NCBI GenBank assembly: GCA_949788275.1
Contig: OX460916.1
Coordinates: 1,550,001-1,614,000, forward strand
DNA: 64,000 nt
Source: Weeksellaceae bacterium
Lineage (GTDB): Bacteria > Bacteroidota > Bacteroidia > Flavobacteriales > Weeksellaceae
Direction: 5' to 3'
Shown here: positions 1 through 64,000 of the stretch, one piece after another
Position numbering within the stretch: position 1 is the first letter of the stretch
Layout: each line of letters opens with the position of its first letter
Made by a program: the position numbers and the translations under genes
Notes under the pieces: generated by a model
What the model saw: the letters and a program-made list of their open reading frames with translations, nothing else
What the model was told of the DNA's origin: nothing
Databases searched by the model: none

Positions 1-1444
1 GATCCCACGTAGCGAGTTGTGCTCCAACAGCTGCAACCCGCACCCGCATTCTGTAGGTGCCATCATTCACCGAGGTTGGAACTTGAACAACCCCTTTAAT
101 CACCGAATTTGATCCCGTACCTATATAGGTAAATTCATTTTCCTCGAACACACCATTCTGGTTGTAATCGATCCAAACCGATACTGACTCAGCGATAAAA
201 CCACCGCCAACGGTTACGGCGATCGGGGCATCATACCCCGTTCCAACGAGAGCAGGATCTAGGTTGGTAAAATCGTTATAACCGTTTACACCACATGCAG
301 ATGTATTATCGATACCAGCAAATACCACACGGGTAATAATATCGCCATCGGTACAATCTAAGTTGGGCGTACAATAAGTTACAGATTCGCCTTCTACATT
401 GACCGTATAGTCATGGGCTTGGCCGTACGTCGTTCCTAAACAAGGGTCTAAATAATTTGAAATCCCAAAGATTTTTTTCACACGCATACGTGTATTTCCA
501 GGCTTTGCATTCACAGGAACGGTAATCGTATGAACAATTTTTTTACCATCTGTCCCAGTAGAATTCACTAACAATTCTGTTACTTCGATAATTTCATCAT
601 CCCCCGAAAAAACACCATCTTGGTTCCAATCGATGAAAACCGCAAATCGATTTATAAAATTACCTTTAGTATCGCCTTGAAGTTCGATATCATAGGATTC
701 CCCTGGCGTGACATTCGCAATTTTATCCAGGTACATGATATGGGATTCGGTGTTGGTTAAAGGCGTATTTTGGGAAAGATCGCTAAAATTGACTTGCGTC
801 ATCACTTCAACAATTGATGTAAATTCCAGTGGACCACAATAATCGGGGTTATCCCCATCATTTTCGATTTTCTCAGCCACCAAGAAATTATCGGCCAGAA
901 GCATAAATTTATCGTTTGTGTTGTTAATCAAAGCAAAACGAATCGTTTGGCTAATGTAATTCACTAAATCAAAGCTTAACTCTGTCCACTGGGAAGGAGC
1001 AGCAGTCGACTGGCCTAAAATCACGGTAAAGTCATCGGGATCAGTGCTTCCGGTAGGCGACAATCGTAAAACGTAACCATCGGGATATGCAGGATCCTGT
1101 GCTTTTATATCAAAGGTCAATATAGGGTGTACAGCAGCTGATAAATCAATTTCAGGGGAAATTAACCAATCGTTTGAAGTCCCCGGAGGGGCATACCACG
1201 AGGTACTCATGGCCGCATAATTCCCAGGGGGGCCTCCATAATTCCCATTCGTACCAAATCGATCGATTCTATTCCACCCATTGGTTATAAAGCTAACATT
1301 GGCGTGTGGTGTTAAACCATCCAAATCTAACGTCGTCCAAGCAGCAATCCCTGGACCATTGCCATCAAAATCTTCTTGAAAGATTTGTGCACTCACAAAT
1401 AGACTTCCCAAAAAAGAAAATAGTAAAAATAAATTTTTCATCAT
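1..1444 (-). CDS. Secreted GEVED / choice-of-anchor J domain protein (3' end missing)
   Basis: The reading frame is open from an ATG at 1444 to the window edge, giving 481 residues without a stop, so the C-terminus is outside. A second ATG lies one codon in. Residues 1-20 form a signal peptide (KNLFLLFSFLGSLFVSAQ). Residues about 22-185 resemble a choice-of-anchor J domain, with the typical SNDWLISPEIDLS stretch. Two GEVED-like modules follow, marked by FIDWNQDGVFSGDDE (around residue 270) and WIDYNQNGVFEENE (around 420). Proteins of this kind are cell-surface or secreted adhesin-like T9SS cargo in Flavobacteriia; the sorting domain would lie in the missing part. The exact role is unknown. 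Confidence 0.8.
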   Translation of the reverse strand, partial: MMKNLFLLFSFLGSLFVSAQIFQEDFDGNGPGIAAWTTLDLDGLTPHANVSFITNGWNRIDRFGTNGNYGGPPGNYAAMSTSWYAPPGTSNDWLISPEIDLSAAVHPILTFDIKAQDPAYPDGYVLRLSPTGSTDPDDFTVILGQSTAAPSQWTELSFDLVNYISQTIRFALINNTNDKFMLLADNFLVAEKIENDGDNPDYCGPLEFTSIVEVMTQVNFSDLSQNTPLTNTESHIMYLDKIANVTPGESYDIELQGDTKGNFINRFAVFIDWNQDGVFSGDDEIIEVTELLVNSTGTDGKKIVHTITVPVNAKPGNTRMRVKKIFGISNYLDPCLGTTYGQAHDYTVNVEGESVTYCTPNLDCTDGDIITRVVFAGIDNTSACGVNGYNDFTNLDPALVGTGYDAPIAVTVGGGFIAESVSVWIDYNQNGVFEENEFTYIGTGSNSVIKGVVQVPTSVNDGTYRMRVRVAAVGAQLATWD

Positions 1445-1721
1445 AGTATTATTTTATGTGTTATGCGCTTAAATTAAAAATAAAAAAACGTAAAACCAAA
1501 AAAACACGAATGTAATTCCTTGATTATCAATTCCCTACATAATCACTATTCCGTAAAAATTTAGAAAAAATAAAAGAAGCCTGCCTACATTCCCCTGAAC
1601 AATGGAGGATTCACAAAAGGGATACATCCATAATAATCAAAAAGAATATAAACCATAATAAAAAGTTACACTTGTTCAAAAAAAGAATATTTATGTCGCA
1701 ATCGATGCATTTATTTCAATC
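1445..1721. other. Intergenic, no gene seen
   Basis: An AT-rich spacer between the start of the secreted GEVED protein and the rimO terminator. I see no open frame with a plausible start and no clear TAnnTTTG box for the upstream gene. Confidence 0.4.
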
Positions 1722-1761
1722 AAAAAAAGGCTTGAAATCATTCGATTTCAAGCCTTTTTTT
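1722..1761 (-). terminator. Rho-independent terminator of rimO
   Basis: A perfect 11-bp stem (ggcttgaaatc at 1729-1739, gatttcaagcc at 1744-1754) with a 4-nt loop is flanked by A and T runs. It lies about 20 bp beyond the rimO stop on the minus strand and looks bidirectional. Confidence 0.85.
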
Positions 1762-1779
1762 CTATTTATAATCAATTTA

Positions 1780-3084
1780 TTAGTCGATCACTTGACCAAT
1801 TAAATCAAATTCAAAAGCATCCACAATTTCTACATTCACAAAGTCACCCACTGGTAAATAAGTATCTATAGCTGAAATTAGTACTTCGTTATCGACATCT
1901 GGCGAATCGTACTCGGTACGACCTACGAAGTTATCCCCTTCTTTACGGTCGATTAAGACGCGGTATTGTTTCCCAATTTTCTCTTGATTTAGTTCATAAG
2001 AGATTTGGGTTTGAATTTCCATGATTTCTTCAACGCGTTTTTGCTTCACTTCTTCGGGAACGTTATCCTCTAAATTGTAAGCGTGTGTGTTCTCTTCATG
2101 GGAATAGGTAAAACATCCCAAACGATCAAAACGTTGGGTACGAACCCATTCTTTCATCTCTTGAAAATCGGCTTCAGTTTCACCAGGGTAGCCACAAATT
2201 AACGTGGTACGAATGGCCATATCAGGAACTTTTGTACGGAAGGCATCCAATAAAGCATTGGTTTTTTCCTTCGTTGTACCACGGCGCATCGATTTTAAAA
2301 TTTCGGTTGAAATATGTTGTAAAGGAATATCGATGTAGTTACATACTTTAGGTTCTTCACGAATCACGTCCAAGACATCCTCTGGAAATCCACTTGGAAA
2401 AGCATAATGCAGACGAATCCACTCTAACCCTTCAATTTTAACCAATTCGAGTAGTAAACGCGCTAATTCCCGTTTCTTGTATAAATCAAGTCCGTAGTAC
2501 GTTAAATCCTGAGCGATTAGAATAATCTCTTTGGTTCCATTTTTCGCTAAGTTGGTAGCTTCTTTCACCAACTCTTCAATTGGGCGAGAAATATTACCAC
2601 CACGCATTAATGGAATGGCACAAAACGAGCATGGACGATCACAACCTTCTGCAATTTTCAAATAGGCGTAATGTCTAGGTGTGGTTGTAAGGCGTTCCCC
2701 AACCAATTCATGTTTATAATCTGCTCCAAGTGCTTTCAATAATAAAGGAAGCTCACGCGTTCCAAAATATTGATCCACATTGGGGATTTGTTCAATAAGA
2801 TCTGGCTTGTAGCGTTCCGATAAACAACCGGTCACAAAGACTTTTTCGATTAAACCATCTTCTTTCCGTTGTACGTAATCAAGAATTGTATCAATACTCT
2901 CTTCTTTTGCATTATCAATAAACCCACAAGTATTAATTACAACAATGTCTCCTGATTGCTCGTGTACCACTTCTTTTCCATTGGCTTTCAATTGCCCCAT
3001 TAGAACTTCAGAGTCGTACACATTTTTAGAACAACCTAACGTGATGACATTTATTTTCTTTTTTCCGACTGATTTCGTACGCAT
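1780..3084 (-). CDS. rimO: Ribosomal protein S12 methylthiotransferase RimO
   Basis: This radical-SAM enzyme adds a methylthio group to the conserved aspartate of ribosomal protein S12. The 434-residue length fits the family. The N-terminal UPF0004 domain carries the three auxiliary-cluster cysteines C18 (LGCSKN), C53 (INTCGF) and C87 (VTGCL). The radical-SAM CxxxCxxC motif is C148, C152 and C155 (EGCDRPCSFCAIP). A C-terminal TRAM-like region follows from about residue 370. RimO is preferred over MiaB because of the LGCSKN..DSE signature and the EGCDRPCSFC motif. It has its own promoter and terminator, so it is probably monocistronic. Confidence 0.95.
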   Translation of the reverse strand: MRTKSVGKKKINVITLGCSKNVYDSEVLMGQLKANGKEVVHEQSGDIVVINTCGFIDNAKEESIDTILDYVQRKEDGLIEKVFVTGCLSERYKPDLIEQIPNVDQYFGTRELPLLLKALGADYKHELVGERLTTTPRHYAYLKIAEGCDRPCSFCAIPLMRGGNISRPIEELVKEATNLAKNGTKEIILIAQDLTYYGLDLYKKRELARLLLELVKIEGLEWIRLHYAFPSGFPEDVLDVIREEPKVCNYIDIPLQHISTEILKSMRRGTTKEKTNALLDAFRTKVPDMAIRTTLICGYPGETEADFQEMKEWVRTQRFDRLGCFTYSHEENTHAYNLEDNVPEEVKQKRVEEIMEIQTQISYELNQEKIGKQYRVLIDRKEGDNFVGRTEYDSPDVDNEVLISAIDTYLPVGDFVNVEIVDAFEFDLIGQVID

Positions 3085-3103
3085 TACCTAAAATTTAAGG
3101 TTG

Positions 3104-3111
3104 CAAAAGTA
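3104..3111 (-). promoter_or_regulatory. -7 promoter box of rimO
   Basis: On the minus strand this reads TACTTTTG, matching the Bacteroidota TAnnTTTG box, about 20 nt upstream of the rimO ATG. Confidence 0.55.
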
Positions 3112-3137
3112 CGAATATCTTTTGAGCTTAGAAAGGA

Positions 3138-4169
3138 TTAATCGGTATGAAAATGGGATGGAAAGCTGGTTTTTGGATTTTTACCTCGAATAAAAATCTC
3201 CCAATACGCTTTTAAGAAACCGTAACCGTAATTAAAAAACTGAATAAATGTCGTTAAAACAGCTAGTATTCCGACTTTTACAGATCGAAAACGAAGCGTA
3301 CTTCCGCCAAAGAGAGCCAGCAGATAGATGATCCAAAGATAAAATGGAATCTGAATAAATAAGCCGTTGAACCAAAAACTAAGGGCGAATAACAACCAAG
3401 CAAACAATGTTCCTAAAAGGAATAAACTGGGAAACCAAAAAGTTAGTTTCACATAGTTAGGGTGACGTTGATTAAGAATAGGTCGTGCAACACCGAATTG
3501 ATACACTTGCTTGGCAAATTTCTTCAAGGAAGTTCGTCGTTTATGCACCACTTTCGAATTGGAAAATAAACGGGTATCAAAGCCATTTTCCCAAAGACGC
3601 ATCGATAAATCAGGATCTTCCCCCACTCGTAGATCGGCAAATCCACCCGTAATTTCATAGGCTTTCCTCGAAATTCCCATATTGAAACTTCGGGGTTGGA
3701 ATTTTCCGATTTGTTTTTTTCCACCACGAATACCTCCTGTTGTTAAGAAAGAGGTCATGGAATAGGTAATTGCCTTTTGGGTATCGGTAAACGAATCATC
3801 CGCATCATCTGGACCGCCGAAAGCATCCACATAACTGGTATTGAGCTCGTCTACGATAGACTGCATATAATGCGTAGGAACAATGGTATCTGAATCCAAG
3901 AAAATAAAGTAATCCCCTTTGGCTTTCGCCATTCCGTAATTACGTGATTTTCCTGGTCCAGAATTGGTTTTATAGAAATACTGAAGCTGCAACTGGGATT
4001 CAAACTGTTCACAAATTGGTTTCAAGGGATTTTGAGATCCATCGTCCACCACCACCACTTCAAAGTAGGTGTTAGTTTGTAAAGAAAGACTTGTTAATAA
4101 TTCGGTTAATTCATCTTGGCGTTCGTACACCGCTATGATAATCGAAAAAAACAATGGTTGTTGCTGCAC
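3138..4169 (-). CDS. Glycosyltransferase family 2 with C-terminal membrane segments
   Basis: The N-terminal GT-A fold (residues 7-230) carries VVVVDDGS near residue 40, which binds the nucleotide sugar, and a DxD-type LDSDT at 91-95 for the metal. A hydrophobic stretch from about 242 to 330 suggests two to three membrane helices, so the enzyme probably works at the inner face of the cytoplasmic membrane in surface polysaccharide or lipid glycosylation. The sugar and acceptor cannot be read from the sequence. It is the last gene of a minus-strand operon behind the THUMP methyltransferase and the DUF2750 gene, 20 bp from the latter. Confidence 0.85.
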   Translation of the reverse strand: MQQQPLFFSIIIAVYERQDELTELLTSLSLQTNTYFEVVVVDDGSQNPLKPICEQFESQLQLQYFYKTNSGPGKSRNYGMAKAKGDYFIFLDSDTIVPTHYMQSIVDELNTSYVDAFGGPDDADDSFTDTQKAITYSMTSFLTTGGIRGGKKQIGKFQPRSFNMGISRKAYEITGGFADLRVGEDPDLSMRLWENGFDTRLFSNSKVVHKRRTSLKKFAKQVYQFGVARPILNQRHPNYVKLTFWFPSLFLLGTLFAWLLFALSFWFNGLFIQIPFYLWIIYLLALFGGSTLRFRSVKVGILAVLTTFIQFFNYGYGFLKAYWEIFIRGKNPKTSFPSHFHTD

Positions 4170-4189
4170 AGTATAAGAGTTTATGATAG

Positions 4190-4633
4190 TTAAACCGTAA
4201 ACGATTCTTTTAATTCTAAAGCCATTTTTTTGATATCGTCTAAGGATTCAAAATGGTTTAATTTCAATGAAGTGTTTTGTTGTTTAAGTTCTTGAATAAC
4301 ACCCAAGACTAAATCCAATGGATCGATCTCCTCCCCATGTACATTTTCATTAAAATTGATCCCCGCTAAAGCCACTTCTTCAAACATCCCAAATAACCAT
4401 TCTTCTAAGAAGACGGTTAGATCGAGTGCTTGGATGCCATGATTTTCCCACTGGTTAAAACACGATTGAACGGCTAAAGCTTCTGTTGACCAAAAACAGA
4501 TCACTTCTAAATGGCTTCCATCTTCGTATTCATATTCTTCTGAAAAAGAGGTTGCAAACCCTTCTTCGGATTGAAGAATATAGACTTTTTGGTTTTCACA
4601 AATAGTTTGTATAAATGCTGTTAATTGATTCAC
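4190..4633 (-). CDS. DUF2750 family protein
   Basis: A 147-residue soluble acidic protein. The features VYILQSEEGFATS, ICFWSTEALAVQSC and FLEEWLFGMFEE fit the DUF2750 family, whose function is unknown. It lies only 2 bp after the stop of the upstream THUMP methyltransferase gene and 20 bp before the glycosyltransferase, so the three are very likely co-transcribed. Nothing in the sequence suggests catalysis. Confidence 0.75.
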   Translation of the reverse strand: MNQLTAFIQTICENQKVYILQSEEGFATSFSEEYEYEDGSHLEVICFWSTEALAVQSCFNQWENHGIQALDLTVFLEEWLFGMFEEVALAGINFNENVHGEEIDPLDLVLGVIQELKQQNTSLKLNHFESLDDIKKMALELKESFTV

Positions 4634-4635
4634 TT

Positions 4636-5790
4636 TTAATCGTTTTTATGTTTAAATTTTTTGGTTCCTTCGTACATTTCATACTGCAAGAAATCACATT
4701 CTAATTTTCCGTTGAATACTTTCACTTTACGTGAAGGACGTAGACCCACATATTTTTTTGCCTCGGGATCAGAGGTAATAAACCAAGCTAGTGTATTGGG
4801 GTAATTGGCTTTTAGCGTATCCCCTATTTTTTTATAAAATTCTTGGTTGTCGTTCGCTAAACGCTCATCGTATGGAGGATTGAACACCAATAATACCGGG
4901 AATAATTCTTTTTTAGATTCAAAGAAATCCTGTTGTCTAATCTCGATAAAATCTTGTAAATCGGCTCCCATGATATTCGTTTCAGCAATTTTCATCATCA
5001 TTGGGCTAATTTCATAGCCAACAATTTTATAATCGGTTGAACGGATTCGGTTTAAACGGGCGTTTCTTATCTGGGTAAACAACAATTGATCATAATCCTT
5101 GAATCGTTGAAAACCGAACGAAGGACGATGCAATTGAGCAGGGATATTGTTGGCGATCATGGCTGCTTCAATCAGCATAGTTCCAGAACCACACATTGGA
5201 TCTAAGTAATTTCCTTTTCCATCCCAACCTGCAGTAATTAATAAGCCGGCGGCTAAGACTTCGTTAATTGGCGCGGGACCAGTTTCAACACGGTATCCTC
5301 TTTTATGCAATGAATCACCACTGGTGTCCAAAGATAGTGTCACCTTATCGTGGGAAATATGGAGATTAAAACGAATATCGGGATTGTCTTTATCGACACT
5401 TGGGCGTTCACCAGTGATATCTCGAAAACGATCCACCATGGCGTCTTTCATTTTTAAAGCCGCATACTGTGAATGCGTAAAGTAGTCTGAATGAATGGTT
5501 GGGTCGATCATAAAAGTTTGATCAACGTCCATAAAATCTTCCCAGTTAAAATTTCTAAATCGTTTGTAAAGTTCATCTTCATCACGAACAGAGAAAGTGA
5601 AAATAGGTTTTAAGATCCGTAAAGCCGTTCTTAAACTATAATTTGCTTTATACATAAAGCCTAGGTCACCGTAAAATTCAACCAAACGGTTACCCATTTT
5701 TACATCGGCTGCCCCTAAAGCTTGTAATTCTTGTGCTAATATTGCTTCAAAACCAAAAAAGGTTTTCGCTTGCATTCTAAAATTTTCCAA
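4636..5790 (-). CDS. THUMP-domain class I SAM-dependent RNA methyltransferase (RlmL/YpsC-like)
   Basis: The N-terminal half (residues 1-160) is a ferredoxin-like/THUMP RNA-binding module. The C-terminal half is a Rossmann methyltransferase with the SAM motif LDPMCGSGTMLIEAA and the catalytic NPPY motif (VFNPPYDERL). This layout belongs to the N2-guanine 23S rRNA or tRNA methyltransferases. At 384 residues it is the short single-enzyme form, not the E. coli RlmKL fusion, so the exact target guanosine is uncertain. It is the first gene of the operon with the DUF2750 and glycosyltransferase genes. Confidence 0.88.
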   Translation of the reverse strand: MENFRMQAKTFFGFEAILAQELQALGAADVKMGNRLVEFYGDLGFMYKANYSLRTALRILKPIFTFSVRDEDELYKRFRNFNWEDFMDVDQTFMIDPTIHSDYFTHSQYAALKMKDAMVDRFRDITGERPSVDKDNPDIRFNLHISHDKVTLSLDTSGDSLHKRGYRVETGPAPINEVLAAGLLITAGWDGKGNYLDPMCGSGTMLIEAAMIANNIPAQLHRPSFGFQRFKDYDQLLFTQIRNARLNRIRSTDYKIVGYEISPMMMKIAETNIMGADLQDFIEIRQQDFFESKKELFPVLLVFNPPYDERLANDNQEFYKKIGDTLKANYPNTLAWFITSDPEAKKYVGLRPSRKVKVFNGKLECDFLQYEMYEGTKKFKHKND

Positions 5791-5804
5791 AAAAATATTT
5801 TATG

Positions 5805-5812
5805 CAAAAATA
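5805..5812 (-). promoter_or_regulatory. -7 promoter box of the THUMP methyltransferase operon
   Basis: On the minus strand this reads TATTTTTG, matching TAnnTTTG, about 15 nt upstream of the ATG at 5790. Confidence 0.5.
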
Positions 5813-5947
5813 AGGGTTTTTCTAGACTAAGTAGGTATCTATTTTTAGATTCTCGAGGTAAGCGGGCATTTTAAATGAATTCGGGCAAGAATACGAATAG
5901 GAACTTAGGAAAAACAGGAAATAATTTCATAATTAGAATACAAGGAT

Positions 5948-5955
5948 TAACTTTG
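5948..5955 (+). promoter_or_regulatory. -7 promoter box of pcrA, abutting the start codon
   Basis: TAACTTTG ends only 2 nt before the tandem start ATGATG at 5958. If transcription begins at the usual distance downstream of the box, the mRNA starts at or inside the start codon. Confidence 0.55.
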
Positions 5956-5957
5956 CG

Positions 5958-8279
5958 ATGATGGAAACATATTTGGAAAAATTGAACGAACCTCAACGGC
6001 TTGCCGTTGAAGCAACAGAAGGCCCTGTTATGGTAATTGCAGGTGCTGGTTCTGGTAAAACCCGTGTTTTAACGTATCGAATTGCCCATTTATTACATAA
6101 AGGGGTTGATGCATTTAACATACTTTCACTGACATTTACCAACAAAGCGGCGCGAGAAATGAAAGAACGTGTCGGCTTGGTGGTTGGAGAATCGAACGCA
6201 AAGAGTTTGTGGATGGGAACCTTTCACTCGGTTTTTGCCCGAATTTTACGAACAGAAGCTCCCCTATTAGGCTATCCGTCTAATTTTACGATTTACGATC
6301 AACAAGATGCAGTTTCTGTAATGACGAAAGTGATTAATGAAATGAATTTGGATAAGGATTTATACAAACCCAAACAGATTCTAAATCGCATCTCCCAATT
6401 TAAAAATAACCTGATTACCGTCCATGCTTACCACAATAACCAAGCGTTAATCGAGGCGGACAATGAAGCGATGAAACCCCGTATAGGCGATATTTATCGC
6501 GCATATGTCGATCGTTGTTTTAAATCTGGTGCCATGGATTTTGACGATTTATTATTGCGTACCAACGAAATATTAACCCGTTTCCCTGAAGTTTTAGCCA
6601 AATACCAAGAACGATTTAAATACATTATGGTTGATGAGTACCAAGATACCAACCATTCCCAATACTTAATTGTGAAGGCATTGGCATCGCGTTACGAAAA
6701 CCTTTGTGTTGTTGGTGATGATGCCCAGTCCATTTATGCATTCCGCGGAGCGAATATTCGTAATATTTTGTCGTTTAAACAAGATTATCCGGATGCCAAA
6801 CTCCATCCCCTTGAACAAAACTACCGTTCAACTCAAATGATCGTTGAAGCGGCCAATCAAATTATAGCTCATAACCAAGATCAACTCGAAAAAAACGTAT
6901 GGACAGCCAACGATGAAGGTGAAAAAATTGCCGTTTACCGTGGTTTATCCGATGCTGATGAGGCGCGTTTTATCGCTTCACAGATTTGGGAAAAACAGAT
7001 TAGTGAGCATTTACAACCCAAAGAATTTGCCATTTTATACCGTACCAATGCTCAATCGAGAGCTTTGGAGGAAGCCCTTCGTAAAAAAGGAATTTCGTAC
7101 CGTGTATTTGGAGGAACGTCGTTTTACCAGCGAAAAGAGATTAAGGATATGGTGGCTTATATGCGGCTATTAATTAATCAGAACGACGAAGAAGCGCTTT
7201 TACGTGTGATTAATTACCCTGGTCGTGGAATAGGACAAACCACTATTTCGAAGCTGCTTATTGCGGCTGATCAGCAATCGACCCCTCTATTCAATATCGT
7301 TGAAAACATTTCGATGTTTGCACCGAATATTGGTATTAATGCAGGAACATCGAATAAACTGAACGATTTCGCCTTGATGATAAAGCGTTTTCAAGTGATG
7401 TTAAAAACCCATGATGTTTACGAAGTAACCATGGAAATGGCGAAAACCACCCAATTATTGAATACCCTAAAAGAGGATTCTACGCCTGAAGGTATTTCTC
7501 GCTTAGAAAACGTTCAAGAATTATTAAACTCGATTCAAGGTTATGTGGAAGAACAAAATCAGTTGGAAAATGGTGATTCATCTTTAGGAGGTTTCTTGGA
7601 AAACATTGCTTTAGCGACCGATGCCGATAACGAAGATGAAGACGACAATAAAGTGAATCTAATGACCGTTCACCTAGCGAAAGGTCTAGAATTCCCGATT
7701 GTATTTATCGCTGGATTGGAAGAGAATTTATTTCCATCGATGATGAGCATGAATACCCGAGCCGAATTAGAAGAAGAAAGGCGTTTATTTTATGTAGCGC
7801 TTACCCGAGCCGAACGACAGGCCTATTTTACGTATTCCGTGTCCCGTTTTCGCTGGGGAAAAATTATTGATTGTGAACCATCGCGATTTTTAGAAGAAGT
7901 CGACGATAAATTTTTGGATTGGAAGAATGTTTCTATACCTACCGCTCGAAACAACAGTGGTCTTTCTGCGGATGTTTTTGGAGATGCACCGACCTACCCA
8001 CGACCAAAATCGGTGGCGAGGGAACGTCCACAACAACCAATGCGTCAATCTCCAATGCAGGCCAAACCCAATTTAAAGCCCGTTCAAGGCACAGCACCGA
8101 GACAAGCAGGAGCCGCCATTCAATTAACCGTTGGACAAGTGGTTCTTCATGATCGTTTTGGACGCGGTGTTGTGAAAGAACTTCAAGGAGCACCGACCGA
8201 TATGAAAGCGATTATTCATTTTGATCATGCCGGAGAAAAGAAACTTTTACTCAATTTTGCGAAATTAAAAATCGTATAA
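5958..8279 (+). CDS. pcrA: ATP-dependent DNA helicase PcrA/UvrD (SF1A)
   Basis: A 3'-5' helicase for nucleotide excision repair, mismatch repair and removal of RecA filaments. All SF1A motifs are visible: Walker A AGAGSGKT at 28-35, Walker B VDEYQDTN, motif III GDDAQSIYAFRGA, motif IV QNYRS, motif V MTVHLAKGLEF and motif VI RRLFYVALTRA. The C-terminus (from about residue 715) carries the Tudor-like VLHDRFGRGVV module that binds RNA polymerase in PcrA. The length of 773 residues is normal. Two ATGs (5958, 5961) are possible starts; the promoter box sits almost on top of them. Confidence 0.93.
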   Translation: MMETYLEKLNEPQRLAVEATEGPVMVIAGAGSGKTRVLTYRIAHLLHKGVDAFNILSLTFTNKAAREMKERVGLVVGESNAKSLWMGTFHSVFARILRTEAPLLGYPSNFTIYDQQDAVSVMTKVINEMNLDKDLYKPKQILNRISQFKNNLITVHAYHNNQALIEADNEAMKPRIGDIYRAYVDRCFKSGAMDFDDLLLRTNEILTRFPEVLAKYQERFKYIMVDEYQDTNHSQYLIVKALASRYENLCVVGDDAQSIYAFRGANIRNILSFKQDYPDAKLHPLEQNYRSTQMIVEAANQIIAHNQDQLEKNVWTANDEGEKIAVYRGLSDADEARFIASQIWEKQISEHLQPKEFAILYRTNAQSRALEEALRKKGISYRVFGGTSFYQRKEIKDMVAYMRLLINQNDEEALLRVINYPGRGIGQTTISKLLIAADQQSTPLFNIVENISMFAPNIGINAGTSNKLNDFALMIKRFQVMLKTHDVYEVTMEMAKTTQLLNTLKEDSTPEGISRLENVQELLNSIQGYVEEQNQLENGDSSLGGFLENIALATDADNEDEDDNKVNLMTVHLAKGLEFPIVFIAGLEENLFPSMMSMNTRAELEEERRLFYVALTRAERQAYFTYSVSRFRWGKIIDCEPSRFLEEVDDKFLDWKNVSIPTARNNSGLSADVFGDAPTYPRPKSVARERPQQPMRQSPMQAKPNLKPVQGTAPRQAGAAIQLTVGQVVLHDRFGRGVVKELQGAPTDMKAIIHFDHAGEKKLLLNFAKLKIV

Positions 8280-8299
8280 CACCCAAACCCTCATTATAT

Positions 8300-8327
8300 A
8301 AAGCGCACCAAAAGGTGCGCTTTTTTT
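8300..8327 (+). terminator. Terminator after pcrA
   Basis: The stem aagcgcacc/ggtgcgc(tt) with an AAAA loop is followed by seven T residues, about 20 bp after the pcrA stop. Confidence 0.85.
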
Positions 8328-8415
8328 ATAACATCGAAAAAAAAGTCAGATTATCTTGATTGTTTTGGAATTTTTTAAGCATTTTAGCATTTCAAACACA
8401 ATTAAGAATTAACAC

Positions 8416-9870
8416 ATGGACACAATTATTCATTCGATTAGCGAGGCCGTCTGGTCAACTGCTTTTATAGTACTCTGCGCTATCACTGGTATTTATTTTT
8501 CTATACGAACCGGTTTCTTGCAATTTACCTACATTAAAGACATGCTAAGGCTTCTATTTTCAGCCAAATCGAGTGAGAAAGGAATTTCCCCTTTTCAGGC
8601 GTTTTCGCTGGCTATTTCGGGCCGAGTTGGTACTGGTAATATTGTGGGTGTTGCCACAGCTATAGCCATGGGGGGGCCTGGTGCTATCTTCTGGATGTGG
8701 TTTATTGCCATTATGGGTTCCGCTTCTGCCTTTATTGAATCGACCTTAGGGCAAGTTTATAAACAAGAAATCGATGGTGAGTACCGCGGTGGTCCTGCCT
8801 ATTATATTGAAAAAGGGTTAGGCATTAAATGGTATGCCATTTTATTTGCTGTGGTTACCACCATAAGCTGTGGATTACTTCTACCAGGCGTACAAAGTAA
8901 CAGCATTGCTTCATCGATGAACAATGCCTTTGCATTGCCGGTTGACCAATTTATGGGAATACCGATTAACTATATGGGCTTATTAGTCATCGCTTTGCTA
9001 ACCGTAATTATTTTTGGCGGTGTAAAACGATTAGGGCAGGTTTCTGAATTGGTTGTCCCTTTTATGGCTGGTGCATATATTATTATGTCGCTGATTATTA
9101 TAGCGATGAATTATGAACAAATTCCTGCCGTTTTTCAACTCATTATCTCTTCGGCTTTCAATTTAGAAGCGACCTTTAGTGGGGTTTTTGGGATGGCGAT
9201 TGCCTGGGGTATTAAACGCGGAATTTATTCGAACGAAGCGGGACAAGGTACGGCACCGCATGCTGCTGCGGCCGCTTCTGTCTCTCACCCAGCACAACAA
9301 GGATTGGTGCAAACATTCTCGGTATACATCGATACGTTATTTGTTTGTACGGCAACAGCCTTTATGATTCTTTTTACGGGACAGTATAATGTAAACGGCC
9401 TGGAGGAAGGTTCTTATTTGGTTCAAAATTTACCTGGGGTAGATTATACGGGCTTTACCCAAGCAGCCGTTTCTCATCATTTCCCTGCCTTTGGAAAAGA
9501 ATTTGTGGCTTTCGCTCTCTTCTTTTTCGCCTTTACTACCATTATGGCTTATTATTACTACGCTGAAACCAATATTACGTACATTTTTAAAGATAAAAAT
9601 AAAAAGCCCTTTATCTGGTTGCTTCGTTTTGTATTTCTTTTTGCCGTTTATTTTGGGACAATTAAAGAAGCGAAGCAAGCATGGGCCATTGGTGATATTG
9701 GTGTGGGTTTAATGGCTTGGGTCAATATTATTGCTATCCTTCTACTACGGAACACCGCGATGAAAGTGTGGAAAGATTACAAGACTCAACGCAAACAAGG
9801 GATTGAAAACCCGACGTTTGATCCGCTAAAAATGGGGATTAAAAACGCGAATTACTGGGAGAAGAAATAG
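8416..9870 (+). CDS. Sodium:alanine/glycine symporter, AGCS family
   Basis: An inner-membrane Na+-coupled amino acid importer of 484 residues with about 11 hydrophobic helices. The family signature GRVGTGNIVGVATAIAMGGP lies near residues 69-88. FGMAIAWGIKRGIYSNEAGQG in the second half matches the conserved AGCS substrate region. Alanine or glycine is the expected substrate. It is probably transcribed alone: it follows the pcrA terminator and ends at a shared bidirectional terminator. Confidence 0.92.
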   Translation: MDTIIHSISEAVWSTAFIVLCAITGIYFSIRTGFLQFTYIKDMLRLLFSAKSSEKGISPFQAFSLAISGRVGTGNIVGVATAIAMGGPGAIFWMWFIAIMGSASAFIESTLGQVYKQEIDGEYRGGPAYYIEKGLGIKWYAILFAVVTTISCGLLLPGVQSNSIASSMNNAFALPVDQFMGIPINYMGLLVIALLTVIIFGGVKRLGQVSELVVPFMAGAYIIMSLIIIAMNYEQIPAVFQLIISSAFNLEATFSGVFGMAIAWGIKRGIYSNEAGQGTAPHAAAAASVSHPAQQGLVQTFSVYIDTLFVCTATAFMILFTGQYNVNGLEEGSYLVQNLPGVDYTGFTQAAVSHHFPAFGKEFVAFALFFFAFTTIMAYYYYAETNITYIFKDKNKKPFIWLLRFVFLFAVYFGTIKEAKQAWAIGDIGVGLMAWVNIIAILLLRNTAMKVWKDYKTQRKQGIENPTFDPLKMGIKNANYWEKK

Positions 9871-9920
9871 ATTAATCCGTGAGGGGTAATCTAAATATCC
9901 TATAAAACATGTTTTAAAAC

Positions 9921-9963
9921 AAAATACCCTTGTATTCTTCGGTTGAATCCAAGGGTATTTTTT
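9921..9963. terminator. Bidirectional terminator between the AGCS symporter and the exported-protein operon
   Basis: A long stem (aaaatacccttgtattc paired with gaatccaagggtatttt, one mismatch) is flanked by A and T runs. It lies between two convergent genes and can serve both. Confidence 0.8.
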
Positions 9964-9985
9964 AAATAGGACGTTATTCGTTTAC

Positions 9986-11212
9986 TTATAAATCATAGCC
10001 ATCTAAAGCCACGGAAACGACATTATAAATTAGATTTCTTAACTTCATTCTTTTTCTTCGACCATCTTTTTCTTTTTGTCCTAAACCGTTATAACTCCTA
10101 AAAACAGTATTATCATATAATGATGGAGAATCAAAAAAATAGGTTGTTCCTACAGAGAAAATAGCAGCATATCTCGTTCCATCCGTCCCTAAACGAATTG
10201 CATAAATCTTCACAGGAAATTCAGCCGTACTAATTGGCAAAGCACTGAATGGCACATAAGTATGGGGCTGAAACGAATGTACAATTTCTTCTATACCTGG
10301 ATTTCCATCGGAATTTGCTTTATACTTAAAATAAGGGTTATTGGAATAGTCATCTTTATCATTATTACCATCATAGGCAAGAATCGGATGATCGTTGTTC
10401 ATTAAAATTTTTGTCAGTAAACCATCTCGAAATCCATAACTTTTTATAATTCCGGGGTTGGCAGCATTGGCATCGCCACCTAGGGTTAAAAATAATATTT
10501 TTTTATCTTCTCGAGCAAATTTTACGATGGCGTCGCCTTTCGGGTCAGCAGGATTGGACGTACCAAAACCGAGTGCTGCAAAACTCACACTAGCAACCCT
10601 ATAGTTTTTTAATATTGGAGTAGGTGCATTACTAAACTGATGAATATTTCTAAAATTATCGTTGTGCGTTGTACCATGTATACCCCAGTCTTTTTGATAG
10701 TCGCCAGGAGGAAGCACTCGCCCTACCAACAAGTTTTCAAACTTATTGTATATTCCTGTTGTGCTGAAATTTGCTGGGAGTTCAAGAAAATAATGCGAAT
10801 TATTTGTTCCTGTATAATCAGCAGGAGCAGCTGAATAACCCAATGTATGTTCATTAATTACAAGAATATTGAGTCCCCCACCTTGTCCTGGAAAATAATC
10901 GAGACATCCTTCATCTCCTTTTGTACATAGGCAATTTGACCAACTCCCTTTTTGGAAAATACGGACACAATCTTGCCTGCTATCATAAATCATTGTTCCT
11001 TCTACTCTAGTTAAGTTATTATTTTCATTGGGATTTCGGATTTTTTGTTTTGGGTTATCGGTTGTAGGAAGCACTAAGCCATAGGTATTTGTATTGGTCG
11101 TGGTGTTGAGATCTAGTGCTCCCTTTGGTTCTGAAGTTGGCATTCCTACTTGCGCCATAGTGATAGAGCAGAATAGAAGAAAACAATAGCTTATCAATTT
11201 GCATTTATTCAT
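9986..11212 (-). CDS. Exported AQVGM-type protein with a large C-terminal domain
   Basis: The start at 11212 is preferred over an upstream ATG at 11236 because it gives a clean signal peptide (CKLISYCFLLFCSITMAQ). After cleavage comes AQVGMPTSEPKGALDLN, then NTYGLVLPT and a segment ending GTMIYDSRQDCVRIF..WSNCL. This roughly 90-residue module is shared with the next two genes. The remaining 300 residues contain LKNYRVASVSFAAL and KILFLTLGGDA; these faintly resemble GATase1/ThuA-like secreted domains, but I do not recognise the family with confidence. It is the last of three co-directional paralogues, 53 bp behind the second, and is probably surface-located or periplasmic. Confidence 0.7.
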   Translation of the reverse strand: MNKCKLISYCFLLFCSITMAQVGMPTSEPKGALDLNTTTNTNTYGLVLPTTDNPKQKIRNPNENNNLTRVEGTMIYDSRQDCVRIFQKGSWSNCLCTKGDEGCLDYFPGQGGGLNILVINEHTLGYSAAPADYTGTNNSHYFLELPANFSTTGIYNKFENLLVGRVLPPGDYQKDWGIHGTTHNDNFRNIHQFSNAPTPILKNYRVASVSFAALGFGTSNPADPKGDAIVKFAREDKKILFLTLGGDANAANPGIIKSYGFRDGLLTKILMNNDHPILAYDGNNDKDDYSNNPYFKYKANSDGNPGIEEIVHSFQPHTYVPFSALPISTAEFPVKIYAIRLGTDGTRYAAIFSVGTTYFFDSPSLYDNTVFRSYNGLGQKEKDGRRKRMKLRNLIYNVVSVALDGYDL

Positions 11213-11265
11213 TTTAAAATCGTTTGTGATTATCATTCAAGGAATATTAGGTTTATTATTTAAGT

Positions 11266-11610
11266 TTACTCGCCTTGAGGAGTGGCTGTGCTTACCATCA
11301 TACACGGTGACCAAATAGGTTGAGTAGAGGTTTTTTTATCAACATAAAAGACCTTCATACAATTATCTCCTGTATCAAAAAATATAGTTCCCACGACAAT
11401 CGTATGACTATGCGGGTTGGTAATTTGATTGGATGAATAATTAGAAGGAAGTACCAATCCGTATTGATTAATCGCTTCTTTGGTGTTGGGATCCATCACA
11501 TTGATATCCAAAGCACCTCTTGCTTCTTCTATATTCATTCCCACTTGAGCTGAACTAAATGAAAAAAGAAAAATCGCACTTATGCATAGTATATTTTGCA
11601 TCATATTCAT
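11266..11610 (-). CDS. Short exported AQVGM-type protein
   Basis: A 114-residue protein with a signal peptide (MMQNILCISAIFLFSFSSAQ). It holds little more than the shared module: AQVGMNIEEARGALDIN, NQYGLVLPSN, GTIFFDTGDNCMKVF and WSPCM. The two cysteines are in the same places as in its neighbours and may form a disulfide. It lies 9 bp after the upstream paralogue and 53 bp before the large one. The module resembles the N-terminus of many Flavobacteriia exported proteins (AQVGIGTTTP..ALDI..GLLIP). Its function is unknown. Confidence 0.65.
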   Translation of the reverse strand: MNMMQNILCISAIFLFSFSSAQVGMNIEEARGALDINVMDPNTKEAINQYGLVLPSNYSSNQITNPHSHTIVVGTIFFDTGDNCMKVFYVDKKTSTQPIWSPCMMVSTATPQGE

Positions 11611-11619
11611 TTTTTAGAA

Positions 11620-11937
11620 TTATATTTTAGGGGTTAGCATTAAACATGTTGACCACTCTCCCCCATTCTTACTTCTGTAAAATTTAATGCAACTTTCGCT
11701 ACTATCGAAAATGAGTGTTCCAAATGCTATTGGTTGAACTGGAAATGTTTGAATGGGATTAAAAAATGCTGAAGTAGAAGTATTAGTTGGCAATACCAGA
11801 CCATATTGACTTACTCCTTGATCATTATTAATGTCCAATGCCCCTCTAGGTGCAGATGTTGGCATTCCGACCTGTGCATTGACCCAAAAATTAAGAACTA
11901 GCGAACACGTAATCCATAAGAATTTCTTTCGTATCAT
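11620..11937 (-). CDS. Short exported AQVGM-type protein, first gene of the trio
   Basis: A 105-residue protein with a signal peptide (KKFLWITCSLVLNFWVNAQ), followed by AQVGMPTSAPRGALDIN, SQYGLVLPTN, GTLIFDSSESCIKFY and WSTCLM. It is the module alone, with no extra domain. It is the promoter-proximal gene of a three-gene minus-strand operon. No clear TAnnTTTG box is visible upstream. Function unknown; surface or periplasmic location is inferred from the signal peptide. Confidence 0.65.
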   Translation of the reverse strand: MIRKKFLWITCSLVLNFWVNAQVGMPTSAPRGALDINNDQGVSQYGLVLPTNTSTSAFFNPIQTFPVQPIAFGTLIFDSSESCIKFYRSKNGGEWSTCLMLTPKI

Positions 11938-12408
11938 GATATAAATTTAAATTGGTTTGATGAATTAAACATATCGATCTATACTTTTAGAGTATAGAAT
12001 ACCCTAGCAGCTATTTATAAATCTGAACAAATCTATCTAAAAACGTCAAAATAAAAACAACTCACTAATACTCAACTCACTCATAAATACTCAACTCACA
12101 ATTAACTGCAGTAATTTTAATTCATTCAATGAAGTTTCATTGAATCATTTCCTTTTCACCATGGTTTTGGTAGAGGAAAAGTTAAATCACTTAAAAGAAT
12201 GATGATTAAACGTTAAACATCGAATTGACGTAATCTATTTAAAAATTTTGATTAGTTCTATCTATAAGGGAAGATGGACTATAGTTATGAAGTGCAGTAT
12301 TTAATCTTCCTCTTAATCTGTTTTATAAAGAAGTTGGTGATGGGTGTTTTGATATTGGATCGAGATGGAAATTATAGAATTTTAAGTGCTAAAATGTTCA
12401 TTTGTTAT
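11938..12408. other. Gap with small repeats, no gene seen
   Basis: The gap holds imperfect tandem copies of actcaactcac (about 12058-12101). It also has a 10-bp perfect inverted repeat at 12124-12145 (attcaatgaa/ttcattgaat, 2-nt spacer). No convincing coding frame is present. The inverted repeat could be an operator for the upstream exported-protein operon; this is inference only. Confidence 0.4.
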
Positions 12409-12522
12409 GCGCAATTCATCAACCAGAGATTGCGCTAGGGATTGCAGCATTTGTTTGAGCTTTTTGGTGGAGTGTAACGGAACGAAAAGCGAGTGCGGAA
12501 AGCCCGCCCGAAGGGAGCGCCC
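12409..12522 (+). repeat. Dispersed structured repeat, copy 1
   Basis: The core runs from gcgctagggattgcagc to gaagggagcgccc, with the central hairpin gctttttgg/cgaaaagc. A 5' hairpin (gcgcaat at 12409-12415, attgcgc at 12429-12435) precedes the core. The same family recurs at six other places in the window. Confidence 0.85.
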
Positions 12523-12602
12523 CAAAAAAAAACATCCATCTAGGAAAGAGGTTATCTCGTCCGCACAGATGAATGTTTTTAGAATACGTTTATAAAGATG
12601 GT

Positions 12603-14375
12603 TTACTTACTATAAAGTTTATTGTACACCTCTTGGTATTTTTCACGGACTACTTTCCGTTTTAATTTTAATGTAGGGGTTAATAAACCACCTTCCACGG
12701 TCCATTCTTGAGGAACCAATTCGAATTTTTTAATTTGCTCCCAATGCCCTAAAACAAGGTTCATTTTAGCGATTTCACGTCCGATGACATCCAAGACACG
12801 TTCGTGGCGGATTAGTTCTTCGTTTGTGGCAGGAATGGCCTCTCCTTTGATCTTCAGGTAATCTTTAAGCACCTGGAAGTTAGGCTGAATAATGGCACAA
12901 GGCATTTTTTCGCCTTCACCCACCACCATAACTTGCTCGATGAAACGAGATTGTTTAAAGTTATTTTCAATAATTTGAGGAGCGATGTATTTACCGCCTG
13001 AGGTTTTGAACATTTCCTTTTTACGATCGGTGATGCGTAATAAGCCGTTTTCTAAAGTTCCGATATCCCCCGTCATAAAATACCCATCGGCTGTAAAAGC
13101 TTCGGCTGTTTTTTCGGGGTCTTGGTAATAACCTGGCGTAACACTTTTTCCTTTTACAAGGATTTCACCGTCGGCCGCGATTTTAACTTCCATACCGTTT
13201 AAGGGAGCACCCACTGTACCTAAACCAAAACCACTTGGTTTCATACAATTTACAGCGATAACGGGCGATGTTTCGGTAAGTCCATAACCTTCTAAGATTG
13301 GAATTCCAGCTCCCCAGAAAATACTGTTTAAACGCGGTGATAAAGGTGCGCTTCCTGACACCATACAAACCAAGTTTCCACCAACCCCTTCTTTCCATTT
13401 ACTAAAAACTAATTTTTTAGCGATGCTGTGTTTCAAGTTATAGATAAACCCGTAAGATTTGTAAGGTACATATTCTTCTACGAGGCTAAGCGCCCACATA
13501 AAGATATTGGTCTTTAAGCCTCCGGCAGAAGCACCTGTATTGTAAATTTTATCGTATACTTTTTCGACTAAGCGAGGAACAACGGTCATCACTTGCGGTT
13601 TAACCTCTTTCATGTTATCACCTAACTTATCGATACTTTCGGCATACCAAATCCCGATACCAATGTATTGGTAAAGGTAAACCAACATGCGTTCGAAAAC
13701 GTGGTTGATCGGTAAGAAACTTAGAGCGATAGAATCGGCAGGAAATACAGGGATTCGTTCAAAACTCATCAATACATTGGATACGATGTTTTCATGGGTT
13801 AAGATGACCCCTTTAGGCGTTCCTGTTGTACCAGAGGTATAGATTAACGTTACCATATCTTCTGGTTTGATAATGGCTTTGATGCTATCGACTTCGTGTT
13901 GAGTTGAAGCGTCGGCACCCAAGTCTAAGATGTCTTTCCAGTTGGCAACCCCTGCGATATCATCGAAGGAATAGATAGAGACCAGGGTTGGCACTTTATC
14001 TTTGATTTCCATAACAGAATCATACAATCCTTTATCAGAAACGATGCAGATTTTTGCTTGAGCATTATTAAGAATATAATCGAAATCTTTTGGAGACAAG
14101 GTTGGATATAGAGGAACACTTATAGCCCCAACTTGCTGAATACCAATATCGCATATATTCCATTCGGTACGATTCGAAGAAGTAACAATCGCAATTTTAT
14201 CTTGTGGTTGAATTCCTAGTTTCAGTAAACCTCGGCTAAAGGTATTAGCCTGTGAAATGTATTCTTCGGTCGAAGTCTTTTTCCACTTACCATCGACTTT
14301 GGTTACGAGTGCATCGGCACGCGGACCATTTTTAAGTTGATAGTGGGGGAAGTCAAACAGTCTTGTTATTTCCAT
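12603..14375 (-). CDS. Long-chain fatty acid-CoA ligase (AMP-forming)
   Basis: Activates fatty acids to acyl-CoA via an acyl-adenylate, feeding beta-oxidation or lipid synthesis. The 590-residue ANL-superfamily protein shows the P-loop motif LIYTSGTTGTPKG, the A5 motif EGYGLTETSP, the A7/A8 region MTGDIG and ITDRKKEMFKTSGGKYI, and a C-terminal lid ending LTPTLKLKRKVV. It is of the FadD15/FAA1 type. It has no close operon partner: a 17-bp hairpin separates it from the upstream gene. The exact chain-length preference cannot be read. Confidence 0.9.
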   Translation of the reverse strand: MEITRLFDFPHYQLKNGPRADALVTKVDGKWKKTSTEEYISQANTFSRGLLKLGIQPQDKIAIVTSSNRTEWNICDIGIQQVGAISVPLYPTLSPKDFDYILNNAQAKICIVSDKGLYDSVMEIKDKVPTLVSIYSFDDIAGVANWKDILDLGADASTQHEVDSIKAIIKPEDMVTLIYTSGTTGTPKGVILTHENIVSNVLMSFERIPVFPADSIALSFLPINHVFERMLVYLYQYIGIGIWYAESIDKLGDNMKEVKPQVMTVVPRLVEKVYDKIYNTGASAGGLKTNIFMWALSLVEEYVPYKSYGFIYNLKHSIAKKLVFSKWKEGVGGNLVCMVSGSAPLSPRLNSIFWGAGIPILEGYGLTETSPVIAVNCMKPSGFGLGTVGAPLNGMEVKIAADGEILVKGKSVTPGYYQDPEKTAEAFTADGYFMTGDIGTLENGLLRITDRKKEMFKTSGGKYIAPQIIENNFKQSRFIEQVMVVGEGEKMPCAIIQPNFQVLKDYLKIKGEAIPATNEELIRHERVLDVIGREIAKMNLVLGHWEQIKKFELVPQEWTVEGGLLTPTLKLKRKVVREKYQEVYNKLYSK

Positions 14376-14417
14376 GGTTTTTTGTTTTTTGGAATATGCA
14401 AAATAGAACTATAATTC

Positions 14418-14459
14418 AAATCACACAACTATTATGCATAAATAATAGTTGTGTGATTT
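14418..14459 (-). terminator. 17-bp perfect hairpin between the MATE operon and the acyl-CoA ligase
   Basis: The arms at 14418-14434 and 14443-14459 pair perfectly (aaatcacacaactatta and its complement). On the minus strand it follows the 78-residue acidic protein gene and probably ends that operon, although the T run is short. Confidence 0.55.
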
Positions 14460-14496
14460 TCACAAGAGATCATTGAAGTAAAAAAACAAAGCGGTG

Positions 14497-14733
14497 TTAG
14501 GCTTCGTCGTCATCCATAATCTCCATCTCTCTGTCGTAGAAAGCTAAAGCTTCTTCGATAAGCGTTGGCATCACCTCTTCCAATTCTTTTTCATCATCAG
14601 CATCGACGTCTTCGAAGAACTCGACTTCGTCCGTTTCAACATCCATTAAGAATTGAGGATACTCTGTATGTAAGATAAAGATTTTTTCTGGTAAATCTGA
14701 ATTATCTGCGATTAAAAATTTTGGGATTTCCAT
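14497..14733 (-). CDS. Small acidic conserved protein
   Basis: A 78-residue, strongly acidic soluble protein beginning MEIPKFLIADNSDLPEKIFILHT. The second half is rich in D and E (EFFEDVDADDEKELEE) and it ends EIMDDDEA. I recognise no domain. It lies 20 bp downstream of the MATE transporter gene on the same strand and is likely co-transcribed. The regular codon use and the clean start and stop support a real gene; function unknown. Confidence 0.7.
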   Translation of the reverse strand: MEIPKFLIADNSDLPEKIFILHTEYPQFLMDVETDEVEFFEDVDADDEKELEEVMPTLIEEALAFYDREMEIMDDDEA

Positions 14734-14753
14734 AGTATTTACTTTTTTTATTT

Positions 14754-16163
14754 CTAATTAATTTGACTTTTGATTAATTTTTTTGTTTGTCGATTAAATC
14801 GGATGTAAAGGAAGATGGCCGAACAGGTTAAACCGACGCCTAAACCGACCCACATACCGAAGGCTCTCATTTCGAAAACAATGGCTAAGACCACACCGAT
14901 AGGAATGGCGATTAACCAATACGAGATGAACGAGAGTAAAGAAGGAATCTTTACATCGGTCATTCCTCTAAGCGCACCAAATATAACCAATTGAACCCCG
15001 TCTGACAATTGAAATAGGGATGCGATGATTAACAGTTGGGCTGAAAGGTTAATGACCTCGGCATTTTCAATGTAAAAAGCGGGCAAATCGTAGCGGAAGA
15101 ATATAATACCTACCCCACAGATTACCATAAAAGCGGCGGCCATAATGACACAAGACATACCGGCTTCGCGAAGCGTTTTATAATCTTTTAGCCCTAACTG
15201 ATTTCCTACCCTAACGGTTGCAGCAACCCCTAACCCCGTACACATCATGAATGTTGTAGAAGCTAAGTTTAAGGCGATTTGATGAGCGGCTAAGTTGACT
15301 TTCGCCAATTCTTGATCGGCCAAGGAATTGGTGAACGTATAGCCACAGACAAAGGTGGCTAATGAGAATGCACTGACTTCAAAGAACGAAGTCATGGCGG
15401 TTGGTATACCAATGGAAGCGATCTTTCTAAAATAGGCTTTTTTAAACGATTTAAACGAAACGCGTACTAAAATGGATTTCGTCTTTTTAAAGTTGTATAA
15501 TACAATCACTAAAAACAGGAGCATCACCATGCGGGCGGCAAAGGTTCCCCAAGCTGCACCAGTCACCTCTAAACGAGGAAAGCCCCAGTTTCCATAAATC
15601 CAACCGTAGTTTAAACCAATGTTCACCAAGTTACCAATAATGGTTGCTATGGTGACTGGGATGGTTAATGATAGGCCTTCGGACAGTTGTCTGAAGGTTT
15701 GGAAAATCATTAAAGGGACCATGGAAAATGTCATGATGGTTAGATAAGGTAAACATTTCTCGACCACATCTACGGGTTGTCCGAGGTAGTATAAAATGGG
15801 TTTACCGAAAATAATTAAGAGAAACAAAAGGATCGCCAGGGTTACATTGAGCACCATACTGTGTGCAAAATAAGCCGCAGCTTTGTCTTTATCGTCTTTT
15901 GAGTCTTCCGCTGCCACCAAGGGTGATAAAGCAAAACTAAACCCAAAAGCCAATACCAAAACGGCAATAAAGACTGAATTCCCAAGGGAAGCAGCCGCTA
16001 AAGCGGTTTTACTTAAAGCTTCGTCTATAAAGTGATCGTATCTTCCTCCTAATCCACCCACCATAATGGTATCGATGATATTAACCGAAATTTGGCCGGC
16101 CTGAGTGATCATCACGGGTAGTGCGAGGACCATATTTCTTCTCAGATGTTCTTTTAACGTCAA
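14754..16163 (-). CDS. MATE family efflux transporter (NorM-like)
   Basis: A 469-residue inner-membrane cation-coupled exporter with about 12 hydrophobic helices arranged as two similar halves, as is usual for MATE proteins. The N-terminal PVMITQAGQISVNIIDTIMVG and the mid-protein stretch ASIGIPTAMTSFFEVSAFS fit the NorM branch. Likely substrates are cationic drugs or dyes, but the natural substrate cannot be read. It is first in a two-gene operon with the small acidic protein and has a perfect TATCTTTG box upstream. Confidence 0.9.
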   Translation of the reverse strand: MTLKEHLRRNMVLALPVMITQAGQISVNIIDTIMVGGLGGRYDHFIDEALSKTALAAASLGNSVFIAVLVLAFGFSFALSPLVAAEDSKDDKDKAAAYFAHSMVLNVTLAILLFLLIIFGKPILYYLGQPVDVVEKCLPYLTIMTFSMVPLMIFQTFRQLSEGLSLTIPVTIATIIGNLVNIGLNYGWIYGNWGFPRLEVTGAAWGTFAARMVMLLFLVIVLYNFKKTKSILVRVSFKSFKKAYFRKIASIGIPTAMTSFFEVSAFSLATFVCGYTFTNSLADQELAKVNLAAHQIALNLASTTFMMCTGLGVAATVRVGNQLGLKDYKTLREAGMSCVIMAAAFMVICGVGIIFFRYDLPAFYIENAEVINLSAQLLIIASLFQLSDGVQLVIFGALRGMTDVKIPSLLSFISYWLIAIPIGVVLAIVFEMRAFGMWVGLGVGLTCSAIFLYIRFNRQTKKLIKSQIN

Positions 16164-16177
16164 GTGATTATTTTTTA

Positions 16178-16185
16178 CAAAGATA
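16178..16185 (-). promoter_or_regulatory. -7 promoter box of the MATE operon
   Basis: On the minus strand this reads TATCTTTG, a perfect TAnnTTTG box, 14 nt upstream of the ATG at 16163. Confidence 0.65.
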
Positions 16186-16279
16186 AAATAAAGTTGATGT
16201 GATGTCTAAATTTTATTGTTATTCAAGCATAACAAACAAGTTTTTTCTATCTTGCATAAGAAATTACAAAATCAATACA

Positions 16280-17242
16280 ATGACAGTACAAGAATTTAAA
16301 AATCAATTAGATTTACCCATAATTGCTTCACCCATGTTCTTAGTCTCAAGAACAGAATTGGTTATAGAAGCCTGTAAAAATGGAATATGTGGAACGTTTC
16401 CTTCATTAAATGGTCGCACCAATGCTGATTTTGAGCAAATGCTGATTGAAGTTACGACCGCTCTTGCTGCTTTTGAAGCAGAAACGGGTAAAAAAGCAGC
16501 ACCATTTGGTGTAAATATTATTGTAAATAAGACCAACCCGCGTGTTATGCCCGATTTACAATTGTGTGCGAAATACAAGGTTCCTTTGGTTATTACCTCT
16601 TTGGGAGCTGTAAAGGAAGTGGTGGATGCCGTTCACGGATATGGCGGATTGGTATTTCATGATGTGATTAAAAGACGGCATGCAGAAAAAGCAGCTGAAG
16701 CAGGTGTTGATGGAATTATTTGTGTAGCAGCTGGTGCAGGTGGTCATGCTGGGATTGCAAGTCCTTTCGCTTTGGTTGCCGAGATTAAAAAATTCTACAA
16801 CGGATTTATTATTCTGGCTGGTTCTATTAATCATGGTGGAGATGTTGTTGCAGCTTTATCGATGGGAGCCGATTTGGCCTATATGGGAACCCGTTTTATT
16901 GCCACCAAAGAGGCGAATGCTGATGACCGTTATAAAGCGATGATTGTTGATTCTAGCTTCGAAGACATTATGTATACCGATGGGGTTTCAGGTGTGAATG
17001 CCAACTTTCTAACCAAGAGCATTCATCAATCGGGGATTGATTTAAACGAAGAAAAGGAAGAAGATTTTTCGGGTGTTGGAACCGATGGGCATAAAGCTTG
17101 GAAAGATATCTGGTCGGCAGGTCATGGTGTATCGGGGATTGATGAGGTATTGACTACCGCTGAATTAATCGGTACGATAAAACAAGAATACAAAGCTCAA
17201 TTAGAAAAACAAGTCGAATTGTTAAATCATTTAAAGTTTTAA
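16280..17242 (+). CDS. Nitronate monooxygenase family FMN protein
   Basis: An FMN-dependent TIM-barrel enzyme related to 2-nitropropane dioxygenase and to FabK-like reductases. Visible motifs include the N-terminal LPIIASPMF, the glycine-rich CVAAGAGGHAG and the phosphate-binding ILAGSINHGGDVVAALSMGADLAYMGTRFIAT. The start at 16280 (MTVQEFKNQL) is preferred over an ATG at 16199 because a -7-like TATCTTG lies at 16248-16254 and the N-terminus then matches the family; this gives 320 residues. It is followed after 6 bp by a thioesterase gene in the same operon. The substrate is uncertain. Confidence 0.85.
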   Translation: MTVQEFKNQLDLPIIASPMFLVSRTELVIEACKNGICGTFPSLNGRTNADFEQMLIEVTTALAAFEAETGKKAAPFGVNIIVNKTNPRVMPDLQLCAKYKVPLVITSLGAVKEVVDAVHGYGGLVFHDVIKRRHAEKAAEAGVDGIICVAAGAGGHAGIASPFALVAEIKKFYNGFIILAGSINHGGDVVAALSMGADLAYMGTRFIATKEANADDRYKAMIVDSSFEDIMYTDGVSGVNANFLTKSIHQSGIDLNEEKEEDFSGVGTDGHKAWKDIWSAGHGVSGIDEVLTTAELIGTIKQEYKAQLEKQVELLNHLKF

Positions 17243-17248
17243 GTTTAT

Positions 17249-18115
17249 ATGAAAACAACCGCTGAATTAATCGACTTGATTCAATTGGAAAAATTAGCAG
17301 AAGATTATTTTGTTGGGCATAGTTCATATATGGGAAGTTCAAATGTGTTTGGAGGCCAAGTGGTAAGTCAGGCTCTATATGCCGCTTACCAAACCGTTCC
17401 ACTAGACCGGCTATGCCATTCTCTTCACGCTTATTTTTTATTACCAGGCGACTTGCAAAAGCCGATCGAATACAAAGTAACGAATTTACGGGATGGAGGA
17501 AGTTTTTCAACCCGATACATTGTTGCATCCCAAGAAAACATTCCTATTTTCATCCAGATGTGTTCATTTCAAACGCTTCAGCATGGTTATGAACATCAGC
17601 CAGAGATGCCTGTCACAAAAAAACCAGAGGAGTTGATTGGTTGGACCGATATTGCCGCACAATTTGGTGATTTCTTACCAGGGCCTATCAAAAAGTTTGT
17701 GAACACGGACCGCCCAATGGAATTTAAACCTGTTGAATTGTATAATCCGTTTGAGAAGTTAGATCGTCCCGATTTCAATCGGATTTGGACCAAATTCAAC
17801 GACGTACCCGAGAAATTGAGTGTACAGACGATGCATCAATTAATCGCTTATGTATCGGATTATAATTTACTGTCGACGGCTATCCAGCCACATGCGTCTA
17901 AAGCACACCTCGGCAACACCAAATTAGCCAGCCTAGATCATTCGATTTGGTTTCATCGAGCGCCTTCGATTTCCGACTGGCTACTGATTGATACGGTTTC
18001 ACCGAGTGCATCGAATACCCGTGGTTTTACCACGGCCAATATGTTTACTAGTGCAGGCGATTTACTATGCAGTATCAGTCAAGAAGGGTTAATGCGCCCT
18101 TTACCGACGAGTTAA
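17249..18115 (+). CDS. tesB: Acyl-CoA thioesterase II (TesB)
   Basis: Hydrolyses acyl-CoA to fatty acid and CoA. The 288-residue double hot-dog protein begins LEKLAEDYFVGHSS with NVFGGQVVSQAL (the first hot-dog helix), SLHAYFLLPGD and RDGGSFSTRYIVA. The second half has LASLDHSIWFHR and TRGFTTANMFTSAGDLLCSISQEGL. These match the TesB family, including the Asp (LDHS), Thr/Ser and Gln catalytic positions. It lies 6 bp behind the nitronate monooxygenase gene and is convergent with the DUF4126 gene, whose stop is 6 bp away. Confidence 0.9.
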   Translation: MKTTAELIDLIQLEKLAEDYFVGHSSYMGSSNVFGGQVVSQALYAAYQTVPLDRLCHSLHAYFLLPGDLQKPIEYKVTNLRDGGSFSTRYIVASQENIPIFIQMCSFQTLQHGYEHQPEMPVTKKPEELIGWTDIAAQFGDFLPGPIKKFVNTDRPMEFKPVELYNPFEKLDRPDFNRIWTKFNDVPEKLSVQTMHQLIAYVSDYNLLSTAIQPHASKAHLGNTKLASLDHSIWFHRAPSISDWLLIDTVSPSASNTRGFTTANMFTSAGDLLCSISQEGLMRPLPTS

Positions 18116-18120
18116 AGAAT

Positions 18121-18711
18121 TTATTCAGAAGCAACAGGGCGAGTGGTTAACTTTCTCCACACGCGATAGGTTGCATATAGCAGCCCTAGTACAACAATAA
18201 AGGCTAAAGGAGCTATAACGATGGCTAAAAGACTTAGCACAGTCGATGAAATCGTTTCCACAGAATTCACAATAAAGTTTCCACTACCTGCGGTAGTTGT
18301 TGTAGAAACAGCTCTCACCGCGGCAGTGGTTCCACTAATCGCTGTCGCTGTTCCGCCACCCGCAATAATGGCAAAAGCCCAAGTGGCAACTTCATTCATT
18401 TCGGGAAAATTGATCCCCACGGCTAGTGTTCCGGCAATAGCAGCAAGAGGAACAGAAAGGGTATCGAGTAAGTTATCGACAACAGGAATATAATACGCTA
18501 TAATTTCAATGACCATGGCTACGCCTAAGGTAATCATTGCGGGTATACTACCAATCCACTTCCAATTTTCGTCGATATGAATTATATTTCCACCAAGATA
18601 GACGGCTAAGCTTAAGATAAACAGCGGCATAAATATTCTAAAACCAGCTGCAGCCGCAAGTCCAATTCCTAAAAAAATAGAAATAAACGTCGAGAGGGAG
18701 AAAAAATCCAT
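18121..18711 (-). CDS. DUF4126 family membrane protein
   Basis: A membrane protein of 196 residues with five to six hydrophobic segments. It opens with MDFFSLSTFISIFLGIGLAAAAGFRIFMP, contains the family-typical glycine-rich AIIAGGGTATAISGTTAAVRAVST, and ends in a basic tail. DUF4126 has no assigned function. The start at 18711 is preferred over 18723 (MYTD) because family members begin close to this residue. It converges on tesB with almost no spacer. Confidence 0.75.
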   Translation of the reverse strand: MDFFSLSTFISIFLGIGLAAAAGFRIFMPLFILSLAVYLGGNIIHIDENWKWIGSIPAMITLGVAMVIEIIAYYIPVVDNLLDTLSVPLAAIAGTLAVGINFPEMNEVATWAFAIIAGGGTATAISGTTAAVRAVSTTTTAGSGNFIVNSVETISSTVLSLLAIVIAPLAFIVVLGLLYATYRVWRKLTTRPVASE

Positions 18712-18805
18712 ATCAGTATACAATTAATTGAGATTAGTAACATTAAAGATAAGCTAAAAATCTATTTTTTCTTTTGTAAATTTTTGTTTTTCTTTGCAAA
18801 CGGTT

Positions 18806-18842
18806 TAAAAAACACCTCAAGGACATTCTTGTGGTGTTTTTT
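18806..18842 (+). terminator. Orphan terminator hairpin between two divergent genes
   Basis: A stem of aaaaaacacc and ggtgtttttt, extended by tcaagga/cttg pairing, sits upstream of both the DUF4126 gene (minus) and udk (plus). No gene obviously ends here, so it may end a short leader or small RNA. Confidence 0.55.
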
Positions 18843-19025
18843 AAAACCCAAAATCAACCATGTGTGTTCTATTGTTAAATAAGATGAATCTTATCCTATC
18901 TGTCGCCCGACACTTTGGAGCACAAGACCATATCAACCGCTCACCCAACCTATCAATCAATACAAAAATTATTTTAAATCTTCATCGCAAAGGATATTTT
19001 ATTTTAGAAATAGCGTATAATCTTC

Positions 19026-19033
19026 TATCTTTA
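19026..19033 (+). promoter_or_regulatory. -7-like box of the udk operon
   Basis: TATCTTTA, one base off TAnnTTTG, lies 70 bp upstream of the preferred udk start. Confidence 0.35.
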
Positions 19034-19102
19034 AAAAAAAATTGAATCTGCTGCGTAATGAGGACTATAGACGACACAAAAATTATTAAAAAAATTTCAA
19101 AA

Positions 19103-19723
19103 ATGCTAGTTATAGGAATTGCAGGAGGAACTGGTTCAGGTAAAACAACGGTTGTGAATAACATCTTACGCGATTTAAACGCGGAAAGCGTCATCGTTAT
19201 TTCACAAGACAATTATTACAAGGATCATGAAGAGCTATCGTTTGAGGAACGCTCAAAAATTAATTTTGATCACCCAAGATCGATTGATTTCGATTTATTA
19301 AAAGAACATGTAGCCTTGTTAAAACAAGGGGTTTCTATTGAGCAACCCGTCTACTCGTTCATCACCCATAGCCGTAAAGAAGAAACCATTCTTACTCACC
19401 CACAAACCGTTATTATTGTGGAGGGGATCTTGGTTTTAACCGATGCGGAATTACGTGAATTATTTGACGTAAAAATCTTTGTACACGCCGATTCAGATGA
19501 GCGTTTAATTCGCCGTTTACGTCGTGACATTCAAGAAAGAGGGCGGGATTTGGACGAGGTTTTAACCCGTTACCAAAAAACGCTAAAACCAATGCATCAA
19601 CAGTTTATTGAACCTTCTAAGAATTATGCGGATATTATTATTCCGAACATGAAAAAGAAGAATTCGGTAGCCATTAATGTCCTTTCAACCGTTATTAAAG
19701 AAAAATTGAATTCGAGAGTGTAA
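19103..19723 (+). CDS. udk: Uridine kinase
   Basis: Phosphorylates uridine (and cytidine) to UMP/CMP in pyrimidine salvage. The P-loop is GIAGGTGSGKTT near the N-terminus; SQDNYYKD and the INFDHPRSIDFDLL substrate region follow, then IVEGILVLTD (Walker B) and RLIRRLRRDIQERGRD (lid). The start at 19103 (MLVIGIAGG) is preferred over 19058 because family members begin directly at this strand; this gives 206 residues. The stop overlaps the ATG of the next gene by one base, indicating coupled translation. Confidence 0.9.
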   Translation: MLVIGIAGGTGSGKTTVVNNILRDLNAESVIVISQDNYYKDHEELSFEERSKINFDHPRSIDFDLLKEHVALLKQGVSIEQPVYSFITHSRKEETILTHPQTVIIVEGILVLTDAELRELFDVKIFVHADSDERLIRRLRRDIQERGRDLDEVLTRYQKTLKPMHQQFIEPSKNYADIIIPNMKKKNSVAINVLSTVIKEKLNSRV

Positions 19724-20103
19724 TGAAAACAAGCGAGGAAAAACAAGCAACACCCAAAGTTAAAAATGGAAAAAAATTCACGCAAACACGCGTGTTTAAT
19801 TTCTTTTGGAACCGTTATTTTATTTTCGGATCTGCTTTTATTGTCTGGATGTTTTTCTTCGATCAAAACTCCTATTTTGTTCATCGCGAATTAGATAAAC
19901 AGATCAATAACTTAGAACGGGACGAAGCCTATTACAAAGAAAATTTGCAACAGGAAACCGAAAAGTTGAATCAATTAACCGAAAATCCTGCAGAAATAGA
20001 ACGCATAGCAAGAGAGAAGCATTTTCTTAAAAAAGAAAATGAGGATATTTTTATTGTGATTGAGGAAAAGATAGAAAAAGAAGAGCCTAAGAAAGATGAG
20101 TGA
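19723..20103 (+). CDS. FtsB/DivIC-type septum formation initiator protein
   Basis: A 126-residue bitopic membrane protein. A basic cytoplasmic N-terminus is followed by one membrane helix (RYFIFGSAFIVWMFFF, about residues 27-43), then a coiled coil (residues 50-90, NNLERDEAYYKENLQQETEKL) and the family-typical ENPAEIERIAREKHFLKKENED. Such proteins link early and late divisome components. It overlaps udk by 1 base and methylmalonyl-CoA mutase by 8 bases. The udk-divIC-mutA order is, in my recollection, common in Flavobacteriia. Confidence 0.85.
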   Translation: MKTSEEKQATPKVKNGKKFTQTRVFNFFWNRYFIFGSAFIVWMFFFDQNSYFVHRELDKQINNLERDEAYYKENLQQETEKLNQLTENPAEIERIAREKHFLKKENEDIFIVIEEKIEKEEPKKDE

Positions 20104-21373
20104 TTTATTTGAAAATTTCAATGCCATATCTGAAAAAGAATGGAAAAATAAAGTTCAAGTTGAATTAAAAGGTCAAGAATACAATCAGACCTTGGTTTGG
20201 GGTACCAGTGACCAAATCAATGTGAAACCCGTTTATACGAAAGATAGCATTGATTATTCAGCCATTCAGCCCCTGCCTCGTCAGGCGAATGATTGGAAAA
20301 TCATCTCAAAATACACGGGCAATCCACAACAAGATCATAGTTTTTTGTACGGTTATACCATTGATCAATCGCAATTGGACCAAGCGTCTTTTCCAGAGTA
20401 TTTGGATTTATTTGTGAAATTCGAATCCATTGAAGGATTAGCGCAACTGGATCAACTTCCTAATCTCACCTATTTAGACCTGGATATTTTAGGCTATTAC
20501 GCCCAAAATGGGTGGTGGATGAACGATACCAAAGAAGCATCCTTGGCTTTGGTCGAAAAGGCTTTAGCCTTAAACCATGTTCAGAAAGTCATCGCTGTAC
20601 AAGCCGATGTCTATCAGAATGCGGGTGCTACCCATGTTCAACAATTAGCCATAGCCCTAGCACATGGTGTTGAATACATCGAATTATTTGGACCAGCCAT
20701 TGCTGAACGCCTATACTTTAAATTTGCTGTAGGCCATAATTATTTCTTTGAAATTGCGAAACTAAGAGCCTTTCGTTTTTTATGGAAATTAATTTTAGAG
20801 GCTTACCAAACTGAAAGTGATGCTTTTATATACACAACCACCTCGTTAAGAAATAAGTCGACACTCGACAAATACAACAATGTTATTCGATCAACTATTG
20901 AAGCTTCTGCCGCCGTATTGGGTGGTAGCGATGCTGTTTCAGTTACCACATATGACGAATTAAACGCTGCAAGTGATTTCGGATTAGAACTAGCGGCTAA
21001 ACAACAACTTCTATTGCAAAGAGAAGCCAACTTAGGCCAGTTCAACGATCCAGTTGCAGGGGCTTACTATGTAGAGAGCTTGACTAATCAAATGGCTGAA
21101 CATGCCTTAGAATTGTTTAAGACTTTTCAAAACACCGGTGGCTTTATAGCTTGTTTAGAAAATGAGACCATTCAAGATTTTGTATACACCGCAGCCCGCA
21201 AAGAACAAAAAGATTTTGACGAAGGAATTCTTCAATTAATCGGTGTTAATAAATTTAAAAATCCTACGGATAAGGTAGAGCAAACACCCGTGAAAAGACA
21301 TATTCAACACGCACTTTTCTTACCCATTGCTCCTACCCGACTATCTGAAAAAGAAGAAAAACAAACGAATTGA
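20096..21373 (+). CDS. mutA: Methylmalonyl-CoA mutase small (beta) subunit
   Basis: A partner of the catalytic large subunit in the B12-dependent interconversion of succinyl-CoA and methylmalonyl-CoA. The 425 residues cover the TIM-barrel part, from FNAISEKEWKNKVQVELKG to NTGGFIACLENETI, including IYTTTSLRNKSTLDKYNN and SVTTYDELNAAS. The C-terminal B12-binding domain of the large subunit is absent, as expected for MutA. It starts inside the DivIC gene and ends overlapping the next start. The large-subunit gene, usually adjacent, is not in this window. Confidence 0.85.
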   Translation: MSDLFENFNAISEKEWKNKVQVELKGQEYNQTLVWGTSDQINVKPVYTKDSIDYSAIQPLPRQANDWKIISKYTGNPQQDHSFLYGYTIDQSQLDQASFPEYLDLFVKFESIEGLAQLDQLPNLTYLDLDILGYYAQNGWWMNDTKEASLALVEKALALNHVQKVIAVQADVYQNAGATHVQQLAIALAHGVEYIELFGPAIAERLYFKFAVGHNYFFEIAKLRAFRFLWKLILEAYQTESDAFIYTTTSLRNKSTLDKYNNVIRSTIEASAAVLGGSDAVSVTTYDELNAASDFGLELAAKQQLLLQREANLGQFNDPVAGAYYVESLTNQMAEHALELFKTFQNTGGFIACLENETIQDFVYTAARKEQKDFDEGILQLIGVNKFKNPTDKVEQTPVKRHIQHALFLPIAPTRLSEKEEKQTN

Positions 21374-22536
21374 ATCCCTCTATTTTAAAACCAGAAGTTC
21401 AACAATACCTTTTTGAAAACGAACAAGAAGACCTCCGTAAAATGGGATTGAAAAAGTCACCTTTTACGGCAATTGAACCCTCTGAAATAGCACAACAATT
21501 AAAAGGTCGGATGGTGGCCAAATTAAAATTCCCATCTCTTTACCAAACGCCTAACATCTATTATCCGCCTTCGGTTAACCTCGAACAAGCCAGTTCGGAA
21601 GCAACGGCCCACTATAAGGCATCGTTGATTTCTGGCAAGCGAATGATCGATCTTACCGCTGGTTTTGGTATAGATAGCTTTGCCTTTGCAAAGAACTTCC
21701 AAGAAGTCACACACATTGAACAAAACGAAAGTTTAAGTCGAATTGTAGCCCACAATGCCGAGCAACTCCACCTCAGAGTCGCTTGTTTTTCGGGAACCTT
21801 CTCGACGTATTTTGAGCAAAATCCGAACGAGCAGTTCGACTTGATTTATCTGGATCCGGCGCGCCGAGATCAAAAGGGACGCAAGTTTATGCTCGAGGAC
21901 TTAGAACCCAATATTCTGGAATGGATGGACCTTTTTTTCGAAAAGGCTCCACGTGTAATGATCAAATTATCTCCTTTATTGGATATCACTTCGGTGATTA
22001 TGCAACTTCCAACCCTTTCGGCTATACATCTGGTCGCGGTAAAGAATGAATTAAAGGACTTTTTGATCGTTGTAGAAAAAGAGTCGACCAATGCCTATCC
22101 AATAATTACGGCCTCGAATCTATTGACCGATCAATCGCCATTTGTTTTTCAATATGGTGCGGAAGAAGATGCGCGCGCATTGCACAGCGGTTACGACACT
22201 TATTTGTACGACCCCAATGTGGCCATACTTAAAACGGGGGCTTTTAAATTACTCGCTGAACGCTATGGCTTAAAAAAACTACATCCCAACACCCATTTAT
22301 ACACCTCAAAGGAACGAATAACCACTTTCCCAGGTAGGGTTTATGAAGTTTTAGAAGAGATTACCCATCCCAAAAAGCAGATTCTAAAATCGAAAACCAA
22401 TGTCTTGGTGAAGAATTTTCCTCAGGCGATCGACATTCTAAAAAAGAAATATCAACTAAAAGACGGTGGACCCCAAACCCTTATCTTTACACAAAGCATC
22501 GAGGGAATGCATATCCTAAAAACCCAAAAATTATAA
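21370..22536 (+). CDS. THUMP-like class I SAM-dependent methyltransferase
   Basis: A 388-residue protein. A Rossmann methyltransferase core begins at about residue 92 with MIDLTAGFGIDSFAFAK (SAM motif I), and has HIEQNESLSRIVAHNA (motif II) and DLIYLDPARRD (motif IV, DPAR). A C-terminal THUMP-like module follows (VLVKNFPQAIDILKKKYQL). The start is TTG at 21370, overlapping the mutA stop as TTGA. I accept it because the encoded MNPSILKPEVQQYLFENE matches the family N-terminus, while the first ATG (21442) would remove it. The substrate is unknown, probably RNA. Confidence 0.8.
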   Translation: MNPSILKPEVQQYLFENEQEDLRKMGLKKSPFTAIEPSEIAQQLKGRMVAKLKFPSLYQTPNIYYPPSVNLEQASSEATAHYKASLISGKRMIDLTAGFGIDSFAFAKNFQEVTHIEQNESLSRIVAHNAEQLHLRVACFSGTFSTYFEQNPNEQFDLIYLDPARRDQKGRKFMLEDLEPNILEWMDLFFEKAPRVMIKLSPLLDITSVIMQLPTLSAIHLVAVKNELKDFLIVVEKESTNAYPIITASNLLTDQSPFVFQYGAEEDARALHSGYDTYLYDPNVAILKTGAFKLLAERYGLKKLHPNTHLYTSKERITTFPGRVYEVLEEITHPKKQILKSKTNVLVKNFPQAIDILKKKYQLKDGGPQTLIFTQSIEGMHILKTQKL

Positions 22537-22585
22537 TTGCAAGTCCGGTTAAGATGTCTTAATTTTAAGCATCAATCGTGAATGA

Positions 22586-24766
22586 ATGCCAGTTATCCAA
22601 GACTTTAAGAAAAACGCCGAAAATTTTATTTATGGTGAAGCGTTAGCGGATGGAATTAAAACCTCACTAACCATTATTATACCACCCCTAGTAGCCGGGT
22701 TGTTTGGTCACCTCTTCATTGGAGTAACCATGAGTTTAGGGGCCATTCTTTCACATATGACCGACACCCCCGGTCCGTTTAAAGAACGTCGGAATTTCTT
22801 TTGGATTTCTGCCCTTCTTATATTCATGGTCAGTTTCTTAACCAAAACGGTTAATCATTTCCCCTATTTATTAGGGGCATCACTCGTCTTATTGGTCTTT
22901 TGTTCCAATATGTTAACGGTCTATGGGCAACGAGCAAGTGCCTTGGGCATGGTGGTCATGATGTCCATGGTGATGAATATGAATACCTTAAGAGATAGCT
23001 TTTCTCCGCTGATTAGTGCTGTTATTATCACTTCAGGTGCCGTTTGGTACACCCTATTCAGTCTAGCCATTTCCAAATTTAGACCCTACCGTTTAGCCCA
23101 ACAAAACTTGGCCGAATGCATGCTGCATGTATCGGAATACATCCGTATAAAAACCTCTTTGTTTGAAATGGATACGGAGGAAGAAGAAACCATTACCAAA
23201 TTGCTTAACGAGCAAGTTTTGGTCAATGAAAAACAAATTATGGTGAGGGAATTGGTTTTCACCAACAAAAAATTGGTTAAAGATACCACCAAAATTGGGC
23301 GATCAATCGTCTTTATATTTTCAGATTTAGTCGATATTTTCGAAAATGTCACGGCCAATCATTACGACTACGAGAAAGTACGGGAAGAATATGGTTCTAC
23401 CAAAGCCATCCGACAAGTTATTCGATTAATGAATAAAATTGCCCATGAACTAAGTGTTATCGCCTACCATATCAACGCCAATAAGCGTCCTAAACACCGT
23501 TCATTTGATTATGACAAGGAATTGGAGAAGCTCAATTTGGCCATCAAAGAATTGTACGATGAAGGTCAAAAGCCCCTTGTCTTGTCTAAAATTTACGTGA
23601 CCCTGAAACAAATATTGTACAAGCTATCGTTTATACACCGCTTTTTATACGACGAGGGCTTCGATAAAATTCATAATCCCCTAGAACACGGCGATCGTTT
23701 TATTCAGAAAACCGATTATTCTTTAAAGAAAATCAAAGATCATCTGAATTTAAAATCACCTATTTTTAGACATGCCCTTCGTTCGGCTATCGTTATTTTT
23801 GTGGCTTATGGCATTTCGTTTATCCTACCAATGAGCTATCACAGTTATTGGATGCTGATGACGGTCTTGGTAATCTTGAAACCGGGTTTTAGCGTAACTA
23901 AAAAGCGAAACTTTCAGCGGGTAAAAGGAACCCTATTTGGTGGTTTAATCGGTCTAGCGATTCTTTTGTTGTTTAAAAGTGAGAGTATCCGTTTTGGATT
24001 TATGTTGTTTTTTATGCTGATGGCTTATACCTTTTTGCGCCATAAATATGCCATCGGAACCCTTTATTTAACAGCCTATATCATGCTTTCATTTAGTTTT
24101 ATCTCCCAATTTGATTCCGTTGAGGTTATTCAAGAACGTTTTATAGACACCCTGATTGGGGGCTTTATCGCTTTTATCTCGTCCTATATCATTTTACCAA
24201 CTTGGGAGAAAGAGAATATGAATGATTATTTACAGAAAACACTCATTGCCGATTACGAATTCTTGTACGTCATCTTCAAAAAACTGGCCGACAATGATGT
24301 AACCACGACACAGTATAAGCTAGCGCGAAAAGATGTTTACATTGAAATGGCCAATGTAACATCGGTTTTTCAGCGCTTAATTTCAGAACCGAAAGACAAG
24401 CAGCAGTTCGCCAATGAACTCAACCGATTTACCATTTTCAACCACTCATTTGTATCGTATTCATCGGGATTGGTCAAAATTATGAAGAAAAACAACTCGG
24501 TTATTTTAACCTCGGAGCACATTCGTTTAATGAAAAAAAGTTTACAACTTTTAGCCCAGACGATTCGTCTCTATGGTGATTTCGAGACCAAAAACACCCT
24601 AAAGACCATTGAGTTCCAAGAAAAGGCCGTTATTCTCTCTGAAATGAAAACCGAAAATCTGCAAGATGATTCAGAGTTAATCCTTGAAATGATTGAATAT
24701 ATCCATGAAATCATATACGATTTTATGAAGATATCCCATGTTTTCACAGACCGAAAGAAGGAATAA
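22586..24766 (+). CDS. FUSC/YccS family membrane protein
   Basis: A 726-residue inner-membrane protein with two blocks of hydrophobic helices (about residues 25-165 and 390-530), each followed by a long cytoplasmic helical domain. This is the architecture of the YccS/FUSC family related to aromatic-acid exporters and ArAE transporters. The second block contains FRHALRSAIVIFVAYGISF and SYHSYWMLMTVLVILKPGF, the typical FUSC signature. Substrate unknown. It stands 49 bp after the methyltransferase and may share its transcript. Confidence 0.85.
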   Translation: MPVIQDFKKNAENFIYGEALADGIKTSLTIIIPPLVAGLFGHLFIGVTMSLGAILSHMTDTPGPFKERRNFFWISALLIFMVSFLTKTVNHFPYLLGASLVLLVFCSNMLTVYGQRASALGMVVMMSMVMNMNTLRDSFSPLISAVIITSGAVWYTLFSLAISKFRPYRLAQQNLAECMLHVSEYIRIKTSLFEMDTEEEETITKLLNEQVLVNEKQIMVRELVFTNKKLVKDTTKIGRSIVFIFSDLVDIFENVTANHYDYEKVREEYGSTKAIRQVIRLMNKIAHELSVIAYHINANKRPKHRSFDYDKELEKLNLAIKELYDEGQKPLVLSKIYVTLKQILYKLSFIHRFLYDEGFDKIHNPLEHGDRFIQKTDYSLKKIKDHLNLKSPIFRHALRSAIVIFVAYGISFILPMSYHSYWMLMTVLVILKPGFSVTKKRNFQRVKGTLFGGLIGLAILLLFKSESIRFGFMLFFMLMAYTFLRHKYAIGTLYLTAYIMLSFSFISQFDSVEVIQERFIDTLIGGFIAFISSYIILPTWEKENMNDYLQKTLIADYEFLYVIFKKLADNDVTTTQYKLARKDVYIEMANVTSVFQRLISEPKDKQQFANELNRFTIFNHSFVSYSSGLVKIMKKNNSVILTSEHIRLMKKSLQLLAQTIRLYGDFETKNTLKTIEFQEKAVILSEMKTENLQDDSELILEMIEYIHEIIYDFMKISHVFTDRKKE

Positions 24767-24856
24767 CAACATAATATTGTCGGAATAATGATAATCTTTA
24801 TCATTTATGGAGATTGGAACGGAATTTTCCGTAATTTTATAAGAAACACAACCGCC

Positions 24857-25537
24857 ATGCTAAACATTATCAAATACCCAATATACTTATTTATACTTTT
24901 TGCATTTGTAAATTGTAAACAAACAGAAGATAAAGAGTTAATTGCTAGCAATCAATTTGCTTCAAAAAAAGCGACTTACGACAATGCATTAGAAGTCCCT
25001 GTAGGTAAAGTAGCTGTTTTATTTTATATAGACTCGTTAGGCGTCTTCAATCAGGCCGATTTTATAGAACCTGTCGATAGTTTACGCGCCGAAATGAGCG
25101 CGGTTTCCAAAAAACTAGCTTTAAAAGAGCTCATCGTTGAGACAACCGAACGCATTCTTAAAAAGAATAATTATAATTTTGAACTTTTAACCACTGTTTC
25201 TCCTGATGAGTTCATCGATAAAGTGGCCTTTCAAGAGAACAAATCATACGACGGACTAAAATCGCTAAAGCTAGCTGATCGTTTCGAAGATATTATTTTG
25301 GTACAAGTTCGAAGTGGGTTAACCTATGACCAAAATGAAGACAATAAATTAGCAGGTAAAACCAATATTTACTTCGACATTATCGATGCCAAGACCAATT
25401 TCGTAAAATACTCGGAATTAATTACAGGTTCAAAATACCTAAACCGTAAAGACTATAAAACCAAAAGTGATTTCATTGAAAATTCATTGAAAGAATCCCT
25501 TGTAGAGACCATTAATATTTTAGACACTAAATATTAA
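24857..25537 (+). CDS. Putative lipoprotein of unknown function
   Basis: The start at 24857 (MLNIIKYPIYLFILFAFVNC) gives a lipoprotein signal with Cys at about residue 20 (FAFVNCKQ); an upstream ATG at 24788 only adds an untypical leader. The mature part of about 205 residues is soluble and mixed alpha/beta, with stretches such as KVAVLFYIDSLGVFNQADF and IYFDIIDAKTNFVKYSELI. I recognise no domain. The protein is probably anchored to the inner or outer membrane facing the periplasm. It lies between the FUSC gene and a small membrane protein on the same strand. Confidence 0.65.
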   Translation: MLNIIKYPIYLFILFAFVNCKQTEDKELIASNQFASKKATYDNALEVPVGKVAVLFYIDSLGVFNQADFIEPVDSLRAEMSAVSKKLALKELIVETTERILKKNNYNFELLTTVSPDEFIDKVAFQENKSYDGLKSLKLADRFEDIILVQVRSGLTYDQNEDNKLAGKTNIYFDIIDAKTNFVKYSELITGSKYLNRKDYKTKSDFIENSLKESLVETINILDTKY

Positions 25538-25560
25538 AAAACAGCGCCCATCCGTCCAGC

Positions 25561-25866
25561 ATGAATTATCCGCTTAAAATATTTTTAGCATTGGCCTTGT
25601 TTGGTTGTCTTTTAGACATGCCTTACACGTACTTTATATTGGTGCGTTTTGCCACATTCGCTATCTGCGGCTACTTGGCCTATGTGGCTTATAAAGACCA
25701 AAGAATGTCTGCAGTATGGATTTACCTCGGCATTGCCCTCCTCTTTCAGCCCTTCTTAAAAATAAGTCTTCACCGAATCACTTGGAATATACTCGATGTC
25801 CTTTTAGCAATATACCTCGTAATTAATGTGTTATGGAATCCGTTGCGCCCCCATAAAAAAGAATAA
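25561..25866 (+). CDS. Small membrane protein (DUF6804-like)
   Basis: A 101-residue protein with three to four hydrophobic segments (KIFLALALFGCLLDMPYTYF, ATFAICGYLAYVAY, VWIYLGIALLFQPFLKISL, ILDVLLAIYLVINVLW) and a basic tail. It looks like DUF6804, judged by memory of the pattern; function unknown. It lies 23 bp behind the lipoprotein gene, and its 3' end precedes the ABC-F promoter. Confidence 0.65.
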   Translation: MNYPLKIFLALALFGCLLDMPYTYFILVRFATFAICGYLAYVAYKDQRMSAVWIYLGIALLFQPFLKISLHRITWNILDVLLAIYLVINVLWNPLRPHKKE

Positions 25867-25921
25867 CACTTTTTTTAAGTCGCAAAAGACGTATTCCTCG
25901 GTAAGTTCCCTTTCTGTAGCT

Positions 25922-25929
25922 TATCTTTG
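25922..25929 (+). promoter_or_regulatory. -7 promoter box of the ABC-F gene, 4 nt from its ATG
   Basis: A perfect TATCTTTG ends 4 nt before the ATG at 25934, so the transcript would start at or within a few bases of the start codon. Confidence 0.6.
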
Positions 25930-25933
25930 TCGC

Positions 25934-27829
25934 ATGAATTATTTATCTGTAGAAAATTTAACCAAATCATACGGTATTCGAACCTTATTCGAAGATGTAA
26001 GTTTTCATGTGAATGAAGGCGATCAAATCGCGTTTGTCGCAAAGAATGGTAGTGGAAAATCGACCTTATTAAAAATTTTAGCTGGTACTGAAACAGCCGA
26101 TTCTGGGGAAGTAAAAATTGCTAAAGGTGTCAAAATCTTAATGTTTGAACAATCGGATGATTTTGACAATGAATTAAAAGCAGAAGAATACATCTTTAAC
26201 CATTCCAACGAAGTCTTAGACCTGGTTCATCAGTACGATTTATTAATCGAAAATGACCCTAGTAATCCATTGTTAATGGATGTGATGGAAAAAATGGATC
26301 TAATGGATGCTTGGCGAGTTGAGCCTATCATCAAAGAAATTCTAACCAAATTAAAAATCGACTTTCTCGACCAAAAAATTGGTAAACTATCGGGCGGTCA
26401 ACGCAAGCGCATCTCGTTAGCCAAATTCTTAATCGACCTTAGTTTCGAGCAAGGCTATGTGTTACTGATTCTCGATGAGCCTACCAACCACCTCGACATA
26501 GAAATGGTCGAATGGTTAGAATACTTCTTAAACAAAGAAAACAAAACCATGATTCTGGTTACCCACGATCGCTACTTTTTAGATGCGATTTGTACCAAGA
26601 TTCTCGAAATGGAAGATAAAATGTTGTACACCCATAGCGGAAACTATGAAACCTATATCTACAACAAATCGGCCCGTATCGAAAACCAAAATGCAGTTAT
26701 CGATAAAGCTAAGAATCTATACCGAAAAGAATTGGAATGGATGCGTCGTCAACCCAAAGCCCGTACCACCAAATCAAAAAGCCGTATCGACTCGTTTTAC
26801 GATACCGAAGATGTTGCCAAGCGTCGCATCGTCGATCAAAAAGTAAAATTAGAAATGCAAATGACGCGCCTTGGTCAAAAGGTGATTGAAATGGAACACG
26901 TTTCAAAACGTTTTGGTGAAAAACTAATCCTCGACGACTTTTCGTACATCTTTGCCCGCGGAGCCAAAATTGGTCTTGTTGGTAAAAATGGGGTTGGTAA
27001 AACGACCTTCCTGAAAATGCTCGAAGGGATAGAACCTGCCGATCATGGAATTATAGACCGTGGAGAAACCTTAAACATCGGCCATTTTAAACAAGATGGA
27101 ATTAAGTTTAAAGAAGACCAACGCGTTATTGATTATGTAAAAGACATCGCCGATTATTTTCCACTATCAAACGGAAAACAAATGATGGCGGGTCAGTTCT
27201 TAGAATTATTTCTTTTCAGCCCAGAGCAACAACACACATTTATTCAACGCTTAAGTGGTGGTGAAAAAAAACGCTTACAACTGCTATCGGTACTCTATGA
27301 AAACCCCAACTTTTTAATTCTCGACGAGCCGACGAACGATTTAGATTTACCAACATTAACCGTTTTAGAAAACTTCTTAAGCGAATACCAAGGTTGTCTA
27401 TTAGTCGTAAGTCACGACCGTTATTTTATGGACAAGGTGGTTGATGAATTAATGATCTTCGAAGGCGAAGGTCAAATTAGTCGATTCATGGGGAATTACA
27501 CCGAATTCTATATCGACAGTAAAAACCAAGACGGAAAACCAGCCGAAAAAATCGAAAAGGTAGAAGAAGCGGTTGTCGAAAAACCGGTTGAAAAACCCGT
27601 TCTAAAGACGTCAAAACCGCGAAAGCTATCCTATAACGAACAACGGGAGTTAAGTCAGTTAAATATCGATATCCCAGCGTTAGAAGCCCAGAAAGAAGCA
27701 CTAACCGAACAACTTTCAAAACCCGATCTTGGCTATGACGAAATGGCAAAAATTGGAGCAGACATTGAGACCATTGTTTCGGCATTAGAAGAAAAAGAAT
27801 TGCGATGGTTAGAACTATCGGAAGAATAA
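25934..27829 (+). CDS. ABC-F family ATPase (Uup/EttA-like)
   Basis: A soluble tandem ATPase that acts on ribosomes (translation factor or antibiotic protection), not a transporter: there are no membrane segments. The first ABC domain has Walker A AKNGSGKSTL, signature LSGGQRKR and Walker B LLILDEPTNHLD. The linker follows (about residues 250-315). The second domain has GKNGVGKTTF, LSGGEKKR and FLILDEPTNDLD. The C-terminus (about 530-631) is a charged Uup-like coiled coil. The start at 25934 (MNYLSVENLTKSYG) is preferred over 25826 because of the promoter box just upstream and the family N-terminus. Confidence 0.9.
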   Translation: MNYLSVENLTKSYGIRTLFEDVSFHVNEGDQIAFVAKNGSGKSTLLKILAGTETADSGEVKIAKGVKILMFEQSDDFDNELKAEEYIFNHSNEVLDLVHQYDLLIENDPSNPLLMDVMEKMDLMDAWRVEPIIKEILTKLKIDFLDQKIGKLSGGQRKRISLAKFLIDLSFEQGYVLLILDEPTNHLDIEMVEWLEYFLNKENKTMILVTHDRYFLDAICTKILEMEDKMLYTHSGNYETYIYNKSARIENQNAVIDKAKNLYRKELEWMRRQPKARTTKSKSRIDSFYDTEDVAKRRIVDQKVKLEMQMTRLGQKVIEMEHVSKRFGEKLILDDFSYIFARGAKIGLVGKNGVGKTTFLKMLEGIEPADHGIIDRGETLNIGHFKQDGIKFKEDQRVIDYVKDIADYFPLSNGKQMMAGQFLELFLFSPEQQHTFIQRLSGGEKKRLQLLSVLYENPNFLILDEPTNDLDLPTLTVLENFLSEYQGCLLVVSHDRYFMDKVVDELMIFEGEGQISRFMGNYTEFYIDSKNQDGKPAEKIEKVEEAVVEKPVEKPVLKTSKPRKLSYNEQRELSQLNIDIPALEAQKEALTEQLSKPDLGYDEMAKIGADIETIVSALEEKELRWLELSEE

Positions 27830-27838
27830 CATACCACA

Positions 27839-27865
27839 GGGTGAAATTAATTTCACCCTTTTTTT
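27839..27865 (+). terminator. Terminator of the ABC-F gene
   Basis: A perfect palindromic stem gggtgaaatt/aatttcaccc followed by seven T residues, 10 bp after the stop. Confidence 0.85.
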
Positions 27866-27873
27866 ATGCATTT

Positions 27874-27983
27874 GGGCGCCACCTTACAGGTCGGGCTTTA
27901 CGCTCTATCTTTGCCAAAGAACTATTCGGTTTCCATGAAAATAGGGGGTTTTGGCAAAGGATGCCGCTGCAATCCCTGGCGCG
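27874..27983 (-). repeat. Dispersed structured repeat, copy 2 (minus orientation)
   Basis: Read on the minus strand it has the same ends as the other copies (cgccagggattgcagc to aagcccgacctgtaaggtggcgccc). The inner hairpin is different: ctttgccaaa at 27909-27918 pairs perfectly with tttggcaaag at 27950-27959. Confidence 0.8.
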
Positions 27984-28393
27984 ACGTTGCTGGTTTAATC
28001 AATTTAAGACTCGGTTTATGGAAGAAGAGCGACTAATGCCGCTTCTAATGAGCACTAAATAAAAAGTGATTCGCTTAATGTTTAAATTATTCAAGAACCT
28101 ATTTAGTTTTCATATATTTGTATTACAGGCCTATAGGATGAGCTCTAAGCCTATAAATTCTCTTTTATGGAATTTAGAAGTTTCGTTTAGAAAACAACAC
28201 GTTTTCACAAACAGCAATGGCTTCTCTATTGGGAATTCTTACGAATGATATGGAATATCATATCCAGATTTAGCTCCTATTTTTCACATGATCATTGGGG
28301 TTTTTGATAAGAAAAGAGGAGGTAAAATTTGACAACAGAACTGAGATCTTTCTATATTCGAGTGAAGAGATTAAAAAGAATATCGTTTTAGTG
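27984..28393. other. Gap with a possible small ORF and gene debris
   Basis: A TATATTTG box at 28113-28120 stands 18 bp before a 36-codon frame at 28138-28248 (MSSKPINSLLWNLEV...). No family is recognisable. Downstream, short frames such as KKEEVKFDNRTEIF broken by stops suggest a decayed gene. I do not call any of this a confident gene. Confidence 0.3.
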
Positions 28394-28428
28394 ATTCTTA
28401 TTCTTATTCTTATTCTTATTCTTATTCC
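28394..28428 (+). repeat. Hexanucleotide tandem repeat ATTCTT, about six copies
   Basis: Five perfect attctt units and a partial sixth, ending about 34 bp upstream of the antitoxin start. A change in copy number would alter promoter spacing of the toxin-antitoxin pair. Confidence 0.75.
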
Positions 28429-28461
28429 TAAAAATAAAAATTCAATCTATTCTATAAACAC

Positions 28462-28704
28462 ATGATTATGAGCGAAAAAACGTTAAAACAAGTAAATTCT
28501 AAATTGAAACAACTTCCTGAGTCTCTTTTGGAAGAAGTTGAACGTTATATTGATATTTTGATTTTCAGAAATAATCAAGAGATGGACGTAGAACTATCAG
28601 AAGAACAAAAGAAAATATTGGATAATCAAGATCATTTACCTTTGTCTGAATACCAAGATAATGCAGATTTTTTATCTGAACTGAAAAAAGATTATGGATT
28701 ATAA
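28462..28704 (+). CDS. Antitoxin of a type II toxin-antitoxin pair
   Basis: An 80-residue protein with a helical N-terminus (LKQVNSKLKQLPESLLEEVERYIDILIF), typical of small DUF2281-like antitoxins, and an acidic C-terminal tail (SEYQDNADFLSELKKDYGL) that would wrap the toxin. The start is 28462 or, two codons in, 28468. Its 3' end overlaps the toxin start by 11 bp, the usual coupling in such pairs. It is likely to repress its own promoter, where a hexanucleotide repeat lies. Confidence 0.75.
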   Translation: MIMSEKTLKQVNSKLKQLPESLLEEVERYIDILIFRNNQEMDVELSEEQKKILDNQDHLPLSEYQDNADFLSELKKDYGL

Positions 28705-28960
28705 AGTTAGTGTTTCTCCGATTGCAGCTGCAAATATTAGAGAAGCAGTGGCTTATTATAAAGAAAATACAACACTGAAAGTGGCTCAAAACTTTGTCAT
28801 AGCGTATCAAGTTAATGTAGAGAAGATAAAACAAAATCCTTTTTACCAAGTTTATTATAAAAACTTTAGAGGAAAACCGATGAAGAAGTTTCCTTACATT
28901 ATTTTTTATACATTGAATGAACAATACAAAATAATTTACATAAAAGCGGTTTTTAAATGA
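28694..28960 (+). CDS. RelE/ParE family toxin
   Basis: An 88-residue RelE/ParE-fold protein: DYKVSVSPIAAANIREAVAYY, then KIKQNPFYQVYYKNFRGKPMKKFPYIIFYTLNEQYKIIYIKAVFK. The FPYIIFYTL..IIYIKAV pattern is typical of ParE-like toxins, whose targets are gyrase or ribosome-bound mRNA. The protein stops right after AVFK, where many relatives continue with HTxRxP, so the last few residues may be lost; activity is uncertain. It is translated coupled to the antitoxin gene. Confidence 0.8.
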   Translation: MDYKVSVSPIAAANIREAVAYYKENTTLKVAQNFVIAYQVNVEKIKQNPFYQVYYKNFRGKPMKKFPYIIFYTLNEQYKIIYIKAVFK

Positions 28961-28972
28961 ATCGCCATATAA

Positions 28973-29548
28973 TTATGGTTGCTCTTTTAGGTATTCATCT
29001 GTAAAATGGGTTTTATCTTTGGCTTGTGCAAATTTATGGATGTTATACGCTGTCGAATTTCCTTTAGGAATTGATAAAGACTTCCAATTTTTATCACATA
29101 ATAGCTTTCCAATAAACACAATTTGTCCGATATGATAAGGATAATGAGCCAACTGTCTATTTATTGCTTCTGTGATGGAATGTCCTTGATTCCGTATATA
29201 TACGACTGTCGATAAATCATTCGCTGTTAAGGGATCAATGGCATTAAACAAACAAGCCCAACCTTCATTCCATTTGGCTAAAAGTTCGGTTCTATCGGCT
29301 ATGTCGTTATCAAATTCAAGATCGCGCTGACGCCATTGTTTTTCACCATCGGTGGTTAAGAAATCGGTCCAACGAGACAGCATATTGCCCCATAAATGTT
29401 TAACAATAATTGCAATGCTATTGCTTTCATCTGTTAAGTGTTGAAAGAGTTGCTCATCTGTGAGTTGTGCAAAAGTTTTATCTCCAAGCATTTTATAATA
29501 CTCAAATTGTTTACGCACACTCTCTAAAAAATCGTTTGATGTCTCCAT
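28973..29548 (-). CDS. DUF1572 / DinB-like protein
   Basis: A 191-residue four-helix-bundle protein of the DinB/YfiT superfamily, beginning FLESVRKQFEYYKMLGDKTFAQL. Possible metal-binding histidines are in SIAIIVKHLWGN and NRQLAHYPYHIGQIVFIGKLL, the expected positions. Family members are thiol-dependent transferases or of unknown role. It is convergent with the toxin gene, whose stop is 12 bp away, and stands alone. The promoter is unclear. Confidence 0.8.
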   Translation of the reverse strand: METSNDFLESVRKQFEYYKMLGDKTFAQLTDEQLFQHLTDESNSIAIIVKHLWGNMLSRWTDFLTTDGEKQWRQRDLEFDNDIADRTELLAKWNEGWACLFNAIDPLTANDLSTVVYIRNQGHSITEAINRQLAHYPYHIGQIVFIGKLLCDKNWKSLSIPKGNSTAYNIHKFAQAKDKTHFTDEYLKEQP

Positions 29549-29867
29549 GTCTAATTACTCTTTAACTGCAATAATATCCAATACAATTATTCAATTCAAA
29601 TATGCAAAAAATTAAATCAAACTCGTGATTAAATTGTGTTTTTCGCAAGGGTTAGCGCATTTAAATACACAACGTAGTTTATTAATGTAGGCTTCCCATA
29701 AAATGTAAGCTTCCCCTTTTTAGGACACCACTAAATTCGACAAATAATTGATATTTTTATTGGATTGGAGAAAGAAGTTAACTTTTGTTAAAATGACTGG
29801 TTTTTATAATCACATATTTTTGTTTTAAATTTAATGAATTTGAATTATTAACTGTCCCAGTTTGAAG

Positions 29868-30065
29868 GAAATTCACAGGAACAGCTTTGAGTAACAACTG
29901 TTACAAAGTACAATGAAAGGTAAAGAAAAGAGCAGGAGCGCAAGAGTTATACCCCACATGAGCATTGATCATGAAACCGTTTACCTACTTTCTCTTTATG
30001 ATTAAAGTGAGCAAGATTCTATCTCCTTTAAAGAAATTAAAACTTTACTAAAACTGATGAAATAA
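29868..30065 (+). pseudogene. RelE/HigB-type toxin remnant, copy A
   Basis: The frame ending at 30065 reads ARVIPHMSIDHETVYLLSLYD, then a TAA, then SEQDSISFKEIKTLLKLMK. It resembles the C-terminal half of RelE/HigB-like toxins (GGARVI..DDETVYLLSIYDKSE..S.KEIK.LLK). The N-terminal part is scrambled, and the Lys after YD is a stop. The same stop is found in the copy at 32282. It is a dead gene without an antitoxin partner. Confidence 0.6.
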
Positions 30066-30066
30066 C

Positions 30067-30092
30067 AAAAGGCAAACCTAAGTTCGCCTTTT
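30067..30092. terminator. Bidirectional terminator of the repeated module and the adjoining lipoprotein gene
   Basis: Stem aaaaggcaaac (30067-30077) and gttcgcctttt (30082-30092) with a 4-nt loop, flanked by A and T runs. It sits 15 bp beyond the stop of the minus-strand lipoprotein gene. Confidence 0.7.
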
Positions 30093-30107
30093 ACTTTATT
30101 GTGAATG

Positions 30108-30827
30108 TTATTTGCATTCAAATTTTGCATTAGCAGATTTATTTTTATAATATAATCTTTGATTTGATATCAATTTATCATTTTTATCATAGCTAATAAA
30201 AACAAAATATCCATTTTTATAAATATCATCTTTATTTAACTTAAATTGGAGTACATTACTTTTAGACCCGCTTTTATAAATAGAATCTAAATAGACAGTA
30301 TCGTAAACTAAGTTATTATTTGTAATATTATTAAAATTATTTTTCAAATCTTTTGACAATAAAAGAAAAATATAATCATTTCCTATACTCATTACGAATT
30401 CTTTAAATACATTTAACTTCAATAGATAATTATCCTTATCTACCTCATAATAAATACTATTTTCATAATTAATTTCACAATTTATATAACTAATTTTCTG
30501 ATTAACATAGCTTTTATTATCAATGTGTAATAATTCATAATAAGTTACACTGTCTTTTTTATTGTAAATTCTTTCTGACCAACCATCAAAATAAAAATTA
30601 TTTTTATTTATTAAAGTATCTAAACCAACTAATTGATTATTATAATATCCTTCTTTTATATAGATGGAATCATTAATTTTAAATAGTTTAAAATCTAGTT
30701 TTTTTGAATCTATATCATATAAAACATTAGAATTAATGTTGGGATAATCTGAAATACTAACTTCTTCCCTTTTCTTATTACAACTTATTATTAAAAGAAG
30801 AATTAGTACAATTTTTTTTATTTCCAT
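30108..30827 (-). CDS. Putative lipoprotein following an RHS tip (immunity candidate)
   Basis: A 239-residue protein with a lipoprotein signal (KKIVLILLLIISCNKK, Cys at about 16). The mature part is Asn/Lys/Tyr-rich and beta-strand-like with no recognised domain. Its start overlaps the end of the RHS tip gene by 10 bp, which suggests coupled translation. Small lipoproteins placed directly after RHS toxin tips often act as immunity proteins; this role is inference from position only. Base composition is very AT-rich compared with the housekeeping genes around it. Confidence 0.6.
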   Translation of the reverse strand: MEIKKIVLILLLIISCNKKREEVSISDYPNINSNVLYDIDSKKLDFKLFKINDSIYIKEGYYNNQLVGLDTLINKNNFYFDGWSERIYNKKDSVTYYELLHIDNKSYVNQKISYINCEINYENSIYYEVDKDNYLLKLNVFKEFVMSIGNDYIFLLLSKDLKNNFNNITNNNLVYDTVYLDSIYKSGSKSNVLQFKLNKDDIYKNGYFVFISYDKNDKLISNQRLYYKNKSANAKFECK

Positions 30828-31699
30828 ATATATTTAACTTTACCAGCTTCACTTGCTTTAGAACGACTATCTCTAGATACTCTTATAGAATCTGCTGTAG
30901 TTCCATTAAAAGTTGTATCTTCCATAATAGAGCCTTCATATGCACCAAAAACTGGTCTATAGTTGTGAATTACAGAATCAACTATTTGCATATTTATGAC
31001 TCTAGCTTCTTTTTTTCTGTCCAGTGATATTCCTCCCAAAGATTGTCCTAAGTTGAACGCTCCAATTAAATCTTTTATTTGATCTACAACCTTATTAGAT
31101 TTCTGAAGAGGACTATATTGTTGAAAATCATCCCAATTTATCCCTATTAAATTATCAAATCCCTTTCTGTAAAAAGGATTGTTACTTCCTTCTTCATATG
31201 GTCGTCCTCCATTAAAAGAATAAGTATGATAAAAAGATTGTGGTTTGTCTCTAAAAAGTTCTGTAAATAAAGATCTAGGTTTAATAGTTTGGTTAAACAT
31301 ATCTCCTGAATTAGAATCGTAGGTACCAGCTTCTACACCATCAATTTTTTCTGCGTTTTCATAATATGAAACAGTATAAGTACCATTATTGTTAAATGCA
31401 ATCTCTCCATTTGTATACCCCTCACGACCTGATAAATATGTGTTAAATGATGCACCTATTCTATTATACCCATCCATATCATCAGAACCATCAAACCACT
31501 GATATGTAAGATTTCCATCATCATCGGTTTTACTATACCAATCTAATCCAGAAGGATCGGAGTAATAAACAGGATTATTTCCTGAAAAATTGTAAGGTGT
31601 TTGACTTTGGTGCAGTTCACTCAAAACATCGATATTAAAGAATCGTCCAATCGAGGCATCGTAATTTCTGAAGTCCATAGCAGTCCAATTCAGTCCCAA
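30818..31699 (-). CDS. RHS-core C-terminal end with a variable tip (copy C)
   Basis: The frame begins with the end of the RHS core (LNWTAMDFRNYDASIGRFFNID, then FSGNNPVYYSDPSGLDWY) and continues with about 230 residues of cassette-specific tip ending SRSKASEAGKVKYIWK. The tip has no motif I recognise. The core upstream is out of frame: a 49-bp insertion at 31718-31766 breaks it, so this piece cannot be made as part of an RHS shell. The start shown is only the first ATG of the open frame. A candidate immunity lipoprotein overlaps its stop. Confidence 0.6.
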   Translation of the reverse strand: MGLNWTAMDFRNYDASIGRFFNIDVLSELHQSQTPYNFSGNNPVYYSDPSGLDWYSKTDDDGNLTYQWFDGSDDMDGYNRIGASFNTYLSGREGYTNGEIAFNNNGTYTVSYYENAEKIDGVEAGTYDSNSGDMFNQTIKPRSLFTELFRDKPQSFYHTYSFNGGRPYEEGSNNPFYRKGFDNLIGINWDDFQQYSPLQKSNKVVDQIKDLIGAFNLGQSLGGISLDRKKEARVINMQIVDSVIHNYRPVFGAYEGSIMEDTTFNGTTADSIRVSRDSRSKASEAGKVKYIWK

Positions 31700-31712
31700 T
31701 TCCTCTTGTAGT

Positions 31713-32268
31713 TTATCGCTTCGCTAGGTTTCTACGGTCAAAGCATACGCTTTGTTCTTGAAAATCATTGTATTTGTAATTATTTTTAGTAAATAAATTC
31801 TCTTGTTGAAATGACATTTTCACATGTTTCATTCCAAAAGGATAATAATCATTCTCTTGTAAAATCGATAGACCTCCTGTTTTATCTACTCGGTAACTTA
31901 AACGAATATTTCCGAGATGATCCGTATAATTATACACATATTCAAATGGTTTACCCGAATTACTTTTATTCGCAGCATCCACATATCCTTCGACTGTTGG
32001 GAAAAATTGTAACACATTATTCTCGTATTGCTCATCGTTTATGATTATTTAACGGGAATTCGCGAATCTCCTTTGTCGATTTGAAAACCACCCAAATAAT
32101 CTATTGAGGTTACTTTTGAACCATCGGTAACAAACTTTTTTAACTTAACCCCTGAGGTATCATAAATCTAATTAACCTTCTGACTACTACTCCAAAGAAC
32201 TTCTGTTGGTAAATTTAAATGATTATAACCAATCTGCGCAATTCCTTTGTTTAAATTTTTAGTAATAA
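31713..32268 (-). pseudogene. Broken RHS core, copy C upstream part
   Basis: The minus strand from about 32268 reads NKGIAQIGYNHLNLPTEVLWSSS, a TAG, IYDTSGVKLKKFVTDGS and DYLGGFQ. A 53-bp insertion at 32028-32080 follows, and then an open frame (31713-32015) with LQFFPTVEGYV, YNYTDHLGNIRLSY and YYPFGMKHVKM. This is the usual Flavobacteriia RHS-core order, but with a nonsense codon, two short insertions and no N-terminal shell. The sequence ends at LNKGI, the same place as copy B. Confidence 0.8.
31718..31766 (-). other. 49-bp insertion breaking the RHS core
   Basis: In the sister copy the core reads YKYNGKELQDEL without a break. Here, after YKYN, 49 bp are inserted before DKLQEELGLNW, shifting the frame by one. 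The insert contains caaagc/gctttg as a small inverted repeat. Confidence 0.6.
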
Positions 32269-32281
32269 AAGGCAAAAAAAA

Positions 32282-32414
32282 GAATTGAGGTAAGAGTTAT
32301 ACCCCTCATGAGCATTGATCATGAAACCGTTTACCTACTTTCTCTTTATGATTAAAGTGAGCAAGATTCTATCTCAGATAAAGAAATAAAGGATTTACTA
32401 AAACTAATAAATAA
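32282..32414 (+). pseudogene. RelE/HigB-type toxin remnant, copy C
   Basis: The frame reads VRVIPLMSIDHETVYLLSLYD, stop, SEQDSISDKEIKDLLKLIN. It carries the same TAA as the copy near 30,000, but its end (SDKEIKDLLKLI) is closer to functional family members. It abuts the RHS fragment of copy C directly, with no remaining N-terminus or antitoxin. Confidence 0.55.
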
Positions 32415-32491
32415 TAAAAGGCAAACCGAAATTTACCATTTAATTGTTGTTAATTAATACGTTGTGTAAAAAAACACTTCTGGTATACTAC

Positions 32492-33211
32492 CTAATTATC
32501 TATAAGTTCTGGAACAGGACGAGTTGTTATATAGTTAGAAGATTCAATATTATATTTAACAATATTGGGTTCTTTTTCATCTATATATTTTATTGTTAAA
32601 TAATTTGAAAACATCAAAATAGCATAAATATCAAGATTAGATTTTAATGATTTAAAATCATTTATAATATATTGATTATTTATAATTATAGATTGTGTTG
32701 ATTGATTATGTTTAATATAAAAGTTATTACCTAATTCTTTTATGGAAATATTTCCTAAAATATTATTTATCATATTAAAATCTTCTTTTGGTAATTTAAA
32801 AGAGTAACCTCCTTCCTTTTCAACAGGATAATAAACATTTGCAGTTACATTCCCAATTGAATCAATATTCAAATCGTATACATATTTGTGATTAACTAAA
32901 AAACTAGTTTCAAAGATATCTTCACTTATAGATAGATTTATAAAAGCATTTGTGTTTTTAGAATAATTGTAATTTGAAAATTTATCTTTTCCTAAAAAGT
33001 CTGTCAAATAATCGTTTGCACTTGGTCTAATATAATATATGGAGGCGCCCTCTTCTATTATCCAGTAAAATTCATTATTAATATTAGTTGTGTATTTTAT
33101 ATTATTAAGGATTCTATTCTTCTGTTGAATTTTATAGTAAAAAAAACTTGTTATAGAAATAACCGTAAAAACGATCAACAAAACCTTATTTGATATTCTA
33201 TTCAGATACAT
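32492..33211 (-). CDS. Membrane-anchored protein of unknown function (immunity candidate)
   Basis: A 239-residue protein with one N-terminal membrane helix (KVLLIVFTVISITSFFYYKI, residues 9-28) and a soluble beta-rich remainder, AT-rich and low in similarity to anything I know. It lies 25 bp downstream of an RHS remnant that ends in a toxin-like tail (KLIDYEKKRNGK), so it may be that toxin's immunity protein. This is positional inference. The short motif acttctggtatactacc at its 3' side recurs after other cassettes in this region. Confidence 0.5.
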   Translation of the reverse strand: MYLNRISNKVLLIVFTVISITSFFYYKIQQKNRILNNIKYTTNINNEFYWIIEEGASIYYIRPSANDYLTDFLGKDKFSNYNYSKNTNAFINLSISEDIFETSFLVNHKYVYDLNIDSIGNVTANVYYPVEKEGGYSFKLPKEDFNMINNILGNISIKELGNNFYIKHNQSTQSIIINNQYIINDFKSLKSNLDIYAILMFSNYLTIKYIDEKEPNIVKYNIESSNYITTRPVPELIDN

Positions 33212-33236
33212 TTATTTTAAGTTTTTTGTATAGATA

Positions 33237-33425
33237 TTAATCATTAAAATATTTTATTTACCATTTCGCTTCTTTTCATAATCTATAAGCTTACTAGATC
33301 TATTCGAAGGATACCTACTATAAGACTTATTTCTTTGATGTATGCCCTTGTCTGAAATATTTACATTATTGAATTATTGATGTTGAACTCGTCTTGAAAT
33401 TCTTTAGCGTTGTATTTGTATTCCT
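33237..33425 (-). pseudogene. RHS-core scrap fused to a toxin-tail scrap
   Basis: The minus strand reads YKYNAKEFQDEFNI (RHS core), then out of frame NVNISDKGIHQRNKSYSRYP and SNRSSKLIDYEKKRNGK followed by a stop. The middle of the RHS end and most of the tip have been deleted. It directly precedes the 239-residue membrane-anchored protein gene. Confidence 0.6.
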
Positions 33426-33542
33426 ACACGCCTAGTTAATTTAAAATAATAAATCTATTTAAATGAATACCTAATTATCTTTCAAGATAAAATATAATAA
33501 ATTAAGATTTCTTCAATATAAATGTTGTTACTTTATAAATGA

Positions 33543-33572
33543 ACCAAAGGCAAACTAACGTTTTCCTTTGGT
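33543..33572. terminator. Hairpin after the 134-residue protein gene
   Basis: Stem accaaagg (33543-33550) and cctttggt (33565-33572), related to the aaaggcaaac hairpins ending the other cassettes, about 65 bp beyond the stop of the minus-strand gene at 33639. Confidence 0.45.
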
Positions 33573-33638
33573 ATTATTGTGAATTTTCTTGTAATTAATG
33601 AGTTGTACAATAACAATACATCTGATACACTACCGAAC

Positions 33639-34043
33639 CTATCTAATAATATCTCTTATACTTAGTTGAATCTCTTTAATTATTTCATTTAAATTATCTA
33701 TCATTTCTAAAGCCTCATTTTGCTTATCTAAAATTATATAAGTGAAACTGATTAAACCTAATTGATATTGTAAGTCATAAGGATAATATTTTGTAAGTAA
33801 TTTATATATACATTGAATATCTTCTAGATTAAAAGTATTTAAAAATTCTTCATTTTCTATAAATTGTAATTTATCCGCGATAAAATCCATTATAATTGGT
33901 GTCGTAATTAAAGTTTTATCTATTGATTTTAATTGTTCAAGTGTATAATCATTTGTAAAATTTTTTCTTAACTCAAACAATGTTAAAGATATTAATTCTT
34001 GATTTTTATCCAATTGATTAGTTAAATCTTTTATATCTATCAT
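33639..34043 (-). CDS. Small helical protein next to an RHS toxin tip (immunity candidate)
   Basis: A 134-residue, almost entirely helical soluble protein starting MIDIKDLTNQLDKNQELISLTLFELRK. I see no signal peptide and no recognised domain. It directly follows a decayed RHS tip (KSELDKLAKQGDKIAGKMKKL) on the same strand, so it is best read as the immunity protein of that former toxin; this is inference from position. It is followed by the repeated motif acatctgatacactacc. Confidence 0.55.
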   Translation of the reverse strand: MIDIKDLTNQLDKNQELISLTLFELRKNFTNDYTLEQLKSIDKTLITTPIIMDFIADKLQFIENEEFLNTFNLEDIQCIYKLLTKYYPYDLQYQLGLISFTYIILDKQNEALEMIDNLNEIIKEIQLSIRDIIR

Positions 34044-34391
34044 TTATTTTTATTTTTATCTGATAATCTTTTTGCTGAATCTATTAATTTTTTCATTTTA
34101 CCTGCTATTTTATCACCTTGTTTTGCCAATTTATCTAATTCAGATTTTGTTTTTCCTCCATCTTAGGATTGTAAGATGGAGATTTTTTTACACTTGGAGG
34201 GATTAAATCATCCGCTGTTTTTTCTGAATCACTTGTATTTACAACTCTATTAGGAGGCATAACAACATTCGGTATATCATTATAATATATAATATACTTG
34301 GTAAGCTACTATCCCAGCAAAAATAATTTCTCCAACAGGCAAAGGACCATCTGCTAAAAATATAACTACTCCCATTGTCATTAATTCAGGT
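34044..34391 (-). pseudogene. Decayed toxin tip of RHS copy B
   Basis: Directly behind the GGFQ end of RHS copy B the minus strand reads MSPELMTMGVVIFLADGPLP, GEIIFAGIVAYQVYYI, then (shifted) DIPNVVMPPNRVVNTSDS, TADDLIPPSVKKSPSYNP and, after another shift, KSELDKLAKQGDKIAGKMKK. The hydrophobic glycine-rich segment followed by PP..KK.PS and KSELDKL is common just before the toxic domain of polymorphic toxins. At least two frameshifts are present. Confidence 0.6.
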
Positions 34392-34590
34392 GACATTTTT
34401 GAAAACCGCCTAAATAATCTGTTGAGGTGACGTTTGTTCCATCTATATCAACCTTATTAAAATTAACTGCCGAGGCATCATAAATCTAATTGATCTTCTT
34501 ACAACTACTCCAAAGAACGTCTATTGGTAAATTTAAAATGATTATAACCAATCTGCGTAATTCCTTTGTTTAAATCTTGTATTGAATTTT
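34392..34590 (-). pseudogene. RHS-core fragment, copy B
   Basis: The minus strand reads NKGITQIGYNHFKFTN-like sequence (one extra base), then WSSCKKIN, TAG, IYDASAVNFNKVDIDGT and STDYLGGFQ. It is the same segment as copies A and C and carries the same TAG codon. It joins a different tip exactly at GGFQ, where the other copies have a 53-bp insertion. Confidence 0.7.
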
Positions 34591-34738
34591 TATAATAGTG
34601 TAGGATTCTCAAAAACTGGAGAATGGACATCGTGGATTATTTGTAGAAGAACTTTTGAAATTATGTAAATTTTCCAACCTTATAATACACCAAATTTTGA
34701 ATTATGAAAACATAATTCCTGAAGAAATTACGATTGAA

Positions 34739-35136
34739 GTGTAGGCTTCCCCTTTTTAGGACACCACTAAATTAGAGAAATAATTGATATTTTTATTGGA
34801 TTGGAGAAAGAAGTTGACTTTCGTTAAAATGACTGGTTTTATAATCACATATTCTTATTTTAAATTTAATGAATTTAAATTGTTAACTGTCCTAGTTTGA
34901 AGGAAATTTACAAAAACAGCTTTGGGCGATAACTGTTACAAAGTACTTTTGGCAATACAAGATAAAAGAAAGAGCGGTTGCGCAAGAGTTATACTGCACA
35001 TGAGCATTGATCATGAAACGGTTTACCTACTTTCTCTTTACGTTAAAAGCGAGCATGATTCTATCTCCTTTAAAGAAATTAAAACTTTACTAAAACTGAT
35101 GAAATAACAAAAGGCAAACCTAAGTTCGCCTTTTAC
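34739..35136 (+). repeat. About 390-bp repeated module, copy B
   Basis: Near-identical to 29704-30093: IS-like end, RelE/HigB-type frame and terminal hairpin aaaaggcaaac/gttcgcctttt (35109-35134). Just upstream, at 34640-34743, the plus strand holds the C-terminal end of an unrecognised protein (GLFVEELLKLCKFSNLII). Confidence 0.7.
34897..35107 (+). pseudogene. RelE/HigB-type toxin remnant, copy B (least decayed)
   Basis: The frame reads KFTKTALGDNCYKVLLAI, DKRKSGCARVILHMSIDHET, VYLLSLYVKSEHDSISFKEI and KTLLKLMK up to the stop. It matches the C-terminal two thirds of RelE/HigB-like toxins (TPLGKNCYKIR.A...GKSGGARVI..). Unlike the other two copies, it has no nonsense codon after YLLSLY. The N-terminus and the antitoxin are missing, so it is not a complete gene. 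Confidence 0.6.
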
Positions 35137-35405
35137 TTTATTGTGAATGTGGGTTATATTCCACCAACACATTTGAAACACAAGGTTGATGAATTGATTT
35201 TAGCTGTTTTAAGAGCATAAAAATACCCAATAATAGAGATTAGTCCACTATTGAGTAAAGTTATTTTATAGTTAAAGTATTGTTTATGTGTTCTTTATAA
35301 TTCACCAACACATCTAGGACACTACCCTATTGAGTATTTTTATTTTATAGTTAAGTTATTTAAAATAAATACAATAACAATATGTTTGGAACACTACCCC
35401 TTAAA
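35137..35405. other. Gap with short repeated motifs
   Basis: The gap contains two copies of a motif like acacatctaggacactaccc (about 35305 and 35380), also seen at 32470 and 33615, each after the 3' end of a cassette. No gene is seen. Confidence 0.4.
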
Positions 35406-35807
35406 CTATTTTATTTCATCATTTTTCAGTATATTAGATATTAATGAATCATTATTTATTAAAGTAACATGATTTTTTAACATCCAAGATTTTTTAGAAG
35501 GACTGATATAAAAAGTATCTTGTTTAAATAAGATAACATATTTATATCTTCCAGATAAATTTTCAACATAATCAGATTTAAGTATTAAAGATTTATTATT
35601 ATAAATTTTTTTTATAATACCTGAATTTATCTTTTTTCTTATTTTAATAATATTAATTTCATCATTAGTATTATTAAAAAAAACATTTAAATCTTCTCCC
35701 CATATATAAGCGTCATTCGCTTTATTTTCAGCTGAATAAATTGTAATATAATGTGTACAATTTATAAAAAACGTACATATAATTAAAATAATTAATTTAT
35801 TCTTCAT
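35406..35807 (-). CDS. Putative lipoprotein after the M91-type RHS tip (immunity candidate)
   Basis: The start at 35807 (MKNKLIILIICTFFINCTHY) gives a lipoprotein signal with Cys at about 17; a longer frame from 35858 runs over the toxin end and is unlikely. It has 133 residues with no recognised domain. Its ATG lies inside the last codons of the toxin frame (stop at 35797-35799), an 11-bp overlap. A lipoprotein in this position would be exported to face a periplasmic or incoming toxin; the immunity role is inferred. Confidence 0.6.
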   Translation of the reverse strand: MKNKLIILIICTFFINCTHYITIYSAENKANDAYIWGEDLNVFFNNTNDEINIIKIRKKINSGIIKKIYNNKSLILKSDYVENLSGRYKYVILFKQDTFYISPSKKSWMLKNHVTLINNDSLISNILKNDEIK

Positions 35808-36162
35808 CTTTTTTAACATAGATTGATGTAGGCTTTTCCAAATTTCCATATCTCCCAATAGAATAATGAGATCTATTATCTTCCCCCAAAATAGTTAGTG
35901 ATTGATTAGCCATTTTAGTCGTGTATTCTTCTTCTTTATTGTCAAAACCAGCATCTTCTCCATTTGCATTAACTATTTTACCTAGAGTACTGGTATCATT
36001 ATTTCTTTTTTTATAATTTTCATTATCAAAAATATCATTATATGCATGTATTAATTCATGCGTTAATATTCCTGTTGGGGAATTATACCCAATATTATCA
36101 CCTTTTTTTTCTTTTGAAATATCTTTTTCAAAACTAATACCTTTTTTAGAATTGTACTTTTA
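35797..36162 (-). pseudogene. NleD-like (peptidase M91) zinc-protease tip of the RHS protein, behind an in-frame stop
   Basis: Directly after the TAA that ends the RHS frame (36160-36162), the same frame continues KYNSKKGISFEKDISKEKKG, then PTGILTHELIHAYNDIFD and NKEEEYTTKMANQSLTILG, to a stop at 35797. HELIH is the zinc HExxH motif, and the E of EEEYTT is the likely third ligand, as in the NleD/M91 effector proteases. Only one nonsense codon separates it from the RHS core, so the toxin was intact recently or is made by readthrough. Confidence 0.7.
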
Positions 36163-36849
36163 ATTTTTAGTATTATCATTATACGTATTTCCATTATTAG
36201 ATTCTAACATATTTATAGTTATATCGCTATCTATAAGTGCCTGAAGAACATTAACTTTCTTAGAATCATCACCTTCCCCAATAGTTATTTTCATAGCTCC
36301 TTTCGAATACAAGTAATCTAAAGACATATACGCTTCTCTTTCAAATTCATTTTCTATTGTTGAATAATCTCTATTTTCTTGATAAGAATATATATTTTCT
36401 CCAATCTTTATTTCTTTTCCATTAGGATCAATAAAATAAACAGGATTATTAAGAGTATAAGTATAAGGAGAATTATTTTTGTATTTAGCTGCAAATGGAT
36501 CTACATTAAACCAACGTCCAATTGCAGGGTCGTAGTTTCTTGCGCCGTAGTCGTAAAGATTTAGGCTAAGTTCATCCTGAAGTTCTTTACCGTTGTATTT
36601 GTAATTATTTTTAGTAAATAAATTCTCTTGTTGAAATGACATCTTTACATGTTTCATCCCAAAAGGGTAATAATCATCTGAGTTTAAAATTTCTGAAAAC
36701 TCTCTACCTATTTCCTGACACATATTCATACCATTTATCGGTTCTCGACAGTGAGTTATATATTTAAAATAGTCTGCAATTTTACCATCATTATTCGAAT
36801 CAGAATAGCTTAAACGAATATTTCCGAGATGATCGGTATAATTATACAC
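36160..36849 (-). CDS. RHS repeat-associated core protein fragment (copy A)
   Basis: A 229-residue open frame with the RHS-associated core: YNYTDHLGNIRLSYSD, YYPFGMKHVKM, YKYNGKELQDEL, LYDYGARNYDPAIGRWFNVD and TLNNPVYFIDPNGKEI. The cassette-specific part begins at about residue 140. It ends at a TAA inside the tip. The frame upstream of 36849 is broken, so no shell-forming N-terminus exists. RHS proteins normally encapsulate and deliver C-terminal toxins; here only an orphan end remains. Confidence 0.75.
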   Translation of the reverse strand: MYNYTDHLGNIRLSYSDSNNDGKIADYFKYITHCREPINGMNMCQEIGREFSEILNSDDYYPFGMKHVKMSFQQENLFTKNNYKYNGKELQDELSLNLYDYGARNYDPAIGRWFNVDPFAAKYKNNSPYTYTLNNPVYFIDPNGKEIKIGENIYSYQENRDYSTIENEFEREAYMSLDYLYSKGAMKITIGEGDDSKKVNVLQALIDSDITINMLESNNGNTYNDNTKN

Positions 36850-37139
36850 ATATTCAAATGGTTTACCCGAACTCTTTCATTCGCAGCATCCACATATCCT
36901 TCAACTGTTGGGAAAAATTGTAACACATTATTCTCCTATTGCTCATCGTTTATGATTATTTAACGGGTATTCGCGAATCTCCTTTGTCGATTTGAAAACC
37001 ACCGAATAATCTGTTGAAGTTACTTTTGTTCCATCGGCAACAACCTTTTTTAACTTACCCCCTAAGGCATCATAAATCTAATTGATCTTCTTACGACTAC
37101 TCCAAAGAACGTCTATTGGTAAATTTAAATGATTATAAC
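36850..37139 (-). pseudogene. Broken upstream part of RHS core, copy A
   Basis: The minus strand reads NHLNLPIDVLWSSRKKIN, TAG, IYDALGGKLKKVVADGTKV, STDYSVVFK-like (frame noise), then a 53-bp insertion at 36939-36991 and LQFFPTVEGYVDAANERV. The RHS sequence stops abruptly at about 37139, only 23 bp from the stop of the TlpA-like gene, marking the edge of the cassette region. Confidence 0.7.
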
Positions 37140-37161
37140 AATAGATAGTTTATAGAATAAA

Positions 37162-38265
37162 TTATAAATTTTTGCTAAGAAATGTCTTTAAGTCTTCCAC
37201 AGATATATTTCGCTTTATAATTATTCCTTCTTGATCGATTAAAAAATTTGTAGGAACCACATTGATCTGATTATTCTTGGTAAAGATTCCATTTTCATCT
37301 AATACATTAACCCACGGTAGTTGATTTTCATCTACAACTTTCCGCCATTTTTGTATATATTTGGTATTATCTCTCGAAATACCAATTATCTCAAAACCTC
37401 TAAGATTATACTCTTCATGGATGTTTTTTAAACTTGGAAAGGTTAATAAGCAAGGTTTACATGCATGAAACCAAAAATCAACTAAGGTGTATTTGTTTGT
37501 TGAATACTTTATGGAATAAGGTTCATTTTTTAAATTTTTTAAATTATTAATTGTTGGAAATTTTTTACCATTCGCATACATTTTGTATTCATTAATTCTA
37601 TTCATTAAAACTTTATAAGGAAAAGACTGCTTTATATAAGGATCAAATTTATTTAAAAGGTTATTGTAATTATAATCTTTATTTATTTCGTATTTTTCAA
37701 TTAATTTCCATAAAGCAATTACAGATTTAGGGTCTTTTGAAATATATGTATCCAACAAATGAATTTCTTCCATCCAATTCCGAGTGTACCATTGATTAAT
37801 CGAATCTTGGATTTGTTCAGGGAATTCAAAATTATATTTCAAAAACATCTCGCCATGAAAATCATTAAATTTCCTCTCCTCCTTCAAATACGCTTCAAAA
37901 AATGAATTATACGCCTGTTTCTCAGGGATATCTACATTAAAACTTGAACTAAAGTCTTTTAAATTGAGATTCAGATTATTGTTCTTTATAAAAAAATTTT
38001 TAGAGTTCTCCCATAAGTTATTTTCTAATTTGTGCTCAAAATAATAGGGGTAATAAAAACTAGTTCTATCCATATTAATTTTACTTGTTAAAGAATTCGT
38101 TAAAGAATCTTCTATGGGGTGCTCGTAATAATCTCTTAAATAAGAAGGCTTTAATACAAGTACGGCATCTTTATCTAAATCACTAACATTTATTTTTATG
38201 CTTATTTTTTGAGCATTTGAAATTATACTAAATAGTAAAAAGATTATCAAGGGTAAGTGTTTCAT
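37162..38265 (-). CDS. TlpA-family thiol-disulfide oxidoreductase
   Basis: A 367-residue exported protein with a signal peptide (KHLPLIIFLLFSIISNAQ). The C-terminal thioredoxin-like domain (from about residue 250) has the CxxC motif C269-KP-C272 in DFWFHACKPCLLTFPSL, and NVVPTNFLIDQEGIII with the cis-Pro. The N-terminal 230 residues are a variable helical region, as in many Bacteroidota TlpA-like proteins. It probably reduces or isomerises disulfides in the periplasm. It marks the boundary of the RHS region and is AT-richer than the core genes. Confidence 0.85.
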   Translation of the reverse strand: MKHLPLIIFLLFSIISNAQKISIKINVSDLDKDAVLVLKPSYLRDYYEHPIEDSLTNSLTSKINMDRTSFYYPYYFEHKLENNLWENSKNFFIKNNNLNLNLKDFSSSFNVDIPEKQAYNSFFEAYLKEERKFNDFHGEMFLKYNFEFPEQIQDSINQWYTRNWMEEIHLLDTYISKDPKSVIALWKLIEKYEINKDYNYNNLLNKFDPYIKQSFPYKVLMNRINEYKMYANGKKFPTINNLKNLKNEPYSIKYSTNKYTLVDFWFHACKPCLLTFPSLKNIHEEYNLRGFEIIGISRDNTKYIQKWRKVVDENQLPWVNVLDENGIFTKNNQINVVPTNFLIDQEGIIIKRNISVEDLKTFLSKNL

Positions 38266-38680
38266 TTTTTAATCGTCTATTTTTATAAATATATATAATT
38301 GTTATTGAACAACACCTTAATTTTTTTGGTCTAAAAAACTCCTCGTTATACTCAGATTTGCAAATAAAACCTAGAACATTCATTAAACTGCCATTTTATA
38401 TATTATTTTTACTAGTGAATTCTTCTATCTTCCTATAATTGAAAAAAGATGTATGGTGTTTATTGCATTTTCAAAACAATGAGGATATTATTGCCGTAAG
38501 CCGTACAGGATTATGGTTTATTACTTAGAAATAATTCTGTGTTCTAAGAGGTATAGTTCTTATCACTCTTACAACAAGGCCACTAACACGCTGAGCACTT
38601 CTAGCTTATACGTTATCCTAGACAATCGTCTTTTAATTAGTAAAAGAGTATTTGACGTTAAATTATACCCCTCTTACGAG
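38266..38680. other. Gap without a clear gene
   Basis: AT-rich spacer. A short plus-strand frame end (NNEDIIAVSRTGLWFIT, stop near 38526) looks like debris of a lost gene. No promoter is obvious for the TlpA-like gene. Confidence 0.35.
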
Positions 38681-38809
38681 CTAGTTGGTGTGCGGTGAGC
38701 AGACCAACTAGCGTTTTGCGTTAGGGATTGAAGCATCTGTTTGAGCTTTTTGGTGGAGTGAAACGCAACCGAAAAGCGAGTGCGGAAAGCCCGCCCGAAG
38801 GGAACGCCC
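38681..38809 (+). repeat. Dispersed structured repeat, copy 3
   Basis: The core from gcgttagggattgaagc to gaagggaacgccc has the same inner hairpin as copy 1. A 5' hairpin (ctagttggt at 38681-38689, accaactag at 38703-38711, loop gtgcggtgagcag) precedes it. Confidence 0.85.
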
Positions 38810-38828
38810 AAATTAAAAAAAGTTAGAA

Positions 38829-41800
38829 CTAAAAGCCGAAGTTAAGTCCGAAAACGACACGGCCGGGGTCTTCTCCTTTAAAGTAGGAAACGGTGGCCGT
38901 TATAGATTGTGCTCCATTAATCCATAAGCCTCCACCCCATGAGTTATGCCATTTGGACGAGTTTTCGCTATTATACCACACTCGACCATAATCGAAACCG
39001 GCAAATAAGCCTAAACGCATTGGGATTACGGCGGTGAACTTCAGCGCATCTAACCGGATATCGGAAGACTGCAAAAAGACTTTGTTTCCTGTAAAACGCC
39101 CTAAACGGTATCCACGAAGGTCTGTATCGCCCCCTAGGTTTGCCATTTGATAGAATTCGATGAAATCGCCCCAAACGGCCTTTCCTTTAAGCATGGATGC
39201 GATGGTTAAACGACCATTGGCTGATAATTTATGGGTAAAACCGAGATTGAGTTCGGTGTAAAAGAAATTTCGTTCGAATTCATTGAGGTTAGTGGTCCAC
39301 TTGGCATGGGCTAAAAGGCTCATACCCAAGGTAGGCAAGGATTCGTTATCGTAATTTCGGTAGATGTATTTCGCCCCTAATTCGCCTAGGTTTTGACCCG
39401 AGAATACCGAACGATCGATGGCTAATTCTTCTTCACTGACTATACGGTCGGTGTTTTCGATAATTTTTACGTATTGGTAATTGGTTGAAAAGTCTAAGCG
39501 ACCACTGTTATCGAAAACTCTGAAAATAGAGGGGCCTATCCCGTAACTTTCCATACGGACGCGGTTATAATCTAAACCGATATATTCTTCGTTATTCACG
39601 GTTTCGTTTCCGAAACCAAAGAAGTTTTTACTGTACGATGGGCTGGTATACAGGGCATTCATATCGAGATTCCACTTACCAAATGTTTTGGTAAAGGTTC
39701 CTTTGTACTTGGCTTCTATACCTGTAGTGGAGAAAAAGTAGTTGAACTGGAAATGGTGTTTCTGCGAATAAGGTTTACGATCGAAACCATTCACGGTATA
39801 AACCGGTGATAGCCCCAAGCGCACACCATCGTCGGGGTTATAACCAACCGTAGGTAAGGTTGAAAAGAAATTGTACTCCGGTTGGTCGTATTTGTAGGTG
39901 TTGATCTCGTTGTCGTTTGTAAATTGTTTGGAGGTTAAAAAAGAGGACGATTTGGTTTTACTACCATTTTTAAAGTCGTACACCTTGATGCCTTTAACGC
40001 GTTTTACTTCGTAGGTATCATCGTCTATACCCCCAATAATCCGCGTACGGATAGCTCCCCCACCACGGCCATTCACCGTGAAATGATCTTGGCCATTTAA
40101 ACCGTAAATTCGGATTTCTTTGGTTTCTTTTTTGGTGTAAACCTCATCGAGTATAAGCTGCTTGTCCTCCCCTGCATAGATTTGAATGCCTGTTTTTCCT
40201 TTAGGCATCCGTGTAATAACAATATCGTCGGCTTCGTTGGTTCCTTTCAGAATCACCAAACGACGAAGTACTTTGTTGTATTCGTGCACCGTTTCGGCCA
40301 ATTGATCGCGACGTTGTTTGAGTTGGCTGATGATTAACTGCTCGTTATCGGATTTGGTCTCTTTGGGGATGGTATGAAAGGCCTGTTCGATGATTTGATC
40401 GGTTAATTGGTGTTGAACAAATTCGACTTGTTTTTGCCATAGTTCTATATCGGATGATTCTAAGATGGCCAAATCGAGTGCATAGGCTTTTCGGTTCAAC
40501 CATTTGACGTTTTTGATTTCACCTTTATAGTCTTGCATATGCTTAAAAGCCGGTGTTCCCATGATGATTTTAAAGAGTAAACCGTCGTAGCGTGGAAATG
40601 CTTGGGAACGATTGATGGGAATTGGGCGATAAACGGTTGCTGTATCTGTATTGTACTCACCCCATCGCCATTGATCGGACGAACGATCCCAATCGCCAAT
40701 CAGCATATCGACAATTCGGGTGCGGATATAGGCTTCTTTATCGATGGAAACACGGTTACTCTCTTGGGTATTGACCAACATTTCTTCGGTAGAAACGACT
40801 TGATTGGGGTTGCCAAAGAAACCATCCTTATGGGCTATGGTAGGGTATTCTTCTAAAAGATAGAGTTCGTCTCCAAAAAACTCATTGTATTCTTTTAATT
40901 TTTCTTGTTTAGGCACATAAAACAACTTAGGTTTTACGTGATAAATATTTAAAGGCGTTGTGATTTTATCGATCGCTAATGGATAATACGGATGGGAGGT
41001 GGTGTAAAAATCCATAAGGAATTTTTCGGTGAATGAATTGGTGAATTCATCGACGATATAGGTATTTTTAAACGCAATATGTTGTATAAACTGGGTCGCA
41101 CTTTTTTTAACCGAACGCAAAGAATACTCCCTTTCTTTGGAATCGGCTAAACGCAGGTTTTTGGTCTGATGACCAATTCCCATTTTTAGCGGAGTTAAGC
41201 CACCTTGGAAGGTTGAGAAATCGAGTACATCGGCTTCGATATCGGTGGAATACACACGTCTATAGTGACGGCCAAAAAAGAACTTATAGGGATCGGACTT
41301 TGAGGTCACTTCTTTCGGATAGATTGCCGTTTGTTTTGTTGGGGGTATTTTATCATCGTAGACCTGGGCGAGATAAACTTTCTTTTTATCGGTCACGCGT
41401 TTGGTAAACAAGGGGGTTATTGAGTCGTTGGAAAGACCAATAAAATCGACACCTGAAATGCCGTTTGGGAAAATATTTAATTTCGCATAGCCTTTATCGC
41501 CATAAGAAAAATCGTTTTTACCCACGGCTTTAGCCGATGTGTAACGCGAAGCCGATCCGCTAATGATTTGTTTTACATTGCGGTGTTGGATGAATTGCAA
41601 ATTACGGTCGTGACCTGAAACCACAATGACATTGGATCTGTTTTCTAACAGGGTGGCAATGCGGGAAGCATATTCGCGGTATTTATAATTTTGCAAATCT
41701 TGAGGGCTAAGGCCTGACGTGCTTCGAATGAGGTTAAGAAAACTACCTAAGAGCGGTAAGGGGATTCGGTTGTTTGAAAACGGGTAAATTTGACGTTTAA

Positions 41801-42545
41801 AATCGAATTGTCCCCCGTGCATACCATTTGAAAACAACGGGTGATGAACAACCAAGAGCGTTGTTTTGTTTTGAAAATCGTTGAGTTGATTCTCGATTTC
41901 TTCAAAGATTCCCTCTTTGGTTTTGATATCGCATTTTTCGTTAATGGTTGGATGATTATTCCAGTTTTCTAAATACCATTGAGAGTCTAGGGCAATAATT
42001 CCAATGGAATCGTTAATCGATAGTTTCTCTATACCACAGCCATTTTTAGGGAGGAAAAGCGGACTGTTTGCTGTTTCTAAAACCAATTTCTCTTGTTCTT
42101 TTAAGCCTTTTAAGCCCATGGTCCAGTCGTGATCGCCTGGGACAAAAATCGATTGACCTTTAAAGGACTGAACGATTTCAAAATACCGATTTAAATCGTC
42201 TTTGCTTTGGGCATATTTTTTATGTTGATCATTGGTAATTTCGCCTTTGTGTGAAACATTATCCCCTAAAAAAATGAGGTAAGCGGTAGAATCGGCCTGG
42301 CTTAATTGATCTTTAAGTAATTGAAAAGTTTGTGCGTTATCTTCTTTCCCCCAATGGCTACCATCGCCTAATAAATAGAACGATTGAACGGGTGATGTAG
42401 GAAGTTTTACATCATTTTCAATTAAGGTATTTTTACCGAATTGAGGATGTTGAGTGGCACAAGAAAACACCAAGAAAAGCGAGGTTAATACAGCTAATCG
42501 GGTACTGATTGTTTTATAATAAAGGTATTGTGGTTTTTTTGTCAT
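38829..42545 (-). CDS. Metallophosphoesterase fused to an outer-membrane beta-barrel (BamA/TamA-like) domain
   Basis: A 1238-residue protein with a lipoprotein-like signal (LAVLTSLFLVFSCATQ). Residues about 55-330 are a calcineurin-like phosphoesterase: LLGDGSHW, FLGDNVSHKGE, VPGDHDWTMG, VVHHPLFS and VSGHDRNLQ supply the metal ligands. A central region of unknown type follows. From about residue 900 the sequence becomes beta-barrel-like, with repeated aromatic strands and a C-terminal VVFGLNFGF, typical of the bacterial surface antigen (D15) fold. It is probably an outer-membrane protein with a periplasmic phosphatase; the substrate is unknown. Confidence 0.8.
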   Translation of the reverse strand: MTKKPQYLYYKTISTRLAVLTSLFLVFSCATQHPQFGKNTLIENDVKLPTSPVQSFYLLGDGSHWGKEDNAQTFQLLKDQLSQADSTAYLIFLGDNVSHKGEITNDQHKKYAQSKDDLNRYFEIVQSFKGQSIFVPGDHDWTMGLKGLKEQEKLVLETANSPLFLPKNGCGIEKLSINDSIGIIALDSQWYLENWNNHPTINEKCDIKTKEGIFEEIENQLNDFQNKTTLLVVHHPLFSNGMHGGQFDFKRQIYPFSNNRIPLPLLGSFLNLIRSTSGLSPQDLQNYKYREYASRIATLLENRSNVIVVSGHDRNLQFIQHRNVKQIISGSASRYTSAKAVGKNDFSYGDKGYAKLNIFPNGISGVDFIGLSNDSITPLFTKRVTDKKKVYLAQVYDDKIPPTKQTAIYPKEVTSKSDPYKFFFGRHYRRVYSTDIEADVLDFSTFQGGLTPLKMGIGHQTKNLRLADSKEREYSLRSVKKSATQFIQHIAFKNTYIVDEFTNSFTEKFLMDFYTTSHPYYPLAIDKITTPLNIYHVKPKLFYVPKQEKLKEYNEFFGDELYLLEEYPTIAHKDGFFGNPNQVVSTEEMLVNTQESNRVSIDKEAYIRTRIVDMLIGDWDRSSDQWRWGEYNTDTATVYRPIPINRSQAFPRYDGLLFKIIMGTPAFKHMQDYKGEIKNVKWLNRKAYALDLAILESSDIELWQKQVEFVQHQLTDQIIEQAFHTIPKETKSDNEQLIISQLKQRRDQLAETVHEYNKVLRRLVILKGTNEADDIVITRMPKGKTGIQIYAGEDKQLILDEVYTKKETKEIRIYGLNGQDHFTVNGRGGGAIRTRIIGGIDDDTYEVKRVKGIKVYDFKNGSKTKSSSFLTSKQFTNDNEINTYKYDQPEYNFFSTLPTVGYNPDDGVRLGLSPVYTVNGFDRKPYSQKHHFQFNYFFSTTGIEAKYKGTFTKTFGKWNLDMNALYTSPSYSKNFFGFGNETVNNEEYIGLDYNRVRMESYGIGPSIFRVFDNSGRLDFSTNYQYVKIIENTDRIVSEEELAIDRSVFSGQNLGELGAKYIYRNYDNESLPTLGMSLLAHAKWTTNLNEFERNFFYTELNLGFTHKLSANGRLTIASMLKGKAVWGDFIEFYQMANLGGDTDLRGYRLGRFTGNKVFLQSSDIRLDALKFTAVIPMRLGLFAGFDYGRVWYNSENSSKWHNSWGGGLWINGAQSITATVSYFKGEDPGRVVFGLNFGF

Positions 42546-42582
42546 AAAAAATGCCCTAAAGTAAACAAAGGTTTACCATGGA

Positions 42583-42590
42583 CAAAGATA
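42583..42590 (-). promoter_or_regulatory. -7 promoter box of the phosphoesterase/barrel gene
   Basis: On the minus strand TATCTTTG, about 37 nt upstream of the ATG at 42545. Confidence 0.6.
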
Positions 42591-42686
42591 GTCTTTCTTC
42601 TAGTTTTAAAGGCGGTAGGTAAAACTTTATGAACAAAAAAAAAGACCTCTATGGGTGAGGTCTATATTTTTTAAATCGTTCGGGAA

Positions 42687-43442
42687 TTATCGGGTAAAAA
42701 CCAGTTTATATTCCTGGGATAAATTTTCGTCTAAACGGTATCCATCGACATCAAACGCTTTTACACCATCGAGCGCATCGATTTGTTTTTCGGCACAATA
42801 GCGAGCCATTGCTCCGCGTGCTTGTTTAAAATAAACCATTATTTTTTTTAATTCACCATGTTTATAATCAAGAAAATCAACATCGATTAAGGGTGCGCTT
42901 AATCGCTTTTTATCCAAGACTTTCACGTATTCGTTACTCGCTAAATTAAGAATAACCTCATCTTTTTGAAGCTGTTTATTCATGTAATCGGTTAAGATTT
43001 CTTTCCAAAAACCATAGAGATTTTTACTGCCATGAATATCCAGTTTAGACCCCATTTCTAAGCGGTATAACATCACTTGATCGGTGGGTCTTAAAAGACC
43101 ATACAAGCCCGAAAGAATAAACAGGTTTTGATTGGCATAGGCTTGCGCTTCTACTGAAAGCGTTTCCGCATCTAAGCCGCGATAGACTTCGCCTTTAAAA
43201 GCGAGTGCAGCGGGAATAGCTTGCCCTTTTTTCGGTTTCAAAGTCCATTCGTTATTGCGTTCAACATTGGCCTGAGCAATGGCTGGCGAGATTTTCATCA
43301 AGGATTGTAAATCGTCACTCGACATTTGCTTCATCACCTCCATCACGGTTTTTGAATCGGCTAAAAATTGTGGTTTGGTAGCTGTCCACTGCGCTTGGTG
43401 TTCCAAGTTCATCAACTTGGCTGGTGAAAGTAAAATTTTCAT
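42687..43442 (-). CDS. yaaA: Peroxide stress protein YaaA (DUF328)
   Basis: A 251-residue protein of the YaaA family, which lowers free intracellular iron and protects DNA during hydrogen peroxide stress. Visible are the N-terminal MKILLSPAKLMNLE, the central LFILSGLYGLLRPTDQVMLYRLEMGSKL and the C-terminal VYFKQARGAMARY, all typical. Length is normal. It lies 22 bp behind the Sua5-type gene and probably shares its promoter. Confidence 0.93.
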   Translation of the reverse strand: MKILLSPAKLMNLEHQAQWTATKPQFLADSKTVMEVMKQMSSDDLQSLMKISPAIAQANVERNNEWTLKPKKGQAIPAALAFKGEVYRGLDAETLSVEAQAYANQNLFILSGLYGLLRPTDQVMLYRLEMGSKLDIHGSKNLYGFWKEILTDYMNKQLQKDEVILNLASNEYVKVLDKKRLSAPLIDVDFLDYKHGELKKIMVYFKQARGAMARYCAEKQIDALDGVKAFDVDGYRLDENLSQEYKLVFTR

Positions 43443-43464
43443 ACGTTATTCATTAAACGATTAA

Positions 43465-44088
43465 CTATAAATACGCTTCAAAGTCGCCTTTTCCTTCTCT
43501 AAGAACTGTTGGTTCGCCATCGGATAAATCGATGACGGTAGAGGCGGTATTATCTCCATAGCCACTATCGATAACGGCATCGACTAATTTTTGCCATTTC
43601 TCGAAGATTAATTCGGGATCGGTGGTGTACTCAATAATTTCATCCTCATCGTAAATAGAGGTCGAAGCGATGGGGTTTCCTAATTTTTCGACAATTAATT
43701 GGGGAACCAAGTGATCGGGTACCCGGATACCAACGGTCTTTTTTCCTTTGTAGGCTGATGGAAGATTTCCTGAAGCTTCCATCACAAAGGTAAATGGACC
43801 AGGCAATGCTCTTTTTAAGATTTTAAATGAGGCATTATCGATTGGTCGTGTATAATTGGATAGATGACTAAGGTCGTTACAGACAATTGAAAATTGGGCT
43901 TTATCGAGTTTAATTCCCTTGATACGCGCCAAATTCTCCATGGCTTTCATATTGGTAATATCACATCCTAAGCCATAGACGGTGTCGGTAGGATAAATAA
44001 TTAATCCGCCGTTGCGCAATATTTTTACAATTTGATCAATTGCTTTTTCCTGAGGATTCTCTGGATGAATTCGAATATAATCGGCCAT
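43465..44088 (-). CDS. L-threonylcarbamoyladenylate synthase (Sua5/YciO/YrdC family)
   Basis: A YrdC-fold protein of 207 residues. It makes threonylcarbamoyl-AMP from Thr, bicarbonate and ATP for the t6A37 modification of tRNA, or is its YciO-like paralogue. Motifs: GGLIIYPTDTVYGLGCD near residue 30, then IKGIKLDKAQFSIVC, LKRALPGPFTFVME and KKTVGIRVPDH. The variant KG.KLDKAQ rather than KGRP..NPL points to the YciO branch, so true t6A activity is uncertain. First gene of an operon with yaaA. Confidence 0.85.
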   Translation of the reverse strand: MADYIRIHPENPQEKAIDQIVKILRNGGLIIYPTDTVYGLGCDITNMKAMENLARIKGIKLDKAQFSIVCNDLSHLSNYTRPIDNASFKILKRALPGPFTFVMEASGNLPSAYKGKKTVGIRVPDHLVPQLIVEKLGNPIASTSIYDEDEIIEYTTDPELIFEKWQKLVDAVIDSGYGDNTASTVIDLSDGEPTVLREGKGDFEAYL

Positions 44089-44104
44089 GGTTGCTTGTTT
44101 GTAC

Positions 44105-44112
44105 CAAAGATA
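44105..44112 (-). promoter_or_regulatory. -7 promoter box of the Sua5-type gene and yaaA
   Basis: On the minus strand TATCTTTG, 16 nt upstream of the ATG at 44088. Confidence 0.6.
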
Positions 44113-44384
44113 CGAAAAAGCGAGAAATTTAGACCAAGCTTTAAGGTGTTAGCCGTAGAAGCCTATTCAATTCCGGGGCTATCCTTTGAAAAGCCATTGA
44201 GAACACCAGCACTTTTTTACCTCAAAATCAATTAACAGGAGATTTAAAAAAGAACAAATTATACTTGATAATACTTTTAGTCTTGTGTAAATCAAGTCAA
44301 TGCATTAATTTATAACCTATAAGGCCTCATGAGCCACTCCCCTCAATAACACCCGTATGAATTATAAACGAAAAAACAGGAAAC

Positions 44385-45677
44385 ATGAAAACAAAATCGA
44401 CTTATTTCACCGCTTTTTTACTGATGATCACCTTTCCTTATCTACCCTTGGAAATTAAAGCACAACTAACTGTGATTAACATTGGGCATTACGCCCATGA
44501 TATTTCCCAAGATGGCCAAACGATGGTCTTGTCGAATTCTCGCGGAAATTATATTTGGACTGAAGCGGAAGGTCTAGTGACCATCAATACTATAAGCAAT
44601 GGGTATTCGAACAGCGGTCGACCAAGTATTTCAGCTGACGGGAATCTAGTTGCGGCTACAGCAACCAACCCAACGACCCAATTGAATGAAATGGCCCTTT
44701 ACAACAGGACGACTTCTACATGGACCTATCTCGGTGGAATCGAAGGGCAATCGGACGGGTCTAAATCATCGGCATGGGGTTTCACCAAAGACGGTTCTAC
44801 AGCGGTTGGCTTAGGGTGGGTATCCGCTGCACGAGCGCATGCGATAAAATGGACGGCCCATGAGGGGCTTCAGGATTTAGGCAGTACCGTTGAAAACCGA
44901 AGCAGTAGAGCCAATGCCATTAGTGATGATGGGGAGGTTATTGTTGGTTGGCAAGATGCAGAAAACGGAACCCGTCAGGGCGCATTATGGCGAGGGAAAA
45001 ATCAAATTCTGCTCAGTGATAAGGGAACTATTTTAACGGAAGCCAGTGCTGTTTCTGCCGATGGAAATTGGGTGGTTGGAGGCAATCACCAAGGACCATG
45101 GCGTTGGACCAGCAATGACCAAGTCGATTATGTTCCACATCCCGACACGGGTGCCTTTTTCAGAGGAGCAGCGACCAGCATTACCGCCGATGGAAAGATC
45201 GTTATAGGTTACTTTAGACCATGGCCAGGCCCACCAATTGGCGGTGAAGGATTTATATGGACCAAGGAAACAGGACGCGTTGAATTAAACGCCTATGCGG
45301 AAGCCTTGGGCATTGACACAAAAGGCGTTCAGTTATCGCTTCCTTCAACAATTACTTCAGACGGTAAATACATTATTGGTAGCGGTATGTTAAACGACAA
45401 TCAGGTGGCTTTTATTTTAAACACCACGCCGCTTTCAACCTCTGAACACCTCAAAAACCAAGTTGTTTTATACCCCAACCCTGTGGTGAATTCATTGATT
45501 ATAAAAAGCAACACCCCTGTTAAATCGGTGGTTATATATACTTTAACAGGCCAACGACTGGCAACACCCATTCTAAAAGACAACCGCATTGATGTGCGTA
45601 ATTTAGAAAAAGGCGTTTATTATATACACCTCTTTTTAGGCAATAAAATCATTCAATCGCGCTTTATTAAACACTAA
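44385..45677 (+). CDS. Secreted repeat protein with T9SS type A sorting domain
   Basis: A 430-residue secreted protein. A signal peptide (TAFLLMITFPYLPLEIKAQ) precedes about 320 residues of repeats such as GFTKDGSTAVGLGWV, AISDDGEVIVGWQ, AVSADGNWVVGG and ITADGKIVIGYF. These resemble the HAF-type extracellular repeat / beta-propeller blades. The last 75 residues (VVLYPNPVVNSLIIKS to GVYYIHLFLGNKIIQSRFIKH) are a type A C-terminal sorting domain, so the protein should pass the outer membrane by the type IX secretion system. Ligand or role unknown. Confidence 0.88.
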   Translation: MKTKSTYFTAFLLMITFPYLPLEIKAQLTVINIGHYAHDISQDGQTMVLSNSRGNYIWTEAEGLVTINTISNGYSNSGRPSISADGNLVAATATNPTTQLNEMALYNRTTSTWTYLGGIEGQSDGSKSSAWGFTKDGSTAVGLGWVSAARAHAIKWTAHEGLQDLGSTVENRSSRANAISDDGEVIVGWQDAENGTRQGALWRGKNQILLSDKGTILTEASAVSADGNWVVGGNHQGPWRWTSNDQVDYVPHPDTGAFFRGAATSITADGKIVIGYFRPWPGPPIGGEGFIWTKETGRVELNAYAEALGIDTKGVQLSLPSTITSDGKYIIGSGMLNDNQVAFILNTTPLSTSEHLKNQVVLYPNPVVNSLIIKSNTPVKSVVIYTLTGQRLATPILKDNRIDVRNLEKGVYYIHLFLGNKIIQSRFIKH

Positions 45678-45707
45678 TATGACGTTGGATCCCCCTCATG
45701 AGCAAAC

Positions 45708-45736
45708 AAATAGGCATTCCATATGAATGCCTATTT
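45708..45736. terminator. Hairpin after the T9SS cargo gene
   Basis: A perfect 12-bp stem aaataggcattc/gaatgcctattt with a 5-nt loop, 31 bp after the stop; the flanking T run is short. Confidence 0.6.
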
Positions 45737-45741
45737 CATAA

Positions 45742-45768
45742 AAAAGCGCCCAATGATTGGGCGCTTTT
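45742..45768. terminator. Second, bidirectional terminator
   Basis: A strong stem aaaagcgcccaat/attgggcgctttt, only 5 bp after the first hairpin and 23 bp beyond the stop of the convergent M42 peptidase gene. Confidence 0.8.
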
Positions 45769-45790
45769 CATTCTTTTGTGTTTTATACCC

Positions 45791-46876
45791 TTAAAAGTAT
45801 TTAAAATTATGATTATTCTTAATCGTCTTCACACTTTCATAAATTAATTCGATGACATTTTTAACATCGGTTTGGTGCACCATTTCAACAGTGGTATGCA
45901 TATAACGTAAAGGCAAAGAGATTAATGCAGAAGGCACTCCCCCATTGCTATACGCAAAGGCATCTGTATCTGTACCTGTTACACGAGAACTCGAAGAACG
46001 TTGAAAAGGAATATTATTTTTCTCAGCCACCTCAAGAATTAAATCCCTTAAATTATTTTGGACAGCAGGCGCATAAAACAAAACGGGACCATCGCCACAT
46101 TTTTTATCGCCGCTTTTGGCTTTATTAATCATGGGGGTACTGGTATCGTGGGTGACATCTGTAATAATGGCGACATCGGGTTGAATGGTTTGGGTAATCA
46201 TCTCAGCACCTCTTAAGCCTACTTCCTCCTGAACAGCATTCACGATATATAAACCAAAGTCGAGTTGATCATTGGCTTCTTTTAATTTTCTCGCCACCTC
46301 AGCAATCATAAAACCACCCATTCGGTTATCGATGGCACGTCCTACAAAGTAGCGATCATTTAAGGTGAAGAATTCATCGGGATAGGTAATCACGGAACCA
46401 ATATGAATACCAAGATCCAAGACCTCTTGTTTGGAGATACAGCCACAATCAATCCAGATTGTATGTTGTGCAGGAGCTTCTTCTTTGGCAGCATCCCGTA
46501 GATGAATGGCAGGCCATCCGAAGACCCCTTTTACAAAACCGTTTTTGGTGTGAATGTTGACCACTTTCGAAGGGGCAATCATATGATCTGAACCCCCGTT
46601 GCGCACCACATAGATTAATCCATCATCGGTGATGTAATTCACAAACCAAGAAATTTCATCGGCATGTGCCTCAATAACCACTTTAAACTTCGCCTCGGGA
46701 TTGATGATTCCATAAGCCGTACCGTAATTATCGGTTCTAATCTCATCCACATAAGGTTGAATATAATCTGTCCAAACTTTTTGTCCGTTCATTTCAAAAC
46801 CCGTTGGTGAGGCGGTATTTAAATAGTTCGATAGAAAATCCATCGCCTGTTGATCAAATCGATTATTTGTTGACAT
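45791..46876 (-). CDS. M42 family metallopeptidase (glutamyl/deblocking aminopeptidase type)
   Basis: A cytosolic dinuclear zinc aminopeptidase of 361 residues. Metal and catalytic motifs: VIEAHADEISW (His, Asp), VGRAIDNRMGGFM (bridging Asp), VQEEVGLRGA (catalytic Glu pair), ITDVTHDTSTP (Asp) and LRYMHTTVEMV (His). Members form dodecameric tetrahedral complexes that trim peptides. It is monocistronic, with its own promoter and the shared terminator. Confidence 0.92.
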   Translation of the reverse strand: MSTNNRFDQQAMDFLSNYLNTASPTGFEMNGQKVWTDYIQPYVDEIRTDNYGTAYGIINPEAKFKVVIEAHADEISWFVNYITDDGLIYVVRNGGSDHMIAPSKVVNIHTKNGFVKGVFGWPAIHLRDAAKEEAPAQHTIWIDCGCISKQEVLDLGIHIGSVITYPDEFFTLNDRYFVGRAIDNRMGGFMIAEVARKLKEANDQLDFGLYIVNAVQEEVGLRGAEMITQTIQPDVAIITDVTHDTSTPMINKAKSGDKKCGDGPVLFYAPAVQNNLRDLILEVAEKNNIPFQRSSSSRVTGTDTDAFAYSNGGVPSALISLPLRYMHTTVEMVHQTDVKNVIELIYESVKTIKNNHNFKYF

Positions 46877-46895
46877 AGTATTATTTTATTCCCTA

Positions 46896-46903
46896 CAAAT
46901 GTA
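46896..46903 (-). promoter_or_regulatory. -7 promoter box of the M42 peptidase gene
   Basis: On the minus strand TACATTTG, 19 nt upstream of the ATG at 46876. Confidence 0.55.
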
Positions 46904-46938
46904 CTAATTTGGGAATGATTTTTGAATAGATATTTTTT

Positions 46939-47586
46939 ATGAAATGGATGATTACATACACTCTTGTATTTTTTTCTTTTACGCTACATGCACAAATATT
47001 GGGAATAGATTTAGGCGTTTCGAACACAACGGCTGAAATAAAAAATGACACCATTTCCAATTTAGATGACTTAGTGATTAACGACACCATTTTGTTGAAT
47101 GATTCTGAGATCTATTCGGTCCGTTTGAAGACGGATTTAGAGAAAAAATATTACGTATGGTTACGCAAACGAGTGCGTGATGTGTGGCCTTATGTGCGCA
47201 CGGCTGTAAGGGAATACAACGAAGTAATGGACACGGTGCAATACATGGACAAAAAGCGGGACCGTAAAAAGTTCATCAAACAGCGTCAGGGTCTTTTAGC
47301 CGAACAATTTGAAAACCAGTTAAAAAACATGACCACTTCTCGTGGCCAGATTCTAACCAAATTAATCTATAAAGAAACCCACAAAACCACGTACGAAATT
47401 ATTAAAGAGCTTCGGGGTGGCTTAAATGCCTTTCTCTATAATGCAGCTGGTGGTGCATATGATATCAGTTTAAAACAGAAATTCGACCCTAAACGAACCC
47501 GAGAAGATCTGTATATACTGATTATTCTACAACGGGATTTTGCTTCGGGAGTCCTCCTCCCCCTTTACGAAGATGATGAGCGATAG
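46939..47586 (+). CDS. DUF4294 family exported protein
   Basis: A 215-residue protein with a signal peptide (KWMITYTLVFFSFTLHAQ). The conserved DUF4294 block runs from about residue 65 (YYVWLRKRVRDVWPYVRTAVREYN) through KKRDRKKFIKQRQGLLAEQF, LTKLIYKETHKTTYEIIKEL and the end RTREDLYILIILQRDFASG. The family is found across Bacteroidota and is of unknown function; it is probably periplasmic or attached to the outer membrane. It is divergent from the M42 gene and upstream of pfkA. Confidence 0.85.
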   Translation: MKWMITYTLVFFSFTLHAQILGIDLGVSNTTAEIKNDTISNLDDLVINDTILLNDSEIYSVRLKTDLEKKYYVWLRKRVRDVWPYVRTAVREYNEVMDTVQYMDKKRDRKKFIKQRQGLLAEQFENQLKNMTTSRGQILTKLIYKETHKTTYEIIKELRGGLNAFLYNAAGGAYDISLKQKFDPKRTREDLYILIILQRDFASGVLLPLYEDDER

Positions 47587-47636
47587 ATAACCTTTTATTG
47601 ACGCTCTTCACCCTTGATAAATTCTTTAATTTTCAT

Positions 47637-47644
47637 TATATTTG
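47637..47644 (+). promoter_or_regulatory. -7 promoter box of pfkA
   Basis: TATATTTG, 18 nt upstream of the ATG at 47662 and 22 nt upstream of the GTG at 47666. Confidence 0.55.
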
Positions 47645-47665
47645 ATAAGCGTAAAATAAAAATGA

Positions 47666-48652
47666 GTGATAGATAATACAATCAAAAGAATAGGTATTCT
47701 TACCTCTGGTGGTGATGCACCCGGAATGAATGCAGCCATTAGAGCTGTAGTTAGAGCGTGTAAATATTACGATATTGAATCGATAGGGATTCGTCAAGGT
47801 TTTGAAGGGCTTATCGCCAATGATATGATTGAGCTTGGCCCCCGTTCGGTACGTCATATCATCAACCAAGGCGGAACGATTCTAAAAACAGCCCGGTCGG
47901 AAGAATTCAAGACCAAAGAAGGACGTGAAAAAGCATTTAACACTTTAAAATCGAACAACATCGATGGATTGGTGATTATTGGTGGAGATGGTTCTTTTAC
48001 GGGGGCTAAAATCTTTCACGAAGAGTTTAATGTGCCTTTTATTGGAATACCGGGGACCATTGATAACGATATATTTGGAACCGATTTTACCATTGGTTAC
48101 GATACCGCTTTAAATACCGTGATAGAAGCCATTGATAAATTAAGAGATACAGCCACATCACATAACCGCGTATTCTTTGTTGAGGTGATGGGAAGAGATG
48201 CTGGTTTTATTGCCTTAAACAGTGGAATTGCTTCAGGAGCCCAAGAAATTCTTATTCCAGAAACCAATGACAGTGTGGAAGAGTTATGTTTATCCTTGGA
48301 AAATTCGTACACATCGGGTAAAAAATCGAGCATTATTGTGGTAGCGGAAGGCGAACAATTGGGAGGCGTGTTTGAAATTGCGAAAAAAGTGCAAGCCCAT
48401 CATCCGGAATACGATATTCGCGTTACCGTTCTTGGTCATATACAGCGCGGAGGAACCCCAAGTTGCCAAGATCGCGTTCTTGCTTCCCGTTTAGGCATAG
48501 CCGCTGTTGAAGCCTTGTTAGACCATAAAACCAATATTATGGTTGGTCTACGGTCTAACCGTCTTGTACAGACGCCTATTGAAGAAGCGATTAAAAAGCA
48601 CAATGAGATCGATCAAGAGTTATTAAGAGCAGCGCGCATTTTATCGGTTTAA
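47666..48652 (+). CDS. pfkA: ATP-dependent 6-phosphofructokinase
   Basis: Converts fructose 6-phosphate to fructose 1,6-bisphosphate in glycolysis. The 328 residues show RIGILTSGGDAPGMNAAIRAVV (ATP site), IGGDGSFTGA, the catalytic GTIDND and the substrate region VEVMGRDAGFIAL, with VLGHIQRGG near the end. A GTG at 47666 opens this frame. An ATG at 47662 lies in another frame and is cut off after four codons by TAA. A tandem GATAGATA at 47668-47675 explains this: removing one GATA would give MSDNTIKRIG, the normal start. gapA follows in the same direction. Confidence 0.93.
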   Translation: MIDNTIKRIGILTSGGDAPGMNAAIRAVVRACKYYDIESIGIRQGFEGLIANDMIELGPRSVRHIINQGGTILKTARSEEFKTKEGREKAFNTLKSNNIDGLVIIGGDGSFTGAKIFHEEFNVPFIGIPGTIDNDIFGTDFTIGYDTALNTVIEAIDKLRDTATSHNRVFFVEVMGRDAGFIALNSGIASGAQEILIPETNDSVEELCLSLENSYTSGKKSSIIVVAEGEQLGGVFEIAKKVQAHHPEYDIRVTVLGHIQRGGTPSCQDRVLASRLGIAAVEALLDHKTNIMVGLRSNRLVQTPIEEAIKKHNEIDQELLRAARILSV

Positions 48653-48691
48653 GAAATACGACTAACTGAAATTGAACAGGTGTATGGATTA

Positions 48692-48788
48692 GCCCGCGGC
48701 AGGGATTGAAGCGTTTGTTTGAGCTTTTTGGTGAAGTGAAACGAAACCGGAAAGCGAGTGCGGAAAGCCCGGCGCGAAGCGGCCGCCC
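48692..48788 (+). repeat. Dispersed structured repeat, copy 4 (between pfkA and gapA)
   Basis: Core from cagggattgaagc to gaagcggccgccc. The inner hairpin gctttttggt/accggaaagc still pairs by G-U wobble. The 3' end differs (cggcgcgaagcggccgccc) in a paired manner from the other copies. Confidence 0.8.
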
Positions 48789-48841
48789 AACATAGCATTA
48801 GATGCTCTATTAACCCCTGTATTGAATAAGAAATACTATAA

Positions 48842-49864
<1,023 letters not shown>

Positions 49865-49887
49865 TCTAACAACTTATATCACTAAAG

Positions 49888-49914
49888 AACACTTCATAAG
49901 AAGTGTTTTTTTTT
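49888..49914 (+). terminator. Terminator of gapA
   Basis: Stem aacacttc/gaagtgtt with an ataa loop followed by a T run, 24 bp after the stop. Confidence 0.8.
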
Positions 49915-49947
49915 GTTAAATTTTGTTAAATTGTAATTTAGATGTTC

Positions 49948-49955
49948 TATATTTG
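49948..49955 (+). promoter_or_regulatory. -7 promoter box of the ECF sigma factor gene
   Basis: TATATTTG about 83 nt upstream of the ATG, leaving a long 5' leader. A repeated ttttgttaaatt lies just upstream. Confidence 0.5.
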
Positions 49956-50037
49956 ACTCGATAACTAAAAAATACAGCTTATAGATTAATTTATACCTTT
50001 TAAAGTTTACCAAACAACAACTACTATTATTACGGAT

Positions 50038-50634
50038 ATGAATTATGAAAATAATGACTCTCTATTAATTAATGCCTATTTATTGGGCGATGAATCAGCG
50101 ATTCAGCAATTAATAGAAAAATACAAAGGTAGAATCTATAGTTTTATTTATTCAAAAGTATTTGATCGCGATATCACAGAAGATATTTTTCAAGATACTT
50201 TCGTCAAAGTTATTTTAACCCTTAAGGGTGGACGCTATAATGAAGAGGGTAAGTTTTTACCTTGGGTAATGCGTATCGCTCACAACTTAACCATTGACCA
50301 TTTTAGAGCAAATAAACGGATGCCTACTGTTAGCGAAACGAGTTCGGCCCGAGAGGACTATAATATTTTCGATTTTATAGGAATTACGGATGAGTGTTCA
50401 GAAACCAAGCTCATTAAAGCGCAAATAGAAAAGGACTTAAGACGATTAGTGACTCAATTGCCGCTAGACCAACGGGAAGTCTTGGAATTAAGAATCTTTA
50501 GAGATCTTAGTTTTAAAGAAATTGCCGAAGAAACCAATGTGAGTATTAATACAGCATTAGGTAGAATGCGATATGCGTTGATTAATTTAAGAAAAGTTGT
50601 AGAAAATAATAATATAACTTTAACAGTCGATTGA
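50038..50634 (+). CDS. ECF-type RNA polymerase sigma factor (sigma-70 family)
   Basis: A 198-residue sigma factor with region 2 (IQQLIEKYKGRIYSFIYSKVF, DITEDIFQDTFVKVI, LPWVMRIAHNLTIDHFRANKR) and region 4 (RRLVTQLPLDQREVLELRIF, DLSFKEIAEETNVSINTALGRM, a helix-turn-helix). No anti-sigma gene of the usual kind is adjacent; a 43-codon frame follows instead. In my recollection, sigma factors of this form are conserved single-copy genes in Flavobacteriia. The target regulon is unknown. Confidence 0.88.
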   Translation: MNYENNDSLLINAYLLGDESAIQQLIEKYKGRIYSFIYSKVFDRDITEDIFQDTFVKVILTLKGGRYNEEGKFLPWVMRIAHNLTIDHFRANKRMPTVSETSSAREDYNIFDFIGITDECSETKLIKAQIEKDLRRLVTQLPLDQREVLELRIFRDLSFKEIAEETNVSINTALGRMRYALINLRKVVENNNITLTVD

Positions 50635-50681
50635 TACTTTTTCGAATAATTTAGCGTTTTGTAAGAAAACAACTATAATCA

Positions 50682-50813
50682 ATGAATGCTATCAGTTTTG
50701 AAAATCTATTTCCAAAAAAATCAACCATCTTGACTATTCTTATGTTTTCTTCATCTTTCAAAATTGTTCAATCGAAAATTCTTGATGAAGATCTAGTATT
50801 TCATTTAAATTAA
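50682..50813 (+). CDS. Possible 43-residue protein downstream of the sigma factor
   Basis: The frame ATG at 50682 to TAA at 50813 encodes MNAISFENLFPKKSTILTIL and a tail KIVQSKILDEDLVFHLN. It has a short hydrophobic stretch (TILTILMFSSSF). It lies 47 bp after the sigma factor stop and just before a strong terminator, so it would be in the same transcript. No homology is recognisable, so it remains tentative. Confidence 0.4.
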   Translation: MNAISFENLFPKKSTILTILMFSSSFKIVQSKILDEDLVFHLN

Positions 50814-50825
50814 ACTATACTTTAT

Positions 50826-50857
50826 AAAAAAGCCCCGTTAAATAACGGGGCTTTTTC
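50826..50857. terminator. Terminator between the sigma factor unit and pepD
   Basis: A perfect stem aaaaagccccgtta/taacggggcttttt with a 2-nt spacer, serving both convergent units. Confidence 0.88.
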
Positions 50858-50879
50858 ATTGTATGTCGAGCTAAATAAA

Positions 50880-52370
50880 TTAGCTGTTTTTGGTATTGGC
50901 ACAACTGTAATCAACCGCTCCGTCAACTGGAATACGTTCGAGTACATCTAATAAATAGCTCCAGAATTTCTGAACCGATTTAATTTCTACGCGTTCATCT
51001 GGTGAGTGAGCACCATAGATATTAGGACCAAAAGAGATCATATCTAAACCAGGGTAATTGGTTCCAATAATTCCACATTCTAAGCCCGCATGACAAGCGA
51101 CTACTTTTGGCGCTGCACCAAATTTTTCCTCGTACAATGCTTTCATAATATCTAATATTTCCGATTCTGGATTGGCTTTCCAACCTGGGTAAGCGCCAGA
51201 AAAACTCACCTGAAAACCAGCTAGTTCAAAGGCTGCCTTTAGGGTTTCTGCTAAAGCCGTTTTACCAGAATCAATTGATGAACGGGTTAAACACAACACT
51301 TTAATCTCCCCATTTTCAATAGTCACCTTCGCTACATTATTCGAAGTTTCAACCAAATCAGCCACATCAGGGCTCATGCGGTAAACCCCATTATGAGCGA
51401 CCAATAAAGCCTGAACAACTTGGGTAGTTTCTGCAACCGACATCGCTGTAGCTGCTTTAGCGGCCTCTACGAATTCTATTGTAATATTAGGCTCAAGGTG
51501 AATAAACTCTTCAATTATTTCTGCTTTAAGTGTAGTTAAAACTTCTAAAGCAGCTTCTTTATTAGAAGTAGGTATGGCAAAAGCAACCCAACCTTCGCGC
51601 GGAATAGCGTTTCGTAAACCACCACTTTTCATTTCTACCAAACGAAGACCATGCGCTAAACCAGCCGTTAAAAAACGAGCGATTAATTTATTGGCATTTC
51701 CTAAACCTTGGTGAATCTGAATTCCTGAATGTCCTCCTTGTAAACCTTTCACGGTTAATTCAACTGTAGACATGGCATCAACAGCCTCTGCGGTATAGCT
51801 TTTAACAGCGGTTACATCTACTCCACCAGCACAACCAATGTCTAATTCATCATCTTCTTCGGTATCTAAGTTCAATAAGATTTTCCCCGATAAGAATCCG
51901 GCTTTTAAGCCCAATGCACCAGTCATCCCCGTTTCTTCATCGATGGTAAAAAATGCTTCAACCGCTGGGTGAGGAATGGTTTTCGATTCTAAAATCGCCA
52001 TAATGGTGGCAACACCAATTCCGTTATCGGCCCCTAGAGTGGTTCCACGTGCTGTGACAAAATCGCCATCGACGTACATATCGATTCCTTGGGTATCAAA
52101 ATCGAACTCAACATCGTTGTTTTTTTGGCAAACCATATCCAAGTGCGATTGCATCACAATGGTTTTACGGTCTTCCATTCCTGGGTAAGCTGCTTTTTTA
52201 ATAAGCACATTCCCAACCTCATCGGTTTCAACCGATAAACCTAAACTATTTCCAAAGTCAATAATAAACTGACGTACTTTTTCTTCTTTTTTAGAAGGGC
52301 GAGGAACGGCATTCAATAACGAAAAATTTTTCCAAATTGCTTGCGGTTCCAACTGCAATAATTCACTCAT
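50880..52370 (-). CDS. pepD: Aminoacyl-histidine dipeptidase (beta-Ala-His dipeptidase, M20)
   Basis: A cytosolic zinc dipeptidase hydrolysing Xaa-His dipeptides. Motifs: VMQSHLDMVCQ (His, Asp), TLGADNGIGVA (bridging Asp), FTIDEETGMTGA (catalytic Glu pair), CAGGVDVT and the C-terminal VVACHAGLECGII and SFGPNIYGAHSPDERV. The start at 52370 (MSELLQLEPQAIWKNF) is preferred over 52430 because a promoter box at 52389-52396 lies between the two and the family N-terminus matches; this gives 496 residues, the normal length. Confidence 0.93.
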   Translation of the reverse strand: MSELLQLEPQAIWKNFSLLNAVPRPSKKEEKVRQFIIDFGNSLGLSVETDEVGNVLIKKAAYPGMEDRKTIVMQSHLDMVCQKNNDVEFDFDTQGIDMYVDGDFVTARGTTLGADNGIGVATIMAILESKTIPHPAVEAFFTIDEETGMTGALGLKAGFLSGKILLNLDTEEDDELDIGCAGGVDVTAVKSYTAEAVDAMSTVELTVKGLQGGHSGIQIHQGLGNANKLIARFLTAGLAHGLRLVEMKSGGLRNAIPREGWVAFAIPTSNKEAALEVLTTLKAEIIEEFIHLEPNITIEFVEAAKAATAMSVAETTQVVQALLVAHNGVYRMSPDVADLVETSNNVAKVTIENGEIKVLCLTRSSIDSGKTALAETLKAAFELAGFQVSFSGAYPGWKANPESEILDIMKALYEEKFGAAPKVVACHAGLECGIIGTNYPGLDMISFGPNIYGAHSPDERVEIKSVQKFWSYLLDVLERIPVDGAVDYSCANTKNS

Positions 52371-52388
52371 GTTTTCTATTTTATAGAA

Positions 52389-52396
52389 CAAATTTA
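52389..52396 (-). promoter_or_regulatory. -7 promoter box of pepD
   Basis: On the minus strand TAAATTTG, 18 nt upstream of the ATG at 52370; it rules out the longer start. Confidence 0.5.
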
Positions 52397-52498
52397 CGGG
52401 TTTTAGCAGTGGATAAAAAACAAGCGACAAGAAATTTCATGGTAAAAGGAATGCTTATAAATGCTGACCGCTTACTCTACTCGCGTTATGCATTAATT

Positions 52499-52613
52499 GG
52501 GCGCCCCCTTACAGGTCGGGCTATTCGCTCTATCTCTGCTGCGGGAAATTGGCGAATGCATTAGAAACGGAAGGTGGCAGCAGAGGATGCCGCTGCTATC
52601 CCTGGCGCGAAGC
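52499..52613 (-). repeat. Dispersed structured repeat, copy 5 (minus orientation)
   Basis: Minus-strand ends as in the family (gcgccagggatagcagc to agcccgacctgtaagggggcgccc). The inner hairpin is ctctgctgc (52534-52542) paired with gcagcagag (52577-52585), unlike any other copy in sequence. Confidence 0.8.
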
Positions 52614-52745
52614 TCTTCGGTTTATTGGATAAGTAGGCACATTTGAAATAACATTTTTCAGTTGAATACTCAATTGCTCGTTGAAGTAGGTGCATTGACG
52701 GGTTGAATTGTTTTTACAAGGAACAAGCCCCTGACTTTTAGACTA

Positions 52746-52874
52746 GTCTATGGTGTGCGATCAGCACCGCATAGACGATGTTGCGTTATGGATTGAAGCA
52801 TTTGTTTGCGCTTTTTGGCAGAGCGAAGCGACACCGAAAAGCGAGTGCGAAAAGCCCGCCCGAAGGGAACGCCC
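52746..52874 (+). repeat. Dispersed structured repeat, copy 6
   Basis: Core from gcgttatggattgaagc to gaagggaacgccc, inner hairpin gcgctttttgg/ccgaaaagcg. A 5' hairpin gtctatg/catagac (52746-52776) carries the loop-proximal motif gtgtgcg also seen in copy 3. Confidence 0.85.
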
Positions 52875-52881
52875 AAATAAA

Positions 52882-52914
52882 CCCATCCCCTAAGAAAACT
52901 ATTCTCAGAGGATG
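52882..52914 (-). terminator. Likely terminator of the M28 peptidase gene
   Basis: An imperfect 13-bp stem (catcccctaagaa with ttctcagaggatg), about 30 bp beyond the minus-strand stop at 52945. Confidence 0.4.
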
Positions 52915-52944
52915 GATTGTATGCTTTATCTTGTGGTAAGCTCT

Positions 52945-53958
52945 TTATTTCTTTAAGGTTGGTTTATCGACCACTGGTCTATTTTCAGCATTGGCGATAT
53001 TCCATGTTGTTTTAAAGATTAATTGGGTACGACGGGTTAAGATGTCGTATTCAATTTTATCGGGTGTATCGCCTGGTTGGTGATAATCGGCATGAACGCC
53101 GTTGAAGAAGAAAACCGAAGGAATGTCGTGTTTAGCGAAGTTATAATGATCTGAACGGTAGTAAAAACGGTTGGGATCGTTGGGATCGTTGTAACGGAAA
53201 TCCAGGTTCATATCGAATCCTTTATTGGCCTCTAATAAATGATTGTGTAAATCGGTAGATAACATTTCAGAGCCGATTACATAAACAAAGTCACGGGCAT
53301 TTAAGTGTTCGTCATCCACGCGACCAATCATATCGATGTTTACGTTGGCAACGGTATTGGCTAGAGGAAAAATTGGATTATCTGAATAATATTTAGAACC
53401 TAATAGGCCTTTTTCTTCACCAGAAACGTGTAAAAATAAGATGGAACGCTTTGGGCTAAATCCTTTCTTTTCGGCTTCTTTAAAAATACGTGCAATTTCC
53501 ATTACGGCTACGGTTCCCGAGCCATCATCATCGGCGCCAGGGTATAATTTCCCGTCTTTAATTCCTTCGTGGTCGTAGTGTGCAGAGATTACAACAACTT
53601 CGTCGGGTTTTTCTGTTCCTTTAATAAAGCCCATAACATTGCGCATTTCACCTTTTACACGGCTGAATGTGCCAGCAGGAATAATTTGAAAATAGTCACC
53701 TTTAGGCGAATCAATTCCTAATTGCTTGTAGTAATCGACTAGGTAATTACCCGCTTTAACTTCCCCAGGAGAACCTGCGTTACGGCCTTCCATTTCAGGA
53801 CCTGCAATAATGTATAAATGTTTTGTTAGTTCTTTCTGAGAAACTTTCTCTGTAAAGGTGGTTAACGATTTTTCGTAACGCTGCTCGTTGGTCAGCTTAG
53901 AGGTTGTACACGACGTGATGATAAGCGCCGTGGCCATGGTCAATAAAATTTGTCTCAT
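52945..53958 (-). CDS. M28 family zinc peptidase, lipoprotein
   Basis: A 337-residue exported aminopeptidase-type enzyme. The N-terminus is a lipoprotein signal (QILLTMATALIITSCTTS, Cys at about 17). Catalytic motifs: VVISAHYDHEG (His, Asp), YPGADDDGSGTVAVMEIAR (bridging Asp), LHVSGEEKGLLGSKYY (Glu pair), NVNIDMIGRVDD (Asp) and GVHADYHQPGDTPDKI (His). It likely trims peptides in the periplasm or at the outer membrane. It is transcribed alone and divergent from the permease gene. Confidence 0.92.
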   Translation of the reverse strand: MRQILLTMATALIITSCTTSKLTNEQRYEKSLTTFTEKVSQKELTKHLYIIAGPEMEGRNAGSPGEVKAGNYLVDYYKQLGIDSPKGDYFQIIPAGTFSRVKGEMRNVMGFIKGTEKPDEVVVISAHYDHEGIKDGKLYPGADDDGSGTVAVMEIARIFKEAEKKGFSPKRSILFLHVSGEEKGLLGSKYYSDNPIFPLANTVANVNIDMIGRVDDEHLNARDFVYVIGSEMLSTDLHNHLLEANKGFDMNLDFRYNDPNDPNRFYYRSDHYNFAKHDIPSVFFFNGVHADYHQPGDTPDKIEYDILTRRTQLIFKTTWNIANAENRPVVDKPTLKK

Positions 53959-54075
53959 TGTAAAAATTTTGTTTAAATTTAAGACATCTGATTGTTTTTG
54001 TCTCTATAAAACCTAAAGATGTATAAAAAATCGATATTTATTCTATTTTATATTAAAACTAACCGCTCTAGGCGT

Positions 54076-54083
54076 TATATTTG
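54076..54083 (+). promoter_or_regulatory. -7 promoter box of the amino acid permease gene
   Basis: TATATTTG, 20 nt upstream of the ATG at 54104. Confidence 0.55.
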
Positions 54084-54103
54084 CCGGGTTTTGTACTTAA
54101 ATT

Positions 54104-56008
54104 ATGTCACAGTTATTCAGAAAAAAGACGGTAGAATCTATTCTAGCGGAATCCAGCAAAAGTCAAACATCACTTCATAAGACACTTGGCGTACGAGACC
54201 TTACGGGGTTTGGTATAGCAGCTATTGTTGGTGCAGGAATTTTCAGCACCATTGGTCGAGCGAGTTACGAGGGTGGACCTGCTGTTGTATTTTTATTCCT
54301 ATTTACAGCCATTGCATGTGCTTTTACGGCATTTGCGTATGCCGAATTTGCATCGTTAGTGCCTGTATCTGGTAGTGCATACACCTACAGCTACGTGGCA
54401 TTTGGTGAATTGTTCGCTTGGGTTATTGGCTGGGCTTTGATTATGGAATATGCGATAGGGAACATTGTTTTGGCTATTTCGTGGAGTGATTATTTTACGA
54501 CGCTCCTCGCAGGGATGGGCATGCATCTGCCCGAATGGATGACGATGGATTATTTTACCGCGAAAGCGGGTTTTGAAACCATTACCAATCAGTTAGCCAA
54601 AGGGCAAACGCTTGATCAATTAGCGACGTCTAATTTTGCACAAGAAATTCCGAAATATTTAGCTTTTAAAAATGCACCGCAGATCGGTTTTAATCTGGTG
54701 GTTGATTTACCGGCTTTGATGATTACTTTTTTAATTACCGCCTTGGTTTATCGTGGTATTAATGAAACGCGAAAAGCGAGTAATGCCATGGTTGTTTTAA
54801 AAATTGCCGTTGTTCTATTGGTGATTATTGTAGGGGCTTTTTATGTAAACCCGGATAACTGGAATCCTTTTGCGCCCAATGGCATCTCGGGTGTATTAGC
54901 TGGTGTGAGTTCGGTTTTCTTTGCTTACATTGGTTTTGATGCGATTAGTACAACCGCTGAGGAATGTAAAAATCCGAAGCGTGATTTACCAAGGGGAATC
55001 TTTTTATCGATTATTATTTGTACGGTTTTATATATTCTTATCGCCCTGGTAATTACAGGGATTGTGCATTATTCGGAATTGAATGTGGGTGATCCGCTAG
55101 CTTATGTGTTTGATAAAGTAGAAGATTTACGTTGGTTATCAGGTGTTGTGGCTATTTCGGCTGTTATTGCCATGGCGAGTGTTTTTATTGTGTTTCAGAT
55201 TGGTCAACCCCGTATTTGGATGACGATGTCGCGAGATGGTTTGTTACCAAAACGTTTTTCACGGGTTCACCCTAAATTTAAAACACCTTCTTTTGCCACC
55301 ATATTTACGGGTTTTGTGGTGGGGTTTCCGATCTTATTTACCGACTTACAATTAATGGTTGATGCCTGTTCTATTGGGACATTGTTTGCCTTTGTGTTGG
55401 TTTGTGCCGCAGTTATTCGCATGGATGGAAATCCGAATGCCATTAGAGGAAGTTTTAAAACGCCTTTTGTTGACGCAAAAATTGTGATGCCATTGATAAC
55501 GGTTGCCCTGGTGGTTCTATGTTTTACGACTTTAAAAGATGACACCAAAGCGTTTTTTGGAAATGCCCCGCAACCGATGCCCGTTGAAACGTTTGTCTCT
55601 TCTTTAACGACCAAAGAACTAAAAGATTCTTACACAACACTTTCCGCTTTAACGGGTGGTGAAATCAATCATTTAGATGATTATTTAGCCCGTTTAACAC
55701 CAGAAGAATACAAAACGACTCTTCAGCAATTACCGGTTTATGAAGATAAGAAAATGGAAAAAGGCTGGGATGTGTTTAAACATAAAATACCGTTATATAT
55801 TTTTATGGTGATTTATTTCGGAATGATTATTCGATCGTTCTTTAAACGCACATCATTTATCCCCTTAGCTGGAATGCTATGTTGTTTCTATATGATGGCT
55901 CAATTGGGTTTAAAAAACTGGTTTATTTTCTTAATTTGGTTGTTAATTGGTTTGGTGGTTTACTTTATTTATGGGTATAGACATAGTAAGTTGAAGTATA
56001 AAATATAA
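54104..56008 (+). CDS. APC-superfamily amino acid permease (cationic amino acid transporter type)
   Basis: A 634-residue inner-membrane transporter with about 14 helices. The first helix carries GFGIAAIVGAGIFSTIG, the APC unwound-helix motif, and helix 6 has AYIGFDAISTTAEECKNP, typical of the CAT/YfnA branch. Residues about 485-565 form a hydrophilic insertion before the last helices, longer than in many bacterial homologues. The substrate is probably a cationic or neutral amino acid. It has its own promoter and ends at a very long perfect hairpin. Confidence 0.9.
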   Translation: MSQLFRKKTVESILAESSKSQTSLHKTLGVRDLTGFGIAAIVGAGIFSTIGRASYEGGPAVVFLFLFTAIACAFTAFAYAEFASLVPVSGSAYTYSYVAFGELFAWVIGWALIMEYAIGNIVLAISWSDYFTTLLAGMGMHLPEWMTMDYFTAKAGFETITNQLAKGQTLDQLATSNFAQEIPKYLAFKNAPQIGFNLVVDLPALMITFLITALVYRGINETRKASNAMVVLKIAVVLLVIIVGAFYVNPDNWNPFAPNGISGVLAGVSSVFFAYIGFDAISTTAEECKNPKRDLPRGIFLSIIICTVLYILIALVITGIVHYSELNVGDPLAYVFDKVEDLRWLSGVVAISAVIAMASVFIVFQIGQPRIWMTMSRDGLLPKRFSRVHPKFKTPSFATIFTGFVVGFPILFTDLQLMVDACSIGTLFAFVLVCAAVIRMDGNPNAIRGSFKTPFVDAKIVMPLITVALVVLCFTTLKDDTKAFFGNAPQPMPVETFVSSLTTKELKDSYTTLSALTGGEINHLDDYLARLTPEEYKTTLQQLPVYEDKKMEKGWDVFKHKIPLYIFMVIYFGMIIRSFFKRTSFIPLAGMLCCFYMMAQLGLKNWFIFLIWLLIGLVVYFIYGYRHSKLKYKI

Positions 56009-56018
56009 CTATATTATT

Positions 56019-56080
56019 ATTTAGCGAGCAAAAAGAGCTGTTCCATTACGATTTGGAACAGCTCTTTTTGCTCGCTAAAT
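56019..56080. terminator. 27-bp perfect hairpin after the permease gene
   Basis: The arms 56019-56045 and 56054-56080 pair without mismatch around an 8-nt loop. It is probably a bidirectional terminator for the permease and the convergent HTH gene, but it is unusually long. Confidence 0.7.
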
Positions 56081-56198
56081 ACGCTAACTTTAGAAACGTA
56101 TAAAATACTTTATGAAATTAATTTTTTTCCGTTTTTCAAGCATTTTTTAATTTCAAGTTAGAAACCTTAAAAATAAAACAGGGTTTATCCTCAAAATT

Positions 56199-56528
56199 CT
56201 ATCCTCCAAAAAATATTTTTTTCCACTTATGAACTGTGTTACGGCTAATATTAAAGTGGGTAGCCAATTGGCTGTTATTGAGATCATTTTTCAGTTGATA
56301 ATGAAGGATTTCTAGAATAGTCTCTTCATCATAAGCTTTGAACTTTTGATTGAGAGAAATAGGTTTTTTTTCCTTGTTGAGTAGAAGATCATTTAAATAA
56401 ATTACATCTAAATCGGTCCAGAACACTTTATTGAAAAAAGGCGTACAAAGCGCTGCTTTATCGGGATATTTACGTTGAATAAAATCCTTGTAGATTAGCT
56501 TGTAGTTTGGCTTATTTTTTATATTCAT
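56199..56528 (-). CDS. Small HTH protein of the exported-protein locus
   Basis: A 109-residue protein from the start at 56528 (MNIKNKPNYKLIYKDFIQRKYP); a longer frame from 56564 would run back into a terminator hairpin and is rejected. The C-terminal half is a helix-turn-helix (ILEILHYQLKNDLNNSQLATHFNISRNTVHKWKKIF) like that of transposase-type or Psq-type DNA-binding proteins. The same family occurs, in my recollection, next to AQVGINT exported proteins in Chryseobacterium-type genomes. It may regulate this locus; this is inference. Confidence 0.7.
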   Translation of the reverse strand: MNIKNKPNYKLIYKDFIQRKYPDKAALCTPFFNKVFWTDLDVIYLNDLLLNKEKKPISLNQKFKAYDEETILEILHYQLKNDLNNSQLATHFNISRNTVHKWKKIFFGG

Positions 56529-56541
56529 AGCTACAATGATT

Positions 56542-56572
56542 AAAAAGCCAACTTTTATAGGCAAAAGTTGGC
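56542..56572 (-). terminator. Terminator of the exported-protein operon, just upstream of the HTH gene
   Basis: On the minus strand the stem gccaactttt/aaaagttggc is followed by a T run. It ends 14 nt before the HTH start at 56528, so any transcript of that gene from upstream must read through it. Confidence 0.7.
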
Positions 56573-56723
56573 AAAGGTTTAGGTTGGGTTAGTAAGGTTA
56601 AAGTCGGTTCATTATTTTGAATGATTATAAATTCACTTATAAAGGTTTAGGTTGGCCTATATACAGTGTATAATCACATTAATTGATTTGCAATGGGATT
56701 TACTTTACGAATTCATCTTTGGT
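56573..56723. promoter_or_regulatory. Leader with a direct repeat and a palindromic candidate operator
   Basis: A 15-bp direct repeat aaaggtttaggttgg occurs at 56574-56588 and 56641-56655. A 13-nt palindrome tatacagtgtata lies at 56660-56672. Both are candidate protein-binding sites between the exported gene and the HTH gene. Confidence 0.4.
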
Positions 56724-57419
56724 CTAAAAAATAAGAACAGAAATTCTCAATTCAGAATAATCCCCCCTTGTAAAAGGGTCATTAACAACTCTTAAATCAT
56801 CATTATCTCCATTCGTATAATTTGCTCTTGATTTTATGTTATAGGTAACATTTAAATCATTTGTATCTGCAAATAAGAACTCTGTATAAGTTATAGGAAT
56901 AATGATAAATTCTTGAGTAAAACCACTTTCATTTGTTAACTGTGCAGTATTAGAAATCTTAATGTCATTTTCTTTAAAAATACCTGCAGAAATTCCGAAA
57001 AGAGGGTTTTTATCCTTTGTTTGTTGAGCACAAATTTGACCTGTAATGAATATCATCGCTTTCTTTCCTTTAGGAATTGAGACCGTTTGCGAGAGATTAG
57101 GAATCTGTAACCAGGGTTTGTTAAATCCAGAAGGTAAAAAAATGGGTGTAGTTTGTCTTTTAAAAAAAAGATTCGGGCTTAATACATTTTCAATACCTGT
57201 CCAGCTTGGCGATTTTCCGGGTCCAGATGATTGTAAAATTTGCCCAGCAATACCTGGGTTACCTTTCGTTGATTCATTTCCGCCTACGTTTAAACTGTTA
57301 TCAAGGGTCGTTTCCCCATGAACATGTAAAGCTGCCTGAGGACTATTGGTATTAATACCAACCTGAGCTGATACATTAATAATACTAAATAGAAGTCCTA
57401 AAAAATAGTTTTTTTTCAT
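56724..57419 (-). CDS. Exported AQVGINT-type protein B
   Basis: A 231-residue exported protein with a signal peptide (KKNYFLGLLFSIINVSAQ) followed by VGINTNSPQAALHVHGETTL, the usual start of Flavobacteriia surface proteins of this group. The remainder is beta-rich with no recognised domain (LQIPNLSQTVSIPKGKKAMI, FAVTYNIKS-type strands) and ends GDYSELRISVLIF. It is 16 bp behind the 150-residue HTH gene, so the two are co-transcribed, and it is followed by a terminator. It is probably surface-exposed; function unknown. Confidence 0.7.
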   Translation of the reverse strand: MKKNYFLGLLFSIINVSAQVGINTNSPQAALHVHGETTLDNSLNVGGNESTKGNPGIAGQILQSSGPGKSPSWTGIENVLSPNLFFKRQTTPIFLPSGFNKPWLQIPNLSQTVSIPKGKKAMIFITGQICAQQTKDKNPLFGISAGIFKENDIKISNTAQLTNESGFTQEFIIIPITYTEFLFADTNDLNVTYNIKSRANYTNGDNDDLRVVNDPFTRGDYSELRISVLIF

Positions 57420-57435
57420 AAAATATAGTTAATAA

Positions 57436-57885
57436 TTAATTTGGTTCATTATTTTTAGAATGCTTGTAGATCCACTTATAAAGGGTTGTTCTAGGAATTC
57501 TATACTCTTCTATAATTTGTTTTTTAGTCATAACTTCAAAATGCAATTGTTCTAAAATAAAATCAATCAATTCCTGGGTATAGATATTCTTTTTAAACTG
57601 AGGCAGTGTAGATTTTTCTGTTTCTTTTGAACAGTTATTCTGCGTACTTTTAGGCGAATACAGAATGAGATGTTGGGAGTAGAATCGAAAAAAATCGTAT
57701 TCTAGGAGCTTACTCCATCTCAAAAGAATTTCACTATCTAAGCTGTTCATTTTATACATTGACAGAATTTCTTTTTCCGTGTTTTTAAAAAAAGCGCTTA
57801 TACGGATCATGTCAATTTCACGCTCAATCACTTTTTGCTCGATGATTCGTCCTATATGAATTACTTTAAAATTAGGTTGTTGCAT
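57436..57885 (-). CDS. HTH protein (transposase-like) in the exported-protein operon
   Basis: A 149-residue protein from the start at 57885 (MQQPNFKVIHIGRIIEQKVI). The N-terminal half (IDMIRISAFFKNTEKEILSM, SLDSEILLRWSKLLEYDFFR) looks like a lambda-repressor-type helical DNA-binding unit. The C-terminal part has a second HTH (MTKKQIIEEYRIPRTTLYKWI). I remember close relatives in Chryseobacterium-type genomes annotated loosely as transposase. There is no catalytic domain, so a regulatory role is more likely. It sits between two exported-protein genes. Confidence 0.7.
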   Translation of the reverse strand: MQQPNFKVIHIGRIIEQKVIEREIDMIRISAFFKNTEKEILSMYKMNSLDSEILLRWSKLLEYDFFRFYSQHLILYSPKSTQNNCSKETEKSTLPQFKKNIYTQELIDFILEQLHFEVMTKKQIIEEYRIPRTTLYKWIYKHSKNNEPN

Positions 57886-57944
57886 TGATTTAGGCTTTAA
57901 ATTTGACAATTCTTAATAAAACTTAAAATAGAATTTGAGATGGA

Positions 57945-58664
57945 CTATAACTTTTTAATCGAAAGTTGATACCCCTTGGTGGCATACGCATTATTTGTTA
58001 CTGAAATTTTTTTCACAGGATTTCCTTGTAAAGACGAACCACTTGCACTACTTCTGTTGAATCGGATAATTATTAATGTATTCGCTTCAAGTGCCTTTAT
58101 CGTGCTTGGAATATTATGGGAATGGTTTTGAACACCCCAATTTTGCGTAAATACCGGTCGCGATCCTGTAATTGATGTCTACGTTGCGCCATTATTGGTA
58201 CTAATATCAATCGCTACGACTATAAACGTATTATTATTTAACTCGGTGTCGATAAGAAAGTTGATAAATCCCGTAATTTCATAAATTCCTTTTTTATTGA
58301 CTTTAAAAAAATTACCCGATTGAGTGACATCAATTGAATTTTGTTGAATGTCTTCTGGTTTCACATACAATTGAAATGTAGTGCCATCATTAAAAATATT
58401 CGCTGTCGGCACAACGACTTGTCGATCGCCTTCAGCATAGAAAACGGCTGTTGTTAAGTTAGTCCCTGTATCTTCTTTTAAACCGACGAGACCATTTTGG
58501 TCAACATACAATGGACTAAGTGTGCCTTTTAGATAATTGGTCTTTCTAATGGTGGTTTCACCATTTACATCCAAGGAAGTTCGCGGTTCATTAGTATTAA
58601 TACCAACCTGAGCTGATAAGCTGAGAATAGAAAATAGTAATCCTAAAAAATAATAGTTTTTCAT
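57945..58664 (-). pseudogene. Exported AQVGINT-type protein A, split by an amber codon
   Basis: The ATG at 58664 opens a frame with signal peptide KNYYFLGLLFSILSLSAQ and VGINTNEPRTSLDVNGETTI. It reads to a TAG at 58179-58181 (161 residues), then continues in the same frame TSITGSRPVFTQNWGVQNHS to SVTNNAYATKGYQLSIKKL and a TAG at 57945. The whole frame would give 238 residues, similar to protein B. The short product is the literal reading; one base change would restore the full protein. It is the gene nearest the invertible segment. Confidence 0.7.
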
Positions 58665-58983
58665 AAAATTAAGTTAATGGTTAAACGTTTTCTTGTTATT
58701 GATATAATGTTTATTAAAAAATCTAATTGTTTATTATTTTCACCCCTTATACGAAGTTGATAAAAAACGATATGGACGACTTTCTCATCAGCACCAAAAA
58801 AATCGTATTGCCTTTATAAACTAGGCTCTCCGTAAAGAACAATTTTTACTTGTTACTGGAAAATTTTCGGTGAATATCAACCTCGTTATTGATAAAATTT
58901 GAATATTTATCAAGGGGAGGGGCTATCTTTTCATTGACTTTTAAAATTATTTTTTTCCGTTTATATTTAAATAATATGCCTGT
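58665..58983. other. Leader region between exported protein A and the invertible segment
   Basis: No coding frame is seen. I looked for TAnnTTTG on the minus strand and found none, so the exported-protein operon has no visible promoter of its own here. Confidence 0.45.
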
Positions 58984-59197
58984 GTAGTCCTACTTAGACT
59001 ACTTAATAATTTTATTCATTAAGTGCTAAGCATCTTTACCCTTTCATTACGTTGTATTTATATGTTTTTAATTATTTATAAATTGAATAAACTTTACAAA
59101 CAGGGCAATAAATAAAGATAAAATAGTATCTATCAGATACTTGTTTATTGAAAAAAAAAACTATATTTGTAGTAAATCATGGTCTAAGTAGGACTAC
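58984..59197. repeat. Candidate invertible promoter segment bounded by 16-bp inverted repeats
   Basis: gtagtcctacttagac at 58984-58999 and its exact reverse complement at 59182-59197 enclose 182 bp. The enclosed part contains a TATATTTG promoter box at 59162-59169 pointing right, and lies 46 bp from a tyrosine recombinase gene. This matches the layout of Bacteroides phase-variable promoters flipped by a neighbouring tyrosine recombinase. Confidence 0.65.
59141..59169 (+). promoter_or_regulatory. Promoter inside the invertible segment
   Basis: TTG at 59141-59143, an 18-nt spacer and TATATTTG at 59162-59169 match the Bacteroidota -33/-7 pattern. The box overlaps an imperfect palindrome ACTATATTTGTAGT (59160-59173). 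Confidence 0.6.
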
Positions 59198-59205
59198 TAT
59201 TTTTC

Positions 59206-59219
59206 ACTACATTTGTAGT
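59206..59219 (+). promoter_or_regulatory. Palindrome overlapping a second -7 box
   Basis: ACTACATTTGTAGT has arms ACTACA/TGTAGT and contains TACATTTG (59208-59215). It repeats the sequence at 59160-59173 outside the inverted repeat, 46 bp downstream, 25 bp before the recombinase ATG. Confidence 0.5.
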
Positions 59220-59243
59220 AAATATATCCTTAAAACTTCCTTA

Positions 59244-60473
59244 ATGACTTTTGATTTTTATTTATCATCTCACCCTACTCAAAAAAATATTCATCTTTGC
59301 TTAACGACACTTACGAAAGTTTATAATTTAAAAACTTCTCTGAAGATATCACTGAATGAGTGGGATAAAGATAAGCAGCAACCTAAAAACATCTATATCA
59401 AGAAGTTTAAGGAGATTAATCAACGCCTCATTCAAATTAAGCTTAATCTTTTAGAACATATTGAGGAAAAGGAAAATAACGAAGACCTTTTTAATCGGAC
59501 TAGTTTAATGGAAAGAATTAATAAAATTTGTTTAAATAAGGGGGATGTTTTACCAGAAAATTCATTTTTACACTATATAAAAGTTTATTTATCATCTAGA
59601 AAAGATCTGATAACTCATTCAACCTATAAACGATACAAAGTATTTTACCATTTACTTGAGCGTTTAGAAGGTTATTTAACACGTCGTTTATATATAGAGC
59701 ACATCAACAGTGATTTCATCAATAACTTTCTTCAATTTGCTCGATTAGAAGAATATAGTGAAAATACCATTTACAGAACCATTCATTTTGTAAAAACGAT
59801 TTTGAATTTTGCTGAACGTAAAGGTATACGAACAGGGGTTGGACAATTGGAGATTAGGCGCGGTAAACAACATAAAACAGTGATTTCCTTGTCGGAATGC
59901 GAAATTAAGCAGATTAAGAACACCAAAGTTCCCCAAGCTTTAGAAAACTCAAAGCAATGGTTAATCATTAGTTGTTATACGGGTCAGCGTTTTTCCGATT
60001 TTATTCAGTTCAAGGTGAACAAGCTGCAAGAGATTAATGGAAAAAAATGCATTGAATTTACCCAAGAGAAAACTGGAAAAGAGATTATACTCCCCTTACA
60101 TCCAGCTGTATTGGATGTATTAAAAGAAAATAAGAATGTATTCCCCGAGGTTGTAGAGCTTCATACGTACAATCTAGAAATAAAGAAAATATCTAAATTA
60201 GCGAACTTAAATAACACGATTAAAGCTCGGAAACGCATCGGACATCGAAGCAAGGAGTTAGCCCTTGAAAAGTGGGAACTAATTAGTAGTCATATCGGTA
60301 GAAGAAGTTTTGCGAGTAATTTTTATGGAAAAATACCAACACCATTGTTAATGGATGCAACAGGTCATAGCACTGAATTAATGTTTTTGAAATATGTTAA
60401 TCCCAGTAATACCGAACGAATCGTTAGTCTAAGTAACTATTTCGATGACATCTATTTACAAACACCCAATTAA
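59244..60473 (+). CDS. Tyrosine-type site-specific recombinase
   Basis: The start at 59244 (MTFDFYLSSHPTQKNIHLCL) gives 409 residues; an upstream TTG at 59148 lies inside the candidate switch and is rejected. The N-terminal arm-binding domain and a helical core-binding domain (about 115-215) precede the catalytic domain. In this numbering the catalytic residues are R249 (YTGQRFSDF), K276 (QEKTGK), H350 and R353 (SSHIGRRSF), H375 (TGHSTE) and Y384 (FLKYVN), all present. It is of the Bacteroidota type that includes DNA invertases of phase-variable surface loci. No phage or conjugation genes are nearby. Confidence 0.9.
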   Translation: MTFDFYLSSHPTQKNIHLCLTTLTKVYNLKTSLKISLNEWDKDKQQPKNIYIKKFKEINQRLIQIKLNLLEHIEEKENNEDLFNRTSLMERINKICLNKGDVLPENSFLHYIKVYLSSRKDLITHSTYKRYKVFYHLLERLEGYLTRRLYIEHINSDFINNFLQFARLEEYSENTIYRTIHFVKTILNFAERKGIRTGVGQLEIRRGKQHKTVISLSECEIKQIKNTKVPQALENSKQWLIISCYTGQRFSDFIQFKVNKLQEINGKKCIEFTQEKTGKEIILPLHPAVLDVLKENKNVFPEVVELHTYNLEIKKISKLANLNNTIKARKRIGHRSKELALEKWELISSHIGRRSFASNFYGKIPTPLLMDATGHSTELMFLKYVNPSNTERIVSLSNYFDDIYLQTPN

Positions 60474-60713
60474 TTTAGTTTTAACCTAGAACGGGAAAAC
60501 TGAAGCTATTTTCAACAACACAAGGAAATATTATTATTCAATAAACCACTATCGTTAGATAAATTCCTTATTGTCTTTATTGAGTTGAAACGTTCCCATG
60601 AAAATAATCTTGAACTCGTTCCTACATTAAGACCAGCGTTTTAAAAAAAAAATCAACCATGTGTTACTCGGCTTAAGTCAATAAGGAATATCTATTGTTC
60701 ACTGATATGTACA
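60474..60713. other. Intergenic, no gene seen
   Basis: AT-rich spacer between the recombinase and the convergent Cys-rich lipoprotein gene. No second copy of the 16-bp inverted repeat is seen here. Confidence 0.35.
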
Positions 60714-61253
60714 TCAGTTATTTAGCTTGGCGAGTAGATCGGTAAAATCATCTTTGTAGGTGACAAGCATACAATTTTCATTGTTGACTGTACACGAAGT
60801 ACACGTAAGTTCTTCGCGGTTGGGGAGGCAACCATGGGTTGAAATACAATCGCTACTCACACACCCTATTTGATCGATATACAGATATGTCAATCCTCGA
60901 ATGGAATCGGTAACCGCAGTAAGAAGGGTATTCACCGTATAATTGTTACTATAGGTCTTTAAGATATATTCGCCTTCGGTATACACAAAGACCGATTGCG
61001 CATAGCGATCAGTTTCAGCAATCAATCGGTTGACATAGCCCTGAATAACTTCACTGATTTCGAGTTGATCGATTAAAAAATCGTAGTTTCCTTGTTGATT
61101 CACTACACCAATTCTTTTGGATTGGTGAACGTTATTACTTTCTGAATGAAGGGTGTTTTCTTTTACGTTAGAGGACGGATTACACTGTAGAAATACAAGC
61201 ATACACAGGCTAAAGAAGCTGCGGATTAGAATTTTATGGACTAGCGTTTTCAT
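60714..61253 (-). CDS. Putative Cys-rich lipoprotein
   Basis: From the start at 61253 (MKTLVHKILIRSFFSLCMLV) this 179-residue protein has a lipoprotein signal (LVFLQCNPSS, Cys at about 24). The middle part is a mixed helix-strand region (QLEISEVIQGYVNRLIAETD). The C-terminal part is rich in cysteine (GCVSSDCISTHGCLP and LTCTSCTVNNENC), suggesting disulfides or metal binding. I do not recognise a family. It stands alone between the recombinase and a structured repeat. Confidence 0.6.
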   Translation of the reverse strand: MKTLVHKILIRSFFSLCMLVFLQCNPSSNVKENTLHSESNNVHQSKRIGVVNQQGNYDFLIDQLEISEVIQGYVNRLIAETDRYAQSVFVYTEGEYILKTYSNNYTVNTLLTAVTDSIRGLTYLYIDQIGCVSSDCISTHGCLPNREELTCTSCTVNNENCMLVTYKDDFTDLLAKLNN

Positions 61254-61357
61254 TTGCAATGGATTTTAGTGTTTTACGCTTTAATTTACAAAACAAGGAA
61301 TAGCTATAAAATAATTGCCTCCTTTTTTTTTAAAAACCCTTCTACTTCATCTGTTTT

Positions 61358-61449
61358 GCGTTAGGGATTGCAGCATTTGTTTGAGCTTTTTGGTGGAGTG
61401 AAACGCAACCGAAAAGCGAGTGCGGAAAGCCCGCCCGAAGGGAACGCCC
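61358..61449 (+). repeat. Dispersed structured repeat, copy 7
   Basis: Core from gcgttagggattgcagc to gaagggaacgccc, almost identical to copies 1 and 3, with inner hairpin gctttttggt/accgaaaagc. No 5' hairpin is visible. Confidence 0.85.
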
Positions 61450-61656
61450 AAAAGAAAAATCATACAGCGATTTTCTTAATTCATGAGGTACATGAGGTTC
61501 TTTTTTAAGATGATTCTTGTTTACGGCCTAGGTATAAATGCTCTTGCGAGTTGGGAATTGCGGTTTAAGAGCAATGAAATGAGGTTTAGGCTATAAAATG
61601 CCAAGGATTTGGGTTAAAATAGCGGCAATAAAGTTTATATATTAGATTACAAATTT

Positions 61657-61664
61657 TACCTTTG
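61657..61664 (+). promoter_or_regulatory. -7 promoter box of aspS
   Basis: TACCTTTG, 20 nt upstream of the ATG at 61685. Confidence 0.55.
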
Positions 61665-61684
61665 CAGGATTAAAACAACGACCA

Positions 61685-63442
61685 ATGTTTAGAACTCATA
61701 CTTGTGGTGAATTAACACAAGCCAACGTGAATGAAAAAGTAACTTTAAGCGGTTGGGTATCGACCCTACGCGATAAAGGTTTTATGATGTGGATTGATGT
61801 AAGAGACCGCTACGGGATTACACAAATTATTCTGGATGAAGACAGAACCACAAAAGAATTGTTTGATACCGCCCGCCAATTAGGACGTGAGTATGTGATT
61901 CAGGTAACTGGAACGGTGATTGAGCGTACGTCTAAAAACCCCAATATACCAACAGGAGATATTGAGATTTTAGCTGAAAGCGTGACGATTTTAAACGAAT
62001 CGGCTTTACCACCGTTTACCATTGAAGATCAGACCGATGGTGGGGAGGATATTCGTATGAAATACCGTTACTTAGACATTCGTCGTAACCCCGTTAAAAA
62101 CAAGTTAATTTTTCGTAGTAAAGTTGCGCAAGCTGTTCGAAATTACCTTTCAGCAGAAGAGTTTATTGAGGTTGAAACGCCTGTATTAATTAAATCGACT
62201 CCGGAAGGGGCCCGCGATTTCGTGGTGCCTTCGCGCATGAACCCAGGTGAATTTTATGCTTTACCTCAATCGCCACAAACGTTTAAACAGTTGTTGATGA
62301 TTGGAGGGATGGATCGTTATTTTCAGATTGTGAAGTGTTTCCGCGATGAGGATTTACGCGCCGACCGACAGCCAGAGTTTACGCAGATTGACTGTGAAAT
62401 GGCCTTTGTGGAGCAAGAAGACATCATGCATGTTTTTGAAGGACTGTCAAAGCATTTACTAAAAGAGTTTAGAGGATTGGAGTTTGGTGATTTTCCGCGT
62501 ATGACGTATGCTGATGCGATGTCTACCTACGGGAATGACAAACCCGATATTCGTTTTGAAATGAAGTTTGGTGAGATTACAGATTTGGCCAAAGGAAAAG
62601 ATTTTAAGATTTTTGATGAACAAGAATTAATTGTAGGTATAGCCGCCCAAGGGTGTAATGGGTATACCCGTAAAGATATTGATAAATTAATCGATTGGGT
62701 TAAACGTCCTCAGGTTGGTGCTACAGGCCTTGTTTGGGTACGTTGCAATGAAGATGGTACGTTTAAATCTTCGGTTGATAAATTCTACAGTGAAGAAGAT
62801 TTAGCCGCATGGGCAGAGCGTATGCAAGCGAAGCCAGGTGATTTATTATTAGTGATGTCTGGTGAAGCGGATAAAGTACGCGGTCAATTATCGGCTTTAC
62901 GTATGGAATTAGCTGAGCGCTTAGGGTTACGTAACCCGGATGTATTTGCACCGCTATGGGTTGTAGACTTTCCTTTATTGGAATGGGATGAAGATTCAGG
63001 TCGTTTTCATGCGATGCACCATCCATTTACATCGCCTAAACCCGAGGATATGGGTAAAATTGATACTGCTCCAGGCGAAGTACGGGCCAATGCGTATGAT
63101 TTGGTCTTGAATGGAAATGAAATTGGTGGAGGTTCTATTCGTATCTTCAACAAAGATACCCAAGCCAAGATGTTTGAATTACTTGGTTTTACACCAGAAC
63201 AGGCTGAGGCACAATTTGGATTTTTAATGAATGCGTTTAAATATGGAGCGCCACCACATGGTGGTTTAGCTTTTGGATTTGACCGTTTTGTATCGATTTT
63301 AGATGGATCTGAAACCATTCGTGATTATATTGCTTTCCCAAAAAACAACTCGGGTCGTGATGTAATGATTGATGCGCCATCACCGATTGATCCAACACAA
63401 ATGACGGAGTTATGCATTGCTTCTACCGTAGAAAAAGCTTAA
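61685..63442 (+). CDS. aspS: Aspartate-tRNA ligase
   Basis: Charges tRNA-Asp with aspartate. The 585 residues have the bacterial layout: an N-terminal OB fold for the anticodon ([21 protein letters not shown]), the class II catalytic core with motif 1 ([18 protein letters not shown]), motif 2 ([18 protein letters not shown]), the GAD-type insertion (about 285-420), and motif 3 ([14 protein letters not shown]). Asn or His residues that would separate discriminating from non-discriminating forms were not assessed. It is monocistronic with its own promoter and terminator. Confidence 0.97.
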
Positions 63443-63464
63443 CATAAGCACCCTATAAAAAACT

Positions 63465-63495
63465 AAAAAACCACTCGTTCTGAGTGGTTTTTTTT
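63465..63495. terminator. Terminator between aspS and the cytochrome c gene
   Basis: Stem aaaaaccactc/gagtggttttt with a 5-nt loop, flanked by A and T runs, between convergent genes. Confidence 0.85.
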
Positions 63496-63514
63496 ATGCC
63501 TTTTGGAGAATTAT

Positions 63515-64000
63515 TTATTTTTGTTTCCCGACCATTTGTTGCTCTATTTCAAGAACACCTTGTTGAGTGAGTGGTGCCCCTACTCTTTTTTCAATTTCTG
63601 GCTCGGTTTCACCATTATGGCACGTATAACAGGTAACCGCTTTTACACTTGCCGGATTCTCTTTGTTCTGCCAGCCAAAGTAGGTGGTATTAATCTCTTT
63701 GGTCATGGTCATCATATGACGAGCAATCTCTTTTTCTTGTTTATCGTCTTTGGAAAAATCTAATTCATTGGTTTTTGGGTCTGCGCTATGGCAAAAGCTG
63801 CATTTAACACCTAATGCTGTATTAAATTCGCGCATAATCCCTTTTAATTCTTCATCGGAAATCGTGTTGGGAAGTATTTTTAAATTCTTCCATTCGCTTC
63901 GTTCCAAGGCTCTACCTTCATCTACTTTTTCAGATGGGTGAGTGAATGAAAATCCAATAGCAGATAATCCAATAACGCTAAGTAAAATAAGTCGTTTCTT
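63515..64000 (-). CDS. Diheme c-type cytochrome (5' end outside window)
   Basis: The frame stays open to the window edge. It reads KKRLILLSVIGLSAIGFSFT, a signal peptide lacking only its first residue or two, then the mature part from HPSEKVDEGRALERSEWKN. Two heme-binding motifs are present: VKCSFCHSAD and VTCYTCHNG. The spacing and the NLKILPNTISDEELKGIMREFNTALGVKC stretch recall the photosynthetic-reaction-center cytochrome c subunit-like proteins common in Bacteroidota. It is periplasmic and probably carries electrons. An internal TTG start at 63907 is rejected because it removes the signal peptide. Confidence 0.85.
   Translation of the reverse strand, partial: KKRLILLSVIGLSAIGFSFTHPSEKVDEGRALERSEWKNLKILPNTISDEELKGIMREFNTALGVKCSFCHSADPKTNELDFSKDDKQEKEIARHMMTMTKEINTTYFGWQNKENPASVKAVTCYTCHNGETEPEIEKRVGAPLTQQGVLEIEQQMVGKQK

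What the first reader, a model, noticed from the sequence alone, without database searches (positions are those of the whole stretch)
58984..59197. Candidate invertible promoter switching between a recombinase and an exported-protein operon
A perfect 16-bp inverted repeat (58984-58999 and 59182-59197) encloses 182 bp with a good promoter (TTG at 59141, TATATTTG at 59162) now pointing at a tyrosine recombinase whose catalytic residues are all present. On the other side, 320 bp away, lies the minus-strand operon of two AQVGINT exported proteins and two HTH proteins, for which I find no other TAnnTTTG box. Inversion would move the box to 59012-59019 on the minus strand, driving that operon. Bacteroides fragilis surface loci are controlled this way by adjacent tyrosine or serine recombinases. 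The combination with AQVGINT/HTH genes is not one I know as described.
Basis: partly seen in the sequence, partly recalled or inferred. Interest (0 to 1): 0.88.

Follow-up and report, generated by a model that had tools for sequence, protein, structure and literature searches.

The report
Recombinase-linked invertible promoter for exported proteins
A 182-base piece of DNA that carries a promoter appears able to flip over, turning a set of exported proteins on or off, and the same kind of switch recurs in dozens of related bacteria with a matching recombinase.

Summary
Relatives turn the guess into a well-supported family. Of 67 related recombinase loci, 64 have inverted arms just upstream, with a shared core TAGTC-N7-GACTA. 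N7 varies between loci but matches within a locus (59 of 62 by a motif-only choice), as a crossover region must. Of 88 switches the promoter faces away from the exported operon in 76 and towards it in 4; 8 are undetermined. Site pairs occurred in 36 of 320 family genomes, all among the 60 with the recombinase. Two corrections: the recombinase probably has its own fixed promoter just outside the segment, so this is an ON/OFF switch for the operon rather than an either/or choice; and the exported/HTH operon type also exists without a switch. Here the switch is OFF and the first exported ORF has an in-frame stop. Inversion in a living population was not shown. It is an apparently undescribed family of a known kind of system.

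The parts
58984..58999 (+). left inverted-repeat arm; core TAGTC-CTACTTA-GACTA at 58985-59001
59182..59197 (-). right inverted-repeat arm; same N7 spacer, inner half-site one base off the consensus
59000..59181 (.). invertible segment (182 bp), now in the OFF orientation for the exported operon
59141..59169 (+). invertible promoter: TTG (59141-59143), 18 bp, TATATTTG (59162-59169)
   Evidence: box would lie at 59012-59019 minus after inversion
59208..59215 (+). TACATTTG box outside the segment, likely fixed promoter of the recombinase
   Evidence: 58 of 64 loci have a strict or near-consensus box here
59244..60473 (+). tyrosine recombinase, 409 aa
58179..58664 (-). first exported QVGINT-type ORF, 161 aa, ends at an in-frame stop
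57436..57885 (-). HTH protein A (149 aa)
56724..57419 (-). second exported QVGINT-type protein, 231 aa
56199..56528 (-). HTH protein B (109 aa)
56018..56081 (.). strong hairpin, likely two-way terminator that ends the operon
   Evidence: -48 and -47.3 kcal/mol, z about -12 on both strands

Best explanation
This is a phase-variation switch. The tyrosine recombinase at 59244-60473 recognises the TAGTC/GACTA half-sites in the two arms and exchanges strands within the seven-base spacer CTACTTA, turning the 182-bp segment round. In the present orientation its promoter faces the recombinase and the exported operon is silent (OFF); after inversion the promoter faces the minus-strand operon of exported proteins and HTH proteins (ON). 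The recombinase has a fixed promoter of its own outside the right arm, so it is available in both states. Shown by sequence: arms, promoter motif, recombinase, conservation, spacer matching, both orientations among relatives. Inferred: which bases the enzyme binds, that inversion happens in this strain, that the promoters are active, and that the exported proteins act at the surface.
For: 64 of 67 recombinase loci, from 45 genomes, have inverted arms directly upstream. Choosing arms by the motif alone, N7 is identical in inverted sense in 59 of 62 loci and in direct sense in 0 of 62; 39 distinct N7 occur. The paired-site pattern occurs in 36 of 320 family genomes, all 36 among the 60 with the recombinase; the backward control pattern matched in 59 genomes, of which 15 have the recombinase. 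A TAnnTTTG box sits beside one arm in 80 of 88 switches: 76 OFF, 4 ON; in the ON cases a two-end score is reversed (-16.9 to -34.8), and the G093 segment aligns in part on the minus strand to G152, G171 and G115 (66-88 bp at 73-76%). A box lies outside the right arm in 58 of 64 loci and outside the left arm in 1 of 64. Controls: in 18 distant recombinase loci the longest upstream repeats were 13 bp, A/T-rich and without the motif; order-1 Markov versions of the upstream stretches reached the lowest real score (14) in 26 of 1,300 and 16 in 3 of 1,300.
Against: No reads or second strain were available, so inversion in this organism is not shown. In G000 the right arm departs from the core by one base, the left arm is far from the first ORF (319 bp against a median of 70) and the first ORF has an in-frame stop, so this copy may be partly decayed. 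The promoter motif alone is near chance. Two of the 67 loci have no such repeat and a third is cut by a contig end. In G009 and G182 (C24) the two spacers differ. 8 of 88 switches lack a recognisable box, and one labelled OFF (G146) scores weakly as ON. Chance matches to a pattern of this size are not rare, as the backward control shows.
Confidence: 0.9

Rival explanations
1. Two-output toggle: the invertible promoter is the main promoter of the recombinase in one orientation and of the operon in the other, so that the ON state switches the recombinase off and locks itself.
For: In 54 of 64 recombinase-linked loci the promoter now faces the recombinase. Of the boxes outside the right arm only 24 are strict TAnnTTTG and 34 are TTCG or TTAG variants, so the fixed promoter may be weak.
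Against: A box lies 3-12 nt outside the right arm in 58 of 64 loci. Of 18 switches with no recombinase beside them in the stretch fetched, 17 also face away from the exported gene and 1 is undetermined, so the OFF bias does not need a recombinase target. If OFF drove switching, OFF should be the rarer state (inference), and it is the commoner one.
Confidence: 0.2
2. The switch here is a relic: the recombinase or arms no longer work, or the operon is dead, and the segment is frozen OFF.
For: In-frame stop in the first exported ORF; a 319-bp leader; one base off the core in the right arm.
Against: The recombinase is open with all catalytic residues, the N7 spacers match, and other loci with one or two half-site changes keep matching spacers. 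HTH A, HTH B and the second exported gene are open.
Confidence: 0.25
3. The repeats are operator sites by which the recombinase or an HTH protein controls the promoter, with no inversion.
For: The arms flank a promoter and each arm is itself a partial palindrome (TAGTC-N7-GACTA).
Against: Operators need no spacer that matches within a locus and differs between loci, and four switches have the segment reversed.
Confidence: 0.04
4. The recombinase and arms are the remnant of an integrated mobile element, the arms being attachment sites.
For: The recombinase resembles phage integrases at low identity.
Against: The arms are inverted, mostly 170-203 bp apart, and hold a promoter rather than element genes; the layout is kept across several genera. 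No relative was confirmed in viral contigs, and the 10 phage rows listed of 42 are at 25-28% identity.
Confidence: 0.03

Closest known systems
[quoted passage not shown] Weinacht 2004 and Roche-Hakansson 2007 seen only as reference titles)
   Same: A tyrosine recombinase beside an invertible promoter that controls surface products, also acting on a distant promoter.
   Different: Another bacterial group (recalled); here the arms follow TAGTC-N7-GACTA with spacers that vary between loci, the operons encode QVGINT-type exported proteins and often HTH proteins, and one genome can hold up to 12 site pairs. The arm sequences of Tsr19 were not compared.
B. fragilis Mpi and the capsule promoters (PMC4747536, passages)
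   Same: One enzyme inverting many promoters.
   Different: Mpi is a serine recombinase; seven of its 13 regions are capsule promoters.
Gut invertons, inverton group 145 (PMC11892184, passages)
   Same: Invertons near tyrosine recombinases; recombinases there are generally not placed to be driven by the inverton, group 145 being a possible exception. [quoted passage not shown]
   Different: A defined gut community; words beginning Flavobacteri, Weeksella or Chryseobacterium do not occur in that main text.
FSD adhesin genes of Ornithobacterium hominis with a 'putative phase variation mechanism' (PMC13183296, passages)
   Same: Adhesin-like proteins with suspected phase variation in what that paper treats as the Weeksellaceae.
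   Different: The passages seen do not give the mechanism; no Fibrobacter succinogenes domain was reported among the 7 further exported proteins scanned.

Membership tests
Invertible promoter (inverton) with a local tyrosine recombinase | Inverted repeats flanking a short segment | tested here: met
   64 of 67 relatives
Invertible promoter (inverton) with a local tyrosine recombinase | Outward-facing promoter inside the segment | tested here: met
   motif beside an arm in 80 of 88 switches; activity not tested
Invertible promoter (inverton) with a local tyrosine recombinase | Adjacent tyrosine recombinase with catalytic residues | tested here: met
Invertible promoter (inverton) with a local tyrosine recombinase | Identical crossover region in the two sites | tested here: met
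   G000 yes; 59 of 62 loci
Invertible promoter (inverton) with a local tyrosine recombinase | Both orientations exist | tested here: met
   between species only: 76 OFF, 4 ON, 8 undetermined of 88
Invertible promoter (inverton) with a local tyrosine recombinase | Both orientations within one population, dependent on the recombinase | not testable with these tools
   no reads or sister strains; one genome per species
Mpi-type serine recombinase switch | Serine recombinase | tested here: not met
   Phage_integrase and SAM-like domains, tyrosine type
Tsr19 family of B. fragilis | Sequence kinship of recombinase and arms with Tsr19 | not tested
   Tsr19 sequence was not at hand; Bacteroides, Parabacteroides and Phocaeicola plasmid integrases match at 23-29%

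The most novel reading that the evidence does not exclude
One permissive recombinase can serve many switches in a genome because site pairs carry their own seven-base crossover sequence. The enzyme recognises the shared TAGTC/GACTA half-sites, and strand exchange checks the spacer, so most sites recombine with their own partner rather than with others. G189 has one close recombinase (and one distant one at 34%), 12 site pairs and 9 different spacers, all matched within the pair, although nine of the ten pairs in G187 share one spacer. This would be a natural barcode system that lets a genome run many independent surface switches.
Probability: 0.4. Interest if true: 0.78.

Novelty: new variant of a known kind. 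Interest (0 to 1): 0.62.

Why it matters
It points to a phase-variation system spread over several genera of one bacterial family, OFF in most of the switches examined, that would make exported proteins vary between sister cells. Expression data from laboratory cultures would miss such operons if the cultures are mostly OFF. The matched spacers give a direct test of how one recombinase keeps many switches apart, and the half-site motif gives a search pattern that finds the switches from sequence alone.

Tried and rejected
Searches for the recombinase in genome contigs gave one weak hit, in viral contigs none confirmed, in plasmids and phages only distant relatives; HTH A had no plasmid match; PDB sequences gave none. 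A structure of the second exported protein, folded alone, was unusable (mean pLDDT 38.3). Pfam and NCBIfam gave no family for the window's exported proteins. Rfam over 55900-60700 and a tRNA scan over 54000-64000 found nothing. The idea that the HTH pair belongs to the switch was dropped: HTH A occurs in 12 of 14 genomes of the genus, seven of them without a close recombinase. A first paired pattern with a shorter gap matched only 1 of 14 genus genomes and was replaced. The idea that the present orientation exists to drive the recombinase was weakened by switches without a recombinase neighbour.

Ten paper searches showed no description of such switches in Chryseobacterium, Elizabethkingia, Flavobacterium or Weeksellaceae in what I saw of the held library; most papers listed were seen only as titles and abstract starts, and the two were not opened. 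PMC5903667 (passages) reports an inversion signature in one Flavobacteriia sample without details in those passages. PMC13183296 (passages) mentions a putative phase variation mechanism for adhesin genes of Ornithobacterium hominis without saying which.

Full report
What is there. The window holds a perfect 16-bp inverted repeat at 58984-58999 and 59182-59197 with 182 bp between. The repeat has no further copy with up to two mismatches in the single-contig 3.34-Mb genome, of which the window is C1:1550001-1614000. Order-2 Markov sequences of the window's composition give 0.083 repeats of 16 bp or more per window. Inside lies TTG-18-TATATTTG facing a 409-aa tyrosine recombinase with SAM-like and Phage_integrase domains and R249, K276, H350, R353, H375 and Y384. 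To the left, on the minus strand, lie an exported ORF, HTH A, a second exported protein and HTH B, followed by a strong hairpin at 56018-56081. The promoter motif alone proves little: 8 matches in the window against 5.8 expected. That TAnnTTTG with an upstream TTG is the promoter type of this phylum is recalled knowledge.

Relatives in the genus. The recombinase has matches in 13 of 14 genomes of the genus at E 1e-10; in G002, G004, G009 and G012 there are close ones, mostly 53-65% identical over the matched part. The five close loci L005, L006, L008, L017 and L023 have a perfect repeat of 17-20 bp directly upstream, with different letters but the same frame; L007 (G009) has an imperfect one; copies cut by contig ends could not be judged. 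Of 19 distant loci at hand I tested 18: the longest upstream repeats were 13 bp, A/T-rich and without the motif.

Family survey. A profile of six recombinases (A1) matched 60 of 320 genomes of the family at E 1e-60, in 11 of 33 genera. I fetched 60 loci outside the genus (these are the rows at or below E 4.3e-148 except the contig-end fragment in G165) and used 7 within it, leaving out contig-end fragments in G002 and G012. Of these 67 loci, 64, from 45 genomes, have an inverted repeat directly upstream of the recombinase; two have none and one is cut by a contig end. Some loci are near copies (for example G233 and G234, whose segments are identical), so they are not all independent. At order level, matches at E 1e-100 were found in 17 of 395 sampled genomes, all in the same family; the listing does not show how many of the 395 lie outside it.

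The arm code. Aligned arms give TAGTC-N7-GACTA; positions 3-5 and 13-15 are invariant in the left arms of all 64 loci, and there are 39 different N7. Taking the longest repeat in each locus, N7 is the same in both arms in 62 of 64, against a mean of 2.6 and a maximum of 10 in 10,000 reshufflings; this choice is partly circular. Choosing arms only by the ten fixed bases (one mismatch allowed), 62 of 66 loci had two sites, and N7 matched in inverted sense in 59 and in direct sense in none. This is what strand exchange by a tyrosine recombinase needs, and it is not expected of operators.

Co-occurrence. The paired-site pattern, which does not demand matching N7, occurs in 36 of 320 family genomes, and all 36 are among the 60 recombinase-positive ones. 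The backward control pattern matched in 59 genomes by my count of the listing, 15 of them recombinase-positive, so single chance matches to a pattern of this size are common, but they do not follow the recombinase as strictly. Some genomes have many site pairs: G189 12, G187 10, G012 7, G002 6. G187 has one recombinase match at E 1e-20 and G189 one close match plus a distant one at 34%, all candidates having been scored. In these two genomes N7 matches within the pair in 22 of 22 sites; G189 has 9 different N7, while nine of the ten pairs in G187 share one. So one recombinase seems to serve many sites, partly with private spacers. Action in trans is inferred.

Orientation. I examined 88 switches: 64 beside a recombinase and 24 others from 20 loci. 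Of the 24, 18 have no recombinase beside them in the stretch fetched, 3 lie at contig ends and 3 are beside a cut or broken recombinase (my reading). For G187 and G189 only 5 of 9 and 5 of 11 such further sites were fetched. A TAnnTTTG box near one arm gives 76 OFF, 4 ON and 8 undetermined. A leave-one-out profile of both ends, which includes the box itself, gives the ON cases -16.9 to -34.8 and the OFF cases positive scores except G146 (-4.5). The ON cases are G009, G316, G093 and G293. The G093 segment aligns in part on the minus strand with those of G152, G171 and G115, and in G316, G009 and G293 the palindrome-like end has changed sides too. G009's two arms differ in the spacer and G293's recombinase frame is broken, so these two may be frozen ON. 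Thus inversion has happened in this family; whether it happens in this strain is untested.

What each promoter does. A box stands 3-12 nt outside the right arm in 58 of 64 loci (24 strict TAnnTTTG, 18 with TTCG, 16 with TTAG) and outside the left arm in 1 of 64; in the window it is TACATTTG at 59208-59215. The recombinase therefore probably has a fixed promoter, while the operon relies on the invertible one. The first ORF of at least 95 codons starts within 100 bp of the left arm in 34 of 63 loci and within 400 bp in 46 of 63, 39 of these with a signal-peptide-like start by a crude test. In the window it is 319 bp. Of the 18 switches without a recombinase neighbour 17 are OFF and 1 undetermined, so the OFF bias is not explained by the promoter's use for the recombinase.

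What it controls. HTH A was found in 40 of 67 loci and HTH B in 33 of 67 within the stretch fetched. The exported protein's relatives, many matching only in the N-terminal part, are common: 129 of 320 genomes at E 1e-12. In the genus HTH A occurs in 12 of 14 genomes, four copies in G000, and the other three G000 operons of this type have no site. The switch is thus an addition to some members of a common operon type. Of 17 further proteins from switch loci scanned with Pfam (10, two of them HTH proteins and one HU-like; 7), one has a C-type lectin domain above the curated cut-off (L151) and three have C1q matches just under it (L147, L150, L153), which hints at varied adhesive heads; this is weak.

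State of this copy. It is OFF. The first exported ORF has an in-frame stop at codon 162, the next stop being at codon 240. The right arm departs from the core by one inner base. The recombinase and the other operon genes are open. The switch is probably functional, with some chance that it is a relic.

Comparison. Local and distant promoter inversion by one tyrosine recombinase is known from B. fragilis Tsr19/BF2766 (PMC4747536, passages), and inversions affecting surface proteins are reviewed in PMC12632263 (section 11 and passages). PMC11892184 (passages) notes that recombinases near invertons are mostly not placed to be driven by them, with one group as a possible exception. PMC13183296 (passages) mentions a putative phase variation mechanism for adhesin genes in Ornithobacterium hominis without naming it. 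No description of this family was seen in ten searches of the held library (listed under tried and rejected).

Noticed in passing
window 58179-58664: The first exported ORF ends at an in-frame stop at codon 162; the next stop in that frame is at codon 240.
   Followed up: partly
window 56018-56081: Very strong hairpin between a convergent permease-like gene and the operon, probably a two-way terminator (z about -12 on both strands).
   Followed up: partly
G187 (L143-L147) and G189 (L148-L152): One close recombinase but 10 and 12 site pairs; nine of the ten in G187 share one spacer and look alike, so cross-recombination between them could rearrange the chromosome.
   Followed up: partly
end of the invertible segment away from the promoter, e.g. 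G143, G234: A palindrome-like ATTGATTTGTAAATCAAT element near the arm opposite the promoter (strict form in 10 of 80 such ends, 0 of 80 promoter ends); role unknown, perhaps an accessory-protein site.
   Followed up: partly
between right arm and recombinase start in several loci, e.g. L085, L083: A dyad such as TTGATAATTAA...TTAAATTATCAA just before the recombinase start codon, possibly a regulatory hairpin or operator (seen, not counted).
   Followed up: no
L034 (G002) and L106 (G035): A second matched site pair further along beside another exported gene, without its own recombinase, so successive exported genes could switch separately.
   Followed up: partly
L153 (G293): Switch in the ON orientation beside a broken recombinase, a likely frozen ON state.
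   Followed up: no
L131 and L132 (G223, G219): Segments of 355-356 bp instead of about 190 bp, with no recognisable box near the arms.
   Followed up: no
L151 (G189) 6294-7244: Exported protein of a switch-linked operon with a C-type lectin domain above the Pfam cut-off.
   Followed up: no
L186 (own genome, 1435000-1443000): Another exported/HTH operon without a switch lies beside a gene whose start resembles Cas9 (recalled motif, not searched).
   Followed up: no
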